A stretch of DNA of 41,749 bases from Sandaracinus sp. (GTDB lineage: Bacteria; Myxococcota_A; Polyangia; Polyangiales; Houyiibacteriaceae), in the NCBI GenBank assembly GCA_002699025.1, contig PABA01000095.1:1-41749 (forward strand), given 5' to 3'. Positions 1 through 41,749 of this stretch are shown here, piece after piece (the first letter of the stretch is position 1; the number at the start of each line of letters is the position of its first letter). The notes below the pieces were generated by a model. The model was given only the letters and a program-made list of their open reading frames with translations, did no database searches and was not told the DNA's origin. The translations under genes and the position numbers were made by a program.

Positions 1-71
1 CTTCGCGTCGCCCGCCCCCGCGACCGCCTCCGCCTCGCCGTCGACTATCGCGACGACGAGGCTGCGCAGCC

Positions 72-245
72 CGTCCCGTGTCGGGGCGCGGGACGAGGTC
101 GGCTGTCGCCTCCCTCGCCCGCTCTTCGACCGCGATGAGCGAGGGCGCGTCCGACCTCCGTCGGGCGCGGCGTCGCGTGGGTCCCCGCGTCCCGCGTCGG
201 GGCGCGTTCGAGGTCGGCGACGCCTCCCTCGAACGCTCTTCAACC
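72..245. repeat. imperfect ~60-bp direct repeat, two copies
   Basis: Copy 1 is 72-131 and copy 2 is 188-245. They share long identical blocks such as GTCGGGGCGCG, GAGGTCGGC and GCCTCCCTCG and end in GCTCTTC(G/A)ACC. The copies are spaced about 116 bases apart start to start. Confidence 0.8.
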
Positions 246-286
246 ACTCGGGAGTCTCGCGTCGTCGTGCGCTGCGCGCCGACGAC

Positions 287-356
287 AGCTCGCGCCGCCG
301 CTCCAGCTCGCGCCGCCGCTCCAGCTCGCGCCGCCGCTCCAGCTCGCGCCGCCGCT
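287..356. repeat. 18-bp tandem repeat, nearly four units
   Basis: The unit AGCTCGCGCCGCCGCTCC runs at 287-304, 305-322, 323-340 and a partial copy 341-356. It is most simply a slipped-strand expansion in intergenic DNA. Confidence 0.9.
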
Positions 357-576
357 TGGCCTCGGGCGTTTGGGCTCGCGCTCGTTCTGCCGCTGCTGCT
401 CGCGCTCGCGCCCCCGCTGCCGCGCGCAGCGCCCGGGCTGCCGCTTGGGCTCGTTCTGCCGCTGCTGCTCGGGCCCACGCTGCTGCTCGGCCCCCCAGCT
501 CGCGCGATCGCTCATGCCTCCGCTGCTGCTCGGCTCGCGCTCCCGTCGCGCCCGCCACCCGCCCCTGCCCGCCGGC

Positions 577-1305
577 CTACCGCCCGCCCAACCCCGCGAG
601 CTCCACGAACCTCCGCAGGATCGTCGTCCCATGCGCCGTGTCCTCGAGCCCGGCGACGATCGCCTCCGGTGCGCGCCCCTCGGCGCGGAGCGGGGCGTCC
701 CATTGCGCGACCAGCCGCTTCAGGATGTCGGCGTCCATCTCGGGGTGGAATTGGAGGCCCCAGGCGCGCTCGCCGAGGCGGTAGGCGTGGTTTGGGTCGA
801 GGTCGGTCTCGGCCAGGCGCACGGCGCCCTCGGGCAGGCGGAGCACGGACTGGCTGTGCGTGGCCTGCACGCGGAAGGTGCGCGGGACGACGTCGAGGAG
901 CGGGTCCTCGCCGGGCAGGCGGCGCACCGCCACGGTGCCGAGCTGGCGCCCTCGCGGGTTGTCCCCGGCGAGCCCGCCCATGGCGTCGGCGAGGAGCTGG
1001 TGTCCGTAGCAGATGCCCAGGAGCGGAACGTCAGCCCGGAGGACCTCGGGGAGCCAGGCCGCCGTGCGCACGCTCCACTCGGCCCGGTCCGTCACCATCG
1101 CCGCCGAGCCGGTGACGAGCACGCCGCCCCAGCCCGCGGGCGCCGGGAGCGCGGTCCCATCGCGGACGTCCAGGGCGGGCGCGCGCTCCGGCGAGAGGCC
1201 GAGCCCCGCGCGGAACCAGTCCTCGTAGTCGCCGCGCGCCGCCCGCATGGCCGGCCGGCTCCCGCCGACCTTCACGATGAGCAGCCGATCGCGCGCGGGC
1301 TCCAT
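577..1305 (-). CDS. class I glutamine amidotransferase (GMP-synthase-like)
   Basis: A 242-residue protein with a single class I glutamine amidotransferase domain. The nucleophile elbow is G-I-C-Y-G-H-Q (Cys99) and the catalytic His187 and Glu189 sit in the motif Q-F-H-P-E-M, so the triad is complete. The oxyanion-loop region is V-T-G-S-A-A (64-69). No synthetase domain follows, so this is a stand-alone glutaminase of the YfeJ/GMP-synthase-like group; the acceptor is unknown and could be a separate synthetase, or the enzyme may hydrolyse gamma-glutamyl compounds. The open frame extends upstream to 1368 and there is an ATG at 1317, but I prefer the ATG at 1305 because a TATGGT hexamer (1318-1313, minus strand) ends 7 bases before it, which suggests leaderless transcription. 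It is read in the same direction as the primase-like gene upstream (98-base gap). Confidence 0.9.
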   Translation of the reverse strand: MEPARDRLLIVKVGGSRPAMRAARGDYEDWFRAGLGLSPERAPALDVRDGTALPAPAGWGGVLVTGSAAMVTDRAEWSVRTAAWLPEVLRADVPLLGICYGHQLLADAMGGLAGDNPRGRQLGTVAVRRLPGEDPLLDVVPRTFRVQATHSQSVLRLPEGAVRLAETDLDPNHAYRLGERAWGLQFHPEMDADILKRLVAQWDAPLRAEGRAPEAIVAGLEDTAHGTTILRRFVELAGLGGR

Positions 1306-1312
1306 GACGAGG

Positions 1313-1318
1313 ACCATA
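1313..1318 (-). promoter_or_regulatory. -10-like element TATGGT for the amidotransferase gene
   Basis: Read on the minus strand, TATGGT is followed by 7 bases and then the ATG at 1305. The spacing places the transcription start at or next to the start codon. No clear -35 was seen. Confidence 0.5.
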
Positions 1319-1402
1319 CCGGGTCGCGCGCCGGAGTCACGGGCGAGGCGAACGCACGGGGAACGCACGGGAGGGCGAGGGCGGCGAGCTCGTTCGCCGG
1401 GC

Positions 1403-2371
1403 TCAGAAGAGGTCGTCGAACTCGTCGGCCCAGGGGTCGGGCTCGCCGCCCTCGCGCTCCTCCCGCGCGTTCGCCTCGCCGTCGCCGAAGAGGTCGAAGT
1501 CGCTCTCGTCCGGTTCGTCGCTCACGAAGAGGGGCTCGGCGGCGACGAAGGGCTCGCGCGGGTGGTCGACGAACTTCTCGTCGGGGTCGTCGCCGCGCCA
1601 GTGCGACGGTCCGGGGGGCGGGAGGTCCGGCGGCGGGTCGGCCACGCGCTTCACGAGCCCCTCCCGGAGCGGGTCGAGGAGCGGGGCGCGGCGCACGAAG
1701 GCCTGGCGCGGCTGCTCCCTCCCGCGGATCGCCGGGAGCGCGTAGTTGCTCGCCGGGGACTTCAGCGCCGGGTCGTTGCGCATGCCCGCCCGCTCGGCCC
1801 CCCACCACCAGAAGGGGCGCCAGTCCTCGGCGAGGACGGGCTTGGCCAGCGGCAGCACCAGCCGGAACTTCGGGTGCTCGGGGCGGTGCGACCAGGTGGT
1901 GTGGACCACGTGGTACCACTCGGTCCACTGGGCCGAGGCCTCCTCGATGGGCACGCCCGAGTCGTAGTCGAGCACCAGGCAGGAGAGGTGGACGACGTCG
2001 TCGGACTCGCGCCGGCCGCCTTCCCGGTAGAGCGTCGGCGACCAGATGCGGAGGTCCGTCTTGGCGCGCCCGCGGGCCTTCTGGAGGAGCCGCTCGTAGG
2101 CGCGCCGGGCCTCCTCGCGGCCGCCGCGCTTCTCCGCGCGCCGGAGGATGGACCAGCGCCGGCCGCCGAGGCGCTCCCCGCTCTCGATCGCCGCCCAGGC
2201 CTCCTCGATGCGCATCACGTCGCGGGCGACCTGCCGCTCGAGCTTCGGCTTGAGGATGAAGCGCATCAGCCCCGCCGTGAGCTCCTCGAGGGTGAGCACG
2301 TCCCGCGTCGGCGTCGTCTCGAAGACGCGCTTGAAGGTCGCGACGGCGAAGCGAGGCGGGCGCCCGGCCAC
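1403..2371 (-). CDS. stand-alone archaeo-eukaryotic primase (AEP/PrimPol)-like protein
   Basis: A 322-residue cytoplasmic protein. The central part resembles the catalytic core of bacterial AEP/PrimPol replication proteins: a strand ending in L-D-Y-D (Asp135, Asp137), then H-T-T-W-S-H (157-162), then K-F-R-L-V-L-P-L-A-K-P (168-178), and a D-P-A-L-K-S-P-A-S-N-Y-x-L-P segment (200-213). In that family the DxD acidic pair, the His and the basic R-V-V-L-P-L strand bind metal and nucleotide. No helicase or zinc-binding PriCT domain follows; instead the C-terminal 70 residues are acidic and end in D-E-F-D-D-L-F, a possible protein-docking tail. The GTG start at 2371 is supported by TAGGCT (2383-2378) ending 6 bases upstream. 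No plasmid or phage genes are nearby. Assignment to the AEP fold is by motif pattern and I cannot test activity. Confidence 0.65.
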   Translation of the reverse strand: MAGRPPRFAVATFKRVFETTPTRDVLTLEELTAGLMRFILKPKLERQVARDVMRIEEAWAAIESGERLGGRRWSILRRAEKRGGREEARRAYERLLQKARGRAKTDLRIWSPTLYREGGRRESDDVVHLSCLVLDYDSGVPIEEASAQWTEWYHVVHTTWSHRPEHPKFRLVLPLAKPVLAEDWRPFWWWGAERAGMRNDPALKSPASNYALPAIRGREQPRQAFVRRAPLLDPLREGLVKRVADPPPDLPPPGPSHWRGDDPDEKFVDHPREPFVAAEPLFVSDEPDESDFDLFGDGEANAREEREGGEPDPWADEFDDLF

Positions 2372-2377
2372 CCCCCG

Positions 2378-2383
2378 AGCCTA
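2378..2383 (-). promoter_or_regulatory. -10-like element TAGGCT for the primase-like gene
   Basis: On the minus strand TAGGCT is followed by 6 bases and the GTG at 2371. It has the same geometry as several other genes in this window and suggests a leaderless mRNA. Confidence 0.5.
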
Positions 2384-2515
2384 AAGCCCCACGCCCCCGC
2401 CGCCCAAAGAGGCGCAATCGGAGGTCGAGGATCCACGCGCGATCCATGCGGCTCCCCTCGCTTCTTCCGCGAAATCCCCCGGACCTCGCCAGAGCGGCCG
2501 GCCAGGGGCCGGTCG

Positions 2516-3325
2516 CTAGCGCATCATCGTCGCGTCGAGCGTACAGAGCCCCGTGCCCTCGGGGCTCTGCGCGTAGGCGACGCAGGTGCCTTCGTCGGCC
2601 GGGCAGGAGCCCTCGACCTCGAGGGCGCAGATGCGCACGCAGGCCTGCTCGAAGAAGCCCGAGCAGGTCAGGCCGGCGGCGCAGTCGTTCGGCGCCTCGC
2701 AGTCCTCGCCGACGTCGGCCTCGCCGGCCTCGCGGCAGTCCGTGTCGCCGCGGGAGCTCACGATGTAGCAGCTCTCGCCGGGCTCACAGGCGTCGTCGGC
2801 GAGCACGTCGCAGGCCCGCGGCGGCAGGCACTCGCCGAACTCCGTCTCGGACCCGTCGATCAGCACACCGGGCCCGCCGCAGCGCTCCTCCTCCTCGGGG
2901 TCGCAGGCCGCGCCCGAGGCCGGGCAGCAGATGCGTCCGCAGACCCCGCCCTCCCGCTTCCGGAAGCAGGCGAGGCCCACCATGCACTGGTCCGTGCGCT
3001 CGCAGGGCTCCCCCTCGCCGATGCGCCCGCCCATGGGCACGCACATCGGCTCGGGGCCCTGGAGCACGCAGGCCCCCGCCGCGCAGCGCCCACCGACCGG
3101 ATCGCAGATCCCCGGGCAGGCGAAGCCCGCGTCCGGGCCGCCGCCGTCCATCGTCGGCAGGTCCGCGTCCCCGCCCGCGTCGGGCAGGAGCGACCCGTCC
3201 ACGCGGACGGAGGCGTCCCGCGCTCCGGCGTCCACGCCGGCGTCGGGAGACGCGTCGTCGTCGCCGCAGCCCCCGAGCAGGGCCACGACGACGACGCTCA
3301 TCCAGATCGATCCACGTGCGCGCAC
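2516..3325 (-). CDS. Cys-rich lipoprotein, second of a tandem pair
   Basis: A 269-residue exported protein. It begins with a lipoprotein signal peptide whose lipobox is L-L-G-G-C (Cys20 if the GTG at 3325 is used; the ATG at 3301 would give a shorter n-region and is equally possible). An Asp-Ala-Gly-rich linker follows the cysteine. The rest is a disulfide-rich ectodomain with many C-x(5-8)-C spacings. It is a paralogue of the gene directly upstream: both contain a C-D-V-(L/I) segment followed by a G-E-(S/A)-C-Y-(I/V)-(V/I)-S block. The function is unknown; such Cys-rich lipoproteins are common in myxobacteria. The two genes are 39 bases apart and probably one operon. Unlike its partner it has the high GC typical of the window. 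Confidence 0.8.
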   Translation of the reverse strand: MRARGSIWMSVVVVALLGGCGDDDASPDAGVDAGARDASVRVDGSLLPDAGGDADLPTMDGGGPDAGFACPGICDPVGGRCAAGACVLQGPEPMCVPMGGRIGEGEPCERTDQCMVGLACFRKREGGVCGRICCPASGAACDPEEEERCGGPGVLIDGSETEFGECLPPRACDVLADDACEPGESCYIVSSRGDTDCREAGEADVGEDCEAPNDCAAGLTCSGFFEQACVRICALEVEGSCPADEGTCVAYAQSPEGTGLCTLDATMMR

Positions 3326-3340
3326 GATACGCCGGTGCGA

Positions 3341-3356
3341 CGCCGCGAAGCGGCGG
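3341..3356. other. small hairpin between the two lipoprotein genes
   Basis: CGCCGC-GAA-GCGGCG-type inverted repeat in the 39-base gap between the two genes. It could mildly attenuate or stabilise the transcript. The evidence is weak. Confidence 0.25.
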
Positions 3357-3364
3357 CTATTCGT

Positions 3365-4174
3365 TCACATGGCCAGGCAAGCACCGAGGTCGGCCGGGAA
3401 CGAGCCCACGCGAGCACAGGAAGTGCCGTCAGGACACACGGGCGACATCGGGTTGCAGGCCTGCAGACACGCAGATGACCCGCCTTCGGGGGTTAGACAG
3501 AGAAAGCCCGGTGCACACGAGTTGAGGCTGTCGCACGAGTCACCCTGCGTGCCCCCGTCAACAGGCGGCGTGATGCAGTCAACGCTGGCGTCGTTGGAGA
3601 TCACGTAGCAGGCCTCGCCCTCCGGACAGCCAGTCTGCTCGATCACGTCGCAGTCACTGGGAGTACGGCACGCGCCGAATCCCGTGAGCATGCCTGCGCC
3701 GTCACTGAAATTGATGCAAATATCGCCCGGGTCGCATGTAGCGTCGGAGCCGCCGCAGCAGACCTTCCTGCACTCGCCCTCATCACAGGTGAGCCCCTCC
3801 TGACAGTCGAACGGTGCATCGCAGGGGGTGCCGGTCGTGCCCGTTCCAGCTGGATTGCACAGCGGCTCTGGGTCAGCGCCTTCCATTGGCAATAGCCAGT
3901 AGCAGCCTTCACCCATCGCGGCGTCGCAACCTGCGTTCGAGACCAGGTCGCAGTCACCGACGGGGCACATGCCGGTCGACATGCCCGAGTCGGTGCCCGG
4001 GGTGCCCGAGTCGGTCCCGGGGGTGCCCGAGTCGGTCCCGGGCGTGCCCGAGTCGGTGCCCGGGGTGCCCGAGTCCACGCCCGGGGTGCCGCTGTCCGTG
4101 CCGGGCTCGCGGCCGTCGTCGTCGCCGCAGGCCATCAGGGCCAGGGCCATTCCAAGAAAGAGAAGCTTGCGCAT
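3365..4174 (-). CDS. Cys-rich lipoprotein with Thr-Pro-Gly-Thr-Asp-Ser repeats
   Basis: A 269-residue lipoprotein. The start is the ATG at 4174, chosen because a GGAGG Shine-Dalgarno lies just upstream; the longer open frame to 4222 has none. The signal peptide M-R-K-L-L-F-L-G-M-A-L-A-L-M-A-C ends in lipid-acceptor Cys16, followed by D-D-D, which in E. coli rules would favour inner-membrane retention but is common in myxobacterial surface lipoproteins. Next comes a linker of about six copies of the hexapeptide T-P-G-T-D-S, encoded by an 18-base tandem repeat. The Cys-rich ectodomain is paralogous to the downstream gene. The ectodomain DNA (about 3365-3960) is noticeably less GC-rich than its neighbours, with A/T-ending codons, so this copy may have a different history from its partner. 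Function unknown. Confidence 0.85.
   Translation of the reverse strand: MRKLLFLGMALALMACGDDDGREPGTDSGTPGVDSGTPGTDSGTPGTDSGTPGTDSGTPGTDSGMSTGMCPVGDCDLVSNAGCDAAMGEGCYWLLPMEGADPEPLCNPAGTGTTGTPCDAPFDCQEGLTCDEGECRKVCCGGSDATCDPGDICINFSDGAGMLTGFGACRTPSDCDVIEQTGCPEGEACYVISNDASVDCITPPVDGGTQGDSCDSLNSCAPGFLCLTPEGGSSACLQACNPMSPVCPDGTSCARVGSFPADLGACLAM
3985..4098. repeat. 18-bp coding tandem repeat (Thr-Pro-Gly-Thr-Asp-Ser)
   Basis: About six units of GTGCCCGAGTCGGT(G/C)CCCGG, read on the plus strand, encode the flexible linker that follows the lipid-modified cysteine of the lipoprotein on the minus strand. Confidence 0.85.
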
Positions 4175-4347
4175 CCGAACCTCCAAAGGCTGTAGGTAGC
4201 AGGGAAGACCGGACACCGGCAACTCTCAGCGGCAGCGCTGCATGACGGAGACCGTCACGGTCAGGGGTTGCTGGCTCATGCCCTCGGCCGAGGGGTACGA
4301 CGGCTTCGCGGGCCGCGATCGTTCTGCGCGGTCCCCCATGCTGTTGC

Positions 4348-4353
4348 TACGCT
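4348..4353 (+). promoter_or_regulatory. possible extended -10 (TACGCT) upstream of the gene at 4448
   Basis: The sequence GTTGCTACGCT holds a TANNNT hexamer with a TGC-like extension. It would start transcription near 4360 and give a leader of about 88 bases before the ATG at 4448. Confidence 0.3.
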
Positions 4354-4447
4354 CCCAGACGGGCTTCCCGGCCCATGGAAGGGAGCGACGCGGGGGGCGC
4401 ATTCTGTCCTGCGCCCATCGCGGCGTCGGAGCGGAATCGCGGTCATC

Positions 4448-5068
4448 ATGCCACCATCGGAGCCACTGTCCGTGACGCACCTGGCGTCGTTCCTCGAAGC
4501 GCTCGGCGTTCAGGTCGGGGGTCGGGGGGGCCAGCAGCTGTACGACGATCCGCTCGTCATGTGGTCCTTCGCGGAGGCGGGACCGGGCTCGGGGGCGTTC
4601 TGGCGTGCGGTGCGGACGCTTCCGAGGAGCGGCCCGATCGAGGGGCGCCTCCTGGCCGCGCTGGCACCTCCCATCCCGGAGGCCCGGGCTCTCCCGGATG
4701 AAGAGGCGGGTACGTTGATGACCGCAGTGGCGGAGGAGCTGAGCGCCGCCTACGGGCTCGAGCTCGAGTTCGTCGGTGTCCGCGACAGCTTCGATTTCGA
4801 CACGAGCCTGTCCGAGCTGGTCATGGAGTCGGAGCGCTTCCTGGCTCGAGCCTTCGCGTCGGAGGAGCACGAGCGCTGGTGGTATCTGCTCTCCGAGCTC
4901 TTCCGGAAGCTGCTCCTCATCGACGAGCTCGCCGAGTACGTGTGCTGGCCGCTGCTCTCCGAGGCCGCGCGCCCGCCCGACCCGATGAGGCACTTCCTGT
5001 GGGCCCGCGCCTCGGGCTACGAGATGGCCTTCCAGTCGGAGGGAGCGTTCGCGCTGCTCAGGAGCTGA
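4448..5068 (+). CDS. hypothetical protein, 206 aa
   Basis: I do not recognise this protein. It has no signal peptide or membrane helix and looks like a soluble, acidic, mostly helical cytoplasmic protein. The C-terminal half is rich in Glu, Trp and Leu, for example E-E-H-E-R-W-W-Y-L-L around residues 138-147. The open frame extends upstream to 4268, but the upstream residues are arginine-rich and non-coding in character, so the ATG at 4448 is chosen; no strong ribosome-binding site is present. It stands alone between the divergent lipoprotein gene and convergent pyrG. The glutamate-rich content gives no functional clue. Confidence 0.65.
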   Translation: MPPSEPLSVTHLASFLEALGVQVGGRGGQQLYDDPLVMWSFAEAGPGSGAFWRAVRTLPRSGPIEGRLLAALAPPIPEARALPDEEAGTLMTAVAEELSAAYGLELEFVGVRDSFDFDTSLSELVMESERFLARAFASEEHERWWYLLSELFRKLLLIDELAEYVCWPLLSEAARPPDPMRHFLWARASGYEMAFQSEGAFALLRS

Positions 5069-5191
5069 GAGCCCCAGCTGCGAGCCCGAGCGCCAGCCCC
5101 AGCAGCGAGCTCGAGCGCCAGCCTGAGCCCGAGCCGCGAGGCCGAGCTGCAAGCCCAAGCCGGCTTCCGCGGCCGTCCGGGGGCCGGTCGC
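5069..5191. repeat. low-complexity repeat between convergent genes
   Basis: Short degenerate repeats of the kind GAGCCCGAGC and GCGCCAGCC fill the gap between the stop codons of the hypothetical gene and pyrG. They resemble 33707-33770 and the reverse complement of parts of 360-520. Confidence 0.6.
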
Positions 5192-7186
<1,995 letters not shown>

Positions 7187-7287
7187 TCACCGAAACGTCA
7201 CGTTCGGCTCCGATCGGCCCCGTGCGCGGTGCCCCCGAGGCGCCCTGCACCGCGAGACCGTCGAGATCGTTCGGTCTTTACAAGACG

Positions 7288-7299
7288 TTTACCAGTAAA
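7288..7299. promoter_or_regulatory. inverted repeat TTTAC-CA-GTAAA
   Basis: This 12-base operator-like inverted repeat lies in the AT-rich island upstream of the dehydrogenase gene. It could bind a TetR- or LacI-type dimer; the regulator is not in the window. Confidence 0.35.
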
Positions 7300-7346
7300 T
7301 CCGAGGAAGAACGCATTCTATGCGGGTTTGCTCGCAAATTTCGCGC

Positions 7347-7374
7347 TTGACGCGCCGCGTCGTGGCCGTTAACT
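7347..7374 (+). promoter_or_regulatory. weak promoter candidate for the dehydrogenase gene
   Basis: TTGACG (7347-7352) and TTAACT (7369-7374) are separated by 16 bases. The -35 matches 5 of 6 consensus bases and the -10 only 3 of 6, so this is tentative. Confidence 0.25.
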
Positions 7375-7398
7375 CGTTGGGCGTCCGGTTCTTGGTTT

Positions 7399-7416
7399 GT
7401 GAACTTGTAAATTCAC
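7399..7416. promoter_or_regulatory. inverted repeat GTGAA-N8-TTCAC
   Basis: An operator-like inverted repeat lies downstream of the candidate promoter and upstream of the dehydrogenase ribosome-binding site. A repressor bound here would block transcription. Confidence 0.35.
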
Positions 7417-7483
7417 GACGCCCGGTCGAACGTTTCGACTTCTCCTCACCACGCACGAGGAGGGCGACGACGACACGGGCCGT

Positions 7484-7513
7484 GACGCGAGCGAAGAAGA
7501 CGCGAGCGAAGAA
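7484..7513 (+). repeat. 15-bp tandem duplication in the dehydrogenase leader
   Basis: GACGCGAGCGAAGAA occurs twice in tandem (7484-7498 and 7499-7513), just before the ribosome-binding site AAGGAG. Confidence 0.9.
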
Positions 7514-7552
7514 GCGGGACACGCGGCGGCGACACGCCCGGAAGGAGCGACG

Positions 7553-8464
7553 ATGAGCATCGATACGGTTGGGGTCGTGGGTTGTGGCCAGATGGGTCTC
7601 GGCATCGTCGAGGCCTGCGCGAGCCACGGGGTGGCCGTGAAGGCGATCAAGGCGACGGGCGGGGACCTGAGCAAGGTCCAGGCGCGCATCGAGAAGTCGC
7701 TGGGTCGCCGGCTGAAGAAGGGGAAGATCGACCAGGCGGAGCACGACGCCATCCTCGGTCGCATCGAGGTCACGGGCGACGTCGAGGCGGTCGCGGATTG
7801 CGACCTCGTCATCGAGTCGGCCATCGAGGACTTCCCCATCAAGTCGAAGCTCCTCCAGGACCTCGAGAGCCGCATGACGAACGGGGCCATCCTCGCCTCG
7901 AACACCTCGTCGCTGCCGCTCCTCGACCTGGCCAAGCTCATGGCGCGGCCGGAGCAGTTCCTGGCGCTCCACTTCTTCAACCCGGCGCAGGTCATGAAGC
8001 TCGTCGAGCTCGGCGTGACCGAGACGACCGCGCCCGGCGTCATCGAGACGGCCAAGACCTTCTGCGAGAAGATCGGCAAGACGCCCGTCGAGGTCTCGGC
8101 CTCGCCCGGCTACGTCGTCAACCGGCTCCTCGTGCCCTACCTCCTGCACTCGCTCGCGACCCTCGAGGAGGGCATCGCGGCGCCCCAGGCCATCGACACG
8201 GCGATGCTCCTCGGCTGCAACCACCCGATCGGGCCCCTCGCCCTCGCGGACCTCATCGGCCTCGACGTGGTGATGGCGATGGCGACGACGCTCCACAAGG
8301 AGCTCGGGGACCCGCACCGCTACAAGGTGCCGTCGATCCTCCGCCGGCTGGTGAACGCGAACCAGCTCGGCCGCAAGACCGGCATCGGCGTCTACGACTA
8401 CTCGGGCGAGAAGCCGGTCGTGAACCCGGACCTCGTGCCGCGCGTCGCCGACGCCGCCGAGTAG
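7553..8464 (+). CDS. hbd: 3-hydroxybutyryl-CoA dehydrogenase
   Basis: A 303-residue short-form 3-hydroxyacyl-CoA dehydrogenase. It interconverts (S)-3-hydroxybutyryl-CoA and acetoacetyl-CoA with NAD(P). The Rossmann motif is [11 protein letters not shown] (7-17). The catalytic pair His140 and Glu152 lies in [13 protein letters not shown], with S-N-T-S-S (116-120) and Asn190 in place, all at the positions of clostridial Hbd. The C-terminal dimerisation domain contains [12 protein letters not shown]. The ATG at 7553 has a good ribosome-binding site, GAAGGAG (7541-7547). It stands alone. The acetoacetate-level CoA-transferase genes at 27312-28647 act on the same class of intermediates but are far away and not an operon with it. 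Confidence 0.95.
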
Positions 8465-8490
8465 GCGACGCACTCCCGATCGCGTCGACA

Positions 8491-8514
8491 CGGCCTCGCC
8501 CCGCGGCGGGGCCG
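8491..8514 (+). terminator. GC-rich hairpin after the dehydrogenase gene
   Basis: GCCCCG-CGG-CGGGGC (8498-8512) lies about 34 bases after the stop codon. No U-tract follows, so terminator function is uncertain. Confidence 0.35.
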
Positions 8515-8599
8515 TCGTCGTCCGTCCGCCGTTGCGCTGCGCCGGTGCGGGTCCATCGCGCGGGTTCCGCCCTCGGCGGGCGCCGTCGCGGGGGCGGGG

Positions 8600-8605
8600 T
8601 AGGCT
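8600..8605 (+). promoter_or_regulatory. -10-like element TAGGCT for dinB
   Basis: TAGGCT lies 9 bases before the GTG at 8615, giving a leaderless or nearly leaderless transcript. No LexA-type box was recognised nearby. Confidence 0.4.
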
Positions 8606-8614
8606 GCGGGGGCC

Positions 8615-9799
8615 GTGGAGCGGGCCATCCTGCACGTCGACATGGACGCCTTCTATGCGTCCGTGGAGCAGCGCGACGATCCGCGCCTGCGGGGCAAGCC
8701 CGTGATCGTCGGCGGGCCCTCGCGGCGCGGGGTCGTGGCGGCGGCCAGCTACGAGGTGCGTCGCTTCGGCGTGCGAAGCGCCATGTCGATGGTCGAGGCG
8801 CTCCAGCGCTGCCCGGACGCGATCGTCGTGCCCGTGCGCATGGCGCGCTACCAAGCGGTCTCGGCGGAGGTCTTCGAGGTCTTCCGGCGCTACACGCCGC
8901 TCGTCGAGGGGCTGAGCCTGGACGAGGCCTTCCTGGACGTGACGGGGAGCCGGCGCCTCTTCGGCGACGAGGTCCAGATCGCGCGGCGCATCAAGGCGGA
9001 GATCCGCGAGGCGACGGGGCTGACGGCCTCGGCCGGGGTCGCGCCGAGCAAGTTCGTCGCGAAGGTCGCGAGCGACCTCGACAAGCCAGACGGGCTGGTG
9101 GTCGTCGCGCGCGAGGGGCTCGAGGCCTTCCTCGCCCCGCTGCCGATCGAGCGGATGTGGGGCGTCGGGCCGAAGGCCGCGGCGAAGCTCCGGGCCTTGG
9201 GCTTCTCCACCTTCGGCGATCTCGCGTCGACGCCGGTGGGCGACCTCGAGACGGTGCTCGGGAGCTGGGGGCGGAGCGTGCACGCGCTCGCGCGCGGCGA
9301 GGACGAGCGGCCGGTGGTACCGGAGCGGGAGGCGAAGAGCCTCGGCGCCGAGGAGACCTTCGAGCGCGACCGGCGGAGCGCGGCGGAGCTCGAGCCCTTC
9401 CTGCTCGGCCAGGCGCAGCGGGTCGCGGCGCGGCTGACGCGGGCCGGGCTCCGGGGGCGCTGCGTGACGGTGAAGGTGAAGTACGTCGGGCACCGACTGA
9501 AGACGCGGCAGACGCGGTTGCCCGAGCCGGTCAGCGACACGGACTCGATCTACGAGGCGGCGCGGGGGCTCCTGGCGCGCTTCCCGGAGCTCGGCCGCGG
9601 CGTGCGGCTGACGGGCGTGTCGGTCTCGGAGCTGAGCGAGGGGCCGGTCGCGCCGACGCTCTTCCCCGACGAGCGGCGCGAGCGGCGCGAGAAGGTGGAG
9701 GCCGTGACCCAGGCGCTCGGGGAGCGCTTCGGGAAGGGCACGGTGAAGCGGGGGCGGCTGCTCGGGCGGCGCGGACGCGGCGACGACGAAGCGTCGTGA
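8615..9799 (+). CDS. dinB: DNA polymerase IV (Y family)
   Basis: A 394-residue translesion DNA polymerase. The palm carries H-V-D-M-D-A-F-Y-A-S-V-E (7-18) with the metal-binding Asp9 and S-L-D-E-A-F-L-D-V (101-109) with Asp103/Glu104. The finger segment R-G-V-V-A-A-A-S-Y-E-V-R and the thumb segment M-W-G-V-G-P-K (helix-hairpin-helix) follow, then the little finger. The length is slightly above E. coli DinB (351). The C terminus is Arg/Gly-rich and ends without an obvious beta-clamp pentapeptide, although Q-A-L-G-E-R-F just before could serve. The GTG start gives the canonical N terminus M-E-R-A-I-L-H-V-D. It fills in opposite damaged bases with low fidelity in the cytoplasm. Confidence 0.95.
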   Translation: MERAILHVDMDAFYASVEQRDDPRLRGKPVIVGGPSRRGVVAAASYEVRRFGVRSAMSMVEALQRCPDAIVVPVRMARYQAVSAEVFEVFRRYTPLVEGLSLDEAFLDVTGSRRLFGDEVQIARRIKAEIREATGLTASAGVAPSKFVAKVASDLDKPDGLVVVAREGLEAFLAPLPIERMWGVGPKAAAKLRALGFSTFGDLASTPVGDLETVLGSWGRSVHALARGEDERPVVPEREAKSLGAEETFERDRRSAAELEPFLLGQAQRVAARLTRAGLRGRCVTVKVKYVGHRLKTRQTRLPEPVSDTDSIYEAARGLLARFPELGRGVRLTGVSVSELSEGPVAPTLFPDERRERREKVEAVTQALGERFGKGTVKRGRLLGRRGRGDDEAS

Positions 9800-9896
9800 G
9801 GCCCCGGCATGGGCCGGCGTCGGTCTGGTCGAAGGGACGGCGGCGCGAGGTGGCGGCGGCGGGTAGCGTTCGCTTCCCCCCATGCAGGCGTTGATC

Positions 9897-9902
9897 TACG
9901 GT
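9897..9902 (+). promoter_or_regulatory. -10-like element TACGGT for the TRAP operon
   Basis: TACGGT ends 8 bases before the ATG at 9911. This supports that start against the longer open frame from 9809. Confidence 0.4.
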
Positions 9903-9910
9903 CGGCGGTC

Positions 9911-11425
9911 ATGGCTGGGGTGATGAGCCGCGGGGACACCGACGGCGGCGGAGCGAATGGGCAGAGGGAGCACACCGGGCCCTTCGCGTTCCTCCGCCGA
10001 CTGGACGATGCCCTCTTCTCCGTCGAGCAGACGATCGTGGTGACCTTCCTGGGCGCCATGACGGCGATGGTCTTCCTCGACGTGGTCGACCGTCGCCTGA
10101 CGGCCCCGGACAGCAAGATCGGCGATCTGCTGGGCCGGCTCTTCGGGGTGGACGGCGGCGACACCAAGACGATGCTCGACCAGACGGTGGCGCCGATCGT
10201 CGGCGCGCTGCTCGGGCTCGGGCTCCTCTGGTTCGCCTTCGCCTCGGCGCGGCGGCACGCCGAGGGCGAGGCCAAGAAGCGCGCGGAGGCCGGGGAGAAG
10301 GCCGAGGAGAAGCGGCGGCTCCACCCGCTGGTCTCGGCGCTGCTCCTGGCGGGGCTGCTCGCCGGCCTCGGCTACCTGATGACCTGGCGCGAGGAGGTCG
10401 AGGACGAGTGGGGCGCCATGGTCGAGGCCCGCGTCTTCCCCTCGAAGTACTTCTACCTGCTGCTCTTCCTCCTGGCCGTCGTGCCCTGGTCGCTGCAGCT
10501 GCTCCGCGACAAGCCCGAGGGCTGGTGGAAGCGCATCGCCGGCTTCGTCGTGGCGGGCGGCCTGCTCGCCTACTTCGCGCTGACCTTCTTCCCGGACGGC
10601 TACTCCTGGTCTCTCGAGGTCGCGGGGATCATGCTGCTCTGGGTCGGCTCGCTGGGCGCGAGCGTCTGCGTGCACGCGGGCAAGCACATCCGCATCGAGG
10701 CGCTGCAGAAGGCCGTGCCCGAGAAGCTGCGGCCCTTCGTCACGGGCGCGGGCTTCTTCGCGGCGGCGGCCTACTCGGGCTTCCTCGGGTACCTCGGAAC
10801 GGACTACCTGAAGTTCCAGATCGACGTGGAGGCGGTCTTCGCCCAGACGAGCATCCCGGACTGGGTGGCGACGCTGGCGATCCCGCTGGCCTTCTATCTG
10901 ACGGCGGCGCGCTTCTTCGGGGCGGGCGTGAGCGCGCTGATGGGCGGGCGCTACGGGCTCGCGGACGTGGACGAGGTCGCGGTGGCGGCGGCGGCGCGCG
11001 AGGAGGTGCCGGAGGCCGAGGAGGAGGCGGCGGCGCAGGCCGGGGCCGAGGACGGAGACGCGGCCGTGGAGCGCGTGGCGGCTTCGGGCGGCGCGGCTTC
11101 GGGGGATGCGGACGCGGCGTCGAGCGAGGCCGGCGCGGCGGAGGGCGACGGGGATGGCGACGACGCGGAGGATGACGACGACGGCGCCGCGGACGGAGAT
11201 GACGCGGAGGATGACGACGCGGGCGGAGACGACGCGGGCGGAGACGACGCGGGCGGAGACGACGCGGGCGGAGACGACGCGGAGGAAGACGACGCGGAGG
11301 AAGGCGACGATGCGGGCTCCGAGTCGGGCGAGAGCGACTCCGCGGAGCCCCGTCGACCTGAGGGCACGGGCAAGGGCAGGGGCACGGGCACGGGTTCGGG
11401 TTCGGGTTCGGAGGGCGAGTCGTGA
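9911..11425 (+). CDS. dctQ: TRAP transporter small membrane subunit (DctQ), enlarged
   Basis: A 504-residue membrane protein, far longer than usual DctQ subunits (about 160-230). It starts with a soluble segment and a first helix (around residues 40-60: V-V-T-F-L-G-A-M-T-A-M-V-F-L-D-V-V), followed by an inserted charged stretch and extra hydrophobic helices. The C-terminal membrane half has the DctQ-like features L-G-A-S-V-C-V-H-A-G-K-H-I-R-I-E-A and four-helix spacing. After the last helix comes an Ala/Glu/Asp-rich disordered tail of about 150 residues with G-D-D-A-G pentapeptides. Identification as DctQ rests on the H-I-R-I-E-A motif and the overlap of its stop with the DctM start. No periplasmic DctP binding protein is encoded in the window, so the substrate is unknown. 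Confidence 0.8.
   Translation: MAGVMSRGDTDGGGANGQREHTGPFAFLRRLDDALFSVEQTIVVTFLGAMTAMVFLDVVDRRLTAPDSKIGDLLGRLFGVDGGDTKTMLDQTVAPIVGALLGLGLLWFAFASARRHAEGEAKKRAEAGEKAEEKRRLHPLVSALLLAGLLAGLGYLMTWREEVEDEWGAMVEARVFPSKYFYLLLFLLAVVPWSLQLLRDKPEGWWKRIAGFVVAGGLLAYFALTFFPDGYSWSLEVAGIMLLWVGSLGASVCVHAGKHIRIEALQKAVPEKLRPFVTGAGFFAAAAYSGFLGYLGTDYLKFQIDVEAVFAQTSIPDWVATLAIPLAFYLTAARFFGAGVSALMGGRYGLADVDEVAVAAAAREEVPEAEEEAAAQAGAEDGDAAVERVAASGGAASGDADAASSEAGAAEGDGDGDDAEDDDDGAADGDDAEDDDAGGDDAGGDDAGGDDAGGDDAEEDDAEEGDDAGSESGESDSAEPRRPEGTGKGRGTGTGSGSGSEGES
11214..11281 (+). repeat. 15-bp coding repeat (Gly-Asp-Asp-Ala-Gly)
   Basis: GACGACGCGGGCGGA is repeated in tandem about four times and encodes the acidic tail of the DctQ-like subunit. 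Confidence 0.9.
11410..11425 (+). promoter_or_regulatory. ribosome-binding site and 4-base overlap coupling dctQ to dctM
   Basis: GGAGGG (11410-11415) lies 6 bases before GTG (11422), and the GTGA overlap merges the dctM start with the dctQ stop. This points to translational coupling. Confidence 0.75.
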
Positions 11426-13185
11426 GTGAGGCGAAGGCTCCCTCGCAGGACGAGCAGGCGCCGGCGGCCAAGCCGAAGTCGCTCGTCTTCTACGTGCTCC
11501 TGGCGCTCTGCCTGGTCTTGCCGGTCTTCGGCAAGGGCGGGCTCATGGCGGCCATCGTGCTCGGCGGCGCGCTCCTCGGCGTGCCCCTCTTCGCGCTGAT
11601 CGGCATCGTCACCGTCGCCGGCTTCTTCCTCTACAAGGACTACACGGACATCGCGCGCTACTCGCCGATGGTCGAGCGCATGCGCGGGCTGATCGATCAG
11701 AAGACCCTGATCGCCATCCCGCTCTTCATCATGAGCGGCGCGGTCATGAGCCGCGGCCAGATCAGCGTCCGCCTCATCGACTTCGCGCGCTCCTGCGTCG
11801 GCTGGATCCCCGGCGGCCTCGGCATCAGCGCCGTCTTCGCCTGCGTCTTCTTCGCGGCCATCAGCGGCTCGAGCCCGGCCACGGTCATCGCCATCGGCGC
11901 CATGATGGGCCCGGCCCTCGTGAAGAGCGGCTACGGCGATCGCTTCAGCCACGGCCTGCTCAGCTCGGCCGGCTCCCTCGGCATCCTCATCCCGCCCTCG
12001 ATCCCGATGATCATCTACCCGATCGTCTACCAGGGTGCGGTCATCGAGACGGAGCTCCTCTTCGCGAGCGGCTTCGGCCCGGGCCTGGTCATGGCGGCGC
12101 TCCTGATGGGCTACTGCGTCGTCTACGGCATCGGCCGGCCCGACATCCCGCGCGACCCCTTCGAGCTGAAGCAGGTCGGGCGGAGCTTCGTGCGCGGCTT
12201 CTGGGCGCTGATGTTCCCGGTGCTGATCCTCGGCGGCATCTACGGCGGCATCTACACCACCGTCGAGGCGGCAGGTTTCAGCGTCGTCTACGCGGTGCTC
12301 GTGGAGGTCTACATCCACCGCGCCATGACGCTCGAGGACATCCCGGAGACCTTCAAGGAGACGGGCATCTTCCTCGGCTCGCTCCTCGTCATCATGGTCG
12401 CGGCGCTCGCGCTCGACGAGCTCCTCCACGAGCTCGAGATCCCCGAGAAGCTCGCGCACTGGATCGAGTCCCAGGAGCTCGAGGGGTGGCAGTTCCTGCT
12501 CATCCTGAACGGCCTGCTCCTCCTGGTCGGCATGGCCATGGACATCCTCAGCGCGATGTTCATCTTCGTGCCGCTGCTCGCGCCGGTGGCCGTCGCCATG
12601 GGCGTCGACCCGCTGCACTTCGGGATCATCTTCATCGTGAACCTGGAGATCGGCTACCTGACCCCGCCGGTGGGCCTGAACCTCTTCGTGGCGAGCACCC
12701 TCTTCGAGAGACCGCTCGGGCACATCATCCGATCGGTCTTGCCCTTCATCGGGCTGATGGTGATCGGCCTCGGCGTGATCACCTACTGGCCCGGGCTCTC
12801 GGTCGGGCTCGGCCACTGGGTGATGGGGCGCGAGCAGGTCGAGATTCCCGCCGGCGGGCCCGGCGGGGGCGCGCTCCAGCCGCTCGACGACGGCGCCCTC
12901 GATGGTGACGACGGCGACGGCGACGTGCAGACGCTCGAGCAGATGATGAACGAGCTCGAGGGTGGCGGCGACGACGAGGGCGGCGTGCAGACGCTCGAGG
13001 AGATGATGAACGAGCTCGAAGAGGGCGAGGGCTCGGAGGACGAAGGCGGCGTGCAGACGCTCGAGGAGATGATGCGCGAGGCCGAGGAGGAGGGGAGCGG
13101 CGAAGGGGCGGAGGCGGCGCCGGCCGAGGAGCCCGACCGGGTGCTCTCGCTCGAGGAGATGATGGAGCAGGCGGGCGTCGACTGA
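11422..13185 (+). CDS. dctM: TRAP transporter large permease subunit (DctM) with repeated tail
   Basis: A 587-residue DctM, the ion-coupled transport channel of a TRAP system. The core (about residues 20-470) has many membrane helices and family motifs: I-A-I-P-L-F-I-M-S-G after residue 90, A-A-I-S-G-S-S-P-A-T-V around 150, S-A-G-S-L-G-I-L-I-P-P-S-I-P-M around 185-200, and L-T-P-P-V-G-L-N-L-F near residue 415. Usual DctM proteins end near 430 residues. This one continues with an acidic tail holding four copies of a short motif (V/L)-x-(T/S)-L-E-(E/Q)-M-M beginning at residues 502, 522, 544 and 574, a likely peptide-docking array. It is coupled to dctQ by a GTGA overlap. No DctP is nearby. Confidence 0.93.
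   Translation: MSEAKAPSQDEQAPAAKPKSLVFYVLLALCLVLPVFGKGGLMAAIVLGGALLGVPLFALIGIVTVAGFFLYKDYTDIARYSPMVERMRGLIDQKTLIAIPLFIMSGAVMSRGQISVRLIDFARSCVGWIPGGLGISAVFACVFFAAISGSSPATVIAIGAMMGPALVKSGYGDRFSHGLLSSAGSLGILIPPSIPMIIYPIVYQGAVIETELLFASGFGPGLVMAALLMGYCVVYGIGRPDIPRDPFELKQVGRSFVRGFWALMFPVLILGGIYGGIYTTVEAAGFSVVYAVLVEVYIHRAMTLEDIPETFKETGIFLGSLLVIMVAALALDELLHELEIPEKLAHWIESQELEGWQFLLILNGLLLLVGMAMDILSAMFIFVPLLAPVAVAMGVDPLHFGIIFIVNLEIGYLTPPVGLNLFVASTLFERPLGHIIRSVLPFIGLMVIGLGVITYWPGLSVGLGHWVMGREQVEIPAGGPGGGALQPLDDGALDGDDGDGDVQTLEQMMNELEGGGDDEGGVQTLEEMMNELEEGEGSEDEGGVQTLEEMMREAEEEGSGEGAEAAPAEEPDRVLSLEEMMEQAGVD
12925..13180 (+). repeat. four-copy LEEMM motif array in the DctM tail
   Basis: Coding repeats begin at 12925, 12985, 13051 and 13141 and are separated by variable acidic Gly/Glu/Asp spacers. 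The motif is conserved while the spacers differ, which suggests selection on the motif. Confidence 0.85.
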
Positions 13186-13473
13186 CTGCGGCGTCGATGC
13201 CCCCGTGCCCTCGCCCGCGCCGCCCGGGGCACGCTCGCCTCGAGCCGCGTTCCTCTTCCGGGGACGCGCCCCACGAAGCGGCTGGACGACCGAGCGGCCG
13301 GGGGCGCGCGGGTGCAGAAGCGGCGCCGTGAGCCCCCTTCGTTTCGCGGGGGCGCTGGGCGCCGGTCCGGTGGCGGCGGGCTGAACTTCGTTCAGACGCG
13401 AGCGGGGCCGCGAGGTGGCAGACTCGGGGCCGAAGCGCGGACCCGGGCGAGGGCGCCGCGCGGGGAGGTCGTC

Positions 13474-14670
13474 GTGAAGCACGCCATGAAGCACCGGGTC
13501 GCCACGAAGCGCTGGGTCGCCCTCGCGTCCTGTTGGGTCGGTCTGATCGGAGCCGGGTGCTCCGCCGGCGGCGGCGGCGGGCCGAGCTGCCGCGCCGGCG
13601 AGGAGGGCTGCGAGTGCCTCTCGGGGGAGTGCGTCGGCGGGGCCGTCTGCGTGGACGGACGCTGCGAGGCGCCGAGCGGCGGCATGGACGCCGGCACGCC
13701 CGAGGGCATGGACGCCGGAATGGTCGACCCGATGGGGGACGCGGGCCCGAGCGGCCCGGCGGACGTCGGCCCGAACCCGGACGCCTTCTTCGCGGAGGAC
13801 CCGCCCCCGATGCTCTGCCTCGAGGACGGCTCGATGGTGAGCGATCCGACGCCGCCCGGCGGCACGCCCGAGTGCCCCGACGACAAGAACCGGGAGGGCT
13901 GCCGCTGCGCGCCGGTCGGCGAGACGGCGCCCTGCTGGCCGGGGCTCCGCGTCAACCGGAACCGCGGCCAGTGCATGGACGGCGTGACGACCTGCGAGCC
14001 CTTCGACGAGTTCACGGGGCGCTGGGGGCCCTGCGAGGGCGCCGTGCTGCCCGACCCGGAGGCGCGCCTCGGGCCGGCGTCCTGCCGCTGCTTCTCCGCC
14101 GGCCGCTGGGAGATCGACAACCTCAGCCCCTGCTTCGTCTCGGACGGAACGGGGACGGTCACGGGCGCCGTCTCGACCTTCCTCTCCGGCGGCGCGCCGA
14201 GCTGCCCGAGCATCTCGAGCGGCCCGCCCTTCCCGCCGATGCCGGGCACGACCTGGAGCACGAACCGGCTCACGGTCGACTGCGAGGGCCGCTTCGAGCT
14301 CTGCTACACGCTGAAGGCCGGCGACGCCGAGTCGCCCTCGGACGCCGACTGCGTGGTGGCGCGCGTGTGCACGGAGACCTGGTACGAGGAGCGCGACGCG
14401 ACCCAGGAGCTCCCCGAGCTGCCGGCCTGGAACACGATGACCGCCGCCGAGCACGCCTGCGCGCGCCAGTTCTCCGAGAGCGGCGGCTACGGCGAGATGA
14501 GCGTCCGCGGGCTGAGCGTCGAGTGCGACCCGATCGACGACGGCGAGGGCGGCGAGTACGTCTTCAACCGCGTCAACTACTGCCCCTCGGCCTGCAACGA
14601 GCCGCCCGTGCCGCCGGAGCTCGAGGAGGAGTGCTCGCGCTGCATGGCGGGCGGCTCCGGCAGCTTCTGA
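13474..14670 (+). CDS. secreted Cys-rich lipoprotein
   Basis: A 398-residue lipoprotein of unknown function. The start GTG at 13474 is chosen because GGGGAGG (13462-13468) lies 5 bases upstream; the ATG at 13486 is 17 bases from it, and the open frame further upstream lacks protein character. The signal peptide ends in the lipobox I-G-A-G-C (Cys29). A short Cys-rich knot (C-x-C-x(4)-C pattern) and an Asp-Ala-Gly / Met-Asp-Ala-Gly linker follow. The main domain has many paired cysteines, a C-R-C-A-P-V-G-E-T-A-P-C-W-P-G motif around residue 146, and a C-terminal E-E-C-S-R-C-M. Probably surface or periplasmic. It is not clearly linked to its neighbours. Confidence 0.8.
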   Translation: MKHAMKHRVATKRWVALASCWVGLIGAGCSAGGGGGPSCRAGEEGCECLSGECVGGAVCVDGRCEAPSGGMDAGTPEGMDAGMVDPMGDAGPSGPADVGPNPDAFFAEDPPPMLCLEDGSMVSDPTPPGGTPECPDDKNREGCRCAPVGETAPCWPGLRVNRNRGQCMDGVTTCEPFDEFTGRWGPCEGAVLPDPEARLGPASCRCFSAGRWEIDNLSPCFVSDGTGTVTGAVSTFLSGGAPSCPSISSGPPFPPMPGTTWSTNRLTVDCEGRFELCYTLKAGDAESPSDADCVVARVCTETWYEERDATQELPELPAWNTMTAAEHACARQFSESGGYGEMSVRGLSVECDPIDDGEGGEYVFNRVNYCPSACNEPPVPPELEEECSRCMAGGSGSF

Positions 14671-14845
14671 AGAACCCGCTCGCCTCGCCCCGCCTCGGGC
14701 CCGCTCGGTCCTCCTCGGCGCGCCCTGGGGCGGCGGCCTCGGGGCGGCGTCCGTCGGTGGCGTTCGCCGGTTGGCGTTCGCCGGTCGGCGGTTCGAGCGG
14801 TCGCGGCTTGAGGGGAGGGCGGCGGCGGCGCATCCTCGCTCCGCG

Positions 14846-15391
14846 ATGCACCCCTGGCACGACGTCTACATCGACGAGCACCTCCTCGAGCACGCCTTCC
14901 CCGTCGTCATCGAGGTCCCGAAGGGCAGCACGAACAAGTACGAGCTCGACAAGGAGACGGGCCTGCTCAAGCTCGACCGCGTGCTCTACAGCGCCGTCTA
15001 CTACCCGGCGAATTACGGCTTCGTGCCCCGCTCCTTCTGCGACGACGGCGACCCGCTCGACGCGCTCGTGCTCAGCCAGGAGCCCGTGCACCCGCTGACC
15101 ATCGTCGAGGCGCGCCCGGTCGCCTGCATGCGCATGCGCGACGACAAGGGGCTCGACGACAAGGTCATCGCCGTGAACGCGAGCGACCCCTTCTACGAGG
15201 ACGTGAAGGATCTGAAGGACCTCCCCGGGCACACGCTCCGGCAGATGAAGCGGTTCTTCCAGGACTACAAGATCCTCGAGAACAAGGAGGTCGTCGTCGA
15301 CGAGTTCATCGGCCTCGACGAGACGCTCGAGGTGCTCCGCGAGGCGCTCGGCATGTACCGGAAGCTCCGCCGCGGCGAGCTCGTGCGCTGA
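14846..15391 (+). CDS. ppa: inorganic pyrophosphatase (family I)
   Basis: A 181-residue soluble family I pyrophosphatase, which hydrolyses pyrophosphate to two phosphates in the cytoplasm. The signature D-D-G-D-P-L-D-A-L-V-L (66-76) supplies the Mg-binding aspartates. Other family residues are present: I-E-V-P-K-G-S-T-N-K-Y-E (22-33), Y-P-A-N-Y-G-F-V-P (53-61) and K-x-W-like K-R-F-F-Q-D-Y-K. The ATG at 14846 gives the normal N terminus; the open frame to 14771 is not supported by similarity. A CATCCT hexamer lies 9 bases upstream of the start, which could be a weak -10 of a nearly leaderless transcript. Confidence 0.96.
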   Translation: MHPWHDVYIDEHLLEHAFPVVIEVPKGSTNKYELDKETGLLKLDRVLYSAVYYPANYGFVPRSFCDDGDPLDALVLSQEPVHPLTIVEARPVACMRMRDDKGLDDKVIAVNASDPFYEDVKDLKDLPGHTLRQMKRFFQDYKILENKEVVVDEFIGLDETLEVLREALGMYRKLRRGELVR

Positions 15392-15439
15392 GCCTCCATC
15401 GAGCTCCGCTTCCCATGGCGCCCCGCCGAGGCGGCGCGG

Positions 15440-15961
15440 TTGGCGCGGCGCATCGCGCGTCCGCGGGAGGGGCTCGACGCGCTCCGCGGCGTCGTCATCC
15501 TGCTCGGGCTCGCGCTCGTCGCGCGGGCGGCGCCGGGGCCGTGGCTGCTGGTGCCGCCGCTCCTCGCGGTCCTGGCGCTGGCTGCGGGGGTGCTCGAGCG
15601 GCGTGGGGCCGGGGCGGCGAGCGAGGCGCGGCTCGCCCTCGGTCCCGGGGGCCTCACCATCGAGCGGGGGGCGGGGCGGACGCGCCTCGATCGCGAGCGC
15701 GTCGTTCGCTGGTACGCGCTGCCCGAGGGGGTCGTGCTCGAAGCGACCGCCCCCGGCGGGCCCCGGCGGCTCCTGCTCGCCGTCCCCGACGCGACGCTCG
15801 CGCCGGAAGAGCGCTCCGGGCTCCGGGAGACCTGTGAGGCTCTCTTCGGCGCGCCGACGACGCCGCCGGCCCGCCATCGCTGGCTCCGGATCGCGCTGGT
15901 GCCGGCGCTCCTGATCGAGCTCGCCATGCTCGCCTTCAACTACTCCGTGGGGGCGCCATGA
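15440..15961 (+). CDS. small membrane protein, start uncertain
   Basis: A protein of about 173 residues with an N-terminal hydrophobic hairpin (about residues 17-51), a soluble central part rich in beta-like segments (P-G-G-L-T-I-E-R), and a C-terminal helix. No family recognised; the layout resembles proteins with a PH-like or YcxB-like domain between membrane helices. The first usable start is TTG at 15440, but the reading frame looks coding from directly after the pyrophosphatase stop (15392; the codons give I-E-L-R-F-P-W-R-P-A-E-A), so the true start could be a non-standard codon such as ATC at 15398. It overlaps the next gene by the four bases ATGA, so the two form an operon. Confidence 0.6.
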   Translation: MARRIARPREGLDALRGVVILLGLALVARAAPGPWLLVPPLLAVLALAAGVLERRGAGAASEARLALGPGGLTIERGAGRTRLDRERVVRWYALPEGVVLEATAPGGPRRLLLAVPDATLAPEERSGLRETCEALFGAPTTPPARHRWLRIALVPALLIELAMLAFNYSVGAP

Positions 15962-16671
15962 GCCCCTACCGCGAGCCCGTGGCGCTCGAGACGAGCTGGG
16001 CCGCCGTGAGCCGAGCGGACGCCCGCGCCCTCCGCGCGAGCCGGCTCCCGACGAGGCTCGCCATGCTCCTGATCCTCGCGCCCCCCGCGGGGCTGGTCGC
16101 GCGCTTCGGGGCGCCGATCGCCCTCGCGTGGTTCGGCGCGGCGGCGCTCCTCCTCCTCGCCGCCTCGTGGAGGTCGGCGCGCTTCGCGCTCGTCCCGCTG
16201 GCGCTCGGTGGGGCGGCGGTGCTCGCCGGGCGCGCGCTCGGCGTGGAAGGGGCCGTCTTGCCCGTCGCCGTGGGCGTCGCGAGCGTGCTGGTGGCGTGGG
16301 GTCTTCGCGGCGCCGAGCATCGGGCGCAGGCGAAGGCGGCGGCCCACCGGGTGCGCATCGGCGTGACGCCCGAGGCGCTGCATTGGACCGACGGCGCGGG
16401 GGCCTTCGAGCGCTCGCTGGTCGGGCTCGGCGGCTGGATGGAGACGACGGCGGCCTTCGTCCTCCAGGAGCCGGGCGGAGAGCGCTCCTACGTGGTCCCG
16501 CGCGAGGCTCTCGCGCCTCCGCTCGAGGCGGCCATCCGACGCCACCTCGACGCGGCCCTCGGACCGTCGCGGCCCATCCCCCTCGGCCCGGGTGCCACCG
16601 CGTCGCTCGTGCGCGTGGCGATGTTCGGCTTCTGGATCGCGGCGGTCCTGCTCGTCGTCTCTCCGCGCTGA
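15958..16671 (+). CDS. membrane protein, partner of the preceding gene
   Basis: A 237-residue protein with about four hydrophobic helices in the first 110 residues, a soluble domain (about 125-205), and a final helix followed by a short tail. It shares the general plan of the preceding protein (helices, a small beta-rich domain containing V-x-P-E-A-L-H-W, last helix), so the two may be distant paralogues acting as a pair. The ATG start overlaps the previous stop (ATGA). No enzyme motifs seen and function unknown. It converges with the sphingomyelinase-like gene, leaving only 25 bases between their stops. Confidence 0.7.
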   Translation: MSPYREPVALETSWAAVSRADARALRASRLPTRLAMLLILAPPAGLVARFGAPIALAWFGAAALLLLAASWRSARFALVPLALGGAAVLAGRALGVEGAVLPVAVGVASVLVAWGLRGAEHRAQAKAAAHRVRIGVTPEALHWTDGAGAFERSLVGLGGWMETTAAFVLQEPGGERSYVVPREALAPPLEAAIRRHLDAALGPSRPIPLGPGATASLVRVAMFGFWIAAVLLVVSPR

Positions 16672-16696
16672 GTCGGCGCCGAGGCGACCGACCGGT

Positions 16697-17920
16697 TCAG
16701 GCGCCCGGGGCCGGGTCGGCGCGGAGCGCGCCGTCGTCCGTGTCGGTCGTGAGGGCGGCCTGGGGCGAGGCCCCGTCGGTCTGCGGGCTCGCGGCGGGCG
16801 GCTCCGGGTCCCGGCTCGGCGGGGGCGGGGGCGTCTGGAGGGCGGCGGCTTCGAGGGCCGTGAGCGTGCGCTTCAGGCCCTGGTGGGCGGCGGGGCCGTA
16901 GACGAAGCCGAGGTAGAGGAGCACGGCGGCGCATGCGGCGAGGGCGAAGCCGACGCGGCGGCGGCGGCGGCGGAGGAGCACGACGACGAAGGCGACGAAG
17001 GCGAGGCCCCCGAGGCGCGCGCCCCAGCTCGCCTGATCCCACTCGACGCGGGAAGACGCGGCCCAGCCGAGGGCCTCCTCGCGGACGCGATCCCAGTCCA
17101 GGGGCGCGCTCCCGGGAGCCGCGCCCGGCTCGGCCCGGTCGAGCTCCACGAAGAGCGCCGGGTGGTCGCTGAGCGCGCGCCGGACGCCGCCGCCGAGGTC
17201 GCGTCGCTCGGTGAGCGCGCGGCGCCACTCGCGCACGGCGAGGCCGCCCCGGTAGAGGAGGGCGTCGATGCCGAAGCCCGGCGCCGCGTCGGTCAGGCCG
17301 GCGCGCGCGCGGAGCACGCGAAAGGGCAGCTCGTGCTGGCGCGTGTTCACGTCGCCGGCGACGACGACGGGCTCCTCGATGTCGTCGAGGGCCTCGGCGA
17401 GCTCGAGGGCCTGGCTGAGGCGGATGGGCGTGTACTCGAAGGCGCCGTAGGTCGCCTGGAGGTGCGTGTTGGCGAGCACGAAGGCGCCGCCGGGCGCGTC
17501 GACGCGGACGCGGGCGACGCCCTTGTCGGCCATCCAGTCGACGTGCCAGGGGACGAGCGGCACGCCGCCCTGGCTGAAGGCGACGTAGCCGAGGTCGCGG
17601 AGCGGGTGCCGCGAGGCGACGAAGAGCCCGCCCCGGCGGCCCGGCTCGACGAAGTGGAGCGTGTGCGGGTAGCCGGCGCTCTCGAAGGCGGCGGCGAGGC
17701 GCGCGCCGTGCACGGGCTCCCAGACCTCCTGGAGCGCCACGACGTCCGGGCCGAGCTCGGCCACGGCGGGGGCGACGGCGTCGATGCGGGCGTCGAGGTC
17801 GGGGCTGACCCAGGGCACGCCCCAGACGTTCCAGGTGAGGACGCGGAGGCCGTCGGCCTGCGCGGGGGCGGCTCCGAGGCCGAGCATGGCCAGGGCGAGG
17901 AGGAGGGCGCGGAGGGGCAT
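16697..17920 (-). CDS. neutral-sphingomyelinase-like membrane phosphodiesterase
   Basis: A 407-residue exonuclease/endonuclease/phosphatase-fold protein most like neutral sphingomyelinases, which cleave sphingomyelin to ceramide and phosphocholine. A signal peptide (1-22, cut after A-Q-A) precedes L-R-V-L-T-W-N-V-W-G (Asn31), L-Q-E-V-W-E-P (Glu65), G-G-L-F-V-A-S-R-H-P-L (97-107), V-D-W-M-A-D-K-G-V (Lys133, matching the nSMase D-W-F-x-x-K segment), N-T-H-L-Q-A (His153), G-D-V-N-T (Asp190, Asn192), I-D-A-L-L-Y-R and S-D-H (Asp252, His253). All catalytic positions are kept. Two membrane helices (about 303-317 and 323-341) and a Pro-rich tail end the protein, the layout of eukaryotic nSMase1/Isc1. 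The ATG at 17920 is chosen for the signal peptide; there is no clear ribosome-binding site and an Arg-rich in-frame extension upstream is possible. Alternative substrate: another sphingophospholipid or phospholipid. Confidence 0.8.
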   Translation of the reverse strand: MPLRALLLALAMLGLGAAPAQADGLRVLTWNVWGVPWVSPDLDARIDAVAPAVAELGPDVVALQEVWEPVHGARLAAAFESAGYPHTLHFVEPGRRGGLFVASRHPLRDLGYVAFSQGGVPLVPWHVDWMADKGVARVRVDAPGGAFVLANTHLQATYGAFEYTPIRLSQALELAEALDDIEEPVVVAGDVNTRQHELPFRVLRARAGLTDAAPGFGIDALLYRGGLAVREWRRALTERRDLGGGVRRALSDHPALFVELDRAEPGAAPGSAPLDWDRVREEALGWAASSRVEWDQASWGARLGGLAFVAFVVVLLRRRRRRVGFALAACAAVLLYLGFVYGPAAHQGLKRTLTALEAAALQTPPPPPSRDPEPPAASPQTDGASPQAALTTDTDDGALRADPAPGA

Positions 17921-18354
17921 GGGGGCTCGCCGACGAGCGAGCCTCGGGCGGGTCACGGCGCGATCACGTCGGCGCGAAAGGCGCGTCACGGCTGGCGCCG
18001 GTCGCGACGGCTCCGTGTCGGCGACGCGAGCGCCCCGTGAAGGAGGGCGAGCGCGGCGTCGTCGCCGTCCGCGGCGGGGGAAGGGAAGCAAGGTACTCCC
18101 CATGATAACGCGGCCCGGGGGAATCGCTCGTCGCGCCTTCGGGGGCCGGGCCCTCGCGTGTCCGCCCCGGGCCGCGCCGGCCGGTCCGTGACCGCTGGGC
18201 CATGCTCGGCGTCGCGCTGGCGGGCATCGCCGCGGGCCCGACGCTGCTGCGCCTGGGCGGACGAGGACGACCCGGAGGAGGCGGCGGCGCTCGGCTGCGC
18301 GCCCGAGGGGGCATGGGCGTGGTCCGGGCGCGGTCGGTGGAGCGGTCGCGCGCC
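17921..18354. other. 434-bp gap between the sphingomyelinase-like and MopE-like genes
   Basis: Both flanking genes read leftward. I see no separate gene. On the minus strand TATCAT (18107-18102) is a good -10 hexamer and could start a transcript near 18095 with about 175 untranslated bases before the ATG at 17920. The in-frame stretch just before that ATG is Arg-rich and could be an extended n-region if a GTG upstream is used. Confidence 0.45.
18102..18107 (-). promoter_or_regulatory. -10 candidate TATCAT for the sphingomyelinase-like gene
   Basis: TATCAT matches 5 of 6 bases of TATAAT. No convincing -35 was found. It is the best promoter candidate in the 434-base gap. Confidence 0.35.
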
Positions 18355-20010
18355 TCAGCTCCGCTCGTCGTCGTCCTCGGGCCCGGCGCAGTCCGGGTCC
18401 GCCCCGTCGAAGAGTCGGTCGTCGTCGTTGTCGCGACCGTCGCTGCAGCGCGCCCGCTCGTCCAGGCCGTCGGGGCTCTCGCAATTCGGATCGTCCGCGT
18501 CCACGCGCCCATCGCCGTCGTCGTCCTCGCCGTTCCGGCACGCGGGCACCCACTCGGCCGCCTCCGGCGTCGCGCAGGCCGGGTCCTCGGCGTCCACGCG
18601 GCCGTCCTGATCGTCGTCGAGGCCGTTGGCGCAGCCCGGCGCCTCACCGAGCGCGTCCGGTCCGAGGCACTCGGGGTCGGCGAAGTCCACGCGCCCGTCG
18701 CCGTCGTCGTCCTCGCCGTTCAGGCAGGGCGGCACGCCCTCGTGGGAGACCAGGAAGGGGAGGGCCCCCGCGCAGTCCGGGTCGTCGCCATCGATGGCGC
18801 CGTCGCCGTCGTTGTCCTCGCCGTCGAAGCAGAAGTAGGGGTAGGGATCGGCCGGCGGCCGGGGCAGCTCGCTGCCGGAGACGCACGCCCGGCAGTCCGG
18901 GTCCTCCTGGTCGAGGGCGCCGTCCCCGTCCCCGTCCAGGCCATCGGCGCAGGGGCTCTCGCTCCGCGGGACGCAGCGCCCGAGGGAGGCGCCCGCCTCG
19001 TCCGTCGAGAAGCCCACCACGCACTCCGGGTCGTCGAGGTCCAGCTCGCCGCTTCCGTCGTTGTCGACGCCGTCGAGGCAGAAGCCGCCGGTGCTCTCCT
19101 CGTAGCCCGCCGCGCAGGCGGGGTCGGCGGCGTCCACGAGGCCGTCGCCGTCGTCGTCGAAGCCGTTGGCGCAGGACGTCGCCTCCGGGTCCTCGACCCC
19201 GCTCTCGGCGCAGCTCGGGTCGGCGGCGTCGACGAGGCCGTCGCCGTCGTTGTCGACCCCATCGGCGCAGATGCCCGGCCGGGGCGCGGGCGTGCCTTCG
19301 AAGATCTCCCCGCGGGCGCAGGCCGGGTCGGCGGCGTCGACGAGGCCGTCCCGATCGTCGTCGACGCCGTTCTCGCAGGGGAGGGGCCGCGCTTCGTCGT
19401 TCGAGTCGAGCTCGCAGAGGGAGCCGGGCCCGCGCGGGCAGCAGCTCGGGTCGTCGGCGTCGACGAGGCCGTCGCCGTCGTCGTCGATCCCGTTGGAGCA
19501 GGCCGGGAGGACGTGCTCGGGGATGCAGGAGAAGTACGCCACCGCGCCGTCTTCATCGCGCTCCCAGCCCGTCCAGTCGCGCACGCGCTCGAGCTCGAGG
19601 GCCGCGTCCGCGTCGAAGACCCGCTCGGGCGCCAGGTGGGCCCGGAGCCGCCGGCGCCCGGCGTCGTAGCTCAGCCCGCCGATGGACCAGCGGTAGCGCC
19701 CCTCCTGCGGCAGGACGGGCGCGAGATCACAGTCGGGCGCCTCGGCGTAGGGGAGGCGCTCCCGCTCGGGCCCGGGAAGCTCGAGGCGTCCGGCGACCGC
19801 GCCCTCGGCGTCCTGGTGGAGGAAGAGGCGCACGAGGCGCGGCTCCCCGAAGAGGAGCTGCTCGCCCTCCCACACGCCCGTGAGGTTGCCCGGGTCGCCG
19901 GGGGGCAGAGCGAGCTCGGGGAGCGCGTCGTCTCCCTCGCAGCCCAGGACCGCGCATGCGCAGGCCAGGGCCAGCACGCGGGGGGCGCGGGAGCGTCCGG
20001 GACGCGGCAT
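18355..20010 (-). CDS. MopE-like metal-binding repeat lipoprotein
   Basis: A 551-residue lipoprotein with lipobox A-V-L-G-C near residue 24. The first part (about 30-165) is a Gly/Leu/Arg-rich, probably beta-structured domain (N-L-T-G-V-W-E-G-E). The remainder (about 168-551) holds eleven repeats of the form C-x-(N/D)-G-x-D-x-D-G-D-G-x-x-D-x-x-D-P-x-C, the putative metal-binding motif found in MopE-type surface proteins and similar to thrombospondin type 3 calcium repeats. Each repeat offers acidic calcium ligands closed by a Cys pair. The ATG at 20010 follows the receptor stop after one base (TGA-C-ATG), so it is co-translated with the TonB-dependent receptor and is likely its surface partner, much as SusD pairs with SusC. 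Ligand unknown: calcium for folding, or copper/iron for uptake. Confidence 0.85.
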   Translation of the reverse strand: MPRPGRSRAPRVLALACACAVLGCEGDDALPELALPPGDPGNLTGVWEGEQLLFGEPRLVRLFLHQDAEGAVAGRLELPGPERERLPYAEAPDCDLAPVLPQEGRYRWSIGGLSYDAGRRRLRAHLAPERVFDADAALELERVRDWTGWERDEDGAVAYFSCIPEHVLPACSNGIDDDGDGLVDADDPSCCPRGPGSLCELDSNDEARPLPCENGVDDDRDGLVDAADPACARGEIFEGTPAPRPGICADGVDNDGDGLVDAADPSCAESGVEDPEATSCANGFDDDGDGLVDAADPACAAGYEESTGGFCLDGVDNDGSGELDLDDPECVVGFSTDEAGASLGRCVPRSESPCADGLDGDGDGALDQEDPDCRACVSGSELPRPPADPYPYFCFDGEDNDGDGAIDGDDPDCAGALPFLVSHEGVPPCLNGEDDDGDGRVDFADPECLGPDALGEAPGCANGLDDDQDGRVDAEDPACATPEAAEWVPACRNGEDDDGDGRVDADDPNCESPDGLDERARCSDGRDNDDDRLFDGADPDCAGPEDDDERS

Positions 20011-20011
20011 G

Positions 20012-22774
20012 TCAGAACGCGGCATGGACCGAGAGGTTCGGGGCGAAGAGCGCGGGCATGAAGTCGGTCTGGCAGCGTTCCGCGTAGACGCCGTCGGGGG
20101 CGCAATCGGCATCGAGGGGCTCGCGGGCCAGGGTCAGGTTGAACCACTCGAGGACCACGCGCATGCGGCCCCAGCGTGGCTCCCAGAGGTAGCCGAGGGA
20201 GGCGTCGAGGCGGAGGAAGGCGGGGAGCCGGACCTCGAGGCGGCGGACCTCCCCCTCGGCACGGTCGACCTGGTAGCCGATGGGGGAGGGGCGGCCCGTC
20301 CGGAGCATGCCGCGCGCGCCGAGGAAGAGGCCGCTCCGATGGCGGATCTGCAGGACCGCGTTCAGGCCGTGGCGGAAGTCGAAGCTCGGCGTGTAGCGGA
20401 AGAGGGCCTCATCGGGGTCGATGGTGGCGCGGGCGAGCGTGTAGGAGAGGAAGCCGCTGACCGTCTCGCGGGGATCCCGGCGGAGGAAGAGCTCGAGGCC
20501 GTAGGACCACACGTCGCTGCGGATGTCGGCGATGCGATCGCAGCCGGGGACGACGTCGGGACAGGTGAGCACGAAGGCGTCGGCGAAGAAGGTGTCCTGG
20601 AGCCGGTGGAGGAACCCCTGGAGCGCGACCTCGACGCCGCCGCGCTCGAGGCTGGCGCCGAGCTCGGACTGGATGGCGCGCTGGAGGCGGCCCTCGACCA
20701 TGATCTGTGAGATGCCCGGGAGCGCGAAGGGCGGGACGGCCGGTTGGTGGGCGAGGCCGGCGGCCACGTGGAGCGTGAGGCCGGGGAGGGGCTCGACCTC
20801 GGCGCGGAGCCGCGGGTCGACGCTGAGCTCGACGGTCTCGCCCCGTAGCCAGAGGTCGCCGCGGAGGCCGAGCTCGACGGCGACCCCGCCCTCGCGCCAG
20901 GTCGCCTCGCCGTAGAGGCCGGCCACGCCCTGGCGGAGGCGGTCCGGGAAGCGGATGCTCTCGCTGACGTCATCGGCGTAGGAGTCCTCGAGGCGCCCCG
21001 AGAGGCCGACGAAGTCGCCGCCGGCGCGCACGCGCCAGGGCCCGCGACGCCAGGTGCCCCAGAAGCGCGGCGAGAGGGTGCCGACGCTCGCCTCGAGCGT
21101 GAGGTCTTCGTCCGTGTCGAGGGTCGAGGCCTGGAAGGAGCCCCCGAGGGCGGCGGCGAGGACGCCGCGGGCGTGCCGGCGGAGGACGCGCAGCTCGAGG
21201 CGGTGGAACTGGAGGCCGATCTCGCTGTGCTCGGCCGGGTCGGCGGCGGAGCGGTCACCGAAGCGATCGAAGCTGCCGAGGGCGACGACCTCCACGCGGG
21301 TGCGCCGGCCGATCGGGTGCTCGAAGCGCGCCTGGTAGTCCCAGTAGGCGAGGCGGACGTCGGGAGCGAAGACGCGGAGGAGCAGGCCCGGGTAGCCGTA
21401 GCGCCCGGCCAGCTGCAGGCCCCCTTCGCCGACCGGGGCGCGCACGGCGGCCTGGGCGTCCAGCGTGCGGAGCTCGACCTCGCCGCCGACCGTGTCGCCG
21501 ACCGGGCCCGGGCCCTCGCCGACGATCACGCCGCCGATGTGGCGCCCGTAGCGAGCGGGCGCGACGCCCGCGTGCAGCTCGACGTCGCCGATCATCGTCG
21601 GGTGCACGACCGCCGGGCCGAGGCCGAGGTGGAAGAGCGCGGGGAGGGGCACGCCGTCGTAGAAGTAGGCGGAGCCGGCGGGGGGCGCGCCGCGGATCGT
21701 GACCAGCGGGAAGCCGCTGAAGATCGGCTGCACGCTCGGCAGCGCGGTGAGGGCGCGGAAGGGATCGCCGAGGGCGCCCGGCATCAGCCGGACCTCCTCG
21801 AGGGCGAGGCGCCTCGGTCGGCCCGCCGGGACGCGCACCCGCGCCTCGGCGCCGAAGCTGGCCTCCGCGGCTTCGGCCGGTGCGGGGGCGCGGGGCGCCG
21901 AGGGCGCGGGGCCGTCCTCGGGGGGCTCCCCGGTCGGCCTCTCGGAGGCGGGCGCGGTCTCGCGCGCCGTGCTGCTCTCCGCCGCGTCCACCACGGTGAA
22001 GCGGAGCCGTACGCGCGAGGCCACGGGCGCGTCGCCGCGCCGGGCGGGCTCGAAGCGGGCGTCCTCGAGCGCGTCCGCGGCGCGCGCGCAGAGCGGGGCG
22101 GGCGCGTCGCATCCCTCGAGGGCCCCACGCCCGTCGGTGTCGACGCGCACGGTGAGCACGAGCTCGGGCGGGGGCTCGCCGCGGCCCTCCCAGACGACCT
22201 CGGGCAGCTCCAGGACGCGCGGCGGGCGCGCCCGCGGTGTCGAGGGCTCGCTCGGCGCTCGGGCGTCCGGCGCGTCTCGCGTGTCCGGGGCGCCCGGGGT
22301 GCTCCGTGTGCGCTGCGAGCCCCGTGTGCTCTGCGAGCCCCGTGTGCGCTGCGAGTCCCGTGTGCTCTCCGAATCCCGTGTGCTCTGTGAGTCCCGTGTG
22401 CTCTGCGAGCCCCGTGTGCTCTCCGAATCCCGTGTGCTCTCCGAGTCCCGTGTGCTCTCCGAGTCCCGTGTGCTCTCCGAGTCCCGTGTGCTCTGCGAGT
22501 CCCGTGTGCTCTGTGAGTCCCGTGTGCTCTGCGAGTCCCGTGGGTCGCGTGTGTCTTGCGCGCCGGCGCCGGCGGCGAAGCTCAGCCCGAGCAGAGCGAG
22601 CGCTGTTCGCGCGGCGAGGCCGCGGGGGCTCCTTCCCCGCGAGCCGGCGCACCGGCGGGTCGGCGTGGGGAGAGGAGAGCGGGGAGACAACGTCGAAGAG
22701 GGGAAGTGCCCCGGGCGGTCGCGTCGCGCAACGAGGCGCGCGCCGGGGCGGACTCGCCCGCCTCCCGCCCGCAT
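20012..22774 (-). CDS. TonB-dependent receptor with N-terminal TonB-like domain and hexapeptide repeats
   Basis: A 920-residue outer-membrane receptor. A long basic n-region precedes the hydrophobic stretch T-A-L-A-L-L-G-L-S-F-A-A-G-A-G-A-Q (signal, ending near residue 72). Then come about fourteen Ser-Thr-Arg-Asp-Ser-(Gln/Glu) hexapeptides (about 76-155), a TonB C-terminal-like domain (about 198-262: E-L-V-L-T-V-R-V-D-T-D-G), a plug domain (about 320-450: L-P-S-V-Q-P-I-F-S-G-F-P, V-T-I-R-G, Y-F-Y-D-G-V-P-L-P), and a beta-barrel ending in H-A-A-F with the usual terminal aromatic. It imports an unknown ligand using TonB energy. The ATG at 22774 is the only ATG in frame; TACGTC ends 7 bases before it. 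A TTG at 22690 would give a shorter n-region. It is divergent from the acetyltransferase fusion, 154 bases away, and coupled to the MopE-like gene. Confidence 0.85.
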   Translation of the reverse strand: MRAGGGRVRPGARLVARRDRPGHFPSSTLSPRSPLPTPTRRCAGSRGRSPRGLAARTALALLGLSFAAGAGAQDTRDPRDSQSTRDSQSTRDSQSTRDSESTRDSESTRDSESTRDSESTRGSQSTRDSQSTRDSESTRDSQRTRGSQSTRGSQRTRSTPGAPDTRDAPDARAPSEPSTPRARPPRVLELPEVVWEGRGEPPPELVLTVRVDTDGRGALEGCDAPAPLCARAADALEDARFEPARRGDAPVASRVRLRFTVVDAAESSTARETAPASERPTGEPPEDGPAPSAPRAPAPAEAAEASFGAEARVRVPAGRPRRLALEEVRLMPGALGDPFRALTALPSVQPIFSGFPLVTIRGAPPAGSAYFYDGVPLPALFHLGLGPAVVHPTMIGDVELHAGVAPARYGRHIGGVIVGEGPGPVGDTVGGEVELRTLDAQAAVRAPVGEGGLQLAGRYGYPGLLLRVFAPDVRLAYWDYQARFEHPIGRRTRVEVVALGSFDRFGDRSAADPAEHSEIGLQFHRLELRVLRRHARGVLAAALGGSFQASTLDTDEDLTLEASVGTLSPRFWGTWRRGPWRVRAGGDFVGLSGRLEDSYADDVSESIRFPDRLRQGVAGLYGEATWREGGVAVELGLRGDLWLRGETVELSVDPRLRAEVEPLPGLTLHVAAGLAHQPAVPPFALPGISQIMVEGRLQRAIQSELGASLERGGVEVALQGFLHRLQDTFFADAFVLTCPDVVPGCDRIADIRSDVWSYGLELFLRRDPRETVSGFLSYTLARATIDPDEALFRYTPSFDFRHGLNAVLQIRHRSGLFLGARGMLRTGRPSPIGYQVDRAEGEVRRLEVRLPAFLRLDASLGYLWEPRWGRMRVVLEWFNLTLAREPLDADCAPDGVYAERCQTDFMPALFAPNLSVHAAF
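22313..22549. repeat. 18-bp coding repeat (Ser-Thr-Arg-Asp-Ser-Gln/Glu)
   Basis: About 13-14 units of GTGTGCTCT(G/C)(C/T)GA(G/A)TCCC on the plus strand, in tandem with no spacers. They encode the charged linker after the receptor signal peptide. Unit-to-unit variation is mostly Gln/Glu and Asp/Gly. Confidence 0.9.
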
Positions 22775-22781
22775 CGGCCAG

Positions 22782-22787
22782 GACGTA
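22782..22787 (-). promoter_or_regulatory. -10-like element TACGTC for the TonB receptor
   Basis: On the minus strand TACGTC ends 7 bases before the ATG at 22774. The sixth base departs from the usual T, so this is a weak candidate. Confidence 0.3.
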
Positions 22788-22915
22788 CCGGACCCCCGTC
22801 CCGATTCCCCGACCCCGGCGGCGTCCCCTGGGTTCGTCTCCCCTCGACTCGCACACGCGCTCGCGGCCGCGCGCTCCAGGTCCTCGCGGGGGAGGCGCGG
22901 CGCGCGCGGGCGTGA

Positions 22916-22921
22916 TAGGCC
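22916..22921 (+). promoter_or_regulatory. extended -10 (TGA-TAGGCC) for the acetyltransferase fusion
   Basis: TAGGCC, preceded by TGA as in an extended -10, ends 7 bases before the GTG at 22929. It decides the start and suggests a leaderless mRNA. Confidence 0.45.
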
Positions 22922-22928
22922 AACGCGT

Positions 22929-25900
22929 GTGACGCGCCCGCCCGAGGAAGAGCTGGACCGGCTGGACGAGACGCACCTCGACGAGGAGGCGGAGGAGGCC
23001 AGCCGCCGGGTCCGGCACGCGCCGCGCTTCCAGCGCGTGCGCCGCCCGGAGACGGGGGCGCAGCCGGGGAGCGCGGCCTGGCAGGCGCGGCTCGCGGCGC
23101 TGGCGACGCCGGCGTCGGAGGGCTTCGCCGTCGATCTCGTGCGGAGCGGTGGGCCCCGGGTGGCGAGCCTCGACGGCGATCCGCTCGTCGCCCTGGACGC
23201 CGGCGAGGGAGTGCTCCGTTCGCCGCGCGGCTACCAGCCCGGGCCGGCCGTGCGCGCCCACGCCGAGGGAGGCTTCGGCGCCGCGCTGACGGGGGACGAT
23301 GGCGTTCGGGCGCGGGCCGAGGAGGCGGCCTTCGCGGCCTGGCTCCGCGCGCGCTCGCCGGAGCACCCGCACGTCGCCTTCCTCCCCTCGGTCGCGACGG
23401 CCCGCGACCTCGCCCTCACGGCGGCGCAGCGGCTCCGGCCCGAGGCGCCGCTCGCGCTCGCCCTCGAGGGCGGCGCGGAGCTCGGCGTGCCGGTGGAGCG
23501 CCACGGGGCCCCGGCCTCGATCCCGGGGGAGGCTCCGGTGGCCCCCGCGGGCTGGGCCGAGGCCGCCGGGCGAGGAGAGCTCGGCGCCTTCGCGGACGCG
23601 CCGGGCCTCGGCGAGACGGTGCGCGCGCTCGAGGCCATCGACGCGCGGCTCGGCGCGCGCCCAGACGTCTACGCGGTGCACGTGGAGCCGCTCCAGGAGG
23701 CGACCGAGCGCTGGCTCGGGCCGGCCTTCCTCGCCGGGCTGCGGGCGGTCGCGGCGCGCCGGCGGGTCGCCCTGATCGTCGACGAGGTCGGCGGCGGCTT
23801 CGGCGCGGGCGCCGTCGGCCAGCTCGCGCTCCACGCGGAGGCGATGGTCGGGCTCGCGCCGCCGGAGCTGGTCGTCTTCGGGGGCGCGGCGCAGGTCGGC
23901 GTCGTCGTCGGGGTGGACCCGCTCCCGCCCGCGCGCGACCGGGCCCATCCGGCGGCGCTCTTCCGCGGACGGCTCGCCGCCGAGGCCCTCGGCCGGCACG
24001 CGAGCGATCTCGAGGGCGCCGTGCGCGAGCGCCTCGAGCGCCTCGCCGGGCGCTTCGCCATCGTCTCCGGCGTGCGCGCGGCCGGGCGCGCCTTCGCCTT
24101 CGAGCTCCCGACGGAGGCGCATGTGGCGGCGCTCCGGGCCCAGGCGCCCGCCCGCGGCGCCCTCCCGCTCGCCGGGTCCGAGGCCGCCCCGCGCACCGTG
24201 CGCTACCGGCTCGGGGAGCGCTGGGGCGAGCGCGAGCTCGACGCGCTCTTCGACGCGCTCCGGGCCACGCTGAAGTACCTCGAGGCGCGCCTGGACGCCG
24301 CCGGTGCGGGGCCGCCTTGGGAGCCCGAGCCGCCCCCTCCGAAGGCGGCGCGCCGCCCGCCCATCGACGCGCCGACCCGCGTACGCGCCGTGCCGCCGGG
24401 GGAGGCGGAGGCGATGCTCGACGCGGTGGTCGGGCTCGAGGCGCGCGTCTACGAGCCCGCGCGGCGCGACAGCAAGGAGAAGCTCGGGCTCGCCTTCCGC
24501 GATCCGGCCGGCGTCGCCGTCGTCGCCGAGGCGGAGCGGGACGGCGCCTGGGAGCTCGTCGGCTGCGCGCTCGGCGCGCCCCTCGAGCGCATCGAGGGCG
24601 TGCCCGGCGCGGACGTCGATCGCATGCGCCCGCTCCGCAACAGCCTCTACGCGCTCTCCACGACGCTCGACCCGACCTGGCGCGGCCACGGCCTCGGCCG
24701 CCGCATGAAGGAGGCGCTCGTCGACGCCGCCGCGGCCGTGCGCCGCCCCGACGGGAGCCCGCGCTACCACTACGTCTGCGGGCGCATGCGCGTCGGCGCG
24801 ACGGGCGCGATGATGGCGATCAACGCGCAGCTCGGGGCGACGGAGGTCTACCGGCTCGAGCGCCAGTACGAGGGCGACGCGCAGGCCACCTACTACCGCA
24901 TGCCGCTGCGCGGGCCGGTCGTGGTGCCGGCGCGGCGCGAGGCGCACGCCCCGGCGAGCGCGTTCCGGCTCGGGCGCCCCGAGCGGCTCCTCGACGGGGC
25001 CCCCCGCACGCTGCGCCAGCTCGCGCGGCGGGGCGGCCTCGAGGGGCCGGCGGTCCACGGCCTGCCGCTCGGGCTCCGGCCGACGCCGCCGATCCTCCGC
25101 GCCCTCGAGCACGTCCGGGCGCTGGTCCCCGCGCACCCGCGCGTGCACGTCGCCGCCTGCCTCGGGGACGCGGTGGAGGCGGCGCGGCGCTCCCTCGGGC
25201 GGCCGGCGGCGGCCGCCGTCGTGGGCCTCGAAGGGGGCTGGCTCGGCGAGCTCGGTCCGACGGCGCGGGCCCTCGGACCGACGCGGACGGCCATCCCGCG
25301 GCCGCCGACGCCCGCCTCGCTCCTGCCGCATCCGGCCGCCGATCTCGAAGGCGCCCGGGAGGCGCTCGAGGCCCTCGCCGATCAGCCGGGCGGGCCGGCC
25401 CTCGCGGCGCTCTTCCTCGAGCCGCTCCAGCGGCGGACGGGCCGGCGCGTGCCGGACCCCTTCTGGGCGGCGCTCGAAGACTGGCGCGCGGCGACCGGCG
25501 TGCCCGTGGTGCTCGTGGAGAGCGCGAGCGCGGGCTGGCGGAGCGGCGCCGGGCCCCTGCTGGCGAGCGAGCTGCCCTTCACGCCGGACCGGCTGGTCTG
25601 GGCCGCCGGTCGCGTCGCCTTCGCGCATGCGCCCGAGGACGCGCCCTTCCCGGCGGCGGGTTGGGACGCGGACCCGCTCGCCCTGGTGCAGGCCCACCAC
25701 GCGCTCCGCGCGGCGCGCGACCTCGCCCTCGACGGCCTGGTCGCCGCGGCCCGGCTCGAGGACGCGCTCGCGCCGCTCCGCGGGGCCGGCGCCGAAGAGC
25801 GCGGCACGGGCGCCCTCCGCTTCGCGGTCCTCGGGGACGCGGCGGGACCGGTGGCGGCGCTCCTCGAGGCGCGCGGGATCCACCCGGCGCGGGTCGGCGG

Positions 25901-25997
25901 CGTGCTCCGCTTCGCGCCGCCGCTCGACGCGCCGCCCGAGCGCTTCGACGCGCTGCAGACCGCCCTCGAGCGGGCGGCCAGGGAGCACCTCTCTTGA
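22929..25997 (+). CDS. fusion: degenerate aminotransferase - GNAT acetyltransferase - degenerate aminotransferase
   Basis: A 1022-residue soluble protein in one unbroken frame. Domain 1 (about 60-455) follows the L-lysine 6-aminotransferase pattern: V-H-V-E-P-L-Q (250-256), V-D-E-V-G-G-G-F-G (284-292) and P-E-L-V-V-F-G-G-A-A-Q-V-G (312-324), but the PLP-binding Lys of F-G-K-K-x-Q-V is Gly, so it cannot transaminate normally. Domain 2 (about 485-662) is a GNAT with acetyl-CoA motif T-L-D-P-T-W-R-G-H-G-L-G-R-R-M (579-593), comparable to beta-lysine N6-acetyltransferase (AblB/YodP). Domain 3 (about 685-1022) is a second aminotransferase-like fold (F-L-E-P-L-Q at 829-834, L-V-E-S-A-S-A-G-W in place of the D-E pair, V-L-R-F-A-P-P-L near 992) that also lacks the Lys. 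The GTG at 22929 is supported by TAGGCC 7 bases upstream. Its stop overlaps the intact aminotransferase gene. I infer a scaffold-acetyltransferase for lysine breakdown. Confidence 0.8.
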   Translation: MTRPPEEELDRLDETHLDEEAEEASRRVRHAPRFQRVRRPETGAQPGSAAWQARLAALATPASEGFAVDLVRSGGPRVASLDGDPLVALDAGEGVLRSPRGYQPGPAVRAHAEGGFGAALTGDDGVRARAEEAAFAAWLRARSPEHPHVAFLPSVATARDLALTAAQRLRPEAPLALALEGGAELGVPVERHGAPASIPGEAPVAPAGWAEAAGRGELGAFADAPGLGETVRALEAIDARLGARPDVYAVHVEPLQEATERWLGPAFLAGLRAVAARRRVALIVDEVGGGFGAGAVGQLALHAEAMVGLAPPELVVFGGAAQVGVVVGVDPLPPARDRAHPAALFRGRLAAEALGRHASDLEGAVRERLERLAGRFAIVSGVRAAGRAFAFELPTEAHVAALRAQAPARGALPLAGSEAAPRTVRYRLGERWGERELDALFDALRATLKYLEARLDAAGAGPPWEPEPPPPKAARRPPIDAPTRVRAVPPGEAEAMLDAVVGLEARVYEPARRDSKEKLGLAFRDPAGVAVVAEAERDGAWELVGCALGAPLERIEGVPGADVDRMRPLRNSLYALSTTLDPTWRGHGLGRRMKEALVDAAAAVRRPDGSPRYHYVCGRMRVGATGAMMAINAQLGATEVYRLERQYEGDAQATYYRMPLRGPVVVPARREAHAPASAFRLGRPERLLDGAPRTLRQLARRGGLEGPAVHGLPLGLRPTPPILRALEHVRALVPAHPRVHVAACLGDAVEAARRSLGRPAAAAVVGLEGGWLGELGPTARALGPTRTAIPRPPTPASLLPHPAADLEGAREALEALADQPGGPALAALFLEPLQRRTGRRVPDPFWAALEDWRAATGVPVVLVESASAGWRSGAGPLLASELPFTPDRLVWAAGRVAFAHAPEDAPFPAAGWDADPLALVQAHHALRAARDLALDGLVAAARLEDALAPLRGAGAEERGTGALRFAVLGDAAGPVAALLEARGIHPARVGGVLRFAPPLDAPPERFDALQTALERAAREHLS

Positions 25998-27220
25998 GCG
26001 ACGAGCCCTTCTTCCTCACCTGGCAGGCGCAGGCCGGCGGCGCGGCGACCGAGCTCCGCGGCGGCGACGGCGTCTGGATGGACACGGGCGCCGGCCGGGT
26101 TCTCGATCTCGGCGCGCTCGTCTACCAGGCCAACGCGGGCCACGGCCATCGGCGCATCGTCGAGGCGGTGAAGGCGCAGGCCGACGCGCTCTGCCTGGCG
26201 CCCCCGAACGCCGTCTACCCAGCGAAGCGCGCGCTCGCCGAGGCGCTCCTCGCGAAGGCGCCGCCCGGCTTCTCGAAGGTCTTCTTCTGCCTCGGCGGCT
26301 CGGACGCAAACGAGAACGCGATGAAGATCGCGCGCATGGTGACCGGCCGCCACAAATGCGTCGCGCGCTACCGCTCCTACCACGGCGCCACGCTCGGCGC
26401 GTCCACGCTCAGCGGCGACTGGCGCCGCGCGCCCATCGAGCCGGCGCTCCCGGGCGTGGTCCACGTGATGGATCTCGACGAGGGCGTGGAGGGCACGCAG
26501 ATCCCGCGCGTCCTCGCGCTCGAGGAGCAGGTCGGCGCGGTCTTCCTCGAGTCGGTGGTCGGCGCGAACGGCGTGCTGATCCCACCACCCGGCTACTACG
26601 AGGCGGTGCGCGCGGCCTGCGACGCCCACGGGGCGCTCTGGGTCGCGGACGAGGTGCTCGTGGGCTTCGGGCGGACCGGCCGCTACTGGGGCTTCGAGCA
26701 CTGGGGCGCGACGCCGGACCTCATCAGCTGCGGCAAGGCGCTGACGGGCGGCTACGGCACGCTCGGCGCGGTGCTCGTCCACGAGCGGGTGGCGCGCGTC
26801 TTCGAGGAGAAGGTGCTCGCCTGCGGGCTGACGCACTACGCGCACCCGCTCGGCGTGGCGGCGGCCCTCGAGGCCCTGCGCGTCTACGACGACGAGGGGC
26901 TCGTGGCGAAGGCGGCGGCGCTCGAGGCGCCCCTGAAGGCCGGGCTCGAGGGGCTCGCCGCGCGCGTCGGGGAGGCGGCGGGCGCGGTGCGCGGGATCGG
27001 CGCCCTCGGCTACCTCGGGCTCGACCTCGACGAGGCCGGGCTCGGCCGCTTGCGCGCGGCCCTCGCATCGAAGAGGGTGCACGTCCACGTGAAGGGGCCG
27101 CGGCAGCTCCGGGGCTCCGGCGGCGCGCTGGTCGTCTCGCCTCCGCTCTGCATCACGGAGGCGGAGCTCGACGAGGGGCTCGGGCGCGTCGCCGAGGCCC
27201 TCGACGAGGTCGTCGGCTGA
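25994..27220 (+). CDS. class III aminotransferase (YodT-like, predicted N6-acetyl-beta-lysine transaminase)
   Basis: A 408-residue PLP-dependent class III aminotransferase. It has C-L-G-G-S-D-A-N-E-N-A-M (99-110) for phosphate binding, the cofactor pair Asp219-Glu220 in V-A-D-E-V-L-V-G-F-G-R-T-G, and the catalytic Lys248 in L-I-S-C-G-K-A-L-T-G-G, so it is intact, in contrast to the degenerate domains of the gene before it. Its TTG start lies in a TTGA overlap with that gene's stop, so the two are translationally coupled. The CoA-transferase genes follow. By analogy with B. subtilis YodT, the likely substrate is N6-acetyl-beta-lysine, giving 6-acetamido-3-oxohexanoate. Another beta- or omega-amino acid is possible. 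Confidence 0.9.
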   Translation: MSDEPFFLTWQAQAGGAATELRGGDGVWMDTGAGRVLDLGALVYQANAGHGHRRIVEAVKAQADALCLAPPNAVYPAKRALAEALLAKAPPGFSKVFFCLGGSDANENAMKIARMVTGRHKCVARYRSYHGATLGASTLSGDWRRAPIEPALPGVVHVMDLDEGVEGTQIPRVLALEEQVGAVFLESVVGANGVLIPPPGYYEAVRAACDAHGALWVADEVLVGFGRTGRYWGFEHWGATPDLISCGKALTGGYGTLGAVLVHERVARVFEEKVLACGLTHYAHPLGVAAALEALRVYDDEGLVAKAAALEAPLKAGLEGLAARVGEAAGAVRGIGALGYLGLDLDEAGLGRLRAALASKRVHVHVKGPRQLRGSGGALVVSPPLCITEAELDEGLGRVAEALDEVVG

Positions 27221-27311
27221 ACGGCTCGCCCGAGCGGAGGGCGAGCGGCGCGCCCCCGAGGCGGCACCGAAGACGAAACGAGCGGGCGCGGCCCGCGTGA
27301 TGGAGAGGTCC

Positions 27312-28019
<708 letters not shown>

Positions 28020-28020
28020 G

Positions 28021-28647
28021 ATGCCGTTCAGCAAGCAGGACATGGCCGCGCGCGCCGCGCAGGAGATCGAGGACGGCGCCATCGTGAACCTGGGCATCGG
28101 GCTGCCGACGCTCGTGCCCGACTACCTGCCCGAGGGGCGCGAGATCTGGCTCCAGAGCGAGAACGGCATCCTCGGCATGGGGCCCTATCCCTACGAGGGC
28201 GAGGAGGACCCGCAGGTCATCAACGCCGGCAAGCAGACCGTGACCATCGTGGACGGTGGGAGCTGCTTCGACTCGGCGACGAGCTTCGCGATGATCCGCG
28301 GGGGGCACGTCGACCTGTCGATCCTCGGGGCGATGCAGATCGGGGCGAACGGGGACATCGCCAACTGGGCGATCCCGGGCGGGCGCACGATGGGCATCGG
28401 CGGGGCGATGGACCTCGCGGCCGGGAGCAAGCGCATCCTCGTGATGTCGACGCACGTGACGAAGAAGGGGAAGCCGAAGCTGCTGCGGCGCTGCTCCTTC
28501 CCGCTGACCGCCGTGGGCGTGGTGGACCGGGTGATCACGGACCTCGGCGTCTTCGATCCGGTCGGCGAGGGCTTCCGCGTGGTCGAGCTGGCGCCGGGCG
28601 TGGAGCGCGCCGAGGTCGAGGCGAAGACCGACGCGGCGCTCGAGTAG
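28021..28647 (+). CDS. 3-oxoacid CoA-transferase subunit B
   Basis: A 208-residue beta subunit (ScoB/AtoA type). The catalytic glutamate that forms the glutamyl-CoA thioester is Glu47 in the motif Q-S-E-N-G-I-L-G (45-52). The L-G-I-G-L-P-T (24-30) loop and the S-I-L-G-A-M-Q-I-G-A-N-G-D-I-A-N-W segment are typical. It has a good ribosome-binding site (GGAGG just before the ATG), and the subunit A stop is one base upstream. The A and B subunits form the active enzyme in the cytoplasm. The genes downstream (ferritin, transpeptidase) are not part of the pathway. Confidence 0.95.
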   Translation: MPFSKQDMAARAAQEIEDGAIVNLGIGLPTLVPDYLPEGREIWLQSENGILGMGPYPYEGEEDPQVINAGKQTVTIVDGGSCFDSATSFAMIRGGHVDLSILGAMQIGANGDIANWAIPGGRTMGIGGAMDLAAGSKRILVMSTHVTKKGKPKLLRRCSFPLTAVGVVDRVITDLGVFDPVGEGFRVVELAPGVERAEVEAKTDAALE

Positions 28648-28694
28648 GGCGGTCCCGCGGGACGCCTCGGTTGGGCGCGGGGCCGCGGCCGTGG

Positions 28695-28700
28695 TAGCTC
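28695..28700 (+). promoter_or_regulatory. -10-like element TAGCTC for ferritin
   Basis: GGTAGCTC ends 6 bases before the ATG at 28707, fitting a leaderless transcript. The sixth base is C rather than T. Confidence 0.35.
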
Positions 28701-28706
28701 CGTCGA

Positions 28707-29231
28707 ATGCTCTCCGCGTCGATGAACGAGAAGCTGAACGCCCAGATCACCCGGGAGTTCTACAGCTCTTACCTCTACCGCCAGATGGCCTCCTGCCTGG
28801 ACCAGATGGGGCTGAGCGTCCTCGAGCAGTTCTTCCTCGACCAGGCCGACGAGGAGCGCATGCACGCGGTAAAGCTCATCGACTACGTGCAGAAGGCCGG
28901 CGGCAAGCTCGCCCTCGGCGCCATCGAGGCGCCCCCGGCCGAGTACGAGTCGGTGCTCGCGATCTGCGAGGCGACGCTCGCGCACGAGCGGCAGGTGACG
29001 AAGCACATCCACGCCCTCGTCGCGCAGGCGGAGGAGGACAAGGACTACTCCACGCGGAGCTACCTGCAGTGGTACATCGACGAGCAGGTCGAGGAGGAGG
29101 CGAGCTTCGCCGACCTCGTGCAGCTCGCGAAGCTCGCCGGGAGCGACCTGCTCGCGCTCGAGGATCGCGTGGAGAAGATCCTCGCCAAGCGCGCGCCGGC
29201 CCTCGGCGAGGGCGCGCAGCTCGGCGGCTGA
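28707..29231 (+). CDS. bacterial non-heme ferritin
   Basis: A 174-residue four-helix ferritin of the FtnA type, which oxidises Fe(II) and stores it as a ferric core in a 24-subunit shell. Ferroxidase residues are in place: Glu17 in T-R-E-F-Y, Glu50 and His53 in A-D-E-E-R-M-H-A, Glu94 in A-H-E-R-Q-V-T, Gln127 and Glu130 in I-D-E-Q-V-E-E-E. No heme-ligand methionine pattern of bacterioferritin was recognised. The ATG at 28707 is preferred because of the -10 element 6 bases upstream; M6 is an alternative. No Fur box was recognised. Independent of the CoA-transferase genes. Confidence 0.93.
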   Translation: MLSASMNEKLNAQITREFYSSYLYRQMASCLDQMGLSVLEQFFLDQADEERMHAVKLIDYVQKAGGKLALGAIEAPPAEYESVLAICEATLAHERQVTKHIHALVAQAEEDKDYSTRSYLQWYIDEQVEEEASFADLVQLAKLAGSDLLALEDRVEKILAKRAPALGEGAQLGG

Positions 29232-29287
29232 CGCCGACCCGCGCGGCCGCTTGCGTCGCCGCGCGGCGCCCGACACGGTCAGCGGCG

Positions 29288-30817
29288 GTGCCCGCACGCC
29301 TCCGCATCCCCTTCGCGTTCGCCCTCGCCCTCCTCCTCGCCCCGGCCTGTGGTGGCGACGGCGGAGACGCGTCCGGCGCGGAGGACGAGGCCCCGGAGAC
29401 GAGCGCCCGCTCCGATCCGCCGAGCGTCGAGGCGCTCGAGCGCGTCTCCGAGGCGGCCTCCGACGAGGCGGTCCAGCGCCAGCGCGCCGCCGCCCTCGAC
29501 CGCGAGTTCCCGCTCCACGGCCTGGTCACGCGGCCCCAGCTCACCATCCGCACCGAGCCCGACCCGGAGGCGCCGGTGATCGGCTGGCTCCGCTGGGGCG
29601 AGCGCATCCGGCTGAAGGATCAGCGCACGCCCACGGCCACCTGCGCGACGGGCTGGTACCCGGTCGCGCCGAGCGGCTGGGCCTGCGCCGGGCAGGGCAT
29701 CGAGGTCGCCGAGGCGCCCCCCACGAGCGACGAGGCCCCCCCGCCCGCCGAGCGCGACGCGCCGCTCCCCTACCACTACTACTTCGTCACCCAGCCCATG
29801 ACGCCGCAGTACCACCAGCCGCCCAGCCGCTCGGTGCAGCGGCAGGCGCTGAGCTTCGGCGAGGCCTACGTGGCGATGCTCGAGCGGAACGAGGCGCGCG
29901 CCGAGCGGCTCCTCGAGGCCGGCGAGTTCCCCGGCGGGCTCACCCGGCCGGCGGCCGTCGCGCGCTACCTGCACCGGGGCTTCTTCGTCGCCGCGGCCGG
30001 CGTCGTCACACGCGAGCAGCGCCGCTTCGTGCGCGCCACGGGCGGCGGCTACGTGAAGGAGTCGCGCCTCGAGGAGCGCAGCGGGAGCGACTTCGAGGGC
30101 GTCGTCATCGACGAGTCGCACCCGCTCCCGCAGGCCTGGGTGCGGCGCACGACCCCGCCCCGCTTCCACGGTGTGCGCTACGACGGGACGCACGTCTTCT
30201 CGCGCGACCTCGAGAGCGCGCCCCTAGAGCGGCAGACGCTGATCACGGACCTCTGGGTCGAGCGCGAGAACATCGACGACCACGTCTACCACCGGCTCGA
30301 GGGGGGCGAGGGCTGGGACGAGCCGCGCTATGCGCGGGATTGGTTCCTCGGCGTGGCCGAGCGCATCGAGCCCCCCTTCGAGGTGGAGGAGGGCGAGCCC
30401 TGGGTGCACGTGGACCTGAGCGAGCAGACGCTCGTCGTCTACCGCGGCGCCCAGCCGGTCTACGCGACGCTCGTCTCGAGCGGCCTCGAGGGGCACGACA
30501 CGCCGACGGGCACCTTCCGCATCCAGCGCAAGATGGTCACGGACACGATGGCAAACCTCGGGCCCGACGCCGGGGACGACTCCTACCGGGTGCAGGACGT
30601 CCCCTGGACCCAGTACTTCGACGGCAGCTTCGCGCTCCACGGGGCCTTCTGGCACCACCGCTTCGGCCTGATGCGGAGCCACGGCTGCGTGAACCTCAGC
30701 CCCGCCGACGCGCATCGGGTGTTCCAGGAGACCTGGCCGCGCGTGCCCGAGGGCTGGCACGGCGTCCACGTGGAGAACGGCGGCTTCCGCGCGAGCCGCG
30801 TCCACGTCACCGAGTAG
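29288..30817 (+). CDS. L,D-transpeptidase (YkuD) lipoprotein
   Basis: A 509-residue lipoprotein. The signal peptide ends in L-A-P-A-C (Cys21). An N-terminal SH3-like domain (about 75-130, with L-R-W-G-E-R-I-R-L) is followed by a large middle region and the YkuD catalytic domain near the C terminus: H-G-A-F-W (His451), then S-H-G-C-V-N-L (His465, Cys467), the nucleophile of L,D-transpeptidases. It likely cross-links peptidoglycan stem peptides (3-3 links) or attaches lipoproteins in the periplasm. The GTG at 29288 gives the signal peptide; CACGGT lies 8 bases upstream as a weak -10. The long middle region is larger than in typical YkuD proteins and may bind the substrate or a partner. Confidence 0.92.
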   Translation: MPARLRIPFAFALALLLAPACGGDGGDASGAEDEAPETSARSDPPSVEALERVSEAASDEAVQRQRAAALDREFPLHGLVTRPQLTIRTEPDPEAPVIGWLRWGERIRLKDQRTPTATCATGWYPVAPSGWACAGQGIEVAEAPPTSDEAPPPAERDAPLPYHYYFVTQPMTPQYHQPPSRSVQRQALSFGEAYVAMLERNEARAERLLEAGEFPGGLTRPAAVARYLHRGFFVAAAGVVTREQRRFVRATGGGYVKESRLEERSGSDFEGVVIDESHPLPQAWVRRTTPPRFHGVRYDGTHVFSRDLESAPLERQTLITDLWVERENIDDHVYHRLEGGEGWDEPRYARDWFLGVAERIEPPFEVEEGEPWVHVDLSEQTLVVYRGAQPVYATLVSSGLEGHDTPTGTFRIQRKMVTDTMANLGPDAGDDSYRVQDVPWTQYFDGSFALHGAFWHHRFGLMRSHGCVNLSPADAHRVFQETWPRVPEGWHGVHVENGGFRASRVHVTE

Positions 30818-30907
30818 GGTTCGCGGGGCCGGCGCGACGGCCCGTCGCTCCGAGGCCCGGCGCGTTGCGCTCGCCGTCGCGACCGTGCAAGCCTCGCTCT
30901 TCGGCCG

Positions 30908-33706
30908 ATGAGTGCTTCGACCCCCGCCGCCGTTCCGCGCGCGACGGCCGCCGGACGCTTCGGCACCTTCGGCGGCGTCTTCACGCCGAGCATCCTGACG
31001 ATCCTCGGCGTCGTCATGTACCTCCGCCTCGGCTGGGTGACCGGCGAGGCGGGGCTCGGCGGGACGATCCTCATCGTCCTGATCGCCCACGCGATCAGCT
31101 ACGCGACGGGCCTCTCGGTCGCCTCCATCGCGACCAACCGGACGGTGGGCGCGGGCGGCGCCTACTTCATGATCAGCCGCTCCCTCGGCGCCTCCGCCGG
31201 CGCGGCCATCGGCATCCCGCTCTTCTTCGCGCAGGCGCTCAGCGTCACCTTCTACATCGTCGGCTTCACCGAGGCCGTCGTGCCGCTGATCCCCGAGGAG
31301 TGGCGGGACTTCTTCGACCCGCTCTTCATCAGCACGAGCGTGAACGTCCTCTTGACGATGCTCTCGCTGAAGAGCGCGGACCTCGCGATCAAGGCCCAGT
31401 ACTTCGTGATGGCCGCGATCGTGCTGTCGCTCGTCTCCTTCGGCACGGGCACGACGAACGAGTTCCCGCGCGAGATCGAGTGGTTCAACGAGGAGGGCGA
31501 GGGCTTCGGCACCATCTTCGCCGTCTTCTTCCCGGCCGTGACCGGGATCATGGCCGGCGTCTCCATGAGCGGCGACCTGAAGGATCCGCGCGTCGCCATC
31601 CCGAAGGGCACGCTCTGGGCGATCACCGTCGGGATGATCGTCTACCTGGTCTTCCCGATCTGGCTCTCGCTGAACTACTCGAACGGCGCCCTCGCCAACG
31701 ACATGAGCGCCGTCTGGACGATCTCGCGCTGGCCCGAGCTGATCTACGTCGGCGTCTGGGGCGCGACCCTCTCGAGCGCGCTCGGGTCGATCCTCACGGC
31801 GCCGCGCACGCTCCAGGCCCTGGCCCTCGACGGGCTGGTCCCCCGCGTCCTGGGGCGCGGCTCGGGCCCGTCCCAGGAGCCGCGCATCGGCATCATCCTG
31901 ACCTTCGTGCTCTCCCAGACGGGCATCTTCCTGGGGAGCCTCGACGCCATCGCGCCGGTCCTGACGATGTTCTTCCTCGCCACCTACGGCGTCACGAACC
32001 TCGCCTGCGGCCTACAGAAGTGGGCCGGCAACCCGAGCTTCCGGCCGAGCTTCGCCGTGCCCTCCTTCATCAGCCTCGGCGGCGGCGCGGCCTGCTTCTA
32101 CGTGATGAGCATCATCGACCTGCCGGCCATGGTCGCCGCGCTGGTCTTCTGCGGGCTCATCTTCTTCATCGCCTCGCGCCGCGCGCTCGGCACGACCTAT
32201 GGCGATGCGCGCCACGGCATCTGGTCGGCCATCGTGCGCTACGCGCTCCAGCGCCTGCGCCGCGCCGAGTACCACCCGCTGAACTGGCGCCCGAACCTGC
32301 TCATCCTCGGCGGCAACCCGAACAAGCGGCCGCACCTGCTCCACCTCGGCAACGCCATCGTGCAGGACCGGGGCATCGTCACGTACTTCCACCTGCTCCG
32401 CGGGCTGGTGAAGGAGAAGGCCGAGCTCCGGCGCGAGCTCTTCGAGACCTACGAAGCGCGCATGGCCGTGAAGTGGCCGAACGTCTTCTACCGGGTCGAC
32501 ATCGTGGACGACGTCTTCGAGGGCGCGGTGCAGGTCGCCCAGAGCTACGGCGTCGGCAGCTTCGAGTGCAACGCGGTGATGGCCGGCTGGCCGCTGAAGC
32601 CCGAGCGCGCGGAGGCCTACGCGCAGATGCTCCGGGACCTGACGCACCTCGACCGCTCGCTCCTGCTCGTGAAGTGGGACGAGGAGCGGCAGCTCGGGGA
32701 CGGGCGCGAGATCCACGTCTGGTGGGGCGGGCTGCAGGGCAACGGCGGGCTCATGCTCCTGCTCGCCTTCCTGCTCACGGCCCACTACCGCTGGCGTCGC
32801 GCGAAGGTGGTCGTGCTCACGGTGGTGAACGACGAGGCGAGCCGGGAGCGGGCCGAGGCGAACCTGACGCGGACGCTCCAGGCGGCGCGCCTGGACGCCG
32901 AGCCGCGGGTGCTCCTGCGGGAGGGCCGGAAGATCCCGGAGATCATGGGGGGCGAGTCGGCCGAGGCGGACCTCGCCATCGTCGGCTTCCGGCTGCCGCC
33001 CGAGGGGCAGGCCCCCGGGGCCTTCTTCGAGCGCATGTCGCAGCTCATGGAGGGGTTGCCGACGACCATCCTCGTGCACAGCGCGCGGAGCTTCGAGAGC
33101 GAGCCGGTGCTCTTCGACGACGGGCACGAGACCGAGCCGGAGCCGCTGCAGGTGGGCGACGCGGCGCCCTCCGTGCCGCCGGTGGCCGCGCGGCCGAGCG
33201 TCCCCGACGCGGCGAAGATCAGCTCGCCGGGGCAGCTGCCGGCCGGCGCGCCGCTGCCGCCCTCGGATCACGAGGGGCGCCCCTCCTTCACGGACCTGCC
33301 GAGCGGGAGCACGACGCTGCGGGAGAGCGGCGAGTTCGATCTGACGGCGAGCGGGGAGCACCCGGTGGGGATGCACCTGGCGTCGCAGCCGCCGGAGCCG
33401 CCGCCCGGCGAGGGCGTGGGCGAAGGCGAGGGCGAAGGCCGGGAGCCGCCGACGGATACGGCGGAGACGCCGCTGCCGGAGGAGCGCTCGAGCGTGGACG
33501 CGGCGCTGGACGGGCCGCCGCCGGTCGGGACGCCGGTGGGGGAGGGGGGCGAGGATCGGCCCGTGCCGCCGCCTTCGCCGCTGCCGCCGAGGGGGCCGGA
33601 GGGGCCGCGGAGCGGGGAGATCCGGCTGCCGGAGGCGGAGCCGGACACGCGGCCCGATGGGACGGGGCCGACCGAGGTGGAGGAGCCGCGGGACGAGGAG
33701 GAGTAG
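30908..33706 (+). CDS. SLC12-type cation-chloride cotransporter homologue
   Basis: A 932-residue membrane transporter with the full plan of eukaryotic SLC12 cotransporters. The first helix pair reads G-V-F-T-P-S-I-L-T-I-L-G-V-V-M-Y-L-R-L (23-41). The family signature F-F-P-A-V-T-G-I-M-A-G at 207-217 is followed by S-G-D-L-K-D-P (221-227) and A-I-P-K-G-T. About twelve helices end near residue 430. The cytosolic C-terminal domain begins with N-W-R-P-N-L-L-I-L-G-G (459-469), R-P-H-L-L-H-L and the G-G-L-M-L-L-L-A-F-L-L-T region, matching the SLC12 regulatory domain. The last 200 residues are Pro/Glu-rich and disordered, an addition. Predicted coupled transport of Na/K and chloride, or possibly an amino-acid/cation variant. 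The ATG start is the obvious one. No neighbour suggests the ion. Confidence 0.9.
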   Translation: MSASTPAAVPRATAAGRFGTFGGVFTPSILTILGVVMYLRLGWVTGEAGLGGTILIVLIAHAISYATGLSVASIATNRTVGAGGAYFMISRSLGASAGAAIGIPLFFAQALSVTFYIVGFTEAVVPLIPEEWRDFFDPLFISTSVNVLLTMLSLKSADLAIKAQYFVMAAIVLSLVSFGTGTTNEFPREIEWFNEEGEGFGTIFAVFFPAVTGIMAGVSMSGDLKDPRVAIPKGTLWAITVGMIVYLVFPIWLSLNYSNGALANDMSAVWTISRWPELIYVGVWGATLSSALGSILTAPRTLQALALDGLVPRVLGRGSGPSQEPRIGIILTFVLSQTGIFLGSLDAIAPVLTMFFLATYGVTNLACGLQKWAGNPSFRPSFAVPSFISLGGGAACFYVMSIIDLPAMVAALVFCGLIFFIASRRALGTTYGDARHGIWSAIVRYALQRLRRAEYHPLNWRPNLLILGGNPNKRPHLLHLGNAIVQDRGIVTYFHLLRGLVKEKAELRRELFETYEARMAVKWPNVFYRVDIVDDVFEGAVQVAQSYGVGSFECNAVMAGWPLKPERAEAYAQMLRDLTHLDRSLLLVKWDEERQLGDGREIHVWWGGLQGNGGLMLLLAFLLTAHYRWRRAKVVVLTVVNDEASRERAEANLTRTLQAARLDAEPRVLLREGRKIPEIMGGESAEADLAIVGFRLPPEGQAPGAFFERMSQLMEGLPTTILVHSARSFESEPVLFDDGHETEPEPLQVGDAAPSVPPVAARPSVPDAAKISSPGQLPAGAPLPPSDHEGRPSFTDLPSGSTTLRESGEFDLTASGEHPVGMHLASQPPEPPPGEGVGEGEGEGREPPTDTAETPLPEERSSVDAALDGPPPVGTPVGEGGEDRPVPPPSPLPPRGPEGPRSGEIRLPEAEPDTRPDGTGPTEVEEPRDEEE

Positions 33707-34174
33707 GCGGGCGCGCGAGCTCGAGCCCGAGCTGGAACCCAGAGCCCCAGCCCCAGCCCGGACCCCACCCCGGAGGGAGTCACCCACCCGTTCGGGCGGA
33801 GGGCGGCGCGAAGCCGCGAGCCGGTCGGACGCGCGAGCCGAACGCCGGGTGCAGGAAGACGCGAAGCGCCGACCGGAGCTCACGAGCCCGAGGTGAAGCT
33901 CACGCGCCTCGCGCGACGACCGAGGGAGCGCCCAGCGACCGAGGCTACGAAGGTGCAGACCCGAGAGAACCCGAGGGCGCCCGCCCAACCCCGCGCGAGG
34001 TTGGAGCCACGCAGCACCCCCAGCGGAGGGGAGCGCCGGGTCCCGTCGATGGACCACAGCACCGCGACCGAGCGAAGCGAGGCCGAGCTCTCGCCGGCCA
34101 CGGCGAGGCGCTGCTGAGCCAGCGCAGGGAGCGCAGCGACCGGAGCGCATAGCGAGCGCCAGCGAGCGAAGAAA
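33707..34174. other. 468-bp low-complexity region between convergent genes
   Basis: No gene is supported. The start carries CCCGAGC/GCCCCAGCC-like repeats and the end carries AGCGAGCGCCAGCGAGCG-like repeats, similar to 5069-5191 and 1-250. It separates the stop of the transporter gene (+) from the stop of the HEAT-repeat gene (-). A role as a bidirectional transcription barrier is possible but not shown. Confidence 0.55.
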
Positions 34175-35491
34175 TCAGTTGCTCGCCGCGAGGATCCCGC
34201 CGGCGGCGTGGATGCGGACGGTCGGATCCTCGTCCCGGAGCGCGGGGCGCGCGGCGTCGGGGCGCTCGGCGTCTCGCGCCAGGGCGCGGGCGGCGACCCG
34301 GCGGAGCAGGGCCGACTCGGCCTCGAGCGCCGCCTCGAGCCGCGTCAGGGCGGCGTCCTCGCCTTCCTTCGCGAGGAGCGCCGCCGCCTGGACCGCGGCC
34401 ATGCCCTCGCCCTCCATCAGCGCGCGCAGCGTCTCCCGCGCCTCCTCCTCGGCGCCCTCGTGGCCGAGGAGCGCCCGCGCCATCCCGAGCCGCACGCTCG
34501 CGTCCGCCTCGCCATCGAGGGCCGCGAGGAGGGCGGCGTCGGTGCCCTCGTCGGCCGGGAGGCTCACGAGCGCGACGGCGGCCTGCGAGCGGAGCGTCGG
34601 GTCGGCGCTCCCGAGCGCACCGCGCAGGTAGGCGCGCGCGTCCACCACGCCCTCCTCGGGCGGCGCGTCCTCCTCCTCCGGGTTGCCGGTCAGGGCGATC
34701 ACCCGCGCGGCCTCGATGCCCGCCGGGTTCGGGGGCGTGGCGAGGAGCGAGCGGAGCGCGGCGACGGCCCGCGGCCGGTCCGCGCGCACCAGGGCCCGCA
34801 CGGTCGCGAGGCGCACGTTCGAGGCGGCGTCCCCGAGCCGCTCGCGGAGCGCTTCGAAGACGGCGGCGCCGAAGCCCCCCAGCGCGCGGATGGCCGCGCC
34901 CCGGACCCGCGGCTCGGGGTCGACGCGTGCGAGCTCCCGCAGCGCCCCCAGCGCCTCCCGCGACTCGGTCGCGGCGCCGAGCCGGAGCGCCGCCGCCCGG
35001 CGCACCTCGGGGATCGGATCGGCGAGCCACGCCACCAGGCGCGCGGTCTCTTCCTCCGGGTCGACGGCGACCAGCGCCGGCGCGAGGATCGCCGGGTCGT
35101 CCGTGTCGAGGAGCGCGTAGAGGTAGGCCCGCGCCTCCCCGTCTCCGCGCCGCGTCAGGTGCGCGAGCGCCTCGGCCCGCGCGACGGTCTCGCCCTCGCT
35201 TCGGCCGATCCGCTCGAGCACGGGCAGGGCCGCGTTCCCGGCCAGGCGGAGCTGCGTGAGCGCCGCGTCGCGCCGGCTCTCGTCCTCCCCGAGCGCCTCG
35301 AGCTCGAGCAGCAGGGCGGCGACCTCCGCGAGGAGCGCTCCGTCGGCGCCGTCGGCCTCGCGGAACTGGTCGTAGGCCTCGAGGGCGCCCTCGAGCTCCC
35401 GGGCCCGGACGGCGTCGTCCACGGCCGCGCGGGGCCCGCCGCCGCACGCGAGGGCGGCGAAGAGGAGCAGCGCCGGCGCTCCGCGCCTCAT
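34175..35491 (-). CDS. HEAT-repeat lipoprotein
   Basis: A 438-residue lipoprotein. The signal peptide M-R-R-G-A-P-A-L-L-L-F-A-A-L-A-C ends at Cys16. The mature part is alpha-helical throughout, with HEAT-like repeats of the form D-P-x-x-x-V-R-x-x-A-A-x-A-L, such as P-E-V-R-R-A-A-A-L-R-L-G-A and P-R-V-R-G-A-A-I-R-A-L-G-G. Such solenoids usually bind proteins and have no catalysis of their own. The ATG at 35491 overlaps the stop of the alpha/beta-hydrolase gene (ATGA), which decides the start over the upstream GTG at 35500. It is likely exported and works next to or on the product of its partner gene. Confidence 0.88.
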   Translation of the reverse strand: MRRGAPALLLFAALACGGGPRAAVDDAVRARELEGALEAYDQFREADGADGALLAEVAALLLELEALGEDESRRDAALTQLRLAGNAALPVLERIGRSEGETVARAEALAHLTRRGDGEARAYLYALLDTDDPAILAPALVAVDPEEETARLVAWLADPIPEVRRAAALRLGAATESREALGALRELARVDPEPRVRGAAIRALGGFGAAVFEALRERLGDAASNVRLATVRALVRADRPRAVAALRSLLATPPNPAGIEAARVIALTGNPEEEDAPPEEGVVDARAYLRGALGSADPTLRSQAAVALVSLPADEGTDAALLAALDGEADASVRLGMARALLGHEGAEEEARETLRALMEGEGMAAVQAAALLAKEGEDAALTRLEAALEAESALLRRVAARALARDAERPDAARPALRDEDPTVRIHAAGGILAASN

Positions 35492-36552
35492 GTCAGCCAC
35501 CCGAGCTCCCCGAGCATGCGCGCCGCCGCGCGGAAGGCGGAGCGGCGACCGAGCTGCAAGAGGTGGCCGCCGGCGAAGAGCTCGAGCGGCGCGTCGAAGT
35601 GCTCCGCGATGCGGCGGGCGTGCGAGACGGGCGTGACCCGATCACCGCGCGCGGCGAGCACCAGGCGACCCGCCCGCGGCACGCGCGGCGCGCGGCTGAG
35701 CGGGCTGATCGGCGCGTGCACGGTCTCGAGCAGCGCGTGCTGGCGCGCCCGCTGCGAGCGGGTGCCCACGAGCCGGCCCCCCTCCCGGGCGAAGTCGGCG
35801 ATGGAGGCGAGGGGGATGAAGGGGACCACGAAGTCGAGCTCCTCGAGCGTCGCGAGGAGGGCCGCCGTATAGCCCCCGAGGCTCATGCCCATCACGCCGA
35901 CGGCCGGCGCGCCGCGGGCCCGGAGCCAGCGGGTGAGCGCGCGCAGGTCGGCGACGGCCTGGCGGAAGCCCTCGATCGTGAAGCGCGGATCGGCCGCCGG
36001 GAAGGGCGGCGGGCGGCGCGGGTCGCGGCGGCGCGGCCCGTGGAAGGGCAGGGCGGCGAAGACCGGGTCGAGGCCCCTCTTCAGCAGCCAGCGCGTGGGC
36101 CAGACGCGCTCCTCGAGGGCGAGGTTGCCCGCGAGGTAGCCGTGCAGGAGGAGCACGGCGGGCCGGCCGCTCCCGGGGCCGCGGAGGTGCCGGGCGACGA
36201 CCTCGCGGTTCCGGGGGGCGTAGCGCGCCCAGCGCTCGCCGAGGGCCGGGAGCACCAGCTCGTGGGGGCTCTCGAAGCGGACGTCGACGACCTCGGCGTC
36301 GCGGCGGCGCTCGAGGAGGCGCTCGCGCGGCGTCGGCGCGGAGGGCGCCGGGAACCAGGCCTCGGGCGCCCGCACGTGCGCGTCCGGCTCGAGCTCGGCG
36401 ACGAGCGCCTCGAGCTGACGCGAGCGCTCGTTCGGACCGAGCGCCTCGGGGCTCTGGCGGCGAGGCCGCTCGAGCACGGTCCGCCGGAAGACCGCGTCCA
36501 CGCCGGCCGCCAGACGCGACGCGACCGCGTCGCTCAGCACGTCGAGGGGCAC
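35488..36552 (-). CDS. alpha/beta hydrolase
   Basis: A 354-residue alpha/beta-hydrolase-fold protein without a signal peptide. The oxyanion motif L-L-L-H-G-Y (134-139) precedes the nucleophile elbow G-M-S-L-G-G (Ser224), with Asp304 in A-A-R-G-D-R-V-T-P and His330 in A-G-G-H-L-L-Q, a full catalytic triad. The N-terminal 110 residues form an additional domain, in a layout reminiscent of the ABHD18/DUF2048 group. Substrate unknown; lipase or esterase chemistry is likely. GTG start at 36552. It is the first gene of a two-gene operon with the HEAT-repeat lipoprotein. Confidence 0.85.
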   Translation of the reverse strand: MPLDVLSDAVASRLAAGVDAVFRRTVLERPRRQSPEALGPNERSRQLEALVAELEPDAHVRAPEAWFPAPSAPTPRERLLERRRDAEVVDVRFESPHELVLPALGERWARYAPRNREVVARHLRGPGSGRPAVLLLHGYLAGNLALEERVWPTRWLLKRGLDPVFAALPFHGPRRRDPRRPPPFPAADPRFTIEGFRQAVADLRALTRWLRARGAPAVGVMGMSLGGYTAALLATLEELDFVVPFIPLASIADFAREGGRLVGTRSQRARQHALLETVHAPISPLSRAPRVPRAGRLVLAARGDRVTPVSHARRIAEHFDAPLELFAGGHLLQLGRRSAFRAAARMLGELGWLT

Positions 36553-36637
36553 CCTGCGCCGTTCGCCGAGGGGATCACCGCACGAGCCTGTCGACGGCTC
36601 GCCCCGCGGTCGAGCCGGGAGCGCGTAGGCCGCACCC

Positions 36638-37057
36638 TCAGGTCCCGGGGGGCGGCGGGGGAGTCGTGACCTCGACCAGCCACGCCTCGCTCGAGAGGAA
36701 CTCGATGCCGTCCACCTCGTCCTTGTCGGCGAGGTCCGGGTGATCCGTGACGACGCGCTTCAAGCCCGCCGCCTTCGCCGCCGCCACCAGCGCCTCCGTC
36801 CAGGCGTCCGGGCCGTGCTCGTCGTCGTCCACCAGATCGAGGAACTGGAGGATCGTCTTCATCTGACGATCGATCGCGTCCTTCTTGAACGACTCGACGT
36901 TGTGGAGCATCGCCTCGATGCGCTGCACGATCCACTCGGTCGACTTCGTCTTCTTGCCGGGCTGGAGGACGCGGCGGATGACGTGCTCGGGCGGGGAGCC
37001 CAGCGCCACCGAGGCGTTCACGAAGACGTCGGGTCCCAGGATGATGTCGTCGGCCAT
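36638..37057 (-). CDS. PIN-domain-like protein
   Basis: A 139-residue protein with the layout of a PIN nuclease: an N-terminal strand I-L-G-P-D-V-F-V-N (Asp10), a central helical part containing D-A-W-T-E-A-L (Glu88), and a C-terminal strand R-V-V-T-D-H-P-D-L-A (Asp105, Asp108) ending with G-I-E-F-L-S. These acidic positions bind metal in PIN domains. No antitoxin-like gene is adjacent, so I do not call it a toxin. The ATG at 37057 is chosen: a GACAAT hexamer ends 7 bases before it, whereas the open frame up to 37294 contains AT-rich promoter DNA. Pro-rich C-terminal tail. Confidence 0.65.
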   Translation of the reverse strand: MADDIILGPDVFVNASVALGSPPEHVIRRVLQPGKKTKSTEWIVQRIEAMLHNVESFKKDAIDRQMKTILQFLDLVDDDEHGPDAWTEALVAAAKAAGLKRVVTDHPDLADKDEVDGIEFLSSEAWLVEVTTPPPPPGT

Positions 37058-37064
37058 CCCCCCG

Positions 37065-37070
37065 ATTGTC
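37065..37070 (-). promoter_or_regulatory. -10-like element GACAAT for the PIN-like gene
   Basis: GACAAT (minus strand) ends 7 bases before the ATG at 37057. It keeps A2, A4, A5 and T6 of TATAAT but not T1. Confidence 0.3.
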
Positions 37071-37161
37071 TCGGGCGGGCCGAGGAAATCAAGGACGTTC
37101 CGCGCCCGCGGCAACTCGCTCGGCCGTCCCTCGACGGGTGTCCCCACGTGAGGACGCACAC

Positions 37162-37167
37162 ATTGTA
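37162..37167 (-). promoter_or_regulatory. -10 candidate TACAAT upstream of the PIN-like gene
   Basis: TACAAT on the minus strand matches 5 of 6 consensus bases and would start transcription near 37155, about 98 bases before the PIN-like ATG. The tandem TTCCAGAA element lies at the -35 position. Confidence 0.4.
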
Positions 37168-37183
37168 GTACACCCTGGGCGGA

Positions 37184-37199
37184 TTCCAGAATTCCAGAA
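37184..37199. promoter_or_regulatory. tandem TTCCAGAA boxes, possible operator
   Basis: Two exact copies of TTCCAGAA abut at 37184-37191 and 37192-37199. Each is a TTC-NN-GAA inverted repeat. They lie in the AT-rich control region between the divergent PIN-like and metzincin genes, over the -35 position of the TACAAT promoter. Confidence 0.4.
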
Positions 37200-37281
37200 G
37201 AGGTGCGAGAAATCCGTTCTTGTTGCGGAAAATTCGTAATCCTTTCGCATATTTCTGGGGGTCTCGGCGCGGCTCCAGCGG

Positions 37282-37287
37282 TATGAT
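37282..37287 (+). promoter_or_regulatory. -10 TATGAT for the metzincin-like gene
   Basis: TATGAT matches 5 of 6 bases and ends 10 bases before the GTG at 37298, giving a leader of at most a few bases. Confidence 0.5.
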
Positions 37288-37297
37288 CGCGCACATC

Positions 37298-38980
37298 GTG
37301 TACACCTCATCCCCTCGCCACGCCCTGCTCCGCGCGGGGCTCGCTCCCGCTCTCCTCCTGGTGGTCGCGGGTTGCACCGGAAAGCTCTCGAGCCGGCCGG
37401 CGGACGACATCCGGCTGATGGATGGGGGCACGACACCGACGCCGGGCACCGACGCCTGGGTGCCGCCCGGGACCGACGGGGGCACGCCGCCGCCGCCGCC
37501 CGGCACGGACGCCGGACCGGCGCCGGTCGACTCGGGCCCCCCGCCGACCGTCGACGCGGGGCCGCCGCCGCCCCCGCCGGGCACGGGGCTGGTGGACGGG
37601 CTCGCGGTGACGGGCATCTCCGCCTGGCAGGCCGTGCGCGTCGGCGTCGTCGAGGAGGGCACCGCGGTGAGCCGCCGGAACGCGCCCATCGTCGCCGGCA
37701 AGGACACGCTGGTGCGGGTCTACGTGCGCCCCGGCGCGGGCTGGGCCGCGCAGGAGGTGATGGCGCGCCTCGACGTCGCGCATGGGAGCGGCACCGAGTC
37801 CTTCATGGAGACGCGCACGGTGCGCGGCGAGTCGCGGGAGGAGGACGCCTCGAGCGTCTTCGACTTCCTCGTGCCCGGCCGCTTCGTCACGGCCTCGGCG
37901 CAGATCTCCGTCGCGCTCCTGAGCAACCCCGGCCGGCCCGAGGACTCGGCGGGGGCGAGCGACGCGCGCTACCCGCGGGACGGCTCGCGCTTCGGCCTCG
38001 GCGCCGAGGAGAACGGTGGCCTCGACGTGGTCGTGGTGCCCGTGCAGTACCAGGCCGACGGCTCGGGCCGGCTCCCCGACACGAGCGACGCGGCCATGGA
38101 GGCGCTCCGGGAGCAGCTCCTCGCCGTCTACCCGGTGGCGCCCGACCAGCTGCGCCTCCGCGTGCGCGCGCCCATGCCCTTCAGCTCGGTCGTCGCGCGG
38201 AACGGCGCCGGCTTCAGCGAGCTCCTCGAGGCGACGCGCACGCAGAAGCAGCGCGACGGAGCGCCCGGCGCGGAGTACTACTTCGCCCTCGTCGCGCCGG
38301 CCTCGAGCTTCTCCTCGTTCTGCTCCGGGGGCTGCGTCAGCGGCCTGGCCTCCGTGCCTCCGCCCTCGGCCTCGTCGCTCCGCGTCGGCGTCGGCATCTG
38401 GTACGGGAGCGAGAGCAGCCGCTGGACGGCGATCCACGAGCTCGGCCACACGCAAGGCCGCCCGCACGCGCCCTGCGGCGGCGCGAGCGGCGTCGATCCG
38501 AGCTACCCGCACGGCGGGGGCGGCATCGGCGCCTGGGGCCGCGACGAGCGGAGCGGCGCGCTGCTCGATCCGACGCGCACGGCGGACTTCATGGGCTACT
38601 GCCGGACCCAGTGGACGAGCGACTACACCTACGGGCTGATCCACGAGCGCATCCGCGCCGTGACGGGGCCCCGGGCGCTCGAGCTCGAGGAGGAGGTCGC
38701 CCACTACGTGTACCTCGTCGATGGCGAGGGCACGGTGCGCTTCGGCGGCGAGGTGGACGAGCCGTTGGCGCGTCCGGGCGACGCCATCGACCACCACGGG
38801 GGCGTGCGCCTGGTCGAGGCGCGGGACGCGCTCGGGCGTCCGCTCGGGTGGGTGGCCGCGCACGAGGCCGAGCTCTCGGACCACGCGGGGCGCTACCTGC
38901 TCGTGCCGACCCTCGAGGGGGCCGTCCGCTTCGAGCTCCCGGACGGGAGCGTGCTCGAGGTGCCGAGCGACGTGCGCTGA
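37298..38980 (+). CDS. metzincin-like metalloprotease lipoprotein
   Basis: A 560-residue lipoprotein. The signal peptide ends in V-V-A-G-C (Cys26), followed by a Thr/Pro/Gly/Asp-rich linker (about 43-97). The catalytic zinc motif H-E-L-G-H-T-Q-G-R-P-H (His380, Glu381, His384, His390) is a full HExxHxxGxxH, and D-F-M-G-Y-C (Met432) supplies the Met-turn expected for metzincins. The segment A-P-C-G-G-A follows the zinc site directly. The N-terminal beta-rich domain (about 100-250) and the C-terminal beta domain (about 460-560) are probably for binding. Peptidase family not assigned; it is related in pattern to bacterial M66/M43-like enzymes. GTG start chosen by the signal peptide and TATGAT upstream; the open frame from 37220 crosses promoter DNA. 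Extracytoplasmic, substrate unknown. Confidence 0.82.
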   Translation: MYTSSPRHALLRAGLAPALLLVVAGCTGKLSSRPADDIRLMDGGTTPTPGTDAWVPPGTDGGTPPPPPGTDAGPAPVDSGPPPTVDAGPPPPPPGTGLVDGLAVTGISAWQAVRVGVVEEGTAVSRRNAPIVAGKDTLVRVYVRPGAGWAAQEVMARLDVAHGSGTESFMETRTVRGESREEDASSVFDFLVPGRFVTASAQISVALLSNPGRPEDSAGASDARYPRDGSRFGLGAEENGGLDVVVVPVQYQADGSGRLPDTSDAAMEALREQLLAVYPVAPDQLRLRVRAPMPFSSVVARNGAGFSELLEATRTQKQRDGAPGAEYYFALVAPASSFSSFCSGGCVSGLASVPPPSASSLRVGVGIWYGSESSRWTAIHELGHTQGRPHAPCGGASGVDPSYPHGGGGIGAWGRDERSGALLDPTRTADFMGYCRTQWTSDYTYGLIHERIRAVTGPRALELEEEVAHYVYLVDGEGTVRFGGEVDEPLARPGDAIDHHGGVRLVEARDALGRPLGWVAAHEAELSDHAGRYLLVPTLEGAVRFELPDGSVLEVPSDVR

Positions 38981-38981
38981 G

Positions 38982-39014
38982 CGGTTCGGTTCGCTTCGGT
39001 TCGTTCGGTTCGGA
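38982..39014. repeat. short GGTTC-type repeats
   Basis: Runs of CGGTTCGGTTCGCTTCGG-like pentamer/hexamer units directly after the metzincin stop codon. Simple-sequence DNA with no other feature seen. Confidence 0.7.
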
Positions 39015-39070
39015 TGGGAGCGGAGGGGTTCCTGTGCCGCGGGACTCTTCCGCTCTCATGAGAATGCGGC

Positions 39071-39076
39071 TATCCT
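39071..39076 (+). promoter_or_regulatory. -10-like element TATCCT for the outer-membrane protein gene
   Basis: TATCCT ends 6 bases before the GTG at 39083, so transcription should start at the start codon. Confidence 0.5.
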
Positions 39077-39082
39077 GATGCC

Positions 39083-39886
39083 GTGAGGGGGATCGGTAGG
39101 CTGCTCGGCGTGATCGCCGTGGTCTTCGGGCTCGGGCAGACCGCCGAGGCCCAGCAGTACGGCCTCGGCCATCAGATGCAGGCGCGGCGGACGAACGTGC
39201 TGATCGAGGGGGGCTGGCGCTGGCCCATGCTCGGGCAGAGCCGGATCGACCGCGACGAGGACTGGAAGCTGCCGCTCGCCTACCACGCCGGGCTCACCTT
39301 CACGGTGGGCGAGCAGGCGGGCTTCTACACGGCGGCGCGCTTCGACGGCTACGGGCCGACGGGGCTCGGGACCTACCCCTTCACGGCGACGGCGCGGGTC
39401 GGCTACTTCTTGGACGTGCACGGCTTCGATCCGGGCGGGCCGCGCCAGACGAGCTGGACGACCAGCGACACGGATTGCGAGACCAGCGGGAACTGGCGGC
39501 GCTGCACGACGACGCGGACGCGGCACACGCGGCGCTGGTGGGAGCCGGCCGGTTGGGTCAACGGGATCCGCTACTTCTACGCGGGCTACCGGCAGGCGTA
39601 CGACATCCAGGGGGACGAGCGGCCGGACGGGACGCGCGGCAGGACGCACGCGGGGGCCGTCTCGCTCGGGGTGGGCCTCATCCAGTCGAAGTTCGCGACC
39701 TTCACGAACGAGCTCGAGGTGCTCTACTGGGTCTACGGCTGGGACGAGGAGGGCCGGACGCCGTGGGGGATCCAGTACCGGGGGGCCGTGCTCTTCGGGC
39801 CGGTCTTCGTCGACTTCACGCTGCTGCTGGACTCGGGGCTCGGGAGCGAGGTCTCGGTGGGCCTCGGCTTCGTCGTGAGCCCGTAG
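39083..39886 (+). CDS. predicted outer-membrane beta-barrel protein
   Basis: A 267-residue exported protein. The signal peptide ends at A-E-A (residues 20-22) before Q-Q-Y-G-L-G. The mature sequence alternates hydrophobic and polar residues with many Tyr, Trp and Gly, typical of beta strands: F-Y-T-A-A-R-F-D-G-Y-G, V-L-F-G-P-V-F-V-D-F-T-L-L-L. The end V-S-V-G-L-G-F-V-V-S-P lacks the classic terminal Phe. One loop holds two cysteines (about 132 and 139: D-C-E-T-S-G-N-W-R-R-C) and a Thr/Arg-rich stretch. The GTG start is supported by TATCCT six bases upstream. No specific function recognised. Confidence 0.7.
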   Translation: MRGIGRLLGVIAVVFGLGQTAEAQQYGLGHQMQARRTNVLIEGGWRWPMLGQSRIDRDEDWKLPLAYHAGLTFTVGEQAGFYTAARFDGYGPTGLGTYPFTATARVGYFLDVHGFDPGGPRQTSWTTSDTDCETSGNWRRCTTTRTRHTRRWWEPAGWVNGIRYFYAGYRQAYDIQGDERPDGTRGRTHAGAVSLGVGLIQSKFATFTNELEVLYWVYGWDEEGRTPWGIQYRGAVLFGPVFVDFTLLLDSGLGSEVSVGLGFVVSP

Positions 39887-39928
39887 CCAGGTATCTAGCC
39901 CAGCCTGCGGGGGCGCCCCCTCACCAGT

Positions 39929-39962
39929 GTCTCGAGGTGCGCGCGGTCTCGAGGTGCGCGCG
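39929..39962. repeat. 17-bp tandem duplication between convergent genes
   Basis: GTCTCGAGGTGCGCGCG is repeated exactly at 39929-39945 and 39946-39962. A perfect 12-base palindrome GGGGGCGCCCCC (39909-39920) lies just before it. Together they fill the gap between two stop codons. Confidence 0.9.
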
Positions 39963-39985
39963 GCCGAGGGGTGACTCGCTCGCGC

Positions 39986-41182
39986 TCAGACGCGCCGCGG
40001 GACGAAGTCGGGCTCGGCCCCCTCGAGCATGCGCGTGATGTCCGCGTGGAGCGCCCGGTTGCCGGCGCGGGCGAAGAGGGCGTCGCCTCCGGGGAGGGTC
40101 TGCCGGACGGTCTCGAGCCCACCGACGAGCAGCCGCGTCGGGTGGATCGCGTGGCGCCAGGCGCGGTTCGGGATGCGCAGGGCGCGGGCGATCGCGTCTC
40201 CGTTGAAGGCCCAGGTGAGGCCGTCGTGGTAGGGGACGACCGCGGCCGCGAGGAGCTTCTCCCGGCGCGTGCGCGCAGCCTCGCGGGGGACGACCCGGAG
40301 CGCGGCGGCCAGATCCAGGCTGTCCTGATCGGGGCCGGGCTGGACGAGCTTCACCAGCTCGGCGAAGGCGACGCCGCGCGCCTCGTTCGCGAGCTCGTCG
40401 AGGAGGGGGGCGGCCACGCCGCTGAGGTGGCCCACCCAGCGCCAGAGGTGCACGAGGGCCTCGCTCTCGGCGGGCCGGAAGCGGAAGCCCAGCTCGCGCG
40501 CGCCGGCGAGGACCAGGAGCGAGAACTCGATGATCGTGCCCGCCATGTCCGCCTGGTTGATCGGCAGGCCCCAGCGCGCGCTGTCCCACTCGCCGGAGCG
40601 GAGGATCATGCGCCGCACGCCGGCGTGCATGAGGCGGACGCGGAGCGCGATGCGCCAGCCCTCGGCGTAGGGGGCGACGCCGCCGTCCTGGCAGACCTCG
40701 ACCAGGAAGCGGCCCGTCTCGGCGAGGCGCCGCGGGGCCATGCGGTCGAGCTGGCCGGTGAAGGTGAGCGGCTTCACGGCCGCGCCGCTGTGGTAGCCGT
40801 TCATCAGCGACCAGGCGCTGAGGATGAAGAGGAGCGGCTTGCCGATGCGCTGGTAGGTGCGCGCGCCGAGCGCGAGGCGGGCGTCGTCGAGCCAGGGCGG
40901 CCGGGCGAGGGCGTCCTCGAGGAGCGCCTGGAGGGGCGCCGGGGCCGGCGCGTCGAGCGGGCCCTCGAGCGCCCGGCGGACGAGCTCGCGGCCTTCGGGG
41001 CCGGCGGCGGCGAGCCACTCCACGAGGGCGTCGGCGAGCGGGTCGCCGCGGAGCATGTGCTCGCCGAGGACGTCGGCGAGGGCGCCGTGGCGGCGTCGCG
41101 CCTCGGCGCGCCGGACGTAGCGGGCGGGGAAGCGCGGCGGGACGGCGGCCGTGCTCCCCGGGCTCGGGGTCGCGTGCTCCAC
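39986..41182 (-). CDS. DUF2236 oxygenase-like protein (MpaB / latex-clearing protein family)
   Basis: A 398-residue soluble protein of the family that includes latex-clearing protein Lcp and MpaB, heme-b oxygenases or related enzymes. The helical core carries W-R-I-A-L-R-V-R-L-M-H-A-G-V-R (176-190), in which His186 is the expected proximal heme ligand, and G-L-P-I-N-Q-A-D-M-A-G-T (205-216), a family hallmark. Y-H-S-G-A-A-V-K-P-L-T (130-140) lines up with the distal-pocket lysine region of Lcp. No signal peptide, so unlike secreted Lcp it is probably intracellular and acts on another unsaturated or lipid substrate. The GTG start is supported by TAGACT 7 bases upstream, and an 18-base palindrome overlaps the promoter, so the gene is probably controlled by a dimeric repressor. 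Confidence 0.85.
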   Translation of the reverse strand: MEHATPSPGSTAAVPPRFPARYVRRAEARRRHGALADVLGEHMLRGDPLADALVEWLAAAGPEGRELVRRALEGPLDAPAPAPLQALLEDALARPPWLDDARLALGARTYQRIGKPLLFILSAWSLMNGYHSGAAVKPLTFTGQLDRMAPRRLAETGRFLVEVCQDGGVAPYAEGWRIALRVRLMHAGVRRMILRSGEWDSARWGLPINQADMAGTIIEFSLLVLAGARELGFRFRPAESEALVHLWRWVGHLSGVAAPLLDELANEARGVAFAELVKLVQPGPDQDSLDLAAALRVVPREAARTRREKLLAAAVVPYHDGLTWAFNGDAIARALRIPNRAWRHAIHPTRLLVGGLETVRQTLPGGDALFARAGNRALHADITRMLEGAEPDFVPRRV

Positions 41183-41189
41183 GTCTGGA

Positions 41190-41195
41190 AGTCTA
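41190..41195 (-). promoter_or_regulatory. -10 TAGACT for the DUF2236 gene
   Basis: On the minus strand TAGACT ends 7 bases before the GTG at 41182, so the mRNA should be leaderless. No -35 consensus was seen at 17 bases. Confidence 0.55.
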
Positions 41196-41213
41196 ACTCA
41201 CCATGTGGTGAGT
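41196..41213. promoter_or_regulatory. 18-bp palindromic operator ACTCACCA-TG-TGGTGAGT
   Basis: Perfect 8-base arms around a 2-base centre directly abut the -10 of the DUF2236 gene, in the spacer region where a repressor would block RNA polymerase. The form fits TetR-family operators. The regulator gene is not in the window. Confidence 0.7.
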
Positions 41214-41261
41214 GCGCTCGCGGGGTGGCGGAAGGGGAGCTCGAGCCGGGGATTGGCCCAC

Positions 41262-41298
41262 GCGAAACGGGCCGCCCCCGAGGGAGCGGCCCGTTCGC
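41262..41298 (-). terminator. strong GC hairpin downstream of the gene at 41317
   Basis: ACGGGCCGC / GCGGCCCGT arms (9 perfect pairs, extended by GCGA/TCGC with one bulge) around a loop of about 10 bases. It lies 19 bases after the stop of the right-edge gene and before the DUF2236 promoter. It lacks a U-tract. Confidence 0.6.
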
Positions 41299-41316
41299 GC
41301 CGGTGAGCGGGTGGGA

Positions 41317-41749: not shown

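Follow-up and report, generated by a model that had tools for sequence, protein, structure and literature searches.

An acetyltransferase with two aminotransferase-like flanks in Sandaracinus sp.: a probable decayed member of a Myxococcota multi-enzyme family

Introduction

The 41,749-nucleotide stretch of Sandaracinus sp. DNA analysed here (hereafter the window) contains a gene whose product places a GNAT acetyltransferase between two aminotransferase-like domains, D1 and D3, with the PLP lysine in neither flank. Why should one protein carry two aminotransferase folds and no PLP lysine? A sequence-only reading of this DNA had argued that two dead folds were being reused, for example as scaffolds or as pseudo-subunits for the aminotransferase that the next, overlapping gene encodes. 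Our analysis confirms the observation, supports the interpretation in part and revises the mechanism: the window protein is probably an acetyltransferase carrying a decaying, once-active aminotransferase, descended from a Myxococcota multi-enzyme with a composite active site. Literature searches, which gave partial coverage, returned no description of this architecture, so the family is apparently undescribed. It is a more interesting object than the window protein itself.

The window gene and its protein

The features of the gene are listed below; LAT is the lysine 6-aminotransferase of M. tuberculosis.

22929-25997, + strand: whole gene, D1-GNAT-D3 protein of 1022 aa (translation with GTG start and TGA stop, Pfam, NCBIfam, AlphaFold2)
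23064-24293, + strand: D1, eroded LAT-like class-III aminotransferase half, approximately residues 46-455 (Pfam/NCBIfam, Foldseek to LAT, alignment to intact relatives)
23781-23783, + strand: Asp285 of D1, equivalent to LAT Asp271 and still present (alignment)
23883-23885, + strand: Gly319 of D1, within FGGAAQ at the PLP-lysine position (LAT Lys300; FAKRAQ in relatives) (alignment)
24369-24908, + strand: GNAT acetyltransferase domain, approximately residues 481-660, acetyl-CoA motif R-G-H-G-L-G intact; conserved core of the family
24954-25994, + strand: D3, aminotransferase-like half without a PLP lysine, approximately residues 676-1022 (NCBIfam, VIA-align; profile at family level)
25653-25664, + strand: A-A-G-W in D3, replacing S-T-W (LAT Ser329-Thr330-Trp331); all Lys-bearing relatives have STWDGDELS or a near variant (alignment)

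The intact 1022-residue frame had been offered as an argument for reuse. The frame is confirmed but is weak evidence alone, because a GC content of 74% keeps other frames open as well: the open frame extends about 400 codons upstream of 22929, and an antisense frame of 1577 codons (window 21255-25988, - strand), most likely a by-product of the 74% GC and not a gene, covers nearly the entire fusion gene. In support of the start at 22929, a motif conserved at the N-terminus, ELDRLDETHLDEE in the window protein, begins near residue 8 and is found in relatives too.

Pfam places Aminotran_3 in D1 (E 4e-12, residues 234-318), and the top NCBIfam match of D1 alone is L-lysine 6-transaminase (E 1e-12), in agreement with the lysine 6-aminotransferase pattern that had been recognized by eye. 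The window protein scores 44-47 bits and an intact D1 111 bits against TIGR03251, both far below its equivalog cut-off of 520.8 bits. Class-III aminotransferase models of NCBIfam match D3 weakly (E 0.002-0.07). The GNAT domain has the acetyl-CoA motif R/Q-x-x-G-x-G/A in the form R-G-H-G-L-G; its Acetyltransf_1 score of 19.0 is just below the Pfam cut-off of 20.7, and the GNAT of one relative (L016) is above it. The GNAT alone matched no relevant model in NCBIfam, which may have no AblB model, and gave weak matches in the PDB, the best at 1.7e-4. An identity as AblB was considered and was not confirmed by any NCBIfam model.

The flanks have the class-III aminotransferase fold in the predicted structure, as the sequence-only reading had supposed. 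The AlphaFold2 model of the window protein (pLDDT 75.6, pTM 0.75; the structure models rest on 16 sequences) has LAT as its closest match by Foldseek (2jjh, E 4e-14, TMt 0.68), and VIA-align places mainly D3 on LAT and GABA-T chains (Z 31-33). The model of an intact relative (L052) is confident across the entire chain (pLDDT 84.5, pTM 0.87); its best Foldseek match is again LAT (TMt approximately 0.8), and its D1 and D3 each match aminotransferases with Z >21.

At the residue level, D1 of the window protein reads VDEVGGGFG...ELVVFGGAAQVGV and D3 reads LFLEPLQ...VLVESASAG...LRFAPPL, so that D3 keeps EPLQ and RFAPPL and has ES for DE, all as first read. In the alignment based on relatives, the position of LAT Lys300 is occupied by Gly319 in D1 and by Ala in D3. 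The position of Thr330 is Gly in D3, and the phosphate-binding threonine of the partner side is therefore absent. D1 retains the Asp and two Glu of the aminotransferase site, and segments of it are deleted. Judged on these residues, the window protein would not act as a class-III aminotransferase despite its fold, as both the PLP lysine and the partner threonine are missing. A single sequencing or assembly error behind the lysine loss is ruled out by the multi-residue change, the deletions and the five other Lys-less genomes, in which the site takes differing forms.

Relatives and the composite active site

When related genomes were searched with the GNAT domain, 17 more genomes of the same family and order gave a match, and a profile search found the D1-GNAT-D3 architecture across our sample of the phylum Myxococcota. 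(A single-protein scan of the genome contigs found no relatives; an alignment was required as the query.) The data are public and mostly metagenome-assembled genomes. By their named records, some of which carry older or generic labels, the relatives belong to Polyangia, Sandaracinaceae and other Myxococcota. In many relatives a fused aldehyde dehydrogenase precedes D1, and this is the usual arrangement; in the one member tested (L016) its best matches are succinylglutamate-semialdehyde dehydrogenase models, below their cut-offs. Members examined from the window's own family have no aldehyde dehydrogenase in the chain.

The PLP pocket of LAT takes Gly128, Ala129, Phe167, His168, Glu238, Asp271, Val273, Gln274 and Lys300 from one subunit, and the other supplies Ser329 and Thr330 (PMC9780415). 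We made an inventory of these positions, together with Arg170, Glu243 and Arg422, in 43 aligned members. The PLP lysine of D1 is present in 37 of the 43. Its absence from all homologues, which the sequence-only reading had left to be checked, thus holds for D3, where it is never present, and fails for D1; for D1, one of the outcomes that this reading had named as refuting it is therefore seen at the level of the family. All 37 Lys-bearing members also keep D271, V273, Q274, E238, E243 and R422 in D1, and G128, H168 and R170 are kept in all 36 rows that have no gap at these positions (one partial row is gapped). Variation in the gap-free rows is confined to two positions, F167 (Leu in two) and A129 (Ser in one).

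D3 of the same members has the complementary pattern: S329-T330-W331 is kept in 37/37, and Gly stands at the K300 position in 37/37. In the D3 profile, STWDGD aligns with STWGGN of the LAT structure 2jjf, and the alignment of D1 with LAT has a gap across the S-T-W motif, which D1 does not have. D1 is without the partner contribution and D3 without the catalytic one; therefore the two look like one asymmetric site. The simplest reading of these sequences is that D1 and D3 of the intact members form a single-chain asymmetric aminotransferase with one composite site, and transaminase activity of these members would be predicted. D3 would then be an intramolecular pseudo-subunit of D1, which is a better form of the pseudo-subunit idea.

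The models support packing of D1 against D3 in one chain, and the pTM of 0.87 for the single intact chain is consistent with, and no more than consistent with, the D1 lysine and the D3 threonine meeting in one site. We infer that pairing takes place within the chain. Pairing of an intact D1 with the D3 of another chain fits the sequence data equally well, since these do not separate the two arrangements; the confident single-chain model makes it rather unlikely, and it would alter the stoichiometry and not the idea of a composite site.

Joint loss of both half-sites

The D1 lysine is lost in six members: the window protein, L010, L011, L012, L014 and L019. The D3 threonine is kept in none of these six, compared with all 37 Lys-bearing members. 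The Lys-less group was defined from the residue pattern before either tree was built. In the GNAT tree the intact member L009 is placed among the Lys-less members, and the well-supported branches cannot be reconciled with fewer than two changes of state; a single dead clade holding the six together fits worse (p-AU 0.046, marginal). Unless the lysine was regained, lysine and threonine were lost jointly at least twice, a result that is marginal in number and clean in pattern; at least two losses are counted because regain of the entire site is unlikely. The losses are clustered in one family, and the contrast of 37/37 with 0/6 represents only a few independent events.

Divergence of the flanks follows the same division. 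Five pairs of intact members have D1 identities of 55-80% against GNAT identities of 51-70%. Lys-less pairs show the reverse, with 30-41% in D1, 37-57% in D3 and 65-68% in the GNAT domain (all from one multiple alignment, in which the badly eroded parts of L014 and L019 are poorly placed). At equal GNAT divergence, the Lys-less flanks are far more diverged than the intact flanks. GC at the first codon position in the window reaches 0.89 in D1 and D3, against 0.79 in the GNAT domain, a rise of the kind that a drift of amino acids toward GC-rich codons would produce.

These data bear on the proposal that the dead flanks were selected as a ligand-binding regulatory clamp or an oligomerization scaffold for the GNAT domain. 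The window flanks are still folded in the model and in frame, D1 keeps three acidic residues of its site, and codon-position GC in the flanks is still coding-like, all of which would suit such a role. Flanks that evolve much faster than their own GNAT, and a D1 that has lost whole segments, would not. Moreover, almost no D1 is left in two members (L014:6012-9506, + strand, from G008; L019:5590-9363, + strand, from G015), where it is reduced to about 100 residues, D3 is much eroded and the GNAT domain is well kept. These are the most advanced stage of an erosion series. We consider selection for a clamp or scaffold unlikely, although the eroded flanks might have some role, in stability or oligomerization, given the retained fold and coding-like codons. 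One further chain (L023:7736-9790, - strand, from G034) consists of aldehyde dehydrogenase and GNAT with neither D1 nor D3 in the chain, as if the two had been lost together as a unit. As the flanks are relaxed and the GNAT acetyl-CoA motif is retained, the acetyltransferase appears to be what selection keeps.

Neighbouring genes and pathway

Three genes downstream of the fusion are conserved neighbours.

25994-27220, + strand: class-III aminotransferase, 408 aa, with a TTG start overlapping the fusion stop
27297-28019, + strand: 3-oxoacid CoA-transferase subunit A
28021-28647, + strand: 3-oxoacid CoA-transferase subunit B

The overlap of the first gene with the fusion, and their association in many relatives, could suggest that the flanks are pseudo-subunits dimerizing with its product. 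However, this aminotransferase carries its own PLP lysine (GKALTG) and phosphate threonine (LTHYAHPLG) and so needs no partner, it also adjoins fusions with an intact D1 (L009, L013, L015, L016, L017 and L020), and the flanks it would have to bind diverge fast. Such a pairing is very improbable. Both CoA-transferase subunits likewise adjoin the fusion in many relatives, intact ones included. Because they stand beside intact fusions too, these neighbours are not compensation for D1, and the downstream aminotransferase is ruled out as a replacement for a dead D1.

Other neighbour genes, for kinases, an endonuclease-like protein, a peptidase M19 and carboxylase subunits, are not widely common to the relatives. 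In two relatives a C45/AAT-family autoproteolytic acyltransferase/hydrolase lies beside the conserved aminotransferase (L015:5764-6882, - strand; L016:12592-13812, + strand) and might serve as a deacylase in the same pathway. A long lysine 2,3-aminomutase paralogue (for example L042:5837-7261, - strand, from G000:C218) does not cluster with the fusion. It occurs in 48/54 genomes with the fusion and in 77/325 others (Fisher 2.6e-20, uncorrected for relatedness), and it has kept the two aspartates that correspond to D293 and D330 in the clostridial enzyme, which we take to be the residues that recognize lysine. The conserved neighbours and this co-occurrence together make breakdown of acetylated beta-lysine or lysine a tentative guess for the setting, with a basic amino acid such as beta-lysine or lysine as the substrate. 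BKACE (PF05853) was tried as a pathway marker and is not discriminating (21/24 genomes, no informative neighbours).

Elsewhere in the window we noted a divergent 920-aa gene close upstream of the fusion, encoding a TonB-dependent receptor plug domain (20012-22774, - strand), a 585-aa protein in which the acidic double-disulfide repeat NF033662 recurs in 11 stretches (18355-20112, - strand), a prokaryotic cation-chloride cotransporter-like protein with an AA_permease and SLC12 C-terminal match (30908-33706, + strand) and a protein matching the MPAB/Lcp (rubber oxygenase-type) catalytic domain (39986-41182, - strand).

Discussion

Taken together, the architecture, the residue inventory, the joint loss and the accelerated flank divergence suggest the following history. 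The ancestor would have been a Myxococcota multi-enzyme of the form [aldehyde dehydrogenase]-D1-GNAT-D3. Its D1 and D3 would have packed together as the two subunits of a class-III aminotransferase dimer do, forming one active site, with the GNAT domain spliced between these halves. D1 would contribute the PLP lysine, the Asp, the Gln, the Glu switch and the arginines, and D3, without a PLP lysine of its own, the Ser-Thr pair by which the partner side binds the cofactor phosphate. In the window lineage the chain would have lost its aldehyde dehydrogenase, and the two sides of the composite site would have decayed jointly, so that what remains is a GNAT acetyltransferase whose flanks are folded but catalytically dead. 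Only the GNAT domain still looks functional from its sequence, and it is presumably active.

On balance we favour a wider reading, in which Myxococcota have a four-domain enzyme (aldehyde dehydrogenase, aminotransferase half, GNAT and pseudo-half) with a single PLP site across two halves, combining acetylation, transamination and oxidation of an amino acid in one polypeptide, and in which the window family records its stepwise dismantling. If this is true, the class-III aminotransferases come to include an asymmetric dimer that is a single chain, has one site and carries a second enzyme domain between its halves. There would also be a natural series from intact to point-mutated, eroded and nearly deleted forms, showing how two half-sites decay jointly once the activity is unneeded. 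A function assigned on the strength of the aminotransferase match alone would be wrong in the case of the window protein and half wrong in that of its relatives.

The gene setting resembles that of KamA and the yod genes in B. subtilis and of AblA/AblB in methanogens, where an aminomutase, an acetyltransferase, a class-III aminotransferase and a CoA-transferase are found together, and a lysine 2,3-aminomutase co-occurs with the fusion. In contrast with those systems, the aminomutase here is unlinked to the fusion, and the fusion GNAT matches no relevant NCBIfam model. The role of YodT is itself unproven (PMC6522883).

Serine palmitoyltransferase SPT1/SPT2 is a PLP-dependent heterodimer with presumably one active site, in which one subunit is without the PLP lysine (PMC6148460). 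The fusion shares the presumably single site and the Lys-less half; SPT1/SPT2 differs in belonging to the alpha-oxoamine synthases, in being two separate chains and in having no GNAT. The P-protein of glycine decarboxylase is likewise one long chain, made of two fold-type-I halves that have one PLP lysine between them, but it is of another subfamily, with no inserted GNAT and no erosion series.

LAT (Rv3290c, PDB 2cin/2jje; TIGR03251) is what D1 matches best, in sequence and in fold. Its PLP and substrate residues, the Glu243 switch among them, are kept in intact D1, and D3 of the intact members keeps Ser329-Thr330. An intact D1 scores 111 bits, far below the equivalog cut-off of 521 bits. Whereas the LAT pocket is formed by two symmetry-related subunits (PMC9780415), the two halves here lie in one chain, one of them without the PLP lysine and with an acetyltransferase between them.
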